From NCBI GenBank assembly GCA_030247885.1, contig JAPDRO010000008.1, positions 806,001 through 870,000 on the forward strand: 64,000 nucleotides of DNA. Reading direction: 5' to 3'. Numbering within the stretch: position 1 is the stretch's first letter; each line of letters begins with the position of its first letter. Below the pieces are notes generated by a model. That model had not been told where the DNA came from. It ran no database searches and was given only the letters and a program-made list of their open reading frames with translations. A program made the translations under genes and the position numbers. Positions 1 through 64,000 of this stretch are shown here, piece after piece. Origin of the DNA: Taxawa tesnikishii (nom. ined.). Lineage: Eukaryota; Ascomycota; Dothideomycetes; Dothideales.

Positions 1-1
1 C

Positions 2-523
2 CCGATGAAAGCGTATATGGTGCAGCAGAAGAGGGAGGAGGTTGATGCCGCGCTCAAAGCTCTTGCCAAAACGGAAAAGAAGGGCAATAGAGATAGGCAC
101 AGACACAGGCATCACCGCTCGCGACGCGATCGGGAGGAAGATGATGAAGACCGCCATCGCAGCCACCGCAGACTCAGATCGCCCAGTGAGGATGGCCGAG
201 ATAGGAAAAGCGATAGGCATCGGTCGCGCAGGGATCGCTCGGAAACTCCCAGAAAGGAAGTAAGAGATCGCTCGGAGACGCCAAGGCGAAGCGCGAGAGA
301 CCACCCAGTCACGTCCAGGAGACGTGCCTCTCCGACTCCGGACCGAAGCACGCGTCGTCCAGAGCGAAGTCCTAGGCGCAGAGAGATGCCTAGAGATGCA
401 CGGTCGCCTGATGATGAGGAACGTCGGTACCGCCGTAGGAGCCCGCACAGGAGCCCTCGCCGGTCTTTGACACCGGATGAGCGAGACAGGTCGCGCAGCA
501 GAACGCCGCGGCGCAGGCGGTGA
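2..523 (+). CDS. C-terminal part of an RS-rich, splicing-factor-like protein (5' end outside window)
   Basis: The frame is open from the first bases and ends at TGA 521-523, so the true start lies upstream. The visible 173 residues open with a short charged helix-like stretch (QKREEVDAALKALAKTEKK). They then turn into Arg/Ser, Arg/Asp and His/Arg repeats (DRHRHRHHRSRRDRE, several SETPR and RSPRR motifs). RS tails of this kind are typical of pre-mRNA splicing factors and are phosphorylated by SR kinases in the nucleus. No RRM or other folded domain lies inside the window, so the family cannot be named. Low-complexity RS regions also occur in cyclophilins, kinases and Cwc-type spliceosome proteins. 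Confidence 0.6.
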   Translation, partial: PMKAYMVQQKREEVDAALKALAKTEKKGNRDRHRHRHHRSRRDREEDDEDRHRSHRRLRSPSEDGRDRKSDRHRSRRDRSETPRKEVRDRSETPRRSARDHPVTSRRRASPTPDRSTRRPERSPRRREMPRDARSPDDEERRYRRRSPHRSPRRSLTPDERDRSRSRTPRRRR

Positions 524-584
524 GCTTGTCGTTGGGGTTATGATGCTCCACGTACTGCTAGATTAGTGGTGCAGAGTTGTTACT

Positions 585-2232
585 TTGCAGCTAACAAGGA
601 CGACAAGTTACAGAACAACTAGGATCGGGTTCTTCCTAAGCCTGTTTACTAGGTTCGGTAAACACCGTCTTTCATTGATTTTCGAACATGCAGGCAAGCA
701 TTTGAGCGCTTCGTGCGATTTCAACTCGAAACCCACTTACGCTTTGTTTGTCCTTCCACCAAGCTGTTTGGTCCTTTCCACAGACGAGCTCCTGTCCTAT
801 TGCTGGGGTGGTGTGATCCCGCCTCGAACGCTGACAACCAACGAAGCGCTTTTCAGGGCTAGTCTCGATGAGGCGTCTTTACCGAAGACGTTCCAAGAAC
901 GCCTTGGCAGTAACAAGAGCACTGAACCTCGACTTCATCTGGATTGACAGCTTCTGTATCATCTAAGACGACAAGGAAGACTGGGAGCTGCAGTCAGCAA
1001 AAATGGGTGGAATCTTCTCCAATGCGGAGGTCATTATCATTGCAGCTGATAGCAGGACGCCAGATGATGGGTTTCGCCACAAAAGGAGCGGACAAGTTTG
1101 GGCAAACCTTGGGCTAGGCATGGAAAAGCCAACATCATGTCCTGAAATCAAAGTTCGTCGACTCATACATCATAGTGGAGATGGCGACGCGTTGTCCTGG
1201 ACAAGGGCTGAGAAAAGGGCGTGGTGCTTCCAGGAACGAATCCTAGCGCGGAGGTGCATAGTCTTCAAGATGGACGAAACAGTTTGGGAGTGCAGGCGGT
1301 GCTGTAGATGTGAGTGCAGTGCAGATGGCCCTTCAGAAGATCACAAGCAACCATTCCATCCCAGACTTGTCTACCAGGAGGCTCAAGAACGCGGCGATGT
1401 GAACAGAGCAGAGCAGACCAGAGTAGAGCCGAAGAGAGCAGAGAAGAAATGGAGGGATGCCATAACCCAATACTCCCGCCGAGACATGACCGTTGACACC
1501 GGCAGGCTTCCTGCTATATCGGCGTTGGCAGCCGTGATGCTCGGGGAGTCACAAGATGCCTATGTCTGCGGATTATGGAAACATGAAATGATCTGCCAGT
1601 TGATGTGGAGTTGTGAGCAAGTCGAGGATCTGGCTGAAACTCGGATTCGAGTGTCGGACGCTTACATTGCTCCTACTTGGAGCTGGGCCTCGCGATGGCA
1701 CCCAATCCATTACGATCACTGCCCTTCAGCTGAGAGTACCGTGGACAAAGCCGAAGTGGTCGAAGCGCGCTCCTACGTTGAAGGTCTGAACCCTTTCGGC
1801 GCCGTGAGTTACGGCTCCATCGTTCTGCGCGGCATCAGTTGCGCAGGTGTCCTCACAGTACCCAAGCAACGTCGTCAGAGAGAGATTGCGGCCATTCGAT
1901 TGAAAGACGGCCGCAAGCTCAAAATGGGCTCTCACTGGTGCAGCAGAGGTGGCCTAGATCGATTGCCAGTCTGCTGCAAACGCCTTCAGCTAGGTGAGGG
2001 CCAAGTCATCGATAGCTTACAGCGTGCTGGTAGCTTTGCCGATGAAGAAGCTCACGGCTGTTCGGGTGAGGTGCGCCTATTATGGCTCGTCAATACATGT
2101 TTCCTCATCCTGGCGTATTCTCAGCGGGAGAAGGGTGCTTTTGAGCGGTTGGGAATCGTGTTTTGCGATAACGATGATTCCATACCGGAGGCGGTGCGGA
2201 GAACGGGTATGGAAGAGGTTAAGATCATTTGA
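585..2232 (+). pseudogene. Broken HET-domain (heterokaryon incompatibility) gene
   Basis: The HET signature is present in order. LSYCWGG and LPKTFQ lie in the first frame (585-947). WIDSFCI, DDKEDWELQS and then SNAEVIIIAADS follow in other frames, leading into a long open C-terminal region (1003-2232) that includes APTWSWASR. HET domains are TIR-like regions that trigger incompatibility cell death in filamentous ascomycetes. Here the domain is interrupted at least twice: one frame change near 890-905 and one stop near 965, where a CAA (Gln) would be expected. No single ORF covers it, and the N-terminus is poorly defined. It ends 16 bp from the convergent lyase gene. Without transcripts an unusual intron cannot be fully excluded, but none with GT-AG ends fits. 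Confidence 0.7.
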
Positions 2233-2248
2233 TTTCATGACATCCGCA

Positions 2249-3315
2249 TTACTCTGGCTCTTGGTCCTTGCATTGTTCCCTTACTTTATCCACATCATAA
2301 CCACATAACCGAGCCTTCTGTACAAGTGCTTTCGCTTTGCCTACTACAGGCACGTCAATCATCTTTCCATCCAAAGTCCACGCACCTCTTCCTTGTGCGT
2401 CGGCCTTCTCATCGGCCACCACAACTCTGACCGCCCACTCTACCTCTCTCTGATCAGGGCTGAACACTTCCTGTACCACATCCACTTGGGAAGGATGGAT
2501 GCATTGCTTGCCATTGAACCCCATTCTTTTGCCATTCTCACTCTCTGCTCTCAAAGTTTGTTGGCCTTCTTCGCCACGAAAAGAAGTTGTGACAAGATCG
2601 ATCGTAGACGGGAGGTTATGGGCTCGAGCTGCAGTTACGATTGCAGAGCGCGCGTACATGAATTCTTTTAAATCCGGCGTTCTGGTGATGGAGAGATCTA
2701 GCGCGAAGTCTTCTGCAGCGAAGATCAACCCCGACAAGTAAGGCGACGCTTTGCAAATGGAAGCCAGGTCCATGACTGAGCGGGCAGACTCGATTAATGC
2801 TATCAGTCTGATTGGGGATTTGGAGTCCGGTCCGTGACGATCCGGAAGAGTGTGCCGCACAACATCCGTAATAAAATGAAGATCTGATGCACTGTTGACT
2901 TTTGGAACGACCAGGGCATCCAGGTTGGGCGCTTTCAACTATTGCAGTATGCCTTCAGCAACGCTCAGCGTGGACGGATGAGAGGACCGTAGGGTTAATC
3001 ATACCACCTCCGTCAGATCATCCAATGCATAACCACTATCCACAGAGTTTATCCGCACAGCCTGCTCTTTGATATTCGGTACACGGTCTCTTGACAAAAA
3101 GTCACGTAGGTTGGAGCGTGCTTCCGCTTTCTTGCCTGGTGTTACAGAGTCCTCCAGATCATAGGCTATGCAGTCTGCGCCAATTCCACGAGACTTTTCC
3201 AAGAAACGCATCGACGAGCCGGGTACTAGGATACGTCAATATACCATACTAGAGAATGCTGTCGTGCCCAATTACCATATAGCAGCGCTCGCCGAATGAT
3301 CGGAGCGACAGCCAT
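2249..3315 (-). CDS. HpcH/HpaI aldolase / citrate-lyase beta-like protein (CLYBL type)
   Basis: Three exons (3315-3276, 3225-3005, 2938-2249) with GT-AG introns of 50 and 66 bp give an intact 316-aa protein. The start MAVAPIIRRALLY joins to VPGSSMRFLEK, the conserved opening of the CitE family. Metal and substrate motifs are visible: YDLEDSV with a following K and AR, LIALIESA (metal-binding Glu), FAAEDFALD, and NGKQCIHPSQV. Family members cleave or form (S)-malyl- or citramalyl-CoA-type esters in a TIM barrel using Mg2+. Eukaryotic CLYBL is mitochondrial and clears citramalyl-CoA. An R-rich N-terminus could act as a weak targeting signal, which is inference. It is divergent from TVP23, with 368 bp between the start codons, and convergent with the HET pseudogene. 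Confidence 0.88.
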
Positions 3316-3683
3316 CGTGGGCTAACTCGACAAAATCCTGATGCTGAAATTGTTCCTGCGGCAACTGGACACTAACAAGATCTTGACCGTCACATAGCAT
3401 ATACAAAATATTGCTATATCACAGAACGTGGAGGAAGTGCAACTGGAAGACACGAGCACGGATGGGATGGGACCTGAATGGAGACGATAGCTTTCCCCGC
3501 GTATCGACCACGAGTCATTGAATGTTGCCGAGGCGGCATCGAAATCGGAGCGGAAGAACCCTAAGGCGACGTCAAGCTCTCCTTGCCGATCCATCAAACG
3601 CGTCCCTGAAAGTGTGAGATGTCAGTAACAAAGTAAGAAAACAGTTGTCCACCAAAACACCTCATTCCAACACCACTCCAGCT

Positions 3684-4422
3684 ATGGATAACCCACAGCC
3701 AGGCTCCTTGACCTGGCGGCTGAGCACCCATCCTATCACACTCCTCACATTCCTCGCATTCAGACTATGTAAGCTTTACTCGAGTCCACTCTAGCTACGT
3801 ATAGCTCCTAACTATCGGACATAGCGAGCCTTCTGGTCTACCTCTTCGGCCTCCTTTTCACGGGAAATTTCGTCCTCATTTTCATCATTACCATCCTCTT
3901 ACTCGCTGCGGATTTCTACTATCTCAAGAATATCGCCGGTCGCCGTCTCGTAGGACTCCGCTGGTGGAACGAAGTCGATTCACAAACAGGAGACAGTCAT
4001 TGGGTTTTTGAGTCAGCAGATCCAGAGACCAGGACCATCAATGCAACGGATAAGCGGTTCTTCTGGTTAGCACTGTATGCACAACCAGTATCCTGGGTTG
4101 GGCTTGCCATAGTTGCAATTCTCAAGTTCGAGTTCATCTGGTTGACCCTGGTTGGTGAGTCGCACGAACGTTCCATGCCCGTGGTCGAGTGGACTTCTCT
4201 GCAGGCCAGCATTCGCCCAGGCACGGCAGGCCTTCAAAAAGGCGATGCGTGAAAGCTGACAGACTGGCAGTCATTGCAATGGTTCTTACCATCACCAACA
4301 CCCTGGCTTTCTCTAGATGCGACAAGTTCAGCCAAGCCTCCAACCTCGCATCAGGTGCCTTCAATTCGGGAGGGCTTGCAGGTCGTATTGGTGGTGCTAT
4401 GGTCAGCCGGCTCTTCAGATGA
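3684..4422 (+). CDS. TVP23: Golgi membrane protein TVP23 (FAM18/DUF846)
   Basis: Three exons (3684-3768, 3825-4154, 4271-4422) with introns of 56 and 116 bp encode an intact 188-aa protein. The family hallmarks are clear: a first hydrophobic pair, then [37 protein letters not shown], and a last membrane segment ending [14 protein letters not shown]. Four membrane spans are expected. TVP23 is a late-Golgi/TVP-complex protein conserved from yeast (199 aa) to human TVP23B, with a role in vesicle traffic to and within the Golgi. The tail ends GAMVSRLFR. The start is the first ATG of the frame, just before the first membrane segment. Confidence 0.93.
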
Positions 4423-5102
4423 TTTTCTTAAGAGAGTCGTCTTTTCCTTTCCAGATGATACCTATATAGCAAAACAATCCATCACCTCGTGCAACACAAC
4501 GCACGGAATGCTATTCTCGCATCTCGTCTTTGTTTCTTCAAAAGTCTCCTATATACGATATACACAGCTGACGGCTCTTTGTCAAGCATATGCAGCAAAT
4601 CTTCAGCTCTCTATCTCTATCTGCTCGACGCAATCAAACCCCAATGGGACGTTGTTCTGGACTTCGCATGTATTCGTTGGCGCGAGGTCATGGATTTCCT
4701 CAAATGGGACTCTGTCATGTGGCACACAGACATGCCCTCAACAACACCGGACCATATATTACAATAGCTAACCATCCTCTACAGCTACAGGCAGGCTAAG
4801 AGACTTGGAAGTGTTGTGCGCCGCGCGTTTTGAGCTGAGGAAACGCTTTGAACACGACGTCTGCTCGAGTGATCTAGCCTTTACATGTAAGTGGCTACCT
4901 TCGACCACTCCAGATACACCAATTCATGATCCATGCTCGTCTGAGTTAAGAACAGACTTCAGGAGCTTCAGGAACGAAAGAACGAGACATGTAGCCGCCG
5001 CCCAGACTGATGTCGCTATCGCGGAATTCAACCCTTTTCTGACGCCCTGGGACAACTCCCAGGACATCACTACTCCCATTCCAGCACGCCAGCGTCGCAA
5101 AA
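4423..5102. other. Intergenic, no gene recognised
   Basis: Several overlapping ORFs under 170 codons are open here, but none shows family motifs, splice-consistent extension or codon bias like its neighbours. It holds the TVP23 3' UTR and the flank of the tRNA gene. Confidence 0.6.
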
Positions 5103-5188
5103 TGATTCGGCCCGGGCTCGAACCGGGGACCACCAGTGGATCAAGAAGCTTGTTAGACTGGTGTGATAACCAACTACACCACCGAACC
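5103..5188 (-). tRNA. tRNA-Val (anticodon AAC) with a 12-nt intron
   Basis: On the minus strand the 86-nt gene folds as a cloverleaf. The acceptor GGTTCGG pairs with CCGAATC (one G-U pair), followed by discriminator A. The D-arm begins GTGTAGTTGGT. The anticodon stem CCAGT pairs with ACTGG. The T-arm is CCCGG TTCGAGC CCGGG. The anticodon AAC lies at 5154-5152. A 12-nt intron (AGCTTCTTGATC) sits one base 3' of the anticodon, the canonical position for tRNA splicing endonuclease. The mature tRNA would be 74 nt before CCA addition. The A- and B-box promoters are internal. It stands alone in an intergenic region. Confidence 0.93.
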
Positions 5189-5707
5189 ATTTGATGAATT
5201 AAATTGCGCATCATGGAAAATATGTCGCTTGTTTCGAGAGAAGCCCACTGCTAGGTCGAAATACCCTGCGGCGCGAACTCCTGTCCAGGCTTTTCCACAC
5301 CCGGCCCGCTTCGCTAGTAGTATACGGTGGACCGTTCCCACCATTGCTGCGGGATCTAGCAAAAGTCGAGCGTAGTCGAACTGACCAAGCTCTAGCCATG
5401 AGTGACCTGTACAGGACCTGAGTCCAAGTCGTTCCCCACTACACTCATGCTGCAACTTGCGTGTAGGCTTCTGCCGTTTAAAGATCATTCCTTTCACGTC
5501 GTCTCTAAGAGAGGAGTGCGAGGCGGTATACTTGCTAATATAAGAGACTTTTCCCGAAAGTTGATGCTACGGTGCGAAGGTGCAACCTATGGTAGAACAT
5601 ACGCGAATGCTTCATGACAGCTTCGGGTGTGTTTACTGTGGAAAGCGTTGGTCTTGTAAATCTTCTGTGCAGGCAAATCATTTCTCATTGAGTGGCAGCC
5701 TAGTTGG
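5189..5707. other. Intergenic, no gene recognised
   Basis: About 520 bp between the tRNA 5' side and the dehydrogenase stop codon. Short ORFs are present on both strands, none supported by motifs. It presumably holds the 3' UTR of the dehydrogenase gene. Confidence 0.6.
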
Positions 5708-6916
5708 CTAATACCCTCTCTCCCTCTTGACCACGTTAATCAGTTTTTCCCCTTTCCGTCTCCTTTCCAGGTTAACCTCCAAGATCTGAAACGCGCGCTC
5801 TGCATACGCCTGCCCTACGCCACTGATGTGCGGCGTTATGATCACGTTCGGCAATCCCCACAGCTCGCTGTCTTCGGGTAGGGGTTCGGGATCCGTCACG
5901 TCCAGAGCGGCGCCGCCCAGTGTCCCATCCTTGAGCGCATCTATCAGGGCTGGCTGATCGATGATCTGGCCCCTGGCGATGTTGGTGACGAAGGCAGGTC
6001 TCTTGCCGCCCTGGCTTAGGATTGAGAACTCATCCTTTGAGAGCATGTGTTTTGTTTGCTCAGTAAGCGGCACTGAGACGAGGAGGAGGTCGATGTCCTG
6101 TTTCAGGAAGTTGTGCAGAGAGTCCTTGTCCAAGCCCGAGTACCACGCAGATGGAATGGAGCCGTCTGCATCGCCTGTGCCCGGGACCACGAAACCGGGG
6201 TCTTTCTTCTTCTCTGGAGTGTCTTTGGGCGTTGCTGTGAATGCGACAACATCCATGCCTGCTTGTTCATCAGCATCCCTGTAGCCGATAGAGAATGTCC
6301 TGTCCCTTACCCATCGCCTTTCCGACTCTTGCGACCTGTCTGCCGATACTGCCGTATCCCAGCACTCCCAGTCTCAACCCAACCATGTCCCTAACATTAT
6401 GGTAATCATCTTCCACACCAGATTTGCCCCATTTTCTCTGTTTCTGCAGGTCGTACAGTTGCTTGTACTTGTGGCTGTGAACGAGGGCGGTCATGACTAC
6501 CCATTCTGCAATCTGCGGGCCATGAACTCCGGAGGATGTCGTGATTGTGACATCGCTGTCCGTATACATGGGGTGCTTCTGGATGTGGTTGCTGCCGGCG
6601 GAGAAGAGGGATATGAGTTCGAGGTTCGGCGCATCTGAAGGCTTGGATGGAAGGGCGGAGAGGGTTACGAGGATGGTGACGTTCTTCCACACTTCTGCCC
6701 AATGACTCAGTGACCAGTTTCGGGAAGTTGTTCGTCGAATATATGCGTACCTTCAGGCACCTCCTTCGACAGGTTCTCGTGGTTCTTGATGTAGGAGACA
6801 TTCCGGTATTCAAACTCGATTTCTGGGAACTTCTTCCTTAGCCTCTCGAGGGTGTCCTTGGGTTCTTTGGTCGGCAGTGTGCAGAGCAGGAAGTCTTTCT
6901 GTGGTCCGCCGCCCAT
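5708..6916 (-). CDS. D-isomer-specific 2-hydroxyacid dehydrogenase (glyoxylate/hydroxypyruvate reductase-like)
   Basis: Three exons (6916-6751, 6694-6311, 6258-5708) with 56- and 52-bp introns give an intact 366-aa protein. The Rossmann motif is LGVLGYGSIGRQVAR. The catalytic triad is visible: Arg in FVTNIARGQIID, Glu in VTDPEPLPED, and His in IITPHISG. The N-terminal substrate domain carries ELISLFSAGSNHI and EWVVMTALVHSHKY. The family reduces 2-keto acids such as glyoxylate, hydroxypyruvate or pyruvate with NAD(P)H. The substrate cannot be read from sequence. An insert of about 30 residues after AFTATPKDTPEKKK lengthens the NAD domain, a common feature of fungal members. The protein is probably cytosolic, with no signal peptide. 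Confidence 0.92.
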
Positions 6917-8179
6917 GTCTGCGAATCAATGGTAGTCGTTGGTGGGGCAATGGTGGTATAGCGGGGTAGCCGGAAGGTGGTGATGGCTCAAGAATAGATG
7001 TGAAGGTGGAGGATGAAGTGCTGGAGAAGATACGGTAACAGGCGACGACTAACCCACGTGTGATGCGGCACCTGTCTCGTCATGGATGTACCTGCTGCAT
7101 TAGGGAATGTCGGTGATAAGGTGTGCTAGCACGCCTAGCACGCTTGAACCACGACGCTATGCGGAGACAACAGAGCGCCCTTCCGGACTACGGACCGTAA
7201 ATGCAGCCTCGCCCCTGAGCCGATCTCGTGATTCTGGTGGGCAAGATAAAGCGTTCGACTTGACATGCGCAGCTATGCTCGTCTCTGGGTCACTGGTGTT
7301 CAAAGACCTGTATGTTATACTCGAATTTGTTGTCCGTCGCGTTGCGAGACGTGTAACAGATCAGCCTGGACAGACGACTGCGTCATGACATGACCATAGT
7401 GCTGAGTTACTGGCCATCATCTAGAGCATCTCATTCATCTTCTCCCCATACCGCCGTCCGCCGCATCATGCACAGGTGCACTTAACGTCCCCAAGGACCA
7501 ACACATTCCTCCTGCATTTCTGTCCTACATGTTCCTTCTTCCATCATACCGAACCCCTCATCCAGCCTTCGACTTCCGTCACTTCCGCCCATTCATCTCG
7601 GACTGAAAGTGAAGGGTTCTGCAAGCATCTCATCGTTCAGTGGTAACAAGGAGAGGATTAGGGGAAGAGAAGAGGCTTTGCCTGGCCCACTCAAACCGGT
7701 ATCTAAGAAAGAGAAGAGATCTAAGATATAGGTACTCTCTCCATGGATTACCCGGGATGAGCACGATATTGTGTCTCTCCATATTAACAACGTTGACACC
7801 TCTTGTGGCTGACTTAGGTCGCGCAGCAACCACCACAATCACTGCATCCCAATCCACCGGAGAACCTGGTATGGCAATCCTTTTTGCTGGTTCCGTTGCC
7901 CCATGCGGCTCGTAATGCAATGACAACCTCCGGAACGCCTACTAAGGCTACCGTAATAGCTTATGCAAACTTCCGATTCGGATACTTTGAGTGAGGCTGA
8001 TGTGAGGCTGCGCATTCTGTCTGTACTGTGATTATGCGGGCTGTTTGGTGGTGCGAAAATCAGCCAGGTGTCCATATTCCTCAACTAGTACCGCTACAAC
8101 GCCACAAGATGCAAAAAATAAACAAAGTCAATAATACAAAAACGAACATACAGAAGGTGGCCTTCAAAGCAAGCCGCCA
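6917..8179. other. Intergenic region of about 1.26 kb
   Basis: Upstream region of the dehydrogenase and 3' flank of the zinc transporter. ORFs here (longest under 100 codons) overlap on both strands and carry no recognisable domain. No repeat or RNA gene was recognised. Confidence 0.55.
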
Positions 8180-9975
8180 TCAATGGTCGTGACCGTGGTG
8201 GTCGTCATGGCCGGGGCCCTTCTTATCCGGAACCGCACAGCAGGTCTTGCCATCACCACAAGCATCACCACACTCCAGCAAGCATGCATCTGGCTGTGCC
8301 CTGAGACTGCCGGCCTTGCTTGCCTGCTTGCTGATCGCCTTTCCGTTGGGAGTGCTCTTGTGCGAATCGTCGTGATCTTCGTGGTGAGAATGGTCCTCGG
8401 CGGACGCGCCGTGGTCGTGTTCTGGGTCCAAACAGAACTCCGGCTGGATGGTCGAAGAATGAATGCCATACTCGTGAAGGCAATCGCGGATGGCGCGAGC
8501 GAGCTGCATGTATCTGGCTGAGCCTTCTCCTTCAAAGTCATAGTCGACCTGTACGTGCAAGCTCGCAACGAGCTTCGTGTCGCTCAACTGCCAGACGTGC
8601 AAGTGGTGGCAACTGACGATTCCAGGCAGGGTCTCAATGTCCTCCTTGATTTCGTCGACGCTGATACCCGCAGGGACGGCTTGCAGAAGGATGCGAGACG
8701 CGGCCTTGCAGAGCGGAATTGCAGAGCAAAGGATGATGACTGTAATGACAAGCGAGATGAACGGATCGGCGTAGAATCTCCATGAGAAGTCGGTCAGCCA
8801 GATAAAGAGAGCAGTACCAATGACACCGATGTTTCCCAAGGCATCACCCATGACGTGGAGGAAAACACCACGCATGTTGAGATCTCCGTGCGAATGACCA
8901 TGGCCACCGCCCTTCTTTTCTTCTTTTGGTTTGCGGTGGTTATGGGCTTTGTGATCAATGGACTTCCTCTTCTTGATTGAGCCGTAACCTTTTCCTTTCG
9001 CTTGGTTGAGAAGGGGTTGATCCGGGGTAGAGTTGCCAAAGTCTCCGTCTGTCACAGCGTTCTCATTACCGTTGTCGGTTTCAGCGTCAGTGCTTTCCTC
9101 AGACTCGACATCATCGCGCCTGGCCGCCTCTATGATCGACTTGCGGAAGGACGATGGGTTGACTGGAAAGTCCTCAAAGCCAGAGTAGCGGCTAGTCCGA
9201 CGTCCGTGACCGCGTCCAGCTTTGATTGGTGTGGTCTCCTCTACGGCCGTGTGCTCGCTGTCTTCCGTAGGCGATGTTGCCTTCTTGCTCTTCGTCTTTG
9301 GCCAGTTCGCGAGCCTACTTTCAGGCATAACGTCCGCTACGTTACCGGATTCGTCCGCAGCTTCAAGATCTCCGGCATGCGCATATCCTTCTTCAGCCGC
9401 TCTTGCGGTGTCATCTTCACCATGCCCGTGCGAGTGTCCTCCTCCCCGTGACTGTGGCCGTGATCGTGGAACAGAAAGAGACCGATAATGTTCGAAGCAA
9501 GACCAAGGGAGCCGACAATCAGAATGACCTTGGGATGGGAGACTTCCTGAGGTTCAACAAATCGCTGAATAGCTTCTAGGAAAATGGATACGCAGAGGGC
9601 AACAAGGAAGACACCGTTTATGAGAGCTCCAAGGGTTTCTGCGCGTTGCCACTAGAAGCTGTTAGAGGCGCGAGTTCCCAGCGAAGACCAGGTTGCGGTA
9701 AACCTACCCCGTACGTGTACATCTTGGAGCTTCCCTTTGAGTTAGCTGCCTTGACCGCCCATAGACCGACACATAGCGACAGAACATCGTTCAACTGTGG
9801 TCGCGTGCGTTAGCCTCCACCATCGTGCAAAGCCGGCCGCACAACGTACCATATGGAAAGAGTCCGCCACAAGTGCAAGAGAGTGCACATCATAGCCAGT
9901 GATTAGCTCCAGGAAGAAGAAGGCAGTATCGATGGCCAGTAGGATCAGAATGCGCGTTGACTTGGAGAGACCCAT
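8180..9975 (-). CDS. ZRC1: Zinc transporter of the cation diffusion facilitator family (ZRC1/COT1-like), with an apparent frameshift
   Basis: Exon 1 (9975-9850) and exon 2 (9794-9708) join to exon 3 from 9651 with GT-AG introns. CDF hallmarks are present: HSLALVADSFHM continued by LNDVLS (TM2 metal site), YGWQRAETLGALINGVFL, the His-rich loop start HDHGHSHG, then HVMGDALGN (TM5 HxxxD site) and SRILLQAVPAGIS. The long cytosolic loop has PLLNQAKGKGYGS, and the C-terminal domain carries HHLHVWQLSD. The tail is His/Asp-rich and ends HDDHHGHDH. The frame jumps by net -1 around 9430-9440, between HSHGEEDT and the downstream HGHGEDDT. No intron fits there. Intact length would be about 560 aa. ZRC1-type proteins exchange cytosolic Zn2+ for vacuolar H+. 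The start at 9975 (MGLSKSTR) matches fungal homologues better than the ATG 21 bp upstream. Confidence 0.87.
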
Positions 9976-10574
9976 CTTGGTAATTGCTTCTTGCAATACA
10001 GGAGTGGAAAGATGGGCTGGTTGCGGCGTGGACGGCCCTAGGTCGGTGGGAAGAATCGGAAGGTCGCAGACACAGGCCGACGTCTCCCTCTAATGAAGAT
10101 GTTCTTCGGTCGAAGGCGATGAAGTTGGGTAGAAGGCGTGCAGTTGCCGTCGTCTGTGATGAGATCACTTTTGAAGTGACGCGAAGGCCCTTTCTTCCCC
10201 GATCCCCGCGCGTCGCTGGAACGGGAGAATTGGACCCGCGCAAAAACTAATCATGTTTCGGCAAACATTGCAGTACACTAGGACAGAGACAATGAGCGAC
10301 AGGAGAAAGAAAGTCAATATGCATCGAACACAGCGCTTTTTCTATTGATACATACAACATCTGATTGGGATAGCAATTTCCCTCAACCCCCAGGACGCTT
10401 GCCTCTGCCTGCGGCTCCCGGTTCTCGGATAACGGTACCGAGACTGGCTAGCTGTGTATGTCCGGAATCAACTTCTTGTCTGCTCTGCCCTCACTTGGGA
10501 ATCAGAATATCAGTCCGTCTGAATGACACCCGACATGCAACCTTTGAAGAAAGCAACAGAGCTGCCTCTTAAAT
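9976..10574. promoter_or_regulatory. Shared upstream region of the zinc transporter (-) and the DUF202 gene (+)
   Basis: 600 bp between two divergent start codons, so it must contain both promoters. Pyrimidine-rich stretches precede the plus-strand start. I cannot point to a specific transcription-factor site. Confidence 0.45.
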
Positions 10575-11569
10575 ATGGCAGACAAGATTGAAGCGGAGCC
10601 GCGTACTGCATCCGAAGATGCTCACTTCTCAAACTCAACACCACCGGAAGATGCGCATATCACCAAAACCCATCTAGATCAGAATGACGAGCGGGAAGCA
10701 ACGGAGCTTGGCGAGTACGCTGCGCATGGAACGGCGCCTCAAGCTCAGCCTGATGCGCCAACAGCTTCCGATAATGGAAGTTCGATTCGAAGAAACCACC
10801 TGCGAAGACAGAAACCTCGTTGGAACGACGGCATCAAAAAGTTCTGGAGGAACCAAATCCAGGTCTCGGTACCTCATAATGCCTGTAGAGATCATTTGGG
10901 TGAGTTTTTTCTTGCAGTATTCCGTAGCAGCAAAACTTCGATGGATCCTGCCTTGCTCAGGAGCAAACTCGTTACACTTTGGTAAAACGCTGAAGAATGC
11001 CGTTCAACTGTATTCTCGGAGGCGACAGTTTCGGCAGGTCGTGCGTGCAGTGCTGTAGTACGAAATGAGACCTGCAAATCGACCGCCATGTCATCAATGA
11101 TGAATGTTACTTCGAAAGCAACTTCAATCGAACATGTTCTAACAAACGTCACCCAGCAAACGAACGAACATTTCTAGCATACCAGCGCACCTCACTAGCT
11201 CTAGCCATGATAGGTGTTACGGTGGCGCAGCTCTTTCGTATACAGCATTCACTCACTCCCCACATACGTTCGGGTATTACACTCTGGGAATTCCTCTGGC
11301 TGCCATCTTCATCACCATAGCCATGGGGATGTCATTGCTGGGTGGCTACAGGTTCTGGCGTCAACAGAATACCATGGTGAGAGGGAAAGTATGGGCTGGC
11401 GGGTGGGAGATTTATCTCATCATGGCGGCAATTGGAATCGTAAGTGGCGGACACACCTCAGCTTGTGGGTTGTTAACACAGGCCAGGAGAGTTTGCTGAC
11501 GAAGATTGATAGCTCCTGATGCTGGTGTTTGCATTGCTGGTTGCTGTCGACGTCAACGCGGAGTTTTAG
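10575..11569 (+). CDS. DUF202-domain membrane protein, with an apparent frameshift
   Basis: Exons 10575-10899, 11157-11439 and 11513-11569. The hydrophilic N-terminus (about 95 aa) leads to NQIQVSVPHNACRDHLANER, TFLAYQRTSLALAMIGVTVA and QLFRIQHS. After a net -1 shift at about 11245-11262 (a CACTCACT stretch) the frame continues TFGYYTLGIPLAAIFITIAM, YRFWRQQNTMVRGKV, AGGWEIYLIMAAIGI and ends LLVAVDVNAEF. DUF202 proteins are small three-TM proteins related to bacterial YidH. Fungal members have no firmly assigned activity, though a related domain sits in the vacuolar VTC/Nvj-type proteins. Length would be about 221 aa. The first intron is long (257 bp) for this window. Confidence 0.82.
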
Positions 11570-11621
11570 TGAGCGAGCCATCACAGAGCCATGGAGAATG
11601 CCCCACCCTCGATACCCCTGA

Positions 11622-12056
11622 CTAACAGGTCCTTCCCATTAGCAGCCACTGAAGATGGAGGCCATACAGGCCATGCAGATTGATGTCAGTTCTCGGATAG
11701 GTGCAGCAATCCCCAATGATAGACTTTTCCATATCCGAAATGCCGGATCGTGTTGGCTGGGGCTGCCTCACCAGTGGAATGGACTTGCCACATATAGAAC
11801 AAGCGTGGATGATGCCGAAAGAGATGGACAAAGCAATACATAACAATATAAAACCCGGTCCAATAGACAGAACCAGACCCCATCGTACACGCTCTATGGT
11901 CGACCTCGAGTAGCTACCGTTTTCGCGCATCGCGGCCGTGGATGCGGCGATCCGTCCATCTGAATCGAGAAGCGTCTGGAACTCTAGTGGAGAAGGCTGT
12001 CCGGAGAGCCAGTCGCTGTCAAAGGTTACATGTGCTCTATGCTTTGGTTCTGTCAC
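11622..12056 (-). CDS. Possible small membrane protein, unrecognised
   Basis: A 144-codon ORF begins MTEPKHRAHVTFDSDWLSG and holds one convincing hydrophobic segment, WGLVLSIGPGFILLCIALSI. No family is recognised. The last third looks less coding, so an intron and a different 3' end are possible. It lies tail-to-tail with the DUF202 gene. It could be chance. Confidence 0.25.
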   Translation of the reverse strand: MTEPKHRAHVTFDSDWLSGQPSPLEFQTLLDSDGRIAASTAAMRENGSYSRSTIERVRWGLVLSIGPGFILLCIALSISFGIIHACSICGKSIPLVRQPQPTRSGISDMEKSIIGDCCTYPRTDINLHGLYGLHLQWLLMGRTC

Positions 12057-13778
12057 GGTATGATGCTACGGTGTGCCGAGTTAGCTTGTCTTCGCCAATG
12101 GCGTAGCGATCACCTAACAAACGCGATGGATTGGATGAGGAGATTGGCGCTAGCCTGCCGTGGAGTAGGGCTCTCCGCATCGCGCTGGCCGCGGTCGCAC
12201 TCTAAGGCGCGTTGTCTATTCCTGCAGCGGGGTGCAGGAAGCTGAGGAAATGCCACTGATATATTCGTGTCTCCAGTAGAAAGTGGCACGGACGTTGTTG
12301 CCAGCTTTTAGCAGGACGCAGGGCTGCGAGCCAAGGGGAAACGTTGCAACGGTCGCAGGGAGGGAGCATGCTCGCGTGTGTCTACTGCAAAGTTGAAGCA
12401 GACCAACCATGTCATGTCGCGGGCACAGGACACTCGGGAAGGCTGAAAAAAGTTCAAGTGGACTGTGCAACTGTCGGTGTCAGGCGTAGCCGACAATCCT
12501 GCGCGCGGATCCGTATTCGTGACTGCGCCACGGGTCGATAGTACGAAGATCTCCCAGAAATTATCAGCTCGTCGCGCTGCTGAATGTCAGCCAGTACGTT
12601 GGACTGAGATGGGCAGCGGCAGGGAACTTCTGTTCTGCCGCGCTCGTGGTCGCGACGTAGGGCCGCATCCGCTGTGACCCAGTTGTTGACGGCGCCTGAG
12701 CACGAGTGCGAATCAGGGCGCGAGGTGATGTGCTGCCCTCAAGCAGTCGGTAAAGTCTAGGCGACTTTTCCATGGGATTGGAATTTAGGTTTTCCATTAG
12801 ACGCCCGCGATTGGCTTGCTTATCATGCTAGGACCTGACGCTAAGGCGGTCGGAAAGTTGGGACCAGCGTTGGGACCTGCGTCGCCTGTGCTTGCACCTC
12901 CTCTGTGGAGGGAACCATCACGGCCGGACCCTCTACCACGCGCCCCACACGCGACATGGAACGGCCATGTTGTTTTTGATGGGGAGAATGCTTGTATGCT
13001 CTACGACTGGAACGGCCGTAGAGAACATGCATCGCAGTAGATTCGACGGCAGCCCCTCACTGGCTGGCCTAGTACGACGCTTCGTGCCGCACGCTCGTAG
13101 AGCTGGCCGCTTCCAGCGCCGTCCACATCACAGCTAGCAAGTCGGTAACTGCAGGCGTCCATCCTTGATGGCTCCCTTAGCTTCCCACGACGGAATCCAA
13201 GAGCTGGGCCTGCGCCTCATCTTGGCCGCACAGTAGGCGTGAGGAGGATGTGTTGGAGTCTGTTTCCACCTTCTTGGCCCATTCTATACCTCTCTTCTCC
13301 ATCTGGACTCCAACTTCGTCTACACTGCTAACATCAGTCTGTGCCACGCTCTGTCGCTCCTTTGTCTTCGTGCGTGTCTCTGGTTGCTCAAGTCTCAACC
13401 GTGACTGCCGTATTCGGCTATTAACCACTCCACCTCACGTCAGCTTCTACCCTCGTCTGCCCCCAGCTTGCGAGCTCAGAGGTGTGGCAGTCCCCGTGCT
13501 GGATTGCAATTCGTCGCACGATTGACGCTGCGCGACTGTAACCGGACTTAGCACATCCATCGCACACCCTGCTATCCCATATTGTCAGGAGTTCCATCTT
13601 CTGCACTTCGACCGCGCAACTCTGGATTCTGGGTCCGGATACGTACTACTACGACAATCCACGAACCATCCTGGCTAATTTGGATCGTCCACGCAAGGGC
13701 AATCTATCACGCTTTGCATTGACTTGTAAGGCGAGCTCTTTTACGCGGGGGACTGCCTGGAGCTGAACAGGACTCAAG
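12057..13778. other. Intergenic region of about 1.7 kb
   Basis: No ORF with recognisable domains. Several GC-rich, short overlapping ORFs occur on both strands. It includes the promoter and 5' UTR of the receptor gene; pyrimidine-rich tracts are frequent from 13240 to 13460. Confidence 0.5.
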
Positions 13779-15782
13779 ATGGCAAACACTACGCTGCATG
13801 GCCGGTGTCCTGTACCTTTTACGATGCATCTCTCTTCCCAGAAACAGGCGGGTGTATGTAAATTGAGCAGTAACCTCAACAGCACACCATCTGATGATGT
13901 ACAGACATTCCCGGACGATACTGTGCGCCTGCCGTTTTGGTACCCGGAAACCCTATGTGCTGTTTGCCTTGTCCGGCAACAGACTGGGTCTATCCTGAGA
14001 GTAAGGTCTTCGCTCCCGTTACCAGCACGTACCACGCTGACAAGCTACCAGGCTTCAACACATATAACCGTGTGGCGGAATGGCTTAGTGTACTCGGGCT
14101 AGTCCTGATGTCATGGATGCTCATATCATACGCCGTGCTGCCTTTGCAAAAGACGAGAAGTCACTATCTCAGCATATGTCTTTGCGTAGCGTTGATTTTG
14201 CTGTCGGTATGTTTGGCGTATGATACCCACTATAAATCCGCTGACCACAGCAGCTTGGTTTCATCGTTCCGTTAGGCGCAGATCCAGAGAAATGCTATGA
14301 CGAAATCACACCGCACGACATGTACTCTTCAACAACATGCGCTTGGTCTGGAGCCTTCATCATTGCTGGAGGACTATGCGCCGACGTCTGGAGTAAGTCT
14401 AACCACGTTTGCAGTCCTTGATACAACAACTTACGGTACTGTAGTCTTCATCCGCGCCCTCTCAATGCATCTCCAAATCTGCTGGGACATTGTTCCTGGT
14501 CGCAAGTTCTTCTACGCTTCACAGGCGCTTGGGTGGGGCATTCCAGCAGTACTCTTCACTGCCACAATCACTGTGACTGGGGTGTCTTTCCGCTTTGGAG
14601 ATTCGTGCCATGTCAACCACGAAAAGTCTCTCCAAGACTTCTGGGGATGGCTGCTAGCTGTTGCAGGCGGTTCAGTCATCCTTCAGTTTGCAACGTAAGT
14701 TTGTAACCTGTACAATCCTATATTGCAAGAGCTTACCATACGGCAGCTTTGCATACTGCTTGCACGTATACCTCAGAAACCTTTGGTCCGACGATGAGCC
14801 TGCCTCAACTAACACATCAAGTGCTGGCCTACCTTCATACACAGGCAGCTTACGGACACAAACCGCTCGCGCCATCTACCGTCGATTGAAAAGGGTGCTT
14901 TGGCTTCAATGGCGAGGCCTCATGATTGTCACCATCATGCTTGCCGATGTTATCTTCTTCGCTGTTGTCTTCCTCTACTTGGATGATACGGCAGTATCCT
15001 TAGTGAAGAACTTCGCTAAGGCAGAACCCTGGTTACTCTGTCTGTTGACCTCCGGAGGCAACAAACAAAAATGCGTGGATCTCGGAGCTCAATGGCTGCT
15101 GAGCGAGTCCACTGTCGCGGCTGTTCTCATCATGCTCTCTCTTGCCGGCCTGCAGTGCTTCCTCTTGCTCTTCCGATGGTCCATGTTCACGGGCTGGAAA
15201 GAGTTCATAACGTCCAAGTTCTCCAGGAAGCAGGAGTTTGTTTCGCTCGACGCCTTGGCTACGCAACAAGGCTACTCCTCGCGCAGCGCTTCCACCCGCG
15301 GCGGCCCATCCCGCTTTGAACGCAAGTATGGCGCAAAGGGCACCACCTTCGAGATGCAGCAACCACCGACACAATACGGAATGGACGTTGATATGAAGAT
15401 GACCAGCCCAACGATCACCGACATCAACTCTCCTTCACAATCCTTCATGAACTCCCCGCCGCAATCTTACATCAACTCTCCACCCGATTCTTACCACAGC
15501 CCGCTACGTATGGGACCAATTAGTCCGGATGGTATTCAGGGAACCCCGGATTATTTTATTAGCCAATCGCCAGAGAGACACTACCATGCGCCTACACAGA
15601 GCTTTTCGGGTCCGCGGATGCCTTCGAGACAGAATTCGGGATCAGGACCACGTCTGCCCACGAGACAGAATTCCGTACGGTCGATGGACTGGGATCCAAG
15701 GAACACGTACGCAAGAGGAGGACCGGGATTCTACCCGCCGCTGCCGGAAGACGCGCAGAATCGGAACAGGCAACAATATTGA
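13779..15782 (+). CDS. Seven-transmembrane receptor, frizzled/smoothened-like fungal type, with an apparent frameshift
   Basis: Exons 13779-13853, 13905-14206, 14251-14392, 14445-14694 and 14747-15782. The N-terminal ectodomain has GRCPVPF, DASLFPETGG and the Cys-rich CCLPCPATDWVYPE, followed by seven hydrophobic segments. These include AEWLSVLGLVLMSWMLISYA, GWGIPAVLFTATITVTGVSF and STVAAVLIMLSLAGLQCFLL. A long Ser/Pro/Gln-rich cytosolic tail with repeated INSPSQSF/INSPPQSY-like units closes the roughly 600-aa protein. This layout resembles fungal frizzled/smoothened-like GPCRs of unknown ligand. The frame jumps by net -1 at the T-run 13817-13820, within the ectodomain, and a T missing from that run would explain it. 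The splice junctions all join in frame across conserved residues. Confidence 0.78.
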
Positions 15783-18700
15783 GCGCAGGACATCGGTGCT
15801 TCCGCGCTTTAATAGAGAAGGGGAAAGACAAAACGACAGATGAAGGGACGCAAAGGGCGCGGCAGACTTGCTTCTCAGGACAGAAAGTATAATCATACAT
15901 GAGCGGGAACTCTGTTTTATCTGGCATGGCGTTTTTCCAGGCGTCGAACGGGCGAGGACCGAAATGTCTCATACGCTATTTGGGAGGACCAAACTCGTTT
16001 CTGAGTATCTCTTTGTTGCACAGTGGAAGGAGGAGAAGGAAAATGCCTTGAGGGCTGCATTGTTGCATGTACGGGTTGGATTTTTGTTTTGCTGCGAAGA
16101 TGTCTCGAGATACACACCTGCATCCCTCAGGAGCAATCCGACAGAAAAGTCTGCTATGTATGTACCAAAAGGAAGAGAAGATATTTTGTTGATGAGTATT
16201 TGTTTTCATACGGACGCGTACGTACTCTCAAAGGCTGATACGTAGGGACCCGGCTTCGTGATTCAGCACCGATTTGCGCGGCTCTGCTGTCCAACACTCG
16301 CTCCTATCCAGAAAATAATGTTTCCGCTTCTCTTGTAGAAAGTTGGCTGCATTTCGAAGTCGGAACGGTATACTCGGAGGTTGTAGGCACGTAGACATTT
16401 GTATCCTCTCTATCGCCAAGTGTATCAGAGGGATTGGCGCCAGAACACTTCTCAGCCAAGAACCGAGTGAGAGAGAGAGAGAGAGAGTAAATATGGATTA
16501 GCCGTAAACAACAAAAACGTATATGTTGCCGTTCTACGCAATAAATCAGACATGGCAGGGACCACCGCGGAAATATCTATGTTCAGGTCCAGTACCCTAA
16601 CATCTCCTGCGGCTACTCTTCGGTTCTCGTGTTGTGTGTGGTTGCTCTCGCGGAGCTCTGTTCTCCATTCGAAGTTGTAGAAGCCCCCTGTGCTGGTCTC
16701 GCGCGATCGCCGTCAGTCTTGTGGCGATTTGTTGGAGAGTAGCTTGGAGGGTTGCGTGAAGGTCCGAATCTGGTACGCCTCCGAGTGCACGCTGCGCCAG
16801 CGGGTAGTTATACGCGTCCTAGTGAGGAGCCGCGCTGGTTATTGTGGGTATACTGAGAGCAAGGGTGAAGTGATAGGGTTCTTGACCGGACGCCGAGATG
16901 GGCCTTGCCTGTATGAGTCTCGACCATAGTCCGCGAGCTGCTACTGCTCTGCGGATGATGTGCGCCGTGTAATGCGAAGTTGAGAAGTTCGTGATGGAGT
17001 GATGAAGGTAGACTTGTGTTCGATCAACTTCCGTCCCTGTAGACACTCTTAGTCTCCGCGAAACCTCGATACTAAAACCTACCCTTCCTTTGTGCCAATC
17101 ATTCAACAACACGTTTCAGGGGAACCTGAGATAGGAGCAAGATGTGCAGGCTTCGCACGTTTCGCGTTTCGTCGCACATCCTGCCTTTCGCAACAATTCA
17201 CTCTCGGGCGGCGCACCAACCGTATCCCACTGCACGACACCTACGGCCATCTCTGGACACACCTTCGGCTCGAGGAACTGTACAGACTTGACAGTTGCGA
17301 TGAAAAGACACGCAAACAACTGGGTGAACTCGGCTCCAGGAGCGCATTACTCTGCAGTTCGTTAGCTTGCATTCCGATGGCTTCGGAGTCCACAAAACAT
17401 CCATCGAAAAGCTCGACAACCAGTCTGTAAGACCCGCAAGCAGGGTCGTAGGAGCTGGGAATAAAGGTGCGACAACTACTCAACGGCAGAAAAAGGCGGA
17501 GACGCGGATACTTCACAACTGCTCAGCAGCACCGTATCCAAAGGAACCTACGACTGTTGCCCTTGGCCGGAATGCACCCAGAAGTCAAGGCGCTCCCTTC
17601 CTCTTCTCGAGTAATGTGCGCTCAAGGAAGGACCTACAGGAATGAACGCGCGCTAAGAGAGAAGCATGGAGCAGCTCATCCAAAGTACAGATCCGTACCC
17701 GAACGGTTGTCCTTGTTCCTCTATGCTACATCAGATTGCGGTGTACCGAATAGAAACCGAACAGGGGGATCCAATGATAAAGCGAACAACACACTCAGAA
17801 GGCAGTCTGTCTGACAGTTGCTTGCGACGTGTGTGCTTGATGGTCCGAAGGGGCAGTCCAGCAAGAGCTTGCATCTAGCACTGAAAATCCAATGAGGACG
17901 TGTGTTCTCCGAACAGCCATTTGGTGCCTGCCCCAATCTGAGTTCTCGAGCAGGAATGCTAGGCTTGCCCTCCCAGCCCAGTATCCGGCCTTGGAGTTGT
18001 CCGCTGCCAGTCACGGTAACCACGTCCGGCTTCATGCATCCGCTGCTCTTGTCGCAATCGATGACAGTGACCTCTCCTCTTTCTCCATTGTATGTAAAAG
18101 GTTGCACCCGTAGCCTTTTCAATAAGCCCGCAGGCAACACTGGTGTCTTCCTTTTCCGGCACTGGGCGCTCACTCCAAGAGCAAGGCAAACCCTGGATCT
18201 GGTTTTTGTGTCGCCGGCTGCAAGGTACGCGAACGCTGGACACAAATTGATGGCTGCATTCCAAGGATGGTCCGGATGTCGTGCATATCCCGTCTCTTGG
18301 TCCTAAACCTCGAGTCGGTGCAGGATTCGAATCCTCCAGCGATGAAGCTTCACGCCTCTCGTTTGACCTGACAGGAGAGCATTCCGAGGAAACGCTCCTC
18401 TCTTAGGCAGCATCTGTAACCGTAGTGTTGTATACAAGATAATCTGCGTTCCTGGTTGTTCGCAGTCCATACACGGTCAGGACGGCCAGGGCGGAGACGC
18501 GACCCGAGGTCTGTGGGGGCTTTGAGCAGAGACTAGACCTCAAAAGGCAGGAGAAACAGGAGAAATGGAGCGAGCGCAGATCGATCAAACCAGGGTGCGA
18601 TCGCTCCTGCAACCTCACCGCACCGTCCTGCACGTGGATAAGACTGTGGACGACAAGTCGATTGCAGAAACAGCCATGATGTCGACACCGCGGCCGGCCG

Positions 18701-18839
18701 AATGAACAACTATCGTTGTGGGCTGAGCTTTCGGAGACTGCCTGTCTTCCAAGAGGCTATATAACATGTAGGCTTGTTTGCGCTTTGCTGGCATCAAGCC
18801 AAACGGTACGCCGTATCTGCTGGAATTCATTCATCCAAG
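15783..18839. other. Gene-poor stretch of about 3 kb
   Basis: No convincing gene. The longest ORF (17721-18245, minus, 174 codons) has no motif, signal peptide or splice extension that I can support. A (GA)n microsatellite lies at 16466-16488. The last few hundred bases are the promoter of the phosphoesterase gene. Confidence 0.5.
16466..16488. repeat. (GA)n microsatellite
   Basis: About eleven tandem GA units in noncoding DNA downstream of the receptor gene. Confidence 0.9.
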
Positions 18840-21097
18840 ATGCGCGTCTTTAACACTGTTGCCACGGCGGCCGTGGCCCTCAGCGTGCCCGCTCTGGCAT
18901 GCGAGAGCTGCGCACATCCGGAGCGCGATGTTGTGCTGACAAGACACGTTCGTCGAATGCAACCGGACGCTCAAAATGCCACTACTCAACCGCGAGGTCC
19001 GTTGGCTTGGGGTCAGTTGAATTTCCTGCACACGACGGATACCCATGGTTGGCTAGAAGGTCATCTCAAGGAGCAGAATTACGGTGCCGACTGGGGTGAT
19101 TTTGTGAGCTTCACAAAGGACATGAAAAAGAAGGCCAAAGAACTCGATGTCGACCTTTTGCTCGTTGATACAGGCGTGAGTGTTCGGAGGCGATGGTGTC
19201 GGCGTCTCCAATGAAAATTGACGGAACTTCAGGATTTGCACGATGGAGCCGGACTTTCTGATGCAACGACCCCTAATGGCATGCTCGAACTGCCTATATT
19301 CGAACAGGTGGACTAGGATCTTTTGACCATTGGAAATCACGAGCTGTACCTTTCCGATATTGCTTATGAGACATTTTCAAATTTCTCCAAATACTATGGC
19401 GAGAAGTACCTCACAAGCAATGTACAGATCTTGAACTCAGAAGGTCAATACGAGTATATTGGCAAGAAGTACCGCTACTTCACCACACCTAAAGGTGAGA
19501 GTCCTGGCCCTGCACATCATCTGTAGCTCTAACAATGCTTCCAGGCATTAGGATCATGGCTTTTGGAGTTTTGTTCGACTTCACTGGCAACTCAAACGCC
19601 TCCAAAGTCATCTCGGCAGCGACTATGGTCAACCAGTCTTGGTTTACCGATGCTGTAAACCACCATAAGCCTATCGATCTCTTCGTCATCATTGGCCACA
19701 ACCCTGTCAGGCCTACCGTCAGCAGCAGCACGCTTGATACGGTCTTCAATGCTATCCGTGCCATCAAGCCGGATACCCCTATTCAAATCTTCGGAGGCCA
19801 CACTCACATTAGGGATTTTGCCGTGTATGATGACAAGACCACCGCCCTCGAATCTGGTCGGTACTGTGAGACGCTGGGCTGGTTGTCAATGACTGGTATC
19901 AACTCCACCCATTTCCGTGGCACCAAGTACCCCAAGGGCGTCCCTCATCCCACACAAAAGGCAGTGAAGACGAGTATCAGCACTGCTTCCGCCCATCTCG
20001 CGTCTTCGACTAGCCCATCGAACTTGACATACTTCAGGCGTTACCTTGACTGGAATAGGGTGACATTCGAATACCACGCCGCAGGGAGCCAGGTCAAGAC
20101 CTTCGATACTGGCCTGGGAGTTGCTGTCACTGAGAACATCACCACGGTACGCAAGGAGCTTAATCTCACCAGCCTTTACGGCTGCGCTCCCCAGACATGG
20201 TGTGTCTCATGCCAGCCTTTCCTGTCCTCTGGCAACATATATTCGCTTCTGACTGAAGCCCTTTCTGCCACTATCATCAACCAGACGAGAGCGGACATCC
20301 CACGCTTGATCATCTTGAATACCGGCTCGATCCGCTTCGATTTGGTTAAGGGGCCTTTCACGTATGATGACTCGTTCATCGTGTCTCCGTTCACCGATGC
20401 TTTCCAGTTCATCCCGAACGTTCCTTACTCCTTGGCTAGTGTAAGTACATCGCTTGAGCTCCTCGATGCCGTGCTAACAAAAGCATAGCGCGTACTTGGT
20501 GTTCTCAATGCAGGCTCTTACTTGAAGAAGCGCTCTCTATCCAGCGCGGACTTTGGCTTCTCCCAAATCAACCCATCCCTGCCTGAGCGTGACGATTGTC
20601 TTGACCCACCGGTTACCCACGATCACCTCTACACCAAGCGCTCGTATCCTGGCGGTCGCATCATTCGCCGCCAATCCACCTCCTTGACACCAGGGTATAC
20701 TACGTCGGACGACTTCGGCACCGACGGAGACGATACGCCGCACAGCGAGATCCCATACTACAGCCAGCCGAACGCATTCCAAGCTAACGCAAGCCTCCCT
20801 GTTAATGGCTCGCTTCCAACCACTGTTGATCTAGTTTTCCTGGACTTCATTGCGGAGAATGTGATCGATGCGTTAAACTCGTTCGGAGGGAGCTATGTGG
20901 AATCGGACGTGACCTATTATCTGCCAAAGGTGAGCCATTAGACGTGCCGACCATGAAAACAAGGGCCCCTGCTGACTTCTTGACAGACCTTCACCACCAA
21001 CTCATACCTCCCGGAGTATGCGAAAATGGCGTGGCAGGCGAACGTACCAAACTGTCCGGTCGGACTGGGCGTTGGTTATAACGACACTTCATCATAG
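18840..21097 (+). CDS. Secreted 5'-nucleotidase-like metallophosphoesterase, with an in-frame stop
   Basis: Five exons: 18840-19175, 19233-19494, 19545-20440, 20489-20929 and 20987-21097. All junctions keep frame, giving 681 codons. A signal peptide ([20 protein letters not shown]) precedes the calcineurin-like core with its metal motifs: LHTTDTHGW (DxH), [10 protein letters not shown] (GNHE), FVIIGHNPV (GHN) and FGGHTHIRD (GHTH). The C-terminal domain has [10 protein letters not shown], typical of the 5'-nucleotidase substrate domain, and many NxS/T sites. Exon 2 contains a TAG at 19314-19316 between EQVD and DLLTIG. Homologues of this motif family usually have an aromatic residue there, so one base change from TAC/TAT is likely. 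The gene is either recently inactivated or miscalled at that base. The start was chosen at the signal-peptide Met rather than the in-frame ATG at 18774. Confidence 0.85.
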
Positions 21098-21295
21098 TGG
21101 CAGAGATAATCGAAGGTCCATCTGGCTTGTTGTCCTCGATACTCGATGTGGTTAACAGTGACGTGACTTGCAGTAGCCGGTTTCAGCGTAGGTGAGAAGG
21201 TAGGAGATGACTGACGGCGTGGCCTGTGCGCCGTCCATATCAACTGTTCCTCTTCGTCCACTTCCTCACCACAGAACAAACAACAGCAGCGGCAA

Positions 21296-22632
21296 TGGCA
21301 CCGCCACCACCAGACTTTCGTGAGTTCTCCATTACAATGTATACATCCAGGACACGCTCATCTCCCTTCCTCCAGAACGCTAGAAGAACTTCGATGGTCT
21401 TGACCGTATTGCTGACGTGCCCTCTTCCCTTAGCACCTCCGAGCAACCCTTTGCTCATCTCATACCGTGGGTAAGTCATACTGTATCAAGGCATGCGACT
21501 TTCGGCTCTCTCTCCCTTCCTAATCAAGATCCGCGCTGGGCTCGAGCGTTCGAGGACACAATGGTCTCTCAGCCTCATGCCCTGCTCAAATTACGCGGCT
21601 CTCCTCTGCTGCACCGATCGGGCGATAACCACCCATCGTGACGCACATTTGGGCGCGCTTCTGGCGCCAGTGGACATCAAAACCTGTGGAAAAAACCTCC
21701 TAACGGGACATAAGCCATCGGGTCCGCATAATCTGGCGCCTCACCGGACTAGAAGACACGGCTATTCCATCACAATTCGAGTTGTTGCACCTCGTGCCAT
21801 TTACCGTAGGGCAGAATTTCTACTGATGCTGGATCGGAGTGCGAGTATGATTCAGGCTCTCCGCAGCTACAGTACCACGCCGCTATCCTCTTTACCCAGC
21901 TTCAAAGGAAAGGGGTCCACACAAATTCACAGCATCAACAAATTCCTGGCAGATGCTGTTGAAATCATCACGAGAGCACAGTCTATGGCCCGCTATGGAT
22001 TCTGACCCACAGGGAGAGAGAGCCTACATCAAATTACTTTCTGAACCAACAAAGCCACATAATCTGCTTGCCTTCACACAGATGTTCTGAGGATAACAGG
22101 CTGATTGTGAGAACAGGATGGGTGTACGCTATTGGGGGCCCACGGGGATCCCGGCCATGGACCACCACCCGTAAGTTCACTTTCATTGGTCACGTCGCTC
22201 TATCTGGGCAGCACTCTGGCATTGACATAGTTGTCCTGACACTTTGTATAGATCTGCGCATATAATCTTGCAGGTTGGGGATTTACCGTCTCTTCAAGAG
22301 GCGGTCAGCTGGATCTACCAGCAAGGAGAGCATCTCGACAACCTCGAGGCCGTGCGAATCAGTGGCTACCGTCAGGCGGGCCCTGGAACTGGAGCTGGGG
22401 AGGTCCGCGAGATTGACCTCTTCCGCGACCGCAGCGGTTCCGGCCCTGCTTGGCGGCAATACGCTGTCGAGTCACGGTCTCCAGGGGACGATGAGTTCTC
22501 CTTCTGGAAGCTGATTGTGGGCTTGGAGGTCGGCGCCTGGTTGAGGAGAGCTCCTCGAATGGCGGGTGGTCCATGGCCGGCTTGCATGCATCCCCAGCAA
22601 TGGGAGGCGCTGCTCTGGTTCTGCCACCAGGT
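21296..22632 (+). CDS. Possible multi-exon gene, unrecognised
   Basis: The pattern suggests coding exons but the model is incomplete. A short exon MAPPPPDF (21296-21320) can splice with GT-AG ends to PPPSNPLLISYRG (about 21436-21472). Further downstream, two stretches read like protein: DPRWARAFEDTMVSQPHALL near 21520-21600, and a longer open frame from about 22271 with SLQEAVSWIYQQGEHLDNLE and DDEFSFWKLIVGLEVGAWL. Its end overlaps the BTB gene promoter. I recognise no domain. Exon joins in the middle are uncertain, so the gene could be broken or be two genes. Confidence 0.3.
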
Positions 22633-22808
22633 TCGTTCAAACTTCACTTTTGCATTGCCTTCACACAGGAAATTCACATGCTTTTCATCACCCCGCTTAC
22701 TAATCGGTTTCTCTTCTGTTTTGCCATCCTCCCTCCTTCCGTACGACCTTCCATCTTGCACCACACTCCCTCAATCAACAATACAACTACTACCAAATCA
22801 AACTAATC

Positions 22809-24297
22809 ATGGCTCTACAGGACACTCACCACGCTCTGCAGGATACCTTCCCAGACTTTGAAGATGCAGACGTTCAGATTGTCATCACCTCCACGCGCCG
22901 CTACAGGCTACACTCAAGCACCCTCCGTCGTTCCAGTGCCCTCTTCGAGAGCTTGATCACTGCGGAGAACGCCGCCGACTTGACCGGAAAGGCTAAGAAG
23001 CGTAACAAGATCAGATGGCGCCTCGTTCTTCACCCGCAAGTCGAACCTGACGGTCATGAAGTCTACGTCTTCGCGCTGGACCCTATCAACGAGGACGGCC
23101 AAGCGACAGGCTACCCCAGACCCATCCAGAGCAACGAGAACGGCAGAGTCCCGGTCATCCTCTTCAAGGTCTACGACATGTTGCTGGGCGCTTTCTACAA
23201 CAAAGACATCAAGCTACATGATAGCGATATCACGGCCGTTCTGGATAAAGCATTCACGCTTGTGGAGATTGCAGAATACGTTGGATGTGTACGTACACCG
23301 ATGATCTTGCTTTTCCAGACAACTCACTGATGGAATGACGTAGGTTCCTCTTATTTCAAGATCAGTCGACGCCGCTCTCCTTTCCGAAGGCCAGACTCTC
23401 TTCCGTGCCATCGCCAATTCGCCGATCCAATGGATCCAGCTCGCCAATCGCATCTCCTCTCGGGCTATATTCAAAGAAGCCATCATTCACATCACCGGAC
23501 AGTACAACAGGCTGATCAAAGAGCCTCCTTCTGCCAGCTTCTTGCAACTGCACCCTAATTCCCGTACCGTCCTAGACGAACTGAACCCCGAGACTAGAGA
23601 AATCCTCGAAGAATACGTCAACGAGCTCAGACAGGCTTGCAGAAACGCGGAGTCAAGCCTTGTCACCCACTACCCCTCGAACCTGACCAGACAATCCACA
23701 ACCGGACGCGCCGACCGCGACGACATCGGACGTTCGTCATACTCTAGTGACATTTTCCAGTGGATCGCACTTTCGCTCTTCAGACACTGGGCTAGTCAGT
23801 CCATCGCGCTCGACGGTTCAAAGAACGCAGACGACGGCGGCTACGGATTCTACCACCGCATCAACAGAGGTGGCATGGCCTATCTCAACCGTGGAGCTCT
23901 GCTCGACTTCCATACCCGCTTTCCCATGACCCAAAAGGCGACCTCTGTGCTTCACAGGCACCTTGACGAGCTGAAGGAGACCGCGCATCATATCGTCGCA
24001 CCCCTTCTCGTCAATCGCAGCCAGGTCGATATCGTACAGCAACCCATCCACTGGCTCACTTGCATCCACACCAAGTCCAACAGATTTCCTTGGGAGCCCA
24101 AGCCCGACGCCAACAAGCGCAGAGCTTCTGAGGCTTTCTCGGATGAGGACGACGAGGTCGAACAAGAGGCCATGCAGAGGCAAATTCCTCGTCAGCGGGG
24201 TCATACTCCGGAAGACGAGAATGTGGAGGAGGATCAGGAGGGGTCGGCGGAGGAGGGAGGCTTTCTGGAGGGCGAGGAGGCGATGGAGGACGAGTGA
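22809..24297 (+). CDS. BTB/POZ-domain protein
   Basis: Two exons (22809-23288, 23344-24297) with a 55-bp GT-AG intron encode an intact 477-aa protein. The N-terminal region reads as a fungal BTB fold: DADVQIVITSTRRYRLHSST, LRRSSALFESLI, then a long loop and DKAFTLVEIAEYVGC. A helical C-terminal region follows (AALLSEGQTLFRAIANSP and NRISSRAIFKEAIIHITGQY), like the BACK-type extensions of fungal BTB proteins. The last 60 residues are acidic, with an NKRRASEAF patch that could be a nuclear signal. BTB domains dimerise or recruit CUL3 ligases. Which of these applies here cannot be told. Confidence 0.83.
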
Positions 24298-24796
24298 GGT
24301 ACGATCCTCCTCGAAAGGGGGTCGACTTGGGATAATGCACTATTATCAGATTGGCAAGAGTGCAGGAGAATAGGTTTTGGGGTACGATTTATGGGCGTCC
24401 AGCGATTCGGGAAGATACCCTATGGAAATTGGCGTAGCAGGAATGTCTCTTTGGTGACGGTGGAGTGGTTTTTTGACTTCAAACAGCAAATTGGCTCAGA
24501 TTAGCAAGCGTAACGAAAAACAGTGCAGAGGTTTTAAAAAAGCATGCGGAGGGATAGTCCGGCAGAGATTAGCATATCGGGGAATTGGGTTCTCCTCAAT
24601 GAGCCATAATTTACAAAGTACCGTGATGATTCACAATGCTTTCTTTTTCTTCCCGAGCACCATGTCTTTCCTCCATGGAATAGCTGCAGATATGCGCCAT
24701 CTTCGTATGCCGTCCTTCACGTGCTGTCCGCTTCAGACCGCAACTTGTCCCACAGAAAACCTCAACAAACTCCGACCACGGTCATCCCATCTCCGC
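24298..24796. other. Convergent 3' flanks, no gene
   Basis: About 500 bp between the stop codons of the BTB gene (plus) and the complex I subunit (minus). Only short, motif-free ORFs are present. Confidence 0.6.
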
Positions 24797-25133
24797 TCAG
24801 TCGTCGTAACCCTGAGGAATCTTCCTTGGCCCCGGTGGAACTGCATCACAGAATCGTCAGCTCAATATCCCCTGCTTGCCTTGACCTCTCCAATGCCGCT
24901 CTGCCCCCTAGTATGCCTTCCCATTTCCTCAATATTCGGGGTCACTCACTCGGGTAGGTGAGAGGAATCTGCGGTCTTGGTCCGTCACCGAGTCTGTATC
25001 TGATTGGGGGAACGACAAAAGCCATGACGGGGCCGAGGGTGCCGACGACGAGAGACCAGAAGATTGCGGGCTTTGCGTGCGAGGCCCAGCGGACGTAGGC
25101 CCTGGGGCTCTGCCAGAAGTCGACGGGCGCCAT
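24797..25133 (-). CDS. nuo9.5: NADH:ubiquinone oxidoreductase 9.5 kDa subunit
   Basis: Exon 25133-24950 and a short exon 24840-24797, joined by a 109-bp intron with a GTGAGT donor, encode an intact 75-aa protein. It starts MAPVDFWQSPRAYVRWASHA, has one hydrophobic segment (WSLVVGTLGPVMAFVVPPI), and ends IPLTYPIPPGPRKIPQGYDD. This matches the Neurospora crassa complex I 9.5 kDa subunit in length and in both end motifs. It is a single-span accessory subunit of the membrane arm in the inner mitochondrial membrane, needed for complex I assembly. The frame continues past the donor only to an immediate stop, so the last exon is easy to miss. It is divergent from OST48 with 280 bp between start codons. 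Confidence 0.93.
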
Positions 25134-25413
25134 TGTGTGATAGGGTTGTGCGCAGTCGCCGGGAGATGGAGGATTTCGCGCGTGAAATTGGTGTATCGGG
25201 CGGCGCTGTGTGGGAGAGGGAGAGAGGTGGTGTTGGCGGTGGTATGCCCGTCGTCGCGCACCTTGAAGCTTGACTTGAGGTGAGGTCCACTGCCGCGGAG
25301 AGAGCGGGCCGAAGCGCGGGATGTCTTGGCATCTGCATACGTTGCCAGTCTGGAGAGCTTCACTTGCACGCGCTTGAAACAGACAAGAGCCTTGTACGAA
25401 TACTGAAACAACA
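25134..25413. promoter_or_regulatory. Bidirectional promoter region: complex I 9.5 kDa subunit / OST48
   Basis: 280 bp separate two divergent start codons, so both housekeeping genes must be driven from here. No specific factor site was identified. Confidence 0.6.
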
Positions 25414-26930
25414 ATGAGGGGGTTTCTGTCGCTCCTTTTGCTGGCGCTGCTGGGCGCTGTGCAGGCGTTGAGCTCTACCGGCAGCCGTCTGCTCGTAGTG
25501 CTCGAGGATCTCGCCGACAAGGACAAGTACTCCAAATTTTGGGGAGATCTCGAATGTAAGCACCTCCCCAGCGATTGAGATATGGTGATGAGAGAGAGAG
25601 CGAATGTACTGATTTGAACAGCTCGTGGGTTTTCCATCTCCTACGAATCTCCCAGATCTCAGAGCCTCTCCCTCTTCAAGCACGGCGCCCTAGCTTACGA
25701 CCACCTCGCTATCCTCCCATCCAAGGGCAAGGGTCTCGGACCACACCTCACGCCGAACCTTATCGTCGATTTCACCAACAAGGGCGGCAATGTCCTCCTC
25801 GCCCTCTCTGCCGAGACCGGCACACCATCAGCCATCTCCTCCCTTCTGCTCGAGCTGGATGTCACGCTTCCACCAGAGCGCAACGCATTGGTCGTTGATC
25901 ACTTCAGCTTTGACACGAAGTCAGCTGCAGAGAAGCACGATGTTCTCCTTCTGCCGGCTCAGGCAGTAAAGACTGGTGTCAAGGATTACTTCCACGTGGA
26001 TGGGACGATTGCCGTTCCGCGCGCAGTTGGACAAGTCCTTGGCAACGCGAGCCCGTTGCTCACTCCAATCCTGCGCGCCCCAAGCACCGCGTACTCCTAC
26101 AACCCGAAGGATGAAGCTGATACCGTGGAGGATCTCTTTGCAGTTGGCTCTCAGCTGTCCCTGGTTTCCGCCTTCCAGGCTAGAAACTCGGCACGCTTCA
26201 CAATCCTTGGATCCTCTGAGATGCTGGAAGATGCTTGGTTCGATGCGAAGGTGCAGGCGCCAAAGGGTCAGGAAGAGTCGACGGCCAACAAGGCGTTTGC
26301 GGAGAAGCTGAGTGCCTGGACTTTCCAGGAGCTTGGTGTGCTCAAGGTTGGCCGTATTCAGCACTATCTGAACGAGGGCAAGGTCAAGGAGACGACAAAC
26401 CTGAGCGTTTCTCAGTTTCCTGAGCTCAACCCTTCGATCTACAGAATCAAGAACGATGTGGTACGTGTAATATTCCGGAATGTATGGTCAAGTTCGCTAA
26501 TCGGTTTATAGTACTATTCCATCGAGCTCTCGGAGTATGAGATGGACCACACTGTACCTTACACTCCAAACGGTGCGGACGCTGTACAGCTAGAATTCAG
26601 CATGCTCTCCCCTTCCACCGCCTGACCCTTCAGCCTACCGGACACACCGCCAACAGCACGATCTTCACCACCACTTTCAAGCTGCCAGATCAGCACGGCA
26701 TCTTCAACTTCCTCGTCAACTACAAGCGGCCATTCCTCACGAATGTGTACGAGAAGCGGACAGTCACCGTCCGTCATTTTGCTCACAACGAATGGCCAAG
26801 GAGTTTCGTCATTAGCGGAGCTTATCCTTGGATCTCTGGTATTGGAGTGACGGTTGCTGGCTGGTTGGTGTTTGTCGGACTTTGGCTCTGGAGCAAGCCA
26901 GTTGAGGACCGGACCAAGAAGACTCAATAG
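25414..26930 (+). CDS. WBP1: Oligosaccharyltransferase 48 kDa subunit (OST48/WBP1), with an apparent frameshift
   Basis: Exons 25414-25555, 25622-26460 and 26512-26930, GT-AG introns, all in phase. A signal peptide (MRGFLSLLLLALLGAVQA) precedes LLVVLEDLADKDKYSKFWGD, FTNKGGNVLLALS, FTILGSSEMLEDAWF and IELSEYEMDHTVPYTPNGAD. A C-terminal transmembrane helix (WISGIGVTVAGWLVFVGLWL) leads to the cytosolic tail DRTKKTQ. This tail ends in a dilysine KKxx ER-retrieval signal, as in yeast WBP1. The protein is an essential core subunit of the ER oligosaccharyltransferase for N-glycosylation. Inside exon 3, at about 26607-26615, the frame jumps by net -1: SMLSP is followed by FHRLTLQPTGHT only in the next frame. 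Since the gene is essential, a sequencing deletion or a second intact copy is expected. Confidence 0.92.
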
Positions 26931-27193
26931 ACCTGGGTGGGTAAAACTTGGCTGTATAGTAAGCAATTCTCATGAATGGAAAGCATTTCTGATGGCATAC
27001 ACTTTGTTCCTGTCTCTTGGGTTGCGTTCCCTCCACGATACTCCTGTTCGGGACAAAGTGCGGACGAATTCCGCCTCCAGATTTCCAAGCTCGCGTTACA
27101 TCATCGGCTGGCATCACTCCCTGTCTGCCGCTGACTGATATACACTTCTCGTCCTCCATTGATCGAGGTATGGTTTTGTGCTCGCAGTTCTAA

Positions 27194-28504
27194 ATGACTG
27201 GTGCTAACAACTGGCAAAGGATAGTCTTCGCCCTGTCCATTCTCCCTCTCCTCGTGTTACTCACCCGCTTCTATCTCCCAGAGCCTATGCTCTCGCGTCT
27301 GAATTTCTTCACCCAGACCATCAGACCTTCCACCACGGCAACAGCGCCTCTTCAGCAGTCGGTATTCCGCAACATGGCTCAAACCTCAACACCTTCGTCG
27401 GTGCATCAAGGTCCCGAAGATAGCTGGCATGGTAAAATTACCACAGACGGTCCGTTCCAACCCGAGAAAGGTCGCTACCACCTATACATCGGTCTGTTTT
27501 GTCCATTCGCACACAGAGCAAACCTCGTTCGGCATCTGAAGGGATTGCAAGACTTCATCGACATCAGCATCGTGAAGCCATATCCGAAGGGCAATGAGCA
27601 GGGTTGGCCGGGCTGGCAGTTTCCCAAGAGTAACGACGAATATCCGAATGCGACGGTGGACAACTTGTTTGGAAGCAAGTACCTGCATGAAGTGTACTTC
27701 AAGGCAGACAAGGACTACAAGGGCCGGTACTCGGTGCCGACACTGTGGGATAAGAAGCTGAACACAATTGTCAACAATGTAGGGCATGCATACGGAATCC
27801 GTGTCAAGTGGGAACGTGGTTGACAGAAGACAGGAATCAGCTGAGCTCCTTCGTGACCTTCAGACTGCATTTAACAGCGTTCTTCCACCAGAACTAGCGG
27901 AACTCACTCTTTACCCAAAACACCTCCAGTCGAAGATCGATACCATATCAGAGTGGATGCAGCGCGACCTCAACACAGGAGTTTACAAGGCCGGTTTTGC
28001 ACCAGACCAGGAAACTTACAACAAAAACCTGCCTCCCGTGTTTGGCGCTCTTAACAAGATGGAGAAGATTTTGTTCGAAAACAAGGGACCCTACGTGCTG
28101 GGCAAAGACATGACCGAGCTCGATGTCCGGTTGTATGCCACGCTCATCAGGTTCGACACTGTCTACGTGCAGCACTTCAAGTGCAACCTTGGGATGATCA
28201 GGAAGGAGTATCCGGTTCTTAACAACTGGCTGAAGGGCATGTACTGGAACCACCCCGAATTCAAAAATACGACGGACTTTAAGCACATCAAGGAGAATGT
28301 AAGAGGCACTACGTCACAGTTAGTAGTGGTCATGCTGATGAACTGCAGTACACAAAGAGCCATTACGATGTCAACCCAAAGGCTATCACGCCGCTGGGTC
28401 CTTGGCCGCATATTGAGAAGGGCTACGAAGAGGATTGGAGCAAGCTCACTCCGGGTGGCATCGACATGCCAGAAGTTGTCGAGCACGAAAAGAGCCTGCC
28501 ATAG
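27194..28504 (+). CDS. Glutathionyl-hydroquinone reductase / omega-like glutathione S-transferase (ECM4/GTO type)
   Basis: Three exons (27194-27778, 27834-28298, 28349-28504) encode an intact 401-aa protein. The thioredoxin-like domain carries the catalytic motif YIGLFCPFAHRANLVR, a Cys enzyme of the Xi class. TLWDKKLNTIVNNE follows across the first splice, and the helical domain has GPYVLGKDMTELDVRLYATL and LNNWLKGMYWNHPEFKNTTDF. The C-terminal extension PLGPWPHIEKGYEEDWSK is typical of fungal ECM4 proteins. They reduce glutathionyl-hydroquinones or other glutathione conjugates. Unusually, the long form starts with a hydrophobic segment (IVFALSILPLLVLLTRF). A second in-frame ATG at 27374 (MAQTSTPSS) would give a soluble form. 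The first intron has a weak GTAGGG donor. Confidence 0.9.
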
Positions 28505-28983
28505 AGTTCGACGAAGATGCGACGTTCCGAACAAGAGGCCAGAGCGCCTTGAAGTAAGACTATGTCTTAACAAAACGGATTGATACAAAGTCGTCTATTA
28601 GTACCCTCTTGACTCTACTCTCCTTCCTTGATACAGACATTGACTGGAGCATACCCTCTCTGTCTCTTGTTTCATAACGAACCATGTGCATTGGTAAGAG
28701 GAAATCAAGACAAGCTGACTATCTCGTTGGCACAAGGCGTTTCGGGGTGCTTCTGCGGTACGATAACATGAAACCGTGTGTCGCAGGTATACTTACGGTG
28801 CATCAATGTTGTCTCTGATAACACCCTCATCCATTGCCGACCGCAAGTATATATCCTCGCGCTCATGGGTTCCCACTACTTACTACCTACATAATCCGCA
28901 AGACGACAACATCGGGCAAGAAATTCAAAACACACTACACCTAGTCTCCCTTGTATTATCTCTTATACCTGTCGTCTTTTATC
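28505..28983. other. Intergenic, no gene
   Basis: 480 bp between the transferase stop and the Cys-rich ORF start. Only short ORFs. It contains the 3' UTR of the former and the promoter of the latter. Confidence 0.6.
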
Positions 28984-29523
28984 ATGTGCAAGCAAACTAG
29001 GCACACCTTCAGGTGCGGCCACACCATTCAGTACATCCATGAGCAATGCCGCGACTACTTCGGCAGGAACACGAGCCACGCCAGACCTAGGCACCACACC
29101 AGTCCCGTCAGCGAGTCCGAGGCGTTCCAGGCAGGTACAGTGGTGAACCTCTTAAACCCGCAGGGCCCGGATGAGCACGCGTTCTGCCAGAAAGACCGCA
29201 TGAACCAGAATGCCAACATCGTCCGGTACACGTACGGGCCCTGTGTATGCTCATGGTACGGCTGCCTCTGGGCGTTCGGTCTGCGTCCGCACGGCGACTT
29301 CGGATGGGATAGTACCCTTCCCAAGCCCGACATGACCATCTACTACGAATCCGGAACACTGCTCCCTGCTCAAGCGGCCCGGCAGGCCTGCAACGCCGCC
29401 CCCATAACTGGATTGGGTGGGTGGAACGAATCGAAACCCCTTTTCGGACCGGACGCGATGTTGAGCACAATCACGACTAAGCCAGTTCCCAGGTTCTTCG
29501 CCCGATCAACCCGCCGAAGTTGA
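28984..29523 (+). CDS. Small Cys/His-rich hypothetical protein
   Basis: A single-exon ORF of 179 aa starts MCKQTRHTFRCGHTIQYIHE and has 9 Cys. The spacing C-x(8)-C-x-H near the start and CVCSWYGCLW in the middle suggest metal-binding pairs. There is no signal peptide or membrane span. I do not recognise a named family, though small fungal proteins that open with a C..H..CGH motif are common. The 3' part lies near the esterase 3' end but does not overlap it. Confidence 0.5.
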   Translation: MCKQTRHTFRCGHTIQYIHEQCRDYFGRNTSHARPRHHTSPVSESEAFQAGTVVNLLNPQGPDEHAFCQKDRMNQNANIVRYTYGPCVCSWYGCLWAFGLRPHGDFGWDSTLPKPDMTIYYESGTLLPAQAARQACNAAPITGLGGWNESKPLFGPDAMLSTITTKPVPRFFARSTRRS

Positions 29524-29774
29524 AGATTAGCGGCGAGAAGCATGCGGTACGGAAGAGTCCGTCGGAGTGACGAACGGATCATCGGAGGATCGGAGGAGGC
29601 GAGCCTGTAAACGAACGCGTTAGAAAGCTCATGGAAGGTTGGAAGTCTTGTACAACACATTATTCAATCTGCACAACGGAAGGTTTTCTTGGAATGTCTT
29701 CCGCATCCCCGAACTCATGCTGTTTCGTAACCAAGACGACGTTTCCAGTTCCATGTAAGCCATACACTACTCGT

Positions 29775-31542
29775 TCAATTATTCAACGTATATCCCCTCG
29801 ACGAGAAGAAATCACACTTCGCACTCTCGTCAGGATCAGAAGCATTGCCCACACCGCCATACGTCACGCTCAAGACCTGCAATGGATCGTTGTACGTCGA
29901 GTTTGCGCCTCTGTAGCTCGGCCAAAGGGCGCATCGGCGCTCCTCATAACGTTCGGATCGTGCGCCACTGTAAAACTGATCCAGTAGCTGCTCAGGATGC
30001 CCGCAAGCGTGTGGTTGTTCGCCGCAGGAAATCCGGTGGTGTTGCTTGTGAGGAAAGGCTGGGACGCAGCATGCAGTTCGCTACCGGCAGCCATGATCAG
30101 CTTGAACACGGAGGAAGTGTTGAAGTATGAGGAGTCGGACATTGCGGTGGCCATGTAGTACGTCGGGCAGCAGACGATGAAGTCGGAGAACCAGTCGACG
30201 CGCTGCCAGAAAGTGCTGTTGTAGTCGCTGGCCGGGTAGAGTTGGTACAGGCGGTTGAAGAACGAGTTGGAGGCGTAGGGGAACAGGAGTTGCGCGTCCA
30301 TGGTCTCTTCGGCTTGCGTCGTGATCGATCTGTTGCTGTAGTTTACGCCCTCGTATGCATCGCGGTCGAGCATTAGAGGGACTTTGTAGAAGTCGCCGCG
30401 CTTGAACTCCTGATCTGGGAGATCCCGGACGAACTTGCCGTCGACGACAGGCCCAAAGTAGAAGTTGCCAACGCCATCCTGAGGGGCTGTGGGATAGGAA
30501 ATGTTCTGTGTGCGTTGGTTTACTACCCAGAGGACGGAAGTCGGGATAGTGCGCAGACAGTTCAAATCGGTGCAGTTGTATCCCAGCTGTGCCGCAGCGC
30601 GGAGTGTGTTTCGGAATTGGATCTCCTGACTGCTTCGGTTGAGGAAGGGCTGCCACCTATGCATGTATCAGCGAGGGGAAGTGCTGCCAGCGCTGGTTAC
30701 ACTGACCAAGGATACTCAGCAATAGCTGCTGAAAAAGGCGGCGTATCAACAGCACCTCCAGCTGTAAGCTGCAACGATACACTACCGCCACCGGCAGAGC
30801 CACCCCAGATCGTGACACGGTTGGGATCACCACCAAAAGCTCTAATATTACGCTGAACCCATTCGAGAGCCAAACGCTGATCGAGCAGACCAGCATTCGC
30901 CACTCCATTTGCCATGACCTCTGCCCCTGCAAGGAAACCGAACATGCCGAGCCTGTACTGGATTGAAACGTAGATGATGTTGCCGTTACTTGCATTGACG
31001 AGCCCGTCACCTGGATAGCTCTGAGCTGAACCGGCAACATAGCCTCCGCCTATCTTAGGTCAGTGGGATGTTCCGTTTGCCTGTCCTGCAAACATACCAT
31101 GAATCTGCAACAATACCGGAAGCGACTTGCTGACTGGCTTGGTGGGAACCAGCACATCAAGGATCAGGCAATCCTCAGACATTGACTGAGTGCGGAACTG
31201 GTTCTCGACATTGGCGCCTCGGATAGAAGCGAGGGACACCGGATATGACTGCCAGCACCAGGGAGCAACTTGCGTAGCATTGATGGTTTGGCCAGTGAAG
31301 TTGTTCGACAGCTCGATTGCACGAGGCTTCTGCCACCGGAGCTCACCAAGAGGCGGTTGCGCGTATGGAATGCCGCGAAAGTAGTTGATGCCAGCAGTAG
31401 CATTGGTGTAGCCTACGTAAGTGACATAGCCCAGATCGGCAGTAGGACTATCCGCTGTACCAGACGCTGTTTGGTACGATTGAGCAGACACTTGAACGCT
31501 GACGGCGCCAACGAGTACCGCTAGAGTGCTGAGGACCTTCAT
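29775..31542 (-). CDS. Secreted type-B carboxylesterase/lipase, with an apparent frameshift
   Basis: Exons 31542-31098, 31049-30707 and 30656-29775. A signal peptide (MKVLSTLAVLVGAVSVQVSA) precedes INYFRGIPYAQPPLGELRW, SMSEDCLILDVLVPT (conserved EDCL), LPVLLQIHGGGYVAGS (oxyanion region), and the nucleophile elbow VTIWGGSAGGGSVSLQL. After the second splice comes WWQPFLNRSSQE, and SFTVAHDPN holds the likely catalytic His. A net -1 shift falls at the short T-run on the coding strand (A-run 29924-29926). The C-terminus then continues WPSYRGANSTYNDPLQVL to CDFFSSRGYTLNN. An extracellular fungal enzyme of about 556 aa with many N-glycosylation sites; the substrate is unknown. Confidence 0.87.
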
Positions 31543-32239
31543 TGTACCTGATATCTACGCGGTTGGGTTAGAGACAAACCGCACTGGGGTACACAAGACA
31601 AGAGTGATTGGCCATGACATTGCCAGTTATATAGCACCAAGACCGCTCGCATGAGGATCGCACCATCGGCATCATGGGCTCATCATAGGCATTACCCCTC
31701 ACAGACACGAAGCAGCTTTTAACCGGTCATTCAAAAAGTCGTTTCATGTCAACTGAGGGGATGTTGCTAAGGTTCACGGACTTTACATGGCAGCTCAGAG
31801 TGCATTTCTGGGACCTTGGGCTACCGGGGTTCGTGGGGGATCTGCGGAAAAGACTAGACCGCACATGGAAGGAGGAACGAGAGAGAGCAGCGGGCCGACG
31901 AGCTAGTATCAAAGTGGGTGATCGTACCAGGACCCATCATGTGGTTGAACGTTTTTGTTTGGCTTCTTGGTGAGTTCAATTGCAAACGCATTCGAGGTTA
32001 AGAAGCTACCGCAGCCGAGTTGGCTTGTAATGTGACCGAAGCAAACACATTCCTGATGGATAAGATACGCCTAGCATACGAAAACATGCCGGCGGCTCAC
32101 AGTGGAAATCGCAACAAAGTTGATGACCAGCTCACCGTGGAAGGATTTCGCGCGGTAGTAACACACGATAGAAACAGAACGGTGCAGTAAGGACAGTATG
32201 CTCCAAAACTAACAGCACAGATGGTCGTTGTCGCTCAGG
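31543..32239. other. Intergenic, no firm gene
   Basis: It contains the esterase promoter. A 75-codon plus-strand ORF at 31746-31973 with a charged helix-like segment (DLRKRLDRTWKEERERAAGR) has no support beyond its composition. Confidence 0.45.
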
Positions 32240-32244
32240 GGTAG

Positions 32245-32480
32245 TAAAGCGTATCCTTGAGGTTCTCGTGAACCCTGGGGCAGTCGCTCTTAACATCGGA
32301 CTCTCTGAGCTCAATAGCACGCTTCGCCGCCTGCCATGGATGCCAGTAAGCGATGCTTCGAGACGGACTGCAGAAGCCTTACCAGACGAGCAAGGTGCGT
32401 AGAAACAGGATACTTCGTGCTGTGAAGGCTGAGAAAGTCACATTACTTCTGAGTTGTGCTGTAGACACGGAAGAAGTCAT
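32245..32480 (-). CDS. Possible small mitochondrial-type protein, unrecognised, frame interrupted
   Basis: On the minus strand a frame starting MTSSVSTAQLRSN reaches TARSILFLRTLLVW, then a TAA. In the same frame it continues SRSIAYWHPWQAAKRAIEL and SDCPRVHENLKDTLYYP before a final stop near 32245. The C-terminal half reads as conserved protein (paired aromatic residues, one Cys). The GTAAGG at the stop looks like a splice donor, but the nearest AG leaves an intron of only 15 nt. Either the model uses other exons, or a longer intron has been shortened, or the frame is broken. It ends upstream of the 3' end of DBP9. I cannot name it. Confidence 0.35.
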
Positions 32481-32698
32481 GTCGAACGAAAGTGGTGGTG
32501 TGAATGTGCTGTTGGCTTGGTGAACGCGTAGGTGAATTGATGATTTGGATACAGGCCTCCATAAGGTATCCTAATTTACTTCTCCCTCTTCTAAGCACAG
32601 CATGAGAAGCAAACCGACAACGGGAGGAGACAAGGGGTGGAATGCAAGAGTAGATTTACGATAGCAAATTTGAAGAAATCAAAAACCTGCCATGCACG

Positions 32699-34634
32699 CT
32701 ATCTACGTTTTGCACTGAGTGTCTTCAATGGGTCCGCCCTCCTGGCTGCCGGCTTCTTTCCCTTTCCTTTCATTCTGTTGTGCATGCGAGCCTTTCTGAT
32801 GCGATTTTCGCTTGTTTTTCCAAACCCGACAAAGCCGCCATCTCCTTCTGCAATGTTCTGTTTGCCGCCGCCTGGCAAAAGATAATCGGGTACATGCTTC
32901 ATGTGCGGCTGCACGCGTACCGCCTTTGATTCCTGGTCGTGGCGCAAATGCTGAAGTTCTGTAGGGTTCTCTGCAAAGTGCCGCTGCAACTTCTCGCTCT
33001 TCAGGAGCTCCTCCCTTAGCTCGCGGGTCCGGGCTTCGCGAACCGCCAAACGGGTGACGGAACGCAATGCATCACCCATACGGTAACGGAACCCTTCAAG
33101 TCGCTTCATGTCGAAGTCGTATGGCTGCACCTGCTGTCCTTTCTTCTCCTGGTGTTTGACAATCTTGGCAAGCACTTCCTCATCATGCTCCGCGCTGGGG
33201 ATGCTTGTAGGTTTGTGTTTTCTGTACAGCTCCTTGGGAATGACAAAGGACAGTGCCATGCCAGTCTTGCCAGCACGGGCTGTCCGTCCGATGCGGTGAG
33301 TATAGGACTTGCTGGATGTTGGAAGATCGAAATTCAGGACACATGCGACGTTCTTGAAATCGATACCACGGGCCACTCCATACTCCTTGTCGGTCTTTGT
33401 CTTCTTGCGCTTTTTCATTGTCGGTGCAGCGCTTTCGGGCCGGTCTCCGTCGAGTTCTTCTTCCGCACCGTCTTCTTTCTCCTTAGTTCCCTGTGCCTCC
33501 CCATCCTGACCATCGACAGCGTCTTCGTCGCCTCCATCGTCAACGACCTTCCTCCGTTTTCTGCCCTCCTCTTCGCCTCCCACTATTTCGTTGTCATCGC
33601 TTGCTATGAGGATGTCGTATACTCCACGGGAAAATTCCTCCACGACGTGAATCCTAGAATTGACTGGAAGCTCCGAGTTGAGGATGCAGCTCTTGATGCC
33701 GAAAACCTGGAGGAAGAGCTTGAGGCGGTAGCATCGATCAATATCGGAGACAAAGATGATGCATTTTCCTTTAACAAGTTTGAGCATGAAGATAGCGTAG
33801 ATCAGAAGGAACTTTTCGTCCTCTCCACACTTGACAACATATTGATTGAGCTTTGTGTCTTCCTTCTCTTCATCATCCAGCTCCAGCGTAACAGGGTCTC
33901 GGCAGAACAGTCCTTTCAGTGTTTGAACTTCGGTTCGAAGGGTCGCGCTCATTAAGACTGTCTGTACCCCTGGCGGAAGTGACTTCGAGATATTCTCCAA
34001 ATCCTCCTCATATCCATATGAAAGAATCAGATCCGCCTCGTCGATAACCAGGTGTGAAAGCTGGTCGAGCTTCAAGACCGATGCATTGAGAAGGATGTTC
34101 GCTCTTCCTGGGGTCGCTACCACGATCTCAGGCGCTTCTACCAGTCTTGCGCGTTGTACAGCGTCGGCTTCCTTGCGCGTAAGGTTCTCAACCCGAATGT
34201 CTTGCGCACAGAAAGCCGTGAAGGATTGGACAGCCTTGGTGACTTGTCCCGCGAGTTCTCGAGTAGGTACTAGGACAAGAGCGGATGTTTGCTTAGCGGG
34301 GTTTTCGGCCTTGCGCTTGAGGATGGCATGGAGGACGGGAAGCACATAGGCGGCAGTTTTTCCTGATCCAGTCTTGGCACGAGCTGAAAAAGCACGTCAG
34401 CATAGACCAGAAATCTATCTCGCAATGCATACCCAGAATGTCCTTGCCCGAAAGCGCAACGGGGATCGCTCGGGCTTGAACTGCAGTAGGTGCTGCAAAT
34501 CTCTCGCGCGTTACAGCTTGGAGGAGGCGAGGATCGAGCCCAAGGCTCGAGAACGATGTCGCAGCGTTTCCAGTCGCATATTGAGTCTCTATAACCTCTT
34601 CTGGCACATCGTGTTCGTTCAACTTGCGCTTCAT
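32699..34634 (-). CDS. DBP9: ATP-dependent RNA helicase DBP9 (DDX56)
   Basis: Two exons (34634-34433, 34383-32699) with a 49-bp intron encode an intact 628-aa protein. All DEAD-box motifs are present: Q-motif region [15 protein letters not shown], motif [11 protein letters not shown], Ia [12 protein letters not shown], motif [11 protein letters not shown], motif [24 protein letters not shown], and motif [12 protein letters not shown]. An acidic/Lys-rich insert ([11 protein letters not shown] to [10 protein letters not shown]) interrupts RecA domain 2, exactly as in yeast Dbp9. The C-terminus has [10 protein letters not shown] and a basic nucleolar-type tail. Dbp9 acts in 60S ribosome assembly in the nucleolus. 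The 5' flank starts with a short GGTTGT hexamer array. Confidence 0.95.
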
Positions 34635-35190
34635 GGTTGTGGTTGTGGTTGTGGTTATATGCGTCTGGGTTGTCTGGATAGTTTTTTGCCGGACAAGATT
34701 CTACGGAAAGTCTGGATGAACGAAGGCGGTGAGCGGAACACTTCCGCTCGAATCTCGCTCGACCCAAGAACTCTGACTCTTTCCTTACTCTATCATTCAT
34801 AATCGCTATCAGATGATCGTACTTCAGCGCAAATCGAACGTGTATCGGCAATGACTGCCTTCTTCTTCTTGCTTGTTGATCCCATATACCTAGATCTAAT
34901 GCTTACAACATGCTTACTAACACTTCAACCTCTTCACACACACCACCAATGGATGCAACTCTCGGCGCCGGCCTGCAGCTGAGCTCTCCATCAGGAGATG
35001 TTTTGTGCCTTGATGAGGGGTTTCAGGAAACTCTACTTTGTCTGCAAGAGGTGAGATCCTAGTGGGGAGAGGCAAGTGTTTCCTGCATTGCATTGTCTAT
35101 ATAATCCTTTATATGTTTCCATTCTCTTCCCACAGTCTAAGCACGCCTTTGGCGACAAACACCGCTCTCAGACAACCAGATCAGACTACC
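34635..35190. promoter_or_regulatory. Divergent promoter region: DBP9 (-) / NmrA-like gene (+)
   Basis: About 556 bp. At 34635-34656, on the plus strand, lies a hexamer array of GGTTGT-type units directly before the DBP9 start codon, i.e. in its 5' UTR. No other site was identified. Confidence 0.5.
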
Positions 35191-36137
35191 ATGGCGCGAA
35201 AGCTGCTCACCATCTTCGGTGCTACTGGTAATCAAGGTGGAAGTGTTATACAAACAATATTGTCAAATCCATCTCTTTCGTCGACCTACCAAATTCGTGC
35301 AGTCACGCGGGACCCTTCGAAGCCGTCATCCCAAGAGCTTGCATCCAAGGGCGCGGATCTTGTGAAGGCAGATCTGAAAGATATCGAGTCCGTCAAAAAG
35401 GCCATCGAAGGATCTTACGGCGTCTTCGCAGTGACGAACTTCTGGGAGATCCAAACCAAGGAGGGCGAATTCCAGCAGGGCAAGAACATAGCCGATGCCT
35501 GTCTTGCGACGGGCACCAAACACCTTGTCTGGAGCAGCCTGCCTTACGTGACCAAGCTGACGGACGGCGTGCTGGCACACACGGAGCATTTTGATTCCAA
35601 GGCAATGGTTGAAGAGTACATCGAGGAGAAGAAGGGTAGCATGATCGCGTCGTACTTCATGCCTGCTTTCTTCATGTCGAACTTCCAGACTTTCATTAGG
35701 CAATCTGCCGACGGCGTCCCGGAGCTGGCCACCCCGATCCGTGCCGACTCACCATGGCCTCTTATCGACCAACGCGCAGATTCTGGCAAATACGTCATGG
35801 GAATCTTCGAAGCCGGCGACACCGCCAACGGTGCTCACGTGAACGCTGTCAGCGAGTGGACCACAGGTCAGAAGATAGGGAGGCTTTCAAAGAGGTCACA
35901 GGTACTAAAGTGGAGATGAAAACCATCTCCGCAGAAGACTATGCGGCAAGCTTGCCAAAGCAAATTGCGGAAGAGTTGAAAGAGACACTTGTCCTGATCA
36001 GCGACTACAGTTATTACGGCAAGGGGATGGAGAAAGAGCAGGCTGAGAGTGACAAGTTTCTGCTGAAGGGTGCCAGTCGCACATCGCTGAAACAGTACAT
36101 CAAGAACAACGAACCTTGGCAGTGGCAGCTGAACTAA
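35191..36137 (+). CDS. NmrA-like NAD(P)-binding protein, with an apparent frameshift
   Basis: No intron is needed. The N-terminus KLLTIFGATGNQGGSVIQTI carries the GxxGxxG dinucleotide motif. It is followed by IRAVTRDPSKPSSQELASKG, FAVTNFWEIQTKEGEFQQG, KHLVWSSLPYVTKLT and YFMPAFFMSNFQT, all typical NmrA-family positions. After VSEWTTGQKIG the frame jumps by net -1 at the G-run 35878-35880. It continues FKEVTGTKVEMKTISAEDYA to the end NNEPWQWQLN. Total about 315 aa. NmrA-like proteins bind NAD(P) without being classical dehydrogenases, and include redox sensors that regulate transcription factors. Other members are reductases, so the role here is open. Confidence 0.87.
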
Positions 36138-37683
36138 ACCCGTGCATTGGTGCTGGCGCCGGCGGATGGTCTCGACTGTCATGAGCTGCCGCAGAGTTGT
36201 TCGACGAGAAGCCTTCAATGCTTGGACATTTTTTGTAGCTGCATACCAATAAAGTGCTCTTCGACTGCTTTCCACCCAGTGCCTTGCCAGATCAGACTGA
36301 ACCGAAGTGAAAGGTTTACGGCAGATATCCATCCGGTATTATGGTGTGAAGTCTTTGTGTTGGGCTAAGTGTTGACTTGCAGCCCTGATATTGGATCTGT
36401 ACGTTCGTTCTGTGGCGTGTGAGGGATCATGAAGGGTATGCGTGATGTCTGTTCTGGCTCCACACGACAGCACTAGTCGAGAAGCAAGTTTCTGTAAGTT
36501 GCTCGTGCTGAAGAGAGGCATCTCGCCTGGCCAGCGTTGTTACCTGTAACTATCCCAATGTCAAAATTCCAACCGAATCTGGGCCAAGATGCACCTTCCC
36601 GACAGCAGATGGTTCGACTCGCATCAAGCCAAGCCGACTTGTCACAGCAGTTCAAACGTGGGGCGAGACGCACGGAATGAGAGCGAAGTGGGGCAACGTT
36701 CTCCACAGCACAGAACAAAATAGATGTGCTCGAGTCGGTTGCCGCTCGCAACAGCCAAAAAGGCACTCATGAGCGAGCACGGGGCGGGATGGTTGTAGGA
36801 ACAGAGATGGACCCTCGATATTCCGCAAGAACGCAGGGCGTGTGCGATAGCTGCTGCGGTGTTTAGTTCCTTTTCTTGGGTAACGTGGCCCGTTTAGGAA
36901 GTGTTAGTAGTCAAAGCCGACATGGTACAGCAGCGCTAAGCTTTGGCTAACTCACGGCGTTTTTGTGGATTGCGCACTCACGGAGCAGCCTTCGTTCGCA
37001 GTTGCTTTGTCTGAACAGCGGGGAGCGGTGGAGGGATCTGGTCAAAGGGGAGTACAAGGGTTCAGGTTTGATCACGATCGTCAAAGGGAAAAGCGGGATT
37101 CGGTGTAGCAGGCTGATTGTGTAAGCGCGGCGAGTGAGTGATTGACAAGCTGCAGCGCGGAATCGCGGCGAAGAGCAAAAGCCGGTTCGCGCGGCCTTTG
37201 GCTTTGCGGTTTTTGTGGTGACATTTTGTGGGCTGACGTACAATCGTTGCCGCGAAGTCTCCCGACGGATCGCTCGAGGACCGCCCTTTGCCGAGCGACA
37301 CCTCTCGACTCTCCTTCCACCACACCAGACAACACCACGACTGCCCACATCCCGACCAGCACCACGCGCCTCCCTTCCCGTGTCAACCTGATAATCCTCC
37401 TTTCTTGCTCCTGCCACCGTGTTGGCTGTACAATTCTTGAGCGCAGTGCGGAGTAGGGGACGACGACTGCTGCTGCTGCAACGATCAGGACCGAGCACAA
37501 TCATATCAGATCCGCTTTCCATCAGTAAGCCACCATGCAGCATCTCCCACCCATCAATTGCCTGCCCCGCATGACGAGCGGCAGTCGCTGCCACTGTCAC
37601 ACAATACCCTCCATTTACCAGCCGTCTGCTGCACGTTTGCTAATACCCAATGGCTGCATTACTGACGTCGGGGAAATATAGAT
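36138..37683. other. Intergenic region of about 1.5 kb
   Basis: No gene recognised. It includes the long 5' flank of the oxidoreductase, with CA/TC-rich tracts from 37300 to 37680. ORFs of 100-217 codons on the minus strand (36947-37600) have no motif and overlap others in shifted frames. Confidence 0.5.
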
Positions 37684-39804
37684 ATGTCGACTCCCTCGCG
37701 CCGACACTCCTTTACTGCCTTTCAGATGGCCACCCACCGCCACCAGCCTATCCCTACATCAGCCACCTCACACCCCGATAACCCGATACCATCAGAGCCG
37801 CTGAGCTCTTCTGGTCCCAAGATGGCACCGAGCGAGTTGCGCAACTTCGGTGCCTCACAGTCGCCTCGCTCGTCTGGGGAATCCTTGGCATGGTCCGACG
37901 ACAACACCTCCGAATCTGACACCCCTTCCACACCTCCAACAGAGCTCACAGACGTCAGCAGCTCATTCAGAGAACCATTCGCGAGATCTGCAAGTCTGAG
38001 TACCGCCTCAGGAAAGCAGCAACAAGACAAGAGACGGCGTGCTTCTACAAACCTTATTGCATCCACATCAGAAGACATAAGGAGACTCCTGGGAGATGGC
38101 GAAACTGGTACAAAGTTCCTGCAAAAGTACTGCTGTGGTGGGGGATGCTGCAAGGTGAAGACGGTGCCGGTAGACACCTCCAAGCCTGGCTTCACACCAG
38201 TGGTAATTCCAGACAACGACGCCTTCCGTGCGCTGGACCTGAAGCTTAACGGTCTCACACTGGATACTGGCTTGTCGCAGGTTGTCGACTTGCCACAAAC
38301 TACTATCTCTCTTTCTCCGCTCTCTAAGGAGGCATCACAGAACCACGAGAGTCACGTCCACGTACACCCACCGGAATTTGTCCAGCCACATCCACCGTAC
38401 GATGTTTTCTCAGCACCAGTATACAATGCACGCCAGCTCACCAAGGACGGCGCTGAGAAGAGGACCTTCCACTTTGACCTTGATGTCACCGACTACCCAG
38501 ACGAGGGCGGTGTTGACTTTAAGGTCGGTGGGGCTATCGGAATCTGCCCACCAAACGATCCAGATATAGTGGACGATATCTTCAACATGCTTGGTGTGCC
38601 AAAGTTTGTTAGAGACAAGCCGATCCTGCTCAAGACGCAAGGCGGTCGCTGGCCGACTATTTGGGGTGATGAGAAGGCAAGAGAGCTGGTGACTACAAGA
38701 CGAGAGATTCTTACCTGGTGCTGCGACATTTCGTCAACCCCACCAACCAAGCAACTGTTCAGGCTCCTGGCCGAGTACGCAGATGCCAAGAACGAAAACA
38801 AGATCCTCATGTACCTTTGCAGTGCACAGGGCCAGGCTACCTTCTGCGACCTCAGGACAGGACCGCACATTACACTTCAACAACTCCTGCACGCTTTCTC
38901 CTCATCGAAGCCACCTTTCGATGCCCTCGTTTGCGTCTTGAGTCAGCTCATGCCACGTTTCTACTCTCTCTCCAACGATCCCCATGAGTCCTCTGCCCGT
39001 GAAGGCCTTGCTGGACGACGGCTGATCGAAATGGCCGTTACCATCCACGAAACGCAAAACTGGGACGGCAAGAAACGCACGGGTCTCGGTTCTGGTTATT
39101 TGGAGCGTGTGGCGAAGCAATACATTCAGGCCTCTTCAGGATCACAGCAACCCAACCTTCGAGTTCCGATGTTCCGCGGTCTGATGGCAAATCCACTATC
39201 TCGCGAATTCACTCACGACGGCCCAATGATGCTGATTGGTGCCGGCGTCGGCATGGCACCTTTCCGTGGTTTCATCTTGAACAGACTCCGAAACGCGAAC
39301 TGCGCCAACAAGATCTGGCTCGTGCAGGGCGTGCGCGACTCCTTGCTCGATGAGATCTACTCTGGTGAACTGGGTTCGCACGAGCACGAGATCAAAAAGG
39401 TCGTCCAGAGTCGCGCCAAGCCGCCGGTTGACGAGAACGAAGACGGTGTCCAGGACTCCTCGCAAACGGCAGATGGCAAGGGTGCCAAGATTGTGGATAG
39501 CAAGAAGAACAGAAAGGCGGCCAAGTACGTCCAGGACGAGGTCCGTCTGCAGGCCGATATCGTCTGGTTCGTCATTAATGCCATTGACGGCCGTGTCTTT
39601 GTCTGCGGCAGCAGCAAGGGCATGGGTGAGGGTGTCGAGGGCGCGCTGATCGATGTTGCCATGGACAAGGGCAACCTCAATTTTGAGGAGGCGAAGCAGT
39701 TCTGGCAGCAGAAGAAGGATGGAGGACAGTACATTGCTGTGAGTATCCTCCCATCCTACCCATTTCCATGGACGATGCTAACCAGTATCCAGGAAACATG
39801 GTGA
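37684..39804 (+). CDS. NADPH-cytochrome-P450-reductase-like FAD/NADPH oxidoreductase without an FMN domain
   Basis: A large exon (37684-39738), a 54-bp intron and a 12-nt last exon (39793-39804) give an intact 688-aa protein. The first 130 residues are Ser/Pro-rich and probably disordered, and they end in an unusual KYCCGGGCCKVK cluster. The reductase module then follows: the FAD motif PRFYSLSNDP, the helical domain (RELVTTRREILTWCCDIS, NKILMYLCSAQGQATFCD), and the NADPH motifs MLIGAGVGMAPFRGF, IWLVQGVRDSLLDEIYSG and FVCGSSKGMGEGVEGAL. The C-terminus is YIAETW, whose aromatic end stacks on FAD in this family. No flavodoxin domain is present, so it must take electrons only to FAD or pass them to a separate partner. 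The tiny last exon restores the functionally important terminal Trp. Confidence 0.85.
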   Translation: MSTPSRRHSFTAFQMATHRHQPIPTSATSHPDNPIPSEPLSSSGPKMAPSELRNFGASQSPRSSGESLAWSDDNTSESDTPSTPPTELTDVSSSFREPFARSASLSTASGKQQQDKRRRASTNLIASTSEDIRRLLGDGETGTKFLQKYCCGGGCCKVKTVPVDTSKPGFTPVVIPDNDAFRALDLKLNGLTLDTGLSQVVDLPQTTISLSPLSKEASQNHESHVHVHPPEFVQPHPPYDVFSAPVYNARQLTKDGAEKRTFHFDLDVTDYPDEGGVDFKVGGAIGICPPNDPDIVDDIFNMLGVPKFVRDKPILLKTQGGRWPTIWGDEKARELVTTRREILTWCCDISSTPPTKQLFRLLAEYADAKNENKILMYLCSAQGQATFCDLRTGPHITLQQLLHAFSSSKPPFDALVCVLSQLMPRFYSLSNDPHESSAREGLAGRRLIEMAVTIHETQNWDGKKRTGLGSGYLERVAKQYIQASSGSQQPNLRVPMFRGLMANPLSREFTHDGPMMLIGAGVGMAPFRGFILNRLRNANCANKIWLVQGVRDSLLDEIYSGELGSHEHEIKKVVQSRAKPPVDENEDGVQDSSQTADGKGAKIVDSKKNRKAAKYVQDEVRLQADIVWFVINAIDGRVFVCGSSKGMGEGVEGALIDVAMDKGNLNFEEAKQFWQQKKDGGQYIAVSILPSYPFPWTMLTSIQETW

Positions 39805-40144
39805 TCCGTCGCTGAACATTCAGATTGAAGTTGGTGTATGGCGTTACAAGGACAGGGTATGGGGGCTTGCAAAGGGAGGCGGTCTGTTTCGTTCGCTGTT
39901 CCGCACCGTTTGCCTTGGGCGGTCAATGGGTTTTCACGGTACCCTGAACATTCCCTTCTAGAAGCCTATGTACTACAGCGGTGGTCTTGTTTTGATAGCG
40001 TTCAAGCACGTTCTTCTTGTCGAGCAGTTGTCGTTCAGTACTGCCGAGTCCGACTGTTCGTTCCGAGATCATGTAGTCCGCCATTTAGATGACCCGAATT
40101 ACTTGGATCCCAACTAAGCGTGCAAAATCAATGCCCTGCATCCT
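39805..40144. other. Convergent 3' flanks, no gene
   Basis: 340 bp between the oxidoreductase stop (plus) and the 2EXR gene stop (minus). Nothing else recognised. Confidence 0.6.
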
Positions 40145-40990
40145 CTAGATCCGCACCGTGTCTCCCATCGTACAGAACGCGTAGGATCTGTGCGAACAAT
40201 GGAAACCTCTTGTCCGCTCAACCTCATGCGCGCGAGGGAAGCTGATCCATCGGTATCGGAACGTATTCGCAAGCATCCCCTCAACATGATGAGGCAGTGA
40301 GGTCCGGACATACTCCGTCTCTTCCACAGTACTACTGCCAAAGTGGAATTCGACACCCGGCAAGCTATAGCTCAGGATCGTCGACTGAGCATCGCACATT
40401 CTCTCTCGACACCAGTGGCTCCTAGGAGGCTCGGGGGTGGCGGCGAAGGCTATGCGGATAGATATGGCGGTCTTGCGTCCGTGCAAGCGATCGAGCAGTT
40501 CGTACAAGAAATCCAGGTGGTGCCATGTTCCGATATCGTTGACAACGAACAAGCGTTGCACTCTCTCCATGAACTTCCAGAAGCATGCGTTGTCCTTGAG
40601 GCAAAGAGTAGCATCGTTGTCGATCATGAATGTGTTCTTCTCCCAAGCAAAGTTCCTCGCCTCCTGATGGGTTTGCGGGCAGGTCCTGAGCAAAGCCAAA
40701 TTGATTGTCGAATCCACCCCGACCACACCGAAGTAGCCTGGCGGACCGAAACGGGCGAGGTGGGCATCGGCGTCGACGTTTCCTGCCTTGTCCCATGTCA
40801 CGTACGTATACACGTCGGGTCGGAGCTTTTCTGGCACAGCGAGGCGGACAACACCTTCGGGCGCCAGTGCGAATTCGTATATGCGGAGTCGAATCTCCGC
40901 GGGCAGTGAGAGAAGCCTGGAATTGCTGTTTTGTTCTGATGCTCTCGGGAGCTGCTGCCTGCCCTCTGACGGCACATCGTCGATAGACAT
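40145..40990 (-). CDS. 2EXR/F-box-like fungal protein
   Basis: A single-exon, intact 281-aa protein. The signature is RLLSLPAEIRLRIYEFALAP, followed by INLALLRTCPQTHQEARNFA and WEKNTFMIDND. This is the pattern of the 2EXR/F-box-like domain expanded in Pezizomycotina, with LRTC..h.EA..i.y..N.F. No function is established for the family; it may recruit substrates for ubiquitin ligases, which is inference. A long plus-strand ORF on the opposite strand is a shadow. Confidence 0.78.
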   Translation of the reverse strand: MSIDDVPSEGRQQLPRASEQNSNSRLLSLPAEIRLRIYEFALAPEGVVRLAVPEKLRPDVYTYVTWDKAGNVDADAHLARFGPPGYFGVVGVDSTINLALLRTCPQTHQEARNFAWEKNTFMIDNDATLCLKDNACFWKFMERVQRLFVVNDIGTWHHLDFLYELLDRLHGRKTAISIRIAFAATPEPPRSHWCRERMCDAQSTILSYSLPGVEFHFGSSTVEETEYVRTSLPHHVEGMLANTFRYRWISFPRAHEVERTRGFHCSHRSYAFCTMGDTVRI

Positions 40991-41335
40991 CTTCCGTTCG
41001 AATCTAGTGTCAGGGGTTGTGCGCTAATGTGCGCTCCTCGTGGACTGGTCTTGGGCAACTCATTCCAGAAATTCCGTAGCAATTTCACTAAGTCGTGAGT
41101 TGCGACAAGAAAAGCGGACGAGGCGGGAGACCTCCTGTTGTCCACTGTGAGGGAATAGATGACTGTGCTGCTTACGACATCCGGAATCCGTTCTCATGTC
41201 AGATGTATTTCCAATCCATCCTAGCGTAAGCCACGCATCCACCACTACTGGTCTGAAGCGTCGTTGAGTCCATTGCACTAACTGTCCAAGATTGACCTTA
41301 GAAACTACTCCAGTGTTGAGGTCCTCGTGGGGGTG

Positions 41336-42960
41336 TCAAGCTTTGTATGATAGTTTGTCCTTTTCCTCGGCCGAGAAACATCGCGGAAAGCCACTCAGTA
41401 GATACTGCGAGGATTTGCCAAACCCACTTCGGAGGACTAGAGCCATGACAACCTCTGCGTTGGGGTTGAACATCTCGAACTTCAATTGACCCGGTTCGAA
41501 CCACGCCTTATCTATCATCGTATCGATGACAGCATGGTCGAACTTGATCTGTAGCTAGTCAGCACTCAAAATATCCGGGGATCATGGGAGAGGTTCTTCA
41601 TACCTGAAGCTCTCTTTCGTCGAACCAGAGACCCCTTCGCTGGCACGCCATTGCTGTTCTACAGTAATATATGGAGTAAAGTCTATTCGCTACTGTCGCT
41701 TGAAGAAGTGCCCCAATTCTCACAACTCCTGTGAACTTCTCTCAAACCTACAGCAAATTTGACCTGAGGTTCATTTGATCAGTCACGGACTCCAGACGCT
41801 GTTTGTACGCATCTCATCAGAACAGATGGACTTCTCTGCTTCATTCCGTGCAATAGTATCCTCTTTGTCGAAGTAAAATGAGCTCGCTATAAGCTGGAAT
41901 GCGATGCGTTGTAAAATCTCCTTGTTCTCTGGTCTCCCCAGACGCTCTTGTGCTCTACATTGCACAGCAATAAGTTTCTCCTTGGCATCCAGCATTGGAG
42001 AGTCTTGTCCGAGATCAAGATTGAAGCGCCGATATGGCGAATGATACTTTTGAGAGGTTGATCTTTTATGATCATCGGGCACGAAGTCGAGCCAAGCGGT
42101 TTCTGTGGCGAGGACGTTGTCTAATCCTAGGTCTACATCTGGTGAGACAAGGCCTTACAGGAAAACTGCTGGACCTACCATTCTCCGGATGGTTTCTGCG
42201 ATAGGTAGATAGCTGGCCTCGGAGAGCTGCTCAACACGTTGCGATGGACTGTCATGTGGTATCATCAGACCGTCCATGCCTACAAATAATTTTTACAGAC
42301 TTACCTTCCCTGTTCCTTATCGTAGCGGCGTTTTCCCCGTTCCGATCGAGAGCAAATGATCCGGATGGTGGTGCATGACATCTGGCCAGAGGTACCTGCG
42401 CTCCTGGTCTGCGGTTGAGACTGGATTAGTGGAATGGATTACTCCGTCAACGTAGCCCTTCAGAGTTGCTCCATGGTAGAAATGTCTGAATAAAATTGGC
42501 GTTGCAGAGGTGGCAGCGGCAGCCTCCCATACTTTCATCTCCAGTCTGGGGTGATCCGGCCGTAAAAACGCGTAGATACCGGCTTTGTCTTCCGGACGGT
42601 TGTAGTTGGCTATCAGGATCGCATTCTTCCAGGTGTCTGACGCCGCTACCATCGCTACTCTTGGGCCTGAGTTCGAGGTTTGCGGTGTCCCGCCAAACAA
42701 TGGGTCGGATCCGCTCCTGAATGTAGTCCTCAAGACTTCGTGTAGAGGACCGGTTCTGTAATTGCTACCATGCTTCAGGATTCCCACTCGAGCCAGTACC
42801 GGAACACCATGAAACTCGCGCTCCAGGAATGCGTAGCAACACAGTTCGAGAAACCGTTCTATGCACGTCTTGACAGGTTCACTGGCCGTCGCTGTGAGGT
42901 TTCTCTAAGTATTGCGCCACGACGGCAACGGGTGACAAGAACACACCCTATCTCTCCTTT
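41336..42960 (-). CDS. Patatin-like phospholipase, probably incomplete
   Basis: Reading on the minus strand, an open block from about 42920 to 42317 has CIERFLELCCYAFLEREF, MGILKHGSNYRTGPLHEVL and PRVAMVAASDTWKNAILIAN. It also holds HGATLKGYVDGVIHSTNPVS, whose DG is the catalytic-Asp motif of patatins. A later exon (near 42082-41783) has RRFNLDLGQDSPMLDAKEKL and IAFQLIASSFYFDKED. The 3' part (near 41690-41336) has YCRTAMACQRRGLWFDEREL, then after a GT-AG intron IKFDHAVIDTMIDKAWFEPG and FEMFNPNAEVVMALVLR. The GxSxG nucleophile block expected at the N-terminus is not seen; instead a SesB-like piece lies directly upstream. Exon joins are incomplete, so this may be a relic. Intact relatives form N-terminal domains of fungal NLR proteins or stand alone as lipid hydrolases. 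Confidence 0.5.
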
Positions 42961-43401
42961 CTATTTCACGTATGAGATACCCGGCGGCTTGCTCGAAGCA
43001 TCATCAGCATGATGCGAGCCTCTGAACCGAGGTCTCCTGACTGTCCATGAAAGTTCCGGATGGGCACCGAGGCCATGGATGGCTATGATGCTTCTCAAGT
43101 ATGAGCCTTGATCCAGGCGTTACGAGCGAAAGACGTCAACTTACTCGAGTCCGTTCGGGAGGTCTTCTCGGTTTACTAGAAGCTTGATGCCAATCAGACG
43201 GTCTTTGTCACGCCGTCTGAGGTGGTAGATGCAGAACGGAGCAACAAGGGCTGCGTATAGGTATACCAGCAAGGCCAAGGCTGCGCGTATCTGTGAGGAG
43301 AAGTACGAAACGATCCCCACAGAAAGCAGTACAGAAAAGTTGTTCATAGAATACAGATCCGGAGTTCCCAGACACTGCTCGATCTGGGAAAGAGGCTGCA
43401 A
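42961..43401 (-). CDS. SesB-like alpha/beta-hydrolase N-terminal fragment with membrane segment
   Basis: The exon from 43401 down to 43145 carries a hydrophobic stretch (SQIRAALALLVYLYAALVAP), then HLRRRDKDRLIGIKLLVN. A 51-bp GT-AG intron (43144-43094) joins GLE to SIIAIHGLGAHPELSWTVRR in the next exon. The IxxHGLGAHPxxxWT motif is the first strand and oxyanion loop of the SesB/DUF676-type hydrolase domain found in fungal NLR-like and related immune proteins. The catalytic Ser, Asp and His are not present before the frame stops at 42961. The adjacent same-strand patatin-like frame begins right after. It could be the 5' part of one chimeric gene, or a fragment left by recombination. Confidence 0.45.
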
Positions 43402-44111
43402 GAACGCGCATCACTTGCGTTGAACACTGACTAAAAGCAGCTGACTCGACCGTGGAGAGGGCGATTGGGGAGAATGTGAATTAGACATGCACTATTGGAA
43501 AGGCAGAGCGCCTGGGGAAGAGGGATGCAGGGCAGCATAAAGGCGGCTGAGGATGTCGTGTTGCCGTCAGCATGCGGCTGAGCATGATGCTTGTGAGGAG
43601 GCTTGCAGGAGTGGCGGTATGCTACCAATAGGGGTGACTTTCTACTCGGAGAGCTTCATTTCTCCTTGCGGCATGTGGAACTCTTGTCTGCTTCTCCTGT
43701 ACGCTCTGGTATAACTCAGCAACTCTATGTCTTTTCAAAGCAAAGAGACTTGATCGACTGAACGTCTTCAGGAGCATTGTATTTATGCATAGTACAATCA
43801 GGGCGCAAAAGTCTTGGCGGACTAATAGTCGCTCAATTGCTTCATGAATTGGATCGCTTGTAGATATGCGTATACACAACAAACTAAGCCAAACTTCTGG
43901 CGTAAAAAAGGTTGTAATAGCATTTTGGAGGTATTTGACATCTACACCTTACGCAGACGATGTGTTGAATGCGACGGATCCGCCAAGACTTTTGCACCCC
44001 GATTGTGGGAGAGTGCCCCGCAATCTCCCCGCAATGCGCCAAAAATTCTTGGAGATCCAAACCCTTGACCGACACTGAGCCTATACCCAGTCTGTCTGGT
44101 TTATTTCCAAG
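43402..44111. other. Intergenic, no firm gene
   Basis: About 700 bp with short ORFs only. A minus-strand ORF at 43622-43882 with a hydrophobic patch could be an upstream exon of the SesB-like fragment, but no splice chain could be confirmed. It holds the MDE1 promoter. Confidence 0.4.
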
Positions 44112-45082
44112 ATGAGCGCTCAATCGTACGATGAGGCGGAAGCTTTGATCACATCCAACGACCCTCAGCACCCGGCGAACCTGATCTGCGAACTGTGCCG
44201 AAAGTTCTACACACATGGCTGGGTATTGTCCCCTCCACCCTCGATCACGAGCAACGTTGGGTCCAGAAAGATAGTGGCGGCAGGAGACTGACAGCAATTG
44301 ACACTAGGTGACCGGAACTGGCGGTGGCACCTCCATTCGTCATGGCGACCACATCTATATCGCGCCTTCCGGCGTACAGAAAGAGCTGATGCAGCCCACT
44401 GACATGTTCGTGATGGACTACAACACACGCGAATACTTGCGCAGACCTCAAGTACGGTACATGCTCCGGCTTGATGCACTCCAAATCCGGTATCGCGATC
44501 CTGACCTCAGTGTGTTTACCAGGTCTTGAAACCATCGGCCTGCACACCGCTCTTCATGGCCGCCTACACCATGCGCGGAGCCGGCTGCTGCATTCACACC
44601 CACAGCATCCACGCCGTTCTCGTCACACTTCTGTGCGAACAAGCCGGGTCAAACGTTTTCGAGATCGAGCGTCTTGAGCAGATCAAGGGCATTCCAGCGG
44701 GCGTAAACAAGCCAGGCAATTTGGGTTACTTTGACAAGATGAGGATACCGATCATCGAGAACACAGCCAAAGAAGAGGACTTGAGGGAGAGCTTGGAGAA
44801 GGCGATTGAGGACTGGCCGGAGACAGGGAGTGTGCTTGTCAGGAGACATGGAATGTAAGAATCGTCTTTTTCCAAGAAACTGAGAGAGGAGAAAAGATGC
44901 TGACTCATGAGCAGCTATGTCTGGGGCAAAGACGTCGCGCAGGCGAAGACACAGTGCGAAAGGTATGTTAGGGATAGAGATAAGGCGGAAGAGTGTTTGA
45001 CTGACGATGCGGTCACAGCTTGGACTACATCTTCCAGCTCGCCGTGGAAATGCACAAGCTCGGTCTGCGCTGGACGCAGTAA
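44112..45082 (+). CDS. MDE1: Methylthioribulose-1-phosphate dehydratase
   Basis: Five exons (44112-44222, 44308-44451, 44523-44854, 44915-44962, 45019-45082) join in frame to an intact 232-aa class II aldolase/adducin-fold protein. Motifs in order are [39 protein letters not shown] and [19 protein letters not shown] (zinc-binding His pair). Then come [20 protein letters not shown] and VLVRRHGIYVWGKDV (third His), ending [13 protein letters not shown]1 dehydrates 5-methylthioribulose-1-phosphate in the methionine salvage pathway, in the cytosol, using Zn2+. Length and every splice point agree with fungal MDE1. It is convergent with CAP2, with 152 bp between stop codons. Confidence 0.96.
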
Positions 45083-45234
45083 GCCGGAGAAGTCACGACG
45101 TTTTGCTGCTTCAGAAGAAACATCATACCCAGCCGATGGCGAAGTGCTGGATTGAGGCACAGAAGAGCCGAAGGTCGCCATTCAACACTGCTCTTATAGA
45201 CCCCATAGAATGCCGCTAATTGATTCTTTTTGTT

Positions 45235-46335
45235 TCATACTTTCATGCCGCTCATGCTGTTGATCATGTCGCGGTGGGTAGCCTTGTCTCTGTTCGTTTC
45301 CGATAGGGAGGGTATGCCTATAGCTGTGTCAGCCGCAACACCGTAGAAGAAAGCGTTGAAAACATACTTCTCAAGTCGCCCACAACGTCCTTGGCCTTGC
45401 CAAAGTAGACCTCCTCTGCAACCATGTCAGCAACCAGATCCCTCAGCCTCGCCATCCAATGAAGCCTACGCAGCAAGTTTCTCATCTTTAGTTCCATATC
45501 CTCGACCATCTTGCCCACATTGACCACATGCGCATCGTCCGAATCGACGGGGAGATCCTGCTCCACCTGCCTCGTCATGTTGCCGCTTAGGTCCAGGTTC
45601 CCTAATGCCTCACCGCTGCTACCCAGGTTCAGGATGACCGTCGACGTGAGCTTGTACTTCGACATGCGGCCCCGCTCCACGACCTCGAGCACGTGAATGC
45701 TGTCCCAGCTGCCGCTGCTCGCGGAGCGAGCGTTGGATGGAGTGCCCTTCTTCAGCAGTACGACGCCTGCGAAGCCGTCGTCCAGGTTCCAGAAGTAGAC
45801 GGAGGATGTGCCACCTTCGTAGTATCTGTGTCGCCGGATTGTGGTCAGCCGTTATGCTTCCTCTCTCTCTCTCTCGTAATCCTCTCCGCCTCTCCATGCA
45901 TTCGTATTCCCCCAACTGTATTCGTCCGCCAGTGAAGGGCGCCAGGACTTACAACTCGCGGTAGACGTCAAAGCTCTCGTTCGCTCTGATCTCCATCTTC
46001 CGAACTCTTTCGCTCGAGTACTCGGCATCCTCGACCGGTGGGTCGAACTCATTGCTCCACGGACTCCTGTAGCTGTCCCCGTCCCGGTTGTAATCGCAGA
46101 GCAGGTAATCGCGGCCCGTTTTCTTACAGCGACGGACTTCGAGCGGCTGATCTACGGATGCGAGGAGGTTTTCTTCTTCGCTGGGGATCAGAGAGCAGAT
46201 AGCGGAGAGGTTGCGCGAGGTGTGTTTCGGATTGAGACGGCGGAGGAGGTCACTGGGTACAATGGTTAGTAAAGTTAGTTTCGGGACAGAGTGAGGGTTT
46301 CGTGATTACAGGGCACTGTCAAATTGGTCCGCCAT
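45235..46335 (-). CDS. CAP2: F-actin-capping protein subunit beta
   Basis: Five exons (46335-46310, 46252-45953, 45825-45470, 45415-45368, 45317-45235) give an intact 270-aa protein. It starts [19 protein letters not shown] and carries the family blocks [71 protein letters not shown] and [30 protein letters not shown] follows. The short fourth exon gives [20 protein letters not shown], and the last exon [20 protein letters not shown] contains the actin-binding tail. CapZ-beta pairs with CAP1 to cap barbed ends of actin filaments at cortical patches. Two exons are shorter than 50 bp, so naive ORF reading gives false C-termini. Confidence 0.96.
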
Positions 46336-46930
46336 TGTGTTTATGTATTTCTAGGACCAGTACGAAAGTTGCTGCAAGGGCGGTGGGATGTATATGTGTA
46401 CAGGTCTAGGCTTGGCTTGGCTGGATGTGAAGCTGTGGAGGCACTGATGTGATGCGGTTAAGGCACATCCACCTCCATACCAGCGAGGAACTCCAGGGGA
46501 GCATCTAGAAAAGAAGAGCGCTCGAGCGCGAAAAAACTTGCACGCCTTAAGTCTTGACACAAGCTGCCTACAGTGGCAGTAGAGACACCACTACATGTTT
46601 ATGAATGCGTGGAAAGAGAAGAGACTTGAGTTGCAATGATAGCAATTGGTTCAACTTAAGGCAGCTTCCTAAGTTATACATCCTCCGCTAAAATAGCTAT
46701 GTCTAACGCCATTCCCCAAAAACCACCTCGTGCCGCGTGTGCCGGTCCATATACACAGCAATCAATACCAAAAGAAAGGCGAGCAAAACGTCGAAAGAGG
46801 GTAGCACTTTCGTGAACGTGGCGTTCTAACCCTCATGACTTCATCGGGTAATAACGAAGTCGTGCCTTCATTGTGACAAGCGTGCTGCTTCCGCCAGCAA
46901 GATCCGAGATGCTGTTTGAATTTCAGAAGT
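46336..46930. promoter_or_regulatory. CAP2 promoter and 3' flank of the PWWP gene
   Basis: 595 bp between the CAP2 start codon and the PWWP stop codon, both on the minus strand. No other gene was seen. Confidence 0.5.
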
Positions 46931-48990
46931 CTACTCTGCAGCAGTCGCAGGAGTTTCAGTGACCGCAGGAGCGTCCACGGCAGGCGCAGTCTCGCCGGCC
47001 TCTGCCGGCTTGTCATCCTTTGCATCAGTCATAGTAGTGTCGGCTTCGTCAACCGCAGCGTTGCCGATCTCGGTGGTGGTCTCAACCGGAGCAGCAGATG
47101 GCTCCTTGGCAGCCTCCTTTTCTGCCGAACCGTCCGTCTTCGCTGGCTCGTCGGGAGCAACTGCAGAAGCAGCCTCGGTCTTGCCCTCACCATCTGCGGG
47201 TGTGGCAGTAGCCTCCTTGTCAGCCGGAGCGGCGGAAGCCGGAGCGTCTCCATCCTTGTCCCCGATGGATGCATTCCAGGACGCCAGCAGGTCGTTTGAT
47301 CGCTTTTTGAAGTTGAACTCTTCTTCCTTGGGGATGGTAACCGTAAGCCTGACGATGGCCTTCAGGACCTTGTGGATCTTCGTAGAACGGATGATTTGGG
47401 GTTCGAGGTCAGCGTAGCCTTCGAGCTGGGTGAAGAATTCGTTCATCGAGTTCATCTCCTCCTCCTTTGGTGCCTGGTCGCGGGAGAGGAAGCCCTTCTG
47501 CAGTCTGTGTCGCAGGTAGAGAACTACGAATGTCAGTCATGCTGCGTACAATCAGCGGAAATTAACAAACTCACTGGCTTTCTCCCGTCTTTGCACCTTC
47601 TCGGCCTCAGTTAAAGGAGCCTCCTCCTCTTTGTCGTCCTCGCTCTCAGTCTTTGGCTTTGAAACCGTCTTCTTCGGCTTAGATGCCTTCTTGGCTGCAG
47701 ACTCGCCATTTGGTGTCTTGGAAGCGTTCAACTTGATAGACTTTGGAGTCTTCTTGGGCTGTAAAAGGTCAGTCGGATGCTCAAATCTCACACAACTGCC
47801 TCCGGTCGCACCTTTGGCCCTTCGCCTTCGCTCTCAACGTCCTTCTTGCGCTTCTTGGACGATTTCGGCGCCGGAGTCTCGGCCTCATCAATGTCCATGT
47901 CATCATCGTTGACGACCTTGGACTCGCTCTTGCGGGGCTTCTTCGCCTTCTTCTCGGAAGCGGGGACCTTCTCCTTCTCCTTTTCCTTTTCAGCTTTCTC
48001 CTTCTTCCTGGCCTCTGCTTCCTCCTTCTCTTGCTCCTTTTGCAACCTCTGCTCCTCCAGCTCCTTCTGTTCTTGCTGGAAATTCCTCAGCATGTCCTTG
48101 AAATACTGCAGATCATGCTGCTCCTTTGCGATCTCGTAAGCTTCTTGAAGAGACTTGCTCATCTTTCCGGTCTTGTCTGTGTTCAGATCCTCCGGGTTGA
48201 GCTTCGAAAGGGAGGTGTTGACCATCCATGCACTGTTTGCTTGTTAGTGAGGCGACCAGGGTAATGAGGTGTCGACTCACAATTCGTTGGTACCCAGGAA
48301 CATGATCGGGTAGGTCCTGTCTCGAGCGTTCTTGCCTCCTTCCAAGAAATCCTCACGGTATGAGCCATCAACACGCTTGGTGCTGATCGGCCTCGAACCC
48401 AGCAGGGCCTCCGGCAGCATCTCCTCATCGCAAACAATAGAAGGCCAGTTGGGGTATCCCTTCAATCTTGCCCAGTAATACTCTCCAGGTTCAACGCTGA
48501 GGTTGAGCTGCACTGTAGACTTCTTCTTGTTGAGCTTCTTTGTCTTGTGTTCTGGCACCCCTGCCGATGACCTCCTCTTCTTGTCCTTACTCGACGACGG
48601 TGTGGCTTCCGTAGCTGTAGTAGGAGCACTGGCGGCCGCTGCAGTCTCGCCATCGGACGCGTTGACTTCAGTCGTAGCTTGAGGTTCAGCTACTACCGGG
48701 TCGGCCGGCTTGCCTTCGGTCTCCTCGCCATTAGCGGTAGGGTGGTCGGCATCAGCCTTAGTTGCTGCAGGCAGATACGCGTCAGTGTCTGATGGAAGGC
48801 GCGTGAACGTGTCTTACTCACCCTCATCGCCTTCAGTGACGGTCTTGGGTGCCTCAGCTGTCGGCTCAGTGGTGGCCTCCGGCGCGGTGGTCTGTGGGTC
48901 ACTCAGTGAGGTCATGTCCTCTTCACGCGTATCGCATGCTCTTACGGTCTGCGCCTCTACTGGAGCGGTCGTACTCTGTTCCTCAGCCAT
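46931..48990 (-). CDS. PWWP-domain chromatin protein (Pdp3/Ioc4-like)
   Basis: Five exons (48990-48822, 48764-48281, 48232-47812, 47758-47575, 47523-46931) encode an intact 616-aa protein. An acidic, Thr/Ala-rich N-terminus precedes the PWWP domain, with YYWARLKGYPNWPSIVCDEE, then YPIMFLGTNEFAWM and SLSKLNPEDLN. A highly charged coiled-coil region (QQEQKELEEQRLQKEQEKEE) and KKAKKPRKSE basic patches follow. After the last intron comes a TFIIS N-terminal/LEDGF-like helical bundle: FFTQLEGYADLEPQIIRSTK and IHKVLKAIVRLTVTIPKEEE. The tail is Ala/Glu-rich. PWWP domains bind methylated H3K36 or H4K20 nucleosomes. S. pombe Pdp3 and yeast Ioc4 recruit a histone acetyltransferase or the ISW1 remodeler. 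Nuclear location is expected. Confidence 0.9.
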
Positions 48991-51867
48991 CGCGACGTGT
49001 GTGTATGAAGGGCGGACGTTGATGACGTGTCGTGGTTGGTGGTAACGCGTAGCTTGCGCTGATAGAGCGCGATGAGGAGCGCGCAAGGGGGTTGCGATGG
49101 GTGTGCGCTGGGGGATGAGATCCGGCTGATGGGCGGCAGGTGTGTGTTGAGAGATTGATGAGGTGGTTGTGCGGGTGCGTGTTGTGGAGTTTGGAAGAAA
49201 AGAGAAACAAGGCGCTGGCTTTCGTGCTCACGTGACGGAGAGCTCGGTCGATCGCGTCAGAAAGTGGAGAAGTAAGGGAACTGTGAATCCTTGATTGAAG
49301 CGTTTGCTAAGGATAAGTGAAGAATTCTCTCGCTCCTCATCGAACTGGAAACAAGTATAGTGAATGTGAAAGAGACAACAACTTGATGACTGTCTTGGCT
49401 GGCTGTTGCGACGACTCCTACCCAAGCCCAGCCATCCGAAGCTAGGTGGGCCGTTGGCGGGAAAGTAGCCGACGCTGGAACGCGAAGTCCCTCACCAAGC
49501 CACGGTATCCTAGCAACGACAGACTTCTTCAGTGATGGTTCCTTGTCGTTCTGCCCACTGTGCCGACTCTTTCTGACTTGATGATCGCCCTTTTGCGAGT
49601 CCTGGTGGCCAAGGCTGGATGAGAGTTGTGCCCCGAATAAGCGGATATGGCTCGTATGCCCGTGCCGCGTGGGTTGCGCTTTCTCGAACACTATGAGGCC
49701 AGTCAAAAGGGTCCCGAAAAGTGGACAAGTCTTGGGTTTTCAGGATGCTGCTGGAGTCGTAATCTGGGCGGATTTTGGCTCTTCACCGTTAAACTTGCGA
49801 CAGACTGTGGCTTCTGTATACACCGGCAGAGTTCTCTGTATTGTGTGAATCGCGTTGGTTTCTCTGCAGTTCTTCGGAACCACAAAACCTGCTCAAGTAA
49901 CAATGTCTTTCGAGAGTTCTACGTACGTTACCAACTCGTGAGATCTTTACCCGTTCTTGGCCTAGTCCGCAAAGTGCACCAACGGGATCTGTAGGTTGTC
50001 AGTACAGTGCTGGTCGCTTGATGATTCGTCTTCGTCAACGCACCCGTGTTCCTCATCCCAATGGCTGCAAACAGCATACAGGTGGAACGAATGCCCGCTG
50101 TTTCGGAGATAGCCACGTTTCCCCAGCTGGCGATGCTGCGCTGCGTCTCGAAATAATTTAGGTTCGAAAGACAAAAACGCGCGAGATCAGCGCGCCTCGG
50201 AACTAGCACATTTGTATTTAACCCTGCACCAAATCCCTCCTCTTTCGCGCGGTCTGGCATCGAAGGAGACAGAGAAAGATGGCCACTGAAGATCCCAAAC
50301 TCTTCACAGATCCCGAACAAACAAGATTGCCATTCCGATAGCAGGCACAGAAGACTTTCCTGAAAGACAGCCAAATGCGAAACCATTCTAATATGAAATT
50401 TGAGAAACACTTACCGTACTCGCACCGCAGTCCCGTGACTCGGTGGATGCAGAGTCAGACCGGGGAAATCCAGTTAACGAACAGACTTAACGGATCCAAG
50501 GCATGCTTTGGTTGCTTTCGGTTCGCTGGCCGGTGCACAAGAAAGCCAAGTGTCTGCGACGCCGGGCGCGCCCAGGGTATGGATGATGATCGCTGCACCA
50601 ACAATCGTATATATTACTGATATAGGCGTCTGTCGTGTTGAGAGGACCGCATTGCTCTAGCAATCGGGTGTTCCCAGCTCCGAGATTTGTTCTTGTGCCA
50701 ACTCTTTGCTTTGAAAATCGCCACTAACAAGGGTACTGTACGGAGGGAAGTACAGGCGCGTTGGGTGACCTTTGCACGGTAAACATGCGCTCACGGTTGC
50801 GCAGGCCGGTCATCCGGGAGCGGGTGTCGGCATCGGACGGTCTGGAGACTTGGGGGTTTGCACTTGGAGTGGCCCTTGTCTGTTGAGAGAGAGGTTTGCA
50901 AGCCATGCTGTAGGTAGAACAGAGCGGTAGGGGTGACTGTAGAGGCGCTGTTGGTTGGAGGTTTCGTCCGCCATGCAAAGTTGATTTGCAGCAAGTCCGA
51001 TTACACAAGACGATCAACAACGACGTAGTAAACGATGGCTGTCATGTTGAGTGGACCTCAGATGACAAGTGTTGTAGAGGTCGTCGTCATGGCTTCCATC
51101 GCAAGCAAAGGTTGCAGACTGCTAATCAGATTACTCCGCAGATTAGCCGGTTATGGTGGGATATCTTAGAAGTAACCGCGCAACTGTCAAGGCTCATCTT
51201 AGTTTCACTCTGCCAGAGAGCGGAAAGAAGCGCTTTCGTGTGGCTTCGACTTCACACAGCTGGCGTCCTGAGACGCAATCACAACGTGCCAGTTGTCGCC
51301 ATTTGCAATGGTGCCTCTCCTCCAAGTCCTCCCTACCGACAGGACCCAAGACGCAAACGGGACTGTATAGCAGGAGCGCCCCTTGTTTCTCTGCCTGCAC
51401 GGGACGTGACAGGACAGCGCGGACGCTTCTCTTTCCACTGATCGTACAAGTACCTGCGTCGTAAATAAAAGCGCCTTCCATGGTTGTGCTTGAAGTTTGT
51501 AGCTTTAGGCTTTTTGTATACACTTCCTCCAAACTTGATAGAGTGTAGGCAACCATGAAAAGTCTTCCAGTACCTAAGTATGCTTTTCATGAAAGGTGAT
51601 ATAAGAGATACGTTCTGCCCTTCTTCGAGATTTGTTTTCTTCACACATTCCAGCATTCAATCAAGACAGAAGCAGCTTTCCTTTACCCTTTCTACATGTG
51701 TGTTATCCCTGTCCTCAGAATCTTCCGCTGGTATCTACGCTCCAAAGCCAAAAGGGCCGCAAAGAAGACAGAGTACAGCAAGTCCAAGTACCGAAAGAAT
51801 CACCACTACTACGGCGTTTGAGCATACAACTGCTGCTCTTTGTCCCCTTTGCCGACAAGCCTTGAGA
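48991..51867. other. Gene-poor stretch of about 2.9 kb
   Basis: No ORF with domains, signal peptide or a splice chain that I can support. GC content and ORF pattern resemble intergenic DNA on both sides. It starts with the PWWP gene promoter (purine/GT-rich, 49000-49220) and ends with the 5' flank of the RING gene. No repeats, tRNA or transposon remnants were recognised. Confidence 0.5.
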
Positions 51868-53087
51868 ATGGACACCATCACCGGCCTGATTGACACCACC
51901 GTTGTCCGCCGCAACAACATCTTCTACCTTAGGGGTTCCCTGGCAGATGGAGACGCCCTTTACGCTCTTATGAAGATTCAGCCCGTCCACAGAAGACCTG
52001 TCGTGGTCGAACCGGCGGTCCGCCCATCACATCCAGTGACCGCCCGGCTACAGCCTCCTCGCTCAAGAGGCAAGAAAACGACGGCAGTTCCAACACCACC
52101 GCCATCCGAGGAAAGTACACCATTCTTTGGCGCACCAGCTGCAGAGCAGGCAGCATGCGAGAGCAGCTTCTCCAACGGAGGAGCATTGCCCGGCCCTCCA
52201 CGCACCGCCGCCCATCAAAGCACCGTCCAAGACGGTGCTAGCAAGGTGGATACCGCCTACTACGAAATAGCCCGGTCTGAGGACGAGGGCCTCTCAGACA
52301 ACGTCCTGACCCCGGAGATTGCAAATCCCCCAGCCCAAACTGCGGGTCCGGAACGCTCGCAGCCCCCACGCCGCCCCGCTCTTCCCAGGCCTCTAGGGGC
52401 AGTACACTCACTGTCAGCAACGCCTCGCCGCCCCATAGCGCAGTATCACGGACAAACGAGCAGCGTCCAGAGCGTCTTGCCTCGATGCTGCTCGCCGGTC
52501 AGCCGCGCATCGCGGTCAAGGAGCAGGTCGAGGAGTGGGTCGCGGAGCAGCACACCCTGCTCCAAGATCCTACCTCCGCTCTTGAAGACCTGCCTTGTGA
52601 TCGCAACCTAAACGACCTCTCGGGCGCCGTCGAGGACTACCAGCATGCCGCCCCTTCTGGCCGCCCGAACATCCTGTGCGAAGAAGCCGACCAGCAATGC
52701 CTCATCTGCCTGGAACAGCTTTCGTACACCGACGACCAGGACCTGCAATCCCAAGAACGAGAACGGGAACGACCGGGTCCCGTGGCGTGCGAGCGGTGCA
52801 AGCAGTCCTTCTGCGCGGAGTGCATTGGCGCGTGGCTGGAGCAGGATCTGACGTGTCCGCACTGCAGATTCGAGCTTCTGGATGACGAGGTAAAGGAACT
52901 CGACCACCCGTGCGGCGATAAGGAATGCCCACAGTGCGACGGGAAGTGCTTCAGCGACTTTGGCAACTGTGACCGAGAACACGAGGAAGGTTGTTGGGGT
53001 ATGCTTTGCTGGCTGTTGCGATGCAGTCCTGAGACGAAAACGGAGGATGCGGAGGTGATGTGGTTGGCGGTGGAAAAACAGGTATGA
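51868..53087 (+). CDS. RING-type zinc-finger protein (atypical), with an apparent frameshift
   Basis: The first frame starts MDTITGLIDTTVVRRNNIFY and runs through a Pro/Ser-rich linker. The second frame has SMLLAGQPRIAVKEQVEEW and then the RING finger QQCLICLEQLSYTDDQ...VACERCKQSFCAECIGAW...DLTCPHCRFELL, spread over about 60 residues. A Cys-rich tail follows: CGDKECPQCDGKCFSDFGNC. In the RING the third Cys is followed by KQSFC, so Gln sits where His normally binds zinc, while an extra CERC pair lies just before. The frames differ by net -1 and overlap between 52485 and 52611, so a single-base deletion probably lies upstream of 52480. Likely an E3 ubiquitin ligase of about 406 aa; substrates are unknown. 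The start is the first Met followed by a folded-looking sequence; the frame stays open further upstream. Confidence 0.65.
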
Positions 53088-53340
53088 CGATAGATAACAA
53101 GTATCTCTCTCACTGACCATTGTAGTTTGAGTGGGCTGTGCTGATACATTCCCAAAGTACACTATCAACTTCCTCCACCGCCGCCGTGTCATTTAACAAT
53201 AACAACCAGGGGTATGTCGCCAACTCGGAAAGAAACAAAAACAAAGAAAGTAAAAGGCCCATATCTCGTGTCCTCGTGTCTTTCTGCATTCATGTACAAC
53301 ACGACGGCCGGCGTCCACCGTCATCTCTCCAGTCTTCCAT

Positions 53341-53391
53341 CCTCCCAACTCCTTCCTCCTCCCAACTCCTTCCTCCTCCCAACTCCTTCCT
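53341..53391. repeat. 17-bp tandem repeat, three perfect copies
   Basis: The unit CCTCCCAACTCCTTCCT is repeated exactly three times and followed by a partial fourth (CCTCC). It is a pyrimidine-only strand apart from A pairs, and lies between two convergent genes, probably in a 3' UTR. Confidence 0.95.
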
Positions 53392-53489
53392 CCTCCGCAT
53401 TATCCTTCAAGCGACCAACTTCGTTCGTTGCCCGCTTCTCTCTTCCATTCTTCATAGGATTGGTTTCTTGACGATTCGATTGTGTGAAA

Positions 53490-56400
53490 TCAAAGTTCAT
53501 CCCTGACCACGCTGGTAGCGGAGCTAGCAGCACTGCTCACCGAGCTCGCAACATCTTGTGCCGCATCCTTAACATTATCGAACGTCTCACCTGCCGCCTG
53601 GCTCGCGCTAGCACCAAACTCAGCCATCCGGCTGCTCGCGCTGGCCATGACAGCACTGATCCTGCTCTGCGCGCTCTCCATAGCGCCGTGCTCTGGACCG
53701 TAGATAGCGCTGCTGACGGCCGAGCTGACGGAGGCATAGGTATCCGCTACCTGGGAACCTGCAACATCAAGATTGTCCGCAGCGACGGAAGAGATGGAGC
53801 TGTACGCACTTGCGACGCTGTTCGTGGCTGTCTCGACGGTGCTAGTGGGAGTGCCGAAGAGGGCTTCGCTAATGGCTTGCTGGGCGGACGCGGCGGCACC
53901 GGACATAGAACTCTGTGCCGCTTCAGCGTAACCGACTGGGATGCCATAGACAGCCTCGCTAGCACGGGATGCAGCATCGCTGTATGCGCTGGCGGCTGCC
54001 GAGGAAGCCTGCTCGTAAGAGCCCTTGGTTGTGCCGTAGAATTGCGAGCTAGCTGCGTCAACTGCAGCGTTCATCTGCTCGGAAATGTTGTCTAGGATAG
54101 CCTCAATCGTCGCTGGTGGGGTGAAAACGGATGACACGACAGATGAGGCGGACGAGTACGCGTCGGCGGCGTAGCTGGAGGCGCTGGAAACAATAGCCGG
54201 AGCGCCGGTCGAGTAAGCGGATTGAAGACGGCTCATGACGCTGTCGGTGAAGTCAGGCTCACGTCCACTGATGACCTCTGCGAAGAGGCCGGCAACTGCA
54301 GCGTACTGAGCAGCCGCAGCAGCAGTGGCTTGAGCGGCGTAATCACCGGCTTGAGACATAGCCGACTCGTGCCATGGGGTCGGGGCACCATAGACCTGCT
54401 CGCTGGCGCGGGAGACAAGCGCTTCCCAGTTTTCACTTGCTTGGGAAGCCACAGCCTCGGTCCAAGGGGTCTCAGATCCGATGACAGCGGTGCTGGCAGC
54501 GCTAGCCGCGGACTCGAGAGGACCGGTCGAGGTGCCAAAAGCCGCTACGCTGGCCTTGATGGAGGCAGCAGAGAGAGAAGCAGACGCCGCTGAGACCGCT
54601 GCATTATACGACGAAGAGATGGAGTCGATGACGTCCTCGGTGGGGGATTTGGTGGTTGCGCCCACGACCGAGCTAGCGGATGAGAGAAGCTCCTGCATGT
54701 TGGACGATGCGGCAGCAACGGCTCCACTGTATTGGCTCTGAGCAGCAGCGAGATAGTTCTGGTAAGCCGGGGTTTGAGTGCCGTAGATGACTTCACTGGC
54801 CTTTGACGATGCCGATGCAAGCGAGGCGGAAGCTGCGGAGGCGGCTGAGCTATACTGACTCGAGGCGCTGTCGAGGACACTCTGCGCAGGCGACTCGGTG
54901 GTCCCACTGACTACAGACTGAGCTGAAGACATGACGGCATCCAGGTTGCCGGATGCGGCAGCAATGGCGGCAGCGTACTGACTCTTTGCCGCAGACAACA
55001 CACTGAGGTATGCTGGGGTCGAGGTTCCGTACACCGCCTCGCTTGCTTTAGATGAAGCAAGCTCAAGAGAGACGGATGCTGCAGAAACCGCTGCCACGTA
55101 CTGGCTTGAGGCACTGTCAGCTACGCTCTGTGCAGCTGGTGCGGTCGTAGCACCGACGGCTGAGCTTGCCGAAGCGAGAACGTTGCCCATGTTGCTCGAA
55201 GCAACAGACACCGCAGCGCTATATTGACTCTGGGCCGCAGAGAGCAGGCTCGCGTACGCAGGCGTCGGAGCAGGGAGATAGCACTCGATGCAGCTGCCAT
55301 GAATGAAGAGTAGCGGTCGTGCGCCATTCCAATTCCGGCGTAGTACCTCTGCTGCGCATCCGCCAGGTATTTCTGGTGCACCGGGGTTGGCTCAACGCCA
55401 ACAGCAATCTTGGCGCTGCTGTACTGCGCAGAGGCAGCGCTGAGCCCTTCGGCAAGTCTGGACGAGGCAATAGAGGAGATGGACTCCATAGCTCCCTGTG
55501 TCGGTGTCTGGAATATGCTTGCAGCCGAGTAACTGTAGCTTGCAAGCTTCTCGCTGGCAGCTGCTAAGGAATCTGAGTATGCCGACTCGACTGAAGCCAT
55601 CATTTGCTCGTGTACAGGCTGTGGGGTACCGGAGACCTGTGCAGAGATGCGAGACTTTGCAAGCGCGTAGTGAGACGAAGCCATGCTAACAGCTTCGTTG
55701 TAGCGTGAGCTGGCGCCGGCGGCAAGTCCGTCTCCAGTGCTAGTTGCCTGCGATGTAAGTGAGGAGGCAGCTGAGCCAAGCTTCGCGTTGAGAGAAGATG
55801 CCGCTGAGCTGGCCTGAGATGCCATAGAGGCAGTGGCAGGTTGTGGTCGGCCATAGATCGCACTCGACGCACTGGAAAAGTTAGATTGCAAAAGAACATG
55901 ATTGATGAACTGACTTACGCTGAAACTGCTTGGGAGTAACGCTCGCTTGCCACCCTTGCCATACTCTCCGGCATGGTCTCTTCATCCTCGAAAAACATGG
56001 AACTCGCCGCCTCAATGGCCTTCAGGTATTGTTCGTTGGCATATGAGCTGGCGGCCTGTGCCTTTCCCTGAGTAGTAGTCGGCTTGATTGCATCCTGGAC
56101 AGCTTGAGTCAGTACGCTCGCCTGGTCGCCAGCCTTGCTGACGATGGACTGGATCTTCGCCGAGTAAGTCTCGTCCTGATCGTCGACGATGTCATCATCC
56201 AGAACAATGGAGTGTGCAACAGGGATAGCCTGTGCCATCGCACCGCCCCAGACCTTCTTCGACGCCTTCTCAGCGACACTTGAAGAGCTGGAGCCCGGAA
56301 CGGCTTCCGAAACAACGGAAGCAACCGAGGACAGACTCGACGAGGCATCCGATGCGACTGATTCAATCATTGGTGCCGGAGTACCCTTGATGGATGCGGC

Positions 56401-56800
56401 TACCTGGTCCTTGTTCTGGTTGGCGGCAGACAGCACGCTTTCGACAGCTGGGGTTTCGCCGCCAATGACAGCTTCCGACACTTTGGTAGCAGCTTGTTCG
56501 GCAACGCCTGGCTCGGAGCCCACTACGGACTTGGAAGCTTCTGATGCTGCACTCTCAATAAAGCCAGGATGAGTTCCGACAACCTTCTTCGAAACTTCGG
56601 AAGCGGCGCTTTCAATGGAACCGGTCGAAGTGCCCAGGATTCTTTCAGAGGCCTTGGAAGCTGCGCTCTCGATGTTGCCAGTCCCAGTACCGATGATGTT
56701 CTCGGAAGCTTTCGAAGCCGCGCTTTCAACAGAGAAGGTCGCTTCAGCGGCCGCCTCAGATGCACCAGAGGCGATGTTGGCAGCTTTGGACGAGGCAATG
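53490..56800 (-). repeat. Coding tandem repeats, Ala/Ser-rich
   Basis: Two repeat classes inside the giant membrane protein. Towards the N-terminal side are short units of about 20-25 residues (SIESAASKASERILGTSTG type). The C-terminal side has longer units of about 75-90 residues, containing a YG(T/A)xTPA(Y/W) motif and SAASSQYxxAVSAAS blocks. Units vary in sequence, so they are old rather than recently amplified. Confidence 0.8.
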
Positions 56801-58730
56801 GAGGACAAAGACTCAGCTGAGCCTCGAGTAGTTCCGGCAACCGCCTCACTTGCATCGGAAACCTTGTTAACTACCTGTTGCTTGGCCCTGGCGGCGGCAG
56901 CAGGCACGTATTTGGTGTTGAAATCGTCCGATGCATCCCGTGCCTCAATCTTCCACTGTCCGACCTTCTTAAGTCTAGCAAGCTCCTGTGCTGATTCCTC
57001 CGCGATGCTCATGGCTTGTTCCTCGATGTCGGACGCGGCTTTCTTCGCCTCCGTCAAGCGCTCGTTCTTGGATGCGACCGCCTCGACATCGTTACGCCAC
57101 TGACTGGAAGTCTTCTTAAGCTCGTTGTATTTGGACCAGTCCTTATGCGTGATTCCTTCATTTGACGCCCAACGTCTTCCGATGTCCTGCAGGCGAAGGT
57201 CCTGGATGTTGTCGATAGTTTCGAGAGTGGAATTGGCAGCTGCATCTACAAGGGCAATAGTTTCCTTGTCGTATCCCTGCTTCCATTCACGCACACTCTG
57301 AGCTTTACTCTTGATGGTTTGGCCACCCTCACGGACGTCGCTGGCGAAGTGGTCTTGTACCGAGGCGACAAGCTCGCTGGAGGCGTCCTCCGGAAGACTC
57401 TCCACGGCTGACAAGATCCTGGACTTCAAGGTCTTGAAAACAGATTGCGAAGATTCCTCGAGCCGGATGATCAACGCCTTTCCGACTCCATTGACCTGGT
57501 GCTCAAGTTGCTTGTCGCAGATGTCCTGGACGCGCTCGCGAAGGTGATCGGAGCCCTCCTGTACGGCCTTCGCAACCTGCTCCTCCCAGAGCTTGAGGTC
57601 ATCGGCAAACTGCTCGGCCGCAGTCTGCTCAGTTTCGCTGGGTTCTGCTGACTGAGCTGAAGAAGTGCTGCCGGCAGCATCTGCGGTAGTGGAGCCGACT
57701 AATGAGCTCGCAATGGAAGATGAGAGCGAGGATACACTGGAAGAGACAGAGGACGCGGATGCAGACGCAGAAGATGCCTTGGACGAGGCTGCAATAGATT
57801 CAACAGCAGCCTCGAGCTTCTTTTCGTCCTTGTAACGTCCGAGTCGTTGGGTGATCTTCATAACCTGCGGTTCAACATTCTCGCCATACAGGATCTGTAT
57901 TCTTGGCCATATTTGGCGGCTGACGAAAGACCAAGTCAGGTTTGCACCCCAATGAGCGTATGGCAAGCCGGTGTTAACAGTGAAGGCATGCAGCTGGTGA
58001 TATGTACGCTGAGCGTAAGGGGCGGCAAACTTGTATGCAGGACGTATCTCAAGCTCATAGAAGTCGATGGCAGAGTTTTTGAGGTTGGTGTAGTATGGTT
58101 CCACAGCTACCCAGACCTTCTGCACATGAGGTGCCAGGTGAGCGTCGTATTGCTTCAGCCCTTCTAGTCTGGCCTTCTCGAATTGAGGTCGGACAGTCTT
58201 CTCCCACTGTGTTTGCCCATATTGTTGAGCCTGAGCAACGCGGTGGGCACCATGTTTCGAATAGTTCTCTTTGGTGAAGGCAAGTGCAGGGTCGTAAGCC
58301 CGAGTCTTAACACGGTCGACGTATGGCTGGGCCTTCTCGACATAAGGTGTCACATAAGGCGCTACGTAGGTATGGTAATATGGTTCCACGTATGGGATAG
58401 CTTGCGTCTTGAATTCGAGGTATGGCTTGCAAATCTTGGGTAAGTCGTCGGTGATTTCGGATTGGGAGGAAGGACAACGGAAGGCTGTGGTGATGATGGT
58501 ATACCAGACAAGAAGTCTACGAATGTTAGCATACGAGATACCTGCGTGGGCAGATGCACTTGCCTGACAACGATTCCCATCAGCCAGCTCACGAAACCCT
58601 GTCTTCTCCGACCCGGTGCTGCACGGGATAGTTTTGGAGCCAGACCGCCATCAAGCTGGCCGTTCAGACCGCCGTTTGGCTGTGATTGCTGCTTCTTCCC
58701 CTTGGCTCGACCATTCGCCTTGGCCGCCAT
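53490..58730 (-). CDS. Giant Ala/Ser-repeat single-pass membrane protein ('hoxa13-like' of Pezizomycotina), with C-terminal RDEL
   Basis: Exons 58730-58564, 58516-55919 and 55871-53490, about 1715 aa. The start MAAKANGRAKGKKQQSQPNG leads to a membrane helix, GFVSWLMGIVVRLLVWYTII, formed across the first intron. That intron is GC-AG (GCAAGT donor). A luminal domain follows: EPYYHTYVAPYVTPYVEKAQ, ENYSKHGAHRVAQAQQYGQ and WPRIQILYGENVEPQVMKI. The rest is Ala/Ser-rich helical repeats, each with a variant of YGTSTPAY or GTSTGSIESAASKASE. The C-terminus is VVRDEL, a KDEL/HDEL-type ER-retention signal. Proteins of this layout are usually database-labelled 'transcription factor hoxa13', but nothing here is a homeodomain. 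A net -1 shift occurs at about 55271-55280, in a repeat junction. Function is unknown; an ER-lumen or perinuclear structural role is inference. Confidence 0.8.
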
Positions 58731-59678
58731 GATGTTGTAGACGGGCGCGTGACGGTACGCCAATCGAGAGAGGAGGTGCGAGTATGGTTGACTATTTGGT
58801 GATTGGTTTGAGGCCTGGCTGTACTGTACAAAGCCGAGCTCAGATAGACAGTCTGTTGTCACGGCCTAGTTCGTGCAGAATGAAGGTCGGCCCCTGATCA
58901 AAGGTCCAACACGGACTGATGTCTGAACCCGACAGAAAGGACTTGCAGCGTGTGTACAAGGAAGCAACAGCAAACGGCAAGGCAGGAGGCCAGCACGCAC
59001 ATAAGACGTGCAGCACTGTGTTAGTCTTGGCAGGGAGCTCAAACCTGGCAGGCTCGCAGGCTGGCAGGCTGGCACCGAGCAGCCAAACGCCAGCTCAGAG
59101 ACTAAAGACGTCAGAATCTCCACGCGACACCGCGTACAACCGAACATTTAGTCCCCCGTACCGGCGAGGGTCCTTCCGCCTCCGCCTCCGCCGCCGCCGC
59201 CGTTTGCATGTGATACGTCTTCCGATTGTCATCACTAAGAATTGGCAGGGACAAGAACAAGAACCGAGCAAATCACACATTGTGCGCGCGGAACCTCCAC
59301 CATCAGAACCACGACAGTCCGCTTCTAGGGAGATCAACGAGGTGACACTGCAGCGGACGCTACCGCACGATAGCGCATCTTGGAGCAGGCAGCGGGCAGA
59401 TCGCTCGAGCAGGAAGGATCGCACTTTCCCTGCTCTGTCGCTGACTGCCAGACCGCGGAAGCAGGCCGTATAAAACCTGCCTTATACAGGCGTCTCGCGC
59501 TTGCTGGCATCCACGACAGAGCTCACATGCCGCGGTGAAGGCCTTTGTTGCCCGTGCCTTTGTGGCTTTACACAGCCCCTCCTGCCCAGAACCTATACCC
59601 ACCCACTGGTTCTGTCTCTACGGCCTGGCTACGCCGGTCAATCTCTGGATTTCTTGAGCACTCTCCTCTACCGCCGAC
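58731..59678. promoter_or_regulatory. Divergent promoter region: RDEL repeat protein (-) / DOA10 (+)
   Basis: 948 bp between divergent start codons. It contains a GGCAGGCT-type short direct repeat near 59045-59070 and a (CCGCCT/CCG)n tract near 59180-59200. A 184-codon plus ORF (58919-59473) crosses it but reads as low-complexity and is not accepted as a gene. Confidence 0.5.
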
Positions 59679-62600
59679 ATGGCCGATCCCGCACCTTCTC
59701 CAATCGCTCAGCCGGACGTTATGAACGATCCTGCTTACGACACGAATACCGGAACCGACAACAGGTTGCCGGGCGAAGGAGATACTTGCAGGATATGTCG
59801 CAGCGAGGGAACGGAAGAGGAACCGCTGTTCTACCCATGTAAATGCAGCGGGAGTATCAAGTTTGTCCACCAGGACTGCCTCATGGAATGGCTGTCGCAT
59901 TCCAACAAGAAGCACTGCGAGCTGTGCAAGACGCCGTTCCGCTTTACAAAACTCTACGACTCGCAAATGCCGGAGACCTTGCCGTGGAACATATTTTTGA
60001 GAAGAGCGGGTATCCACACTGCTCGCTACGTCATTACATGGGCACGCGCGGTACTGGTAAGCTTCGTGTGGCTGATCGTCTTGCCATGGTCCATACGGTG
60101 GGCTTGGAGGGCCTTGTTCTGGTTCATGGACGCTGGTTGGGCAAGAGACGCCTTCTTGGGTGAACTGGAGACGGCGGTATTAGAGAACGCTCCGAACCGG
60201 ACGTCCAACAGCTCGTTGGCACATCTGATCGGAGGTGCAAACTTCACGATGGAGCCCGCCGCACTCAGTTTCTCCAGATTCGTGCTGTTGTTTCTGGGCT
60301 TGCCCTTGCCCAGGGAGCGGAATGTTTCAAGCCATGCTCAGACGAGGATGAACATCAGCACTATGGCACGCTCTACAATTCTTTCTGACGTTGCGTCGGT
60401 TAATTCGCTAACCTCGTCTCCCTTTACGAACCGCCAAATCCTGGATGTCATGGAGGGTCAGATTATCACCCTTCTTGTGGTGATCGCCTTCATACTGGTT
60501 TTTCTTATCCGGGAATGGGTCGTCCAGCAACAACCTCTCCTAAATGCAGCTGCACAGATCAGAGACGCCGAAGTGCGGGTCCAGCTTGCTGGGGAAGCAG
60601 TAGAGCGGATCAGACAACTCGAGAACATGAACGGTGGGCGAGAAGACGAGGCTGGAGAGGAACACGAACCGCTGAACACCGATGCTTTGGAGGAAGAGCT
60701 TGGCGACTCGGCATCCCAAACCACCGATGGCACTCATATCACCTCTGATGCGGACACCATTCCATCGTTTGACGACAACAAATTTATGGGGTGGGAAGCC
60801 CTGCAAGACCAGATCCACCAGGCCACTTCCGTCGCGTGCATCGATCATCCTGATAGTGACGTGAATTACGAACACATCGCGAAAGTGGCCAAGGACGTCA
60901 TGAAGCAAATAGAGCTTGCTCAGGAAGAAGGCATAGCTGATCCTGTAGACAAAATCGGCGATATACTTCAGAGAATACCTCCTCATGCGAGAAGCATCTG
61001 GTGCGCGCAACTCCTCGATCAGGTCCGGCAAAAAGAGTCCGCAAAACAACTCCCGTCAGAACACGAGGGGCATTCAGTTCCAACGCATCGAGATCTGCCA
61101 ATCAGCCAGACGAGACAGCGGATTCTCAGGATGCAGAGTCCTCAAGCACAGCCCGGCGGCCACTCATGCGACCTCGGGAGTCCTCTCTCAGTACATTGCA
61201 GATTTTGAAGACCCTTGAGGAGGAGGCCAGACATTCAGATACTGTTGTCGCCTCTCGACGAAATGCAGAAGTGAATAGAGCAAACAGTGCTGACAGCAAC
61301 GACAGCTGGCAGGAGGTAAAACGCTCAGCAAGCCCCAATCAGCCGGCTGATCAAGGCGATAGCTCTTCCGCTGGCCAGGACAAGGGAAAGAAGAAAGTAG
61401 CATTCGACTCCAACGATGACAGTGGGCCAAGCGAAGCGCCGCTTGATGGATGGACTTCTGACTCAGATCGCTCTCGTCTCGCCCAACAGGATGACTGGCC
61501 AGAAGGAATCGGGGATCGCATAAGGGATCCCGATCCAATACCTACTCTGGACAGTGATTCTGTGCGGTCGGACTCAACAGGGGAACAATCTGATCTCCTT
61601 CTGGATGCATCTCTAGCACCTGGCTCTGACGAGGAATCGGTTGCAGGGGATGTGCTCAGGATAAGCCTAACGGATCAAGATCGAGGCTCGAACGCACGAC
61701 CACCAAGTCCCACGATGGGACAACCTCCCAAGAGCACTATGCAACGTATCTTCGATTGGTTCTGGGGTGAAATCATAGAAGAAGCAAATGGAACGAACGC
61801 AGCACCAGCACCGGCTCCTGACAATGAGGAAATTCTTCCGGATGTTGATGATGAAGACCCCTTGGTTCGGGTCCTCGGTGGCGGACCTCAAGCTGTGCGG
61901 CCTGTGATCCAGGAAGATGAGGCCCAAGATCCTGAAGTTTTGGCTGCTGCTCAACAAGCCGGGCTTGATGCTGAAGCCATTGAGGACGCAGAGGACCTTG
62001 AGGGCATCCTCGAACTCATTGGCATGCAAGGCCCTCTGGTAGGCCTCCTACAAACTGCGGTCTTCTGTGGTGTCCTTATCACTGTCACACTGTGGGGTGC
62101 TATTGCAGGACCATATTTGTTCGGCAAGCTGGCTCTAGTACTGATTGGCGATCCCCTGACCTATCTGGTGATGGGACCACTGAAGCTGGTCAACTTTGGC
62201 GCCGAGCTTGTCGTTGACGCGGCCTTGTTTCTAGGGAGCATCAGCATCTACTGGATTGTCCAGCCCCTTTCGGCACTCATTGCGCTAGTGGTTGGGGCAT
62301 CATATGGACATGCTATCACACCTCCTTTTGCGTCCGTCACGAAGTCGCTGCAAAATATCTGCCAAGGTGCTGCGCTTCGTCTCTCAGGATTGCTCGAGTT
62401 CTTCCCAAGCACACCCGGCGAATCTGAGGCGCTGCTCATCTCAATTCAAGCCCATCAATCTCTCCGCCATATCCAAGGTGATATCAGATTCTTGGGCGCA
62501 TCGGTCGAGACGCTTCTCATAAGCCTGGGAGAGAAAGTGCAGGATGTGTCTTTCTCCCGCCTAGTCCGGGCACTTTTTGCTTGGACACCGCATGGCTACC

Positions 62601-64000
62601 ATCTGGCACAGCAACTCACATCAGTACTCCAGGAGCAGAGTATGGCCATGCTGACGCATGTGAAAGCGAATGGCTTCACGATGAAACTCGCGCAACAACC
62701 CATCCTGCCCGATCCATCCCTAGCCTACTGGAGCGCGACGGACCGTTGCCTCGCCGTTATCCTCGGCTACGCTTTCCTCGCCATGATTGGTGCCGCTTAT
62801 CTGCTCAGACGGGAGCCATTGTTCAGCAACCCAAGCGTACAGAAGATCGAGAAGAGCGTGAGCGACTTCCTGAAGCAAGCAGGCGGCGTCATGAAGGTGA
62901 TACTGATCATCAGCATCGAAATGCTTGTCTTCCCGCTGTACTGCGGCTTGCTCTTGGACTGCGCCTTATTACCTCTCTTCGCTAATGCCAGCGTCGCCAA
63001 GCGCATCGCCTTCGCAGTGCGCTCGCCCTGGCTCTTTGCCTTTGTGCACTGGTTCATCGGCACGTGTTATATGTTCCACTTCGCACTCTTTGTGTCTATG
63101 TGCCGCAGAATCCTGCGTAGTGGCGTGCTGTACTTTATCAGGGACCCGGACGACCCGACCTTCCATCCTGTACGTGACGTTCTGGAACGCAACGTTACGA
63201 CACAGCTCCGAAAGATTGCTTTTAGCGCTCTGGTCTACGGTGCACTGGTGATTCTCTGCCTCGGCGGGGTCGTATGGTGCATTGACAACGCCTTTCCGGG
63301 CGTGTTTCCCGTCCGCTGGGCCTCGCCGGAACCGATTCTCGAGTTCCCGATTGACTTCCTGGCTTATAACTTTCTTGCACCCGTGCTCATCAAAATCGTC
63401 AAACCGTCTGAAGGGGTCGAGACCCTTTGCGAGTGGTGGCTCAGGCGGTGCGCCCGATTGCTGCGGCTTTCGGACTTCCTGTTTCATGTACGGAACGCTG
63501 ATGAGGAGGGCCATTACGTGCGCAAGACCTGGATAAGTCTGTTCAGGGCACAGAAAGCCAACGTTTACCCGTCTGACGAAGACGCAAAAGCTTGGGAGTT
63601 GTCTTCCCAGGATGTCAAGGGTTCCGAAGACCAATTCATCCGGGATGGCAGATATGTGCGGGCTCCCGCCTCTGATCAGGTCAGGATAGCCAAAGGCCGA
63701 GGTGTCTTCCTCGAAGTCACTGAAGACAACGAGCGTGTCGACGGACGCCCGGACAATGACGAAGGTATGCATGGAAAGCGCGACTCGAACTTCACAAAAG
63801 TGTACATCCCTCCTTGGTTCCGTGTCCGCATCGGTCTGTTCATCGTCGGTCTTTGGTTATTCGCTGCAGCCACTGGAATCAGTCTGACTATTATCCCCTG
63901 GTTTCCGGGCGAGTCCTACTCGCTGCCGTCCTGCCTTCGCACGTCCACGTCAACGACATCTACGCGTATTCCCTCGGCTTCTACCTCCTGGGGAGCGTGC
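59679..64000 (+). CDS. SSM4: ERAD E3 ubiquitin ligase DOA10 (SSM4/MARCH6), partial, with two apparent frameshifts
   Basis: The gene runs off the window. The N-terminal RING-CH domain is textbook: GDTCRICRSEGTEEEPLFYP, then CKCSGSIKFVHQDCLMEWLS and CELCKTPFRFTK. Membrane segments start with TWARAVLVSFVWLIVLPWSI. A long acidic cytosolic loop follows. The TD (TEB4-Doa10) region is recognisable from LVGLLQTAVFCGVLITVTLW, LVMGPLKLVNFGAELVVDAA, RREPLFSNPSVQKIEKSVSD and FFVHWFIGT-like blocks (read FAFVHWFIGTCYMFHFALFV). The frame jumps by net -1 at the A-run 61030-61034, and again at the C-run 63895-63898. Beyond the latter it reads LVSGRVLLAAVLPSHVHVND to the window end. DOA10 ubiquitinates misfolded membrane and cytosolic/nuclear proteins at the ER and inner nuclear membrane. 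No intron is needed in the visible part. Confidence 0.93.

What the first reader, a model, noticed from the sequence alone, without database searches (positions are those of the whole stretch)
53490..58730. Giant membrane-anchored Ala/Ser repeat protein with an ER-retention RDEL tail
The family is normally mislabelled as a hoxa13 transcription factor. Here an N-terminal TM helix, a conserved Tyr/His-rich luminal-looking domain, about 1100 residues of helical repeats and a terminal RDEL point to a resident of the ER lumen. It shares its promoter region with the ER ligase DOA10. No function is described; a luminal scaffold or spacer is possible.
Basis: partly seen in the sequence, partly recalled or inferred. 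Interest (0 to 1): 0.75.

Follow-up and report, generated by a model that had tools for sequence, protein, structure and literature searches.

The report
RDEL-tailed Ala/Ser-repeat ER-lumen protein
A fungal gene encodes a very long protein that is probably kept inside the endoplasmic reticulum by an RDEL tail; it may be an enlarged relative of a little-studied yeast protein (She10), and three other, different ER-type proteins of the same fungus carry a similar kind of tail.

Summary
The gene is real: minus strand, 58730 to 53490, two 47-nt introns, basic N-terminus, one hydrophobic segment, a Tyr/His-rich domain, about 1,105 residues of Ala/Ser-rich repeats, and RDEL at the end. RDEL looks like a working ER signal here: it ends frames matching UGGT, glucosidase II beta, an Hsp70 and a DnaJ protein of the same genome. 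No Pfam family fits; no homeobox. The best family lead is yeast She10/Osw7 (compared with a recalled, unverified sequence); She10 is reported in ER membrane preparations. Unexpectedly, three other genes of this genome (a secreted-type agmatinase, an Ish1/Msc1-like protein, a stand-alone repeat protein) carry Ala/Ser helical tails ending KDEL, KEEL and RDEL. Those three tails are homologous to each other; the window's tail resembles them only in composition and helix period. Most likely a luminal ER/nuclear-envelope resident whose tail acts as a LEA-like shield or filler; the function is inferred.

The parts
58564..58730 (-). Exon 1: start codon, basic N-terminus (net +9 over 45 aa) and first half of the hydrophobic segment
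58517..58563 (-). Intron 1, 47 nt, GC-AG type (donor AG|GCAAGT, branch-like GCTAAC, end TAG)
   Evidence: boundaries inferred from sequence, no transcript data
55919..58516 (-). Exon 2: second half of the hydrophobic segment, Tyr/His-rich domain (aa 87-296), Ser-rich linker, mid domain (about aa 355-630), then 314 aa of Ala/Ser repeats with a 19-residue unit
55872..55918 (-). Intron 2, 47 nt, GTAAGT...CTAAC...CAG
   Evidence: inferred from sequence
55283..55871 (-). Exon 3 up to the frame change: 196 aa of Ala/Ser repeats
55271..55285 (-). Approximate place of the single frame change, judged from the repeat register; error, allele or real lesion not decided
53490..55277 (-). RDEL-side frame: 595 aa of Ala/Ser repeats (41/82-residue spacing, three adjacent 82-aa copies at its start), ending SVVRDEL stop
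53490..53504 (-). RDEL retrieval-type signal plus stop codon
59679..61208 (+). Divergent neighbour: first long ORF of DOA10 (RING-variant E3 ligase of the ER); about 950 bp between the two starts

Best explanation
A resident of the ER/nuclear-envelope lumen built on a She10-like core. Steps: (1) the hydrophobic segment near the N-terminus sends the chain into the ER, basic end outside, everything after it in the lumen (inferred from sequence); (2) the Tyr/His-rich domain and the mid domain form the core (shown as sequence; fold unknown); (3) about 1,100 residues of low-charge, weakly amphipathic helix, in the best-ordered part broken at G-T-x-T-P loops every 41 residues, fill the lumen or lie on its membrane (helix period shown; binding inferred); (4) molecules that leak to the Golgi are brought back by an Erd2-type receptor through RDEL (RDEL is found on other ER proteins of this genome; not shown for this one). 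Most likely role: a LEA-like shield or space-filler that keeps luminal proteins and membranes apart under heat, drying or folding stress, perhaps with a part in wall-precursor assembly as for She10/Osw7. My estimates: luminal residence 0.8; She10 relative 0.6; LEA-like shield 0.3.
For: RDEL ends frames matching UGGT (Glyco_transf_24 E 7.8e-150), glucosidase II beta (PRKCSH_1 E 4.6e-31), Hsp70 (4.8e-34) and a DnaJ protein with the Cys-rich centre (1.1e-15) in the same genome; ERD2-family matches are present. 14 of 44 other [KHR]DEL-stop sites end an open frame of at least 150 aa, against 1 of 21 control sites (13 [QNS]DEL, 8 DEF; Fisher P 0.025). Topology by flank charge. One paper lists She10 among proteins enriched in a yeast ER membrane preparation and 'falsely annotated as non-ER', and in the same passage notes evidence for ER location of Msc1 (PMC11021466, one passage). 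Hydrophobic moment peaks at 96-98 degrees in all three A/S pieces, peak z 4.2 to 11.3 over shuffles. RDEL-side frame under selection: pS 0.71-0.80, pN 0.23-0.31 in three pairs. Three other genes with signal-peptide-like starts have the same design.
Against: One frame break in the assembly. The mid domain alone does not align significantly with the recalled She10 (z 2.3; a shuffle reached 77 against 68); BLASTP E falls from 9e-4 to 0.18 when low-complexity filtering is on, phmmer E 0.31, and the She10 letters are unverified. The authors of PMC3744438 treat Osw7/She10, for their predicted signal peptides and mutant walls, as candidates to act directly in the dityrosine layer (passage), which would fit a secreted and not an ER-resident protein; as recalled, She10 does not end in an HDEL-type signal. 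The A/S tail is not homologous to the three other tails by score (363 against L072, but 375 reversed; no match to them). As bare DNA the RDEL-stop pattern is no commoner than its reversed control (31 against 30). No Pfam LEA match; best Apolipoprotein match E 0.31, far below cut-off. Both AlphaFold models are poor (mean pLDDT 42 and 39).
Confidence: 0.55

Rival explanations
1. It is chiefly a wall-assembly factor of the She10/Osw7 kind: a protein of the secretory route that helps make or export enzymes or precursors of the spore or hyphal wall; the A/S tail is only a lineage-specific extension.
For: osw7 she10 double mutants lack or have reduced dityrosine and show intermediate permeability of the spore wall (PMC3744438 and PMC5753156, passages); collinearity with recalled She10.
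Against: Homology rests on a recalled sequence; a dityrosine wall is not known to me from filamentous ascomycetes (recalled); the tail makes up about two thirds of the protein.
Confidence: 0.2
2. It is a luminal spacer or tether: anchored in one membrane, the long helical tail sets the width of ER sheets or of the nuclear-envelope lumen.
For: Length and helical period; an Ish1/Msc1-like protein has a similar tail, and yeast Msc1, of the Ish1 family, lies at the nuclear periphery (PMC11253511, passages).
Against: Similar tails on an agmatinase and on a stand-alone repeat protein, both with signal-peptide-like starts, argue for a general luminal filler.
Confidence: 0.15
3. The gene is broken in this strain, so most of the last repeats and RDEL are not made.
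For: One frame change with no good bridging intron.
Against: The RDEL-side frame is open for 633 codons and its copies show strong purifying selection; a lesion, if real, must be recent.
Confidence: 0.12
4. It is mitochondrial or secreted, and RDEL is accidental.
For: The N-terminus is basic with a single acidic residue before the hydrophobic segment, as in some mitochondrial proteins.
Against: RDEL on several ER proteins of the same genome; composition gives RDEL at a given end with chance about 9e-7 to 7e-6.
Confidence: 0.05

Closest known systems
Saccharomyces cerevisiae She10 / Osw7 (YGL228W / YFR039C)
   Same: N-terminal hydrophobic targeting segment soon followed by Cys, then a Tyr/Lys/Pro-containing stretch, then a helical region opening with D-x-x-x-W; collinear BLASTP alignment over aa 51-572 without low-complexity filter (She10 letters recalled). 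She10 reported in an ER membrane preparation (PMC11021466, passage).
   Different: No 1,100-residue Ala/Ser tail and no [KHR]DEL end in the recalled She10; only 19% identity; support modest and unverified. Osw7 itself was not compared.
KDEL/HDEL/RDEL-tailed ER residents (UGGT, glucosidase II beta, PDI-type proteins)
   Same: C-terminal RDEL; the same signal on several of them in this genome. RDEL is retained and binds the vertebrate receptor like KDEL and HDEL (PMC8248988, passages).
   Different: No enzyme or chaperone domain found; long low-complexity helical tail; possible membrane anchor.
Group 3 LEA proteins / apolipoprotein-type 11-mer amphipathic helices (features recalled)
   Same: Lag-11 self-similarity in two of three pieces and moment peak near 98 degrees; Ala-rich.
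   Different: Few charges (46 acidic and 14 basic in 595 residues), Ser-rich, no Pfam LEA match and no apolipoprotein match above cut-off, probably luminal.
Ala/Ser tails of L072, L071 (agmatinase-like) and L080 (Ish1/Msc1-like) in the same genome
   Same: Signal-peptide-like start, Ala/Ser-rich tail, helix period, [KR][DE]EL end.
   Different: Those three are homologous to each other (z 14.6 to 40.0); the window's tail is not shown to be, has 41/82 spacing instead of 29, and Ala+Ser 38-47% against 54-62%.

Membership tests
[KHR]DEL-retrieved ER residents | C-terminal [KHR]DEL immediately before the stop codon | tested here: met
   RDEL; in the frame downstream of the break
[KHR]DEL-retrieved ER residents | ER targeting so that the C-terminus is luminal | tested here: inconclusive
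   Hydrophobic segment aa 46-68, flank charge +9 before and 0 after: predicts it, but Arg at 56 and no signal predictor or experiment
[KHR]DEL-retrieved ER residents | Retrieval shown by location, or by loss of ER location on removal of the signal | not testable with these tools
   needs an experiment
[KHR]DEL-retrieved ER residents | Signal conserved in orthologues | not testable with these tools
   no orthologue reached; genome has no relatives held
She10/Osw7 family | Sequence homology over the core | tested here: inconclusive
   whole z 10.8, N part z 7.0, mid part z 2.3; BLASTP 9e-4 unfiltered, 0.18 filtered; She10 letters recalled; no Pfam family matched
She10/Osw7 family | Role in outer spore wall | not testable with these tools
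   literature passages only
Group 3 LEA / 11-mer amphipathic helix proteins | 11-residue repeat of amphipathic helix | tested here: inconclusive
   lag 11 z 6.3 in the 595-aa piece, 2.7 in exon 3, not among the top ten lags in the exon-2 tail; moment peak 96-98 degrees but 100 degrees almost as high
Group 3 LEA / 11-mer amphipathic helix proteins | Match to a LEA family profile | tested here: not met
   Pfam at E<=10 (HMMER filters drop most matches above 0.1)
hoxa13-type transcription factor | Homeobox domain | tested here: not met
   none in any of the four pieces

The most novel reading that the evidence does not exclude
Some fungi append a class of low-charge Ala/Ser amphipathic-helix tails, closed by a [KR][DE]EL retrieval signal, to quite different proteins of the ER lumen (a She10-like protein, an Ish1/Msc1-like nuclear-envelope protein, a secreted-type agmatinase, and a stand-alone version), forming a LEA-like protective filler special to the ER lumen; in the She10-like gene the tail arose separately and converged on the same design.
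Probability: 0.3. Interest if true: 0.7.

Novelty: new variant of a known kind. Interest (0 to 1): 0.5.

Why it matters
ER-lumen proteins with long low-complexity helical tails are little known; LEA-type protection is, as far as I recall, mostly described for other compartments. A luminal set of such tails, each with a retrieval-type end, would make the question 'how does the ER lumen of fungi survive drying, heat or crowding' testable by simple deletions.

Tried and rejected
Orthologue hunts: the search for related loci with 483 aa of the core in viral contigs (no pattern match) and genome contigs (29 pattern matches, none confirmed by tblastn); a degenerate pattern for YGENVEPQ in both (0 and 0). 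Conservation therefore stays open. PDB by sequence for exon 2: one hit, mL77, E 0.011, taken as chance. Two AlphaFold runs on single sequences gave mean pLDDT 42 and 39, so no fold search was made. BLOC1_2 match E 0.075, under its cut-off: rejected. An intron across the frame change: 151 passing pairs listed, none convincing. Homology of the window's tail with L072/L071/L080: not supported (z 0.3 to 4.8 for the nine pairs, reversed copies score as high or nearly so in most). More Ala/Ser tails among [KR]EEL ends: one search gave 27 sites; one is L080; 21 frames from 20 loci were read and none is A/S-rich; 5 were not read. Programmed frameshift: considered, not tested. Transcription factor: rejected.

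Limits of counts: of 109 matches of the mixed pattern only the first 100 were listed; I read 65 sites with a true stop, four of them on C34 taken (sites on late C33 and C34 ending in TAG, or with N or Q, may be missing; K and H were completed). The window's own site is not among the 44. Some of the 14 long frames may not be genes (for example L027). Pfam was run on 20 of the 65 frames (17 [KHR]DEL, 3 controls): 8 of 17 hit families of ER or secretory proteins, 1 of 17 a DUF, 8 of 17 nothing; controls 0 of 3. L033 and L035 were scanned as L071 and L072. L016 was not scanned. The comparison of 3 of 15 [KHR]DEL frames of at least 150 aa being A/S-rich (window's own included) with 0 of 30 other window frames of at least 200 aa has P 0.03; it is post hoc and most of those window frames are not known to be coding.
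Full report
WHAT IS THERE. The gene lies on the minus strand from the ATG at 58730 to the stop at 53490. Two 47-nt introns are clear from the sequence: 58563-58517 (a GC-AG intron with donor AG|GCAAGT and a GCTAAC branch-like site) and 55918-55872 (GTAAGT...CTAAC...CAG). The product has a basic N-terminus (net charge +9 over 45 residues), a hydrophobic segment at aa 46-68 with an Arg at position 56, a Tyr/His-rich stretch aa 87-296 (21 Tyr and 8 His in 210 residues), a mid region and then three stretches of Ala/Ser repeats of 314, 196 and 595 residues. The last residues are SVVRDEL. The neighbour across about 950 bp, divergently oriented, is DOA10. The Tyr-rich domain occurs once in the genome.

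THE FRAME BREAK. Exon 3's frame runs past the repeat region into a stop at ...HQLHRA, giving 1,171 aa. The frame that ends in RDEL is open from 55391 (633 codons). The repeat register puts the change at about 55,285-55,271. I listed GT-AG and GC-AG pairs of about 37-136 nt with donors in 55420-55100 that would join the two frames without a stop: 151 pass, none with a GTRAGT donor; the nearest are four with a GC donor GCAAGC at 55169, two of which hold a CTGAC motif, but they would keep over 30 residues of non-repeat sequence. Three adjacent 82-residue copies in the RDEL frame differ at 71-80% of synonymous but only 23-31% of nonsynonymous sites (three pairs), so that frame was translated and selected for a long time. 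The break is therefore an assembly error or a recent lesion; I cannot decide which.

IS RDEL A SIGNAL HERE? As bare DNA the pattern is no commoner than its reversed control (31 against 30 in the 29.4-Mb genome; four of the 31 read SDEL and one RDEF). In context it is different. I read 65 other sites: 14 of 44 [KHR]DEL sites end an open frame of at least 150 aa, against 1 of 13 [QNS]DEL and 0 of 8 DEF sites (Fisher P 0.025). Pfam identifies RDEL-ended frames as UGGT (L018), glucosidase II beta (L013), an Hsp70 (L010; ER Lhs1/Hyou1 type inferred), a DnaJ protein with the Cys-rich centre (L031; Scj1 type inferred) and an alpha-galactosidase (L034); HDEL-ended frames as a PDIA6-like protein (L066), a thioredoxin-domain protein (L052) and a GH63 glucosidase (L025). 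L006 ends like BiP (recalled; its 62-aa frame had no Pfam hit). A frame with DUF7924 ends in KDEL (L015), not obviously an ER protein, and 8 of the 17 [KHR]DEL frames scanned had no hit. ERD2-family matches are present at two places. In vertebrate cells RDEL is retained and binds the receptor like KDEL (PMC8248988, passages). So RDEL is very probably used as an ER tail by this fungus.

TOPOLOGY. Positive charge before the hydrophobic segment and none net after it predicts that the rest is luminal. The central Arg leaves a short hydrophobic core (LLVWYTIITTAF), so a cleaved signal is as possible as an anchor. There are four N-glycosylation sequons in the two pieces together.

WHAT FAMILY? Pfam gives nothing above cut-off, and the collections open to me gave no relative. 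From memory I suspected yeast She10. The unfiltered alignment starts at the hydrophobic segment and keeps order to aa 572 at 19% identity. This is a lead, not proof. Its independent support is biological: a yeast ER-membrane preparation enriched She10, which the authors call falsely annotated as non-ER (PMC11021466, one passage). She10 and its paralogue Osw7 are needed for the dityrosine layer and full impermeability of the spore wall (PMC3744438, PMC5753156, passages); the first of these papers regards them as candidates to act in the wall layer itself, which speaks for secretion.

THE ALA/SER TAIL. In the 595-aa piece self-identity peaks at lags 82, 41 and 11 (z 11.2, 6.6, 6.3); in the exon-2 tail at 19 (z 8.1); in exon 3 lag 11 reaches z 2.7. 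The hydrophobic moment peaks at 96-98 degrees in all three pieces, the alpha-helical range and near 11/3, though 100 degrees is nearly as high. The tail is low in charge (46 acidic, 14 basic in 595). Its three pieces are related to each other, clearly for two of three pairs (z 10.2 and 15.7; the third 3.5). The single-sequence AlphaFold model has no confidence (pLDDT 39) but draws, in its first 250 residues, helices of 34-37 residues with short breaks.

AN UNEXPECTED SET. The scan for [KHR]DEL ends turned up two further Ala/Ser-rich proteins, and a search with one of them a third. L072 (C13): start MRFATSAAIIAAALSTAAG, then 11-residue-based repeats (YDSARAATDSAYASAYSAYDKA...) to ATQAIRDEL, 553 aa from the ATG at 5204. 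L071 (C12): an arginase-family (agmatinase-like) gene, PF00491 E 8.6e-65, with an upstream exon starting MRFQVVALLQTALCGVAVAHS (that it belongs to the same gene is inferred) and a last exon that continues in frame into an Ala/Ser tail ending ATESVKDEL. L080 (C1): an Ish1/Msc1-like gene (PF10281 E 4.7e-44; the only place with that domain in the genome search, five matches), start MRFNFANALVLALAADSVVASS, Ala/Ser tail ending DRVKEEL. L080 was found by repeat similarity and not by its end, so its KEEL is an independent observation; [KR]EEL ends elsewhere in the genome rarely close a long frame (1 of 21 frames read has 150 aa or more). The three tails are homologous to each other (z 14.6, 17.1, 40.0). 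The window's tail is not shown to be related to them: its score with L072, 363, is below that of its reversed copy, 375, and genome searches with it found only itself. What it shares is Ala/Ser richness, helix period (96-98 degrees in all), an ER-type N-terminus and a [KR][DE]EL end. Convergence on one design is the fair reading.

MECHANISM. I think the protein is a luminal ER/nuclear-envelope resident retrieved by RDEL, whose core may act like She10 and whose tail acts as a weakly amphipathic, LEA-like shield or filler. Shown: gene structure, the end signal and its presence on ER proteins of this genome, helix period, selection on the RDEL frame. Inferred: topology, retrieval of this protein, kinship to She10, and the function.

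NOVELTY AND VERDICT. RDEL residents and She10 are known kinds. I did not see a 1,100-residue Ala/Ser tail on such a core, or a set of such tailed ER proteins, in the listings of the ten paper searches made; these were narrow, and subscription papers are mostly not held. Interest 0.5.

Noticed in passing
L071 4582-6787 (G000:C12): Agmatinase-like (arginase family) gene with a signal-peptide-like first exon whose last exon carries an in-frame Ala/Ser 11-mer tail ending KDEL: a candidate ER-resident ureohydrolase.
   Followed up: partly
L080 about 6324-4187, minus strand (G000:C1): Ish1/Msc1-like gene, the only one found in this genome, with a signal-peptide-like start, five Ish1 matches and an Ala/Ser tail ending KEEL.
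   Followed up: partly
L072 5204-6865 (G000:C13): Stand-alone Ala/Ser repeat protein with a signal-peptide-like start and RDEL end.
   Followed up: partly
L018, L013, L010, L031, L066, L052, L025 (G000): UGGT, glucosidase II beta, an Hsp70 and a DnaJ protein end in RDEL, while two PDI-type proteins and a GH63 glucosidase end in HDEL: a possible split of signals by kind of protein.
   Followed up: no
L015 and L016 (G000:C2): Two similar 521-aa frames, both ending RKDEL; the one scanned holds DUF7924.
   Followed up: no
L003 (C20) and L004/L005 (C34): Two places matching the ERD2 receptor family; possibly two receptors with different signal preference.
   Followed up: no
window 52485-53087, +: Part of a RING-type gene next to the finding's 3' end; matches RING families just below Pfam cut-offs.
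   Followed up: no
window 58517-58563, -: GC-AG intron splitting the hydrophobic segment; gene finders that allow only GT-AG would mis-predict the N-terminus and lose the ER targeting segment.
   Followed up: no
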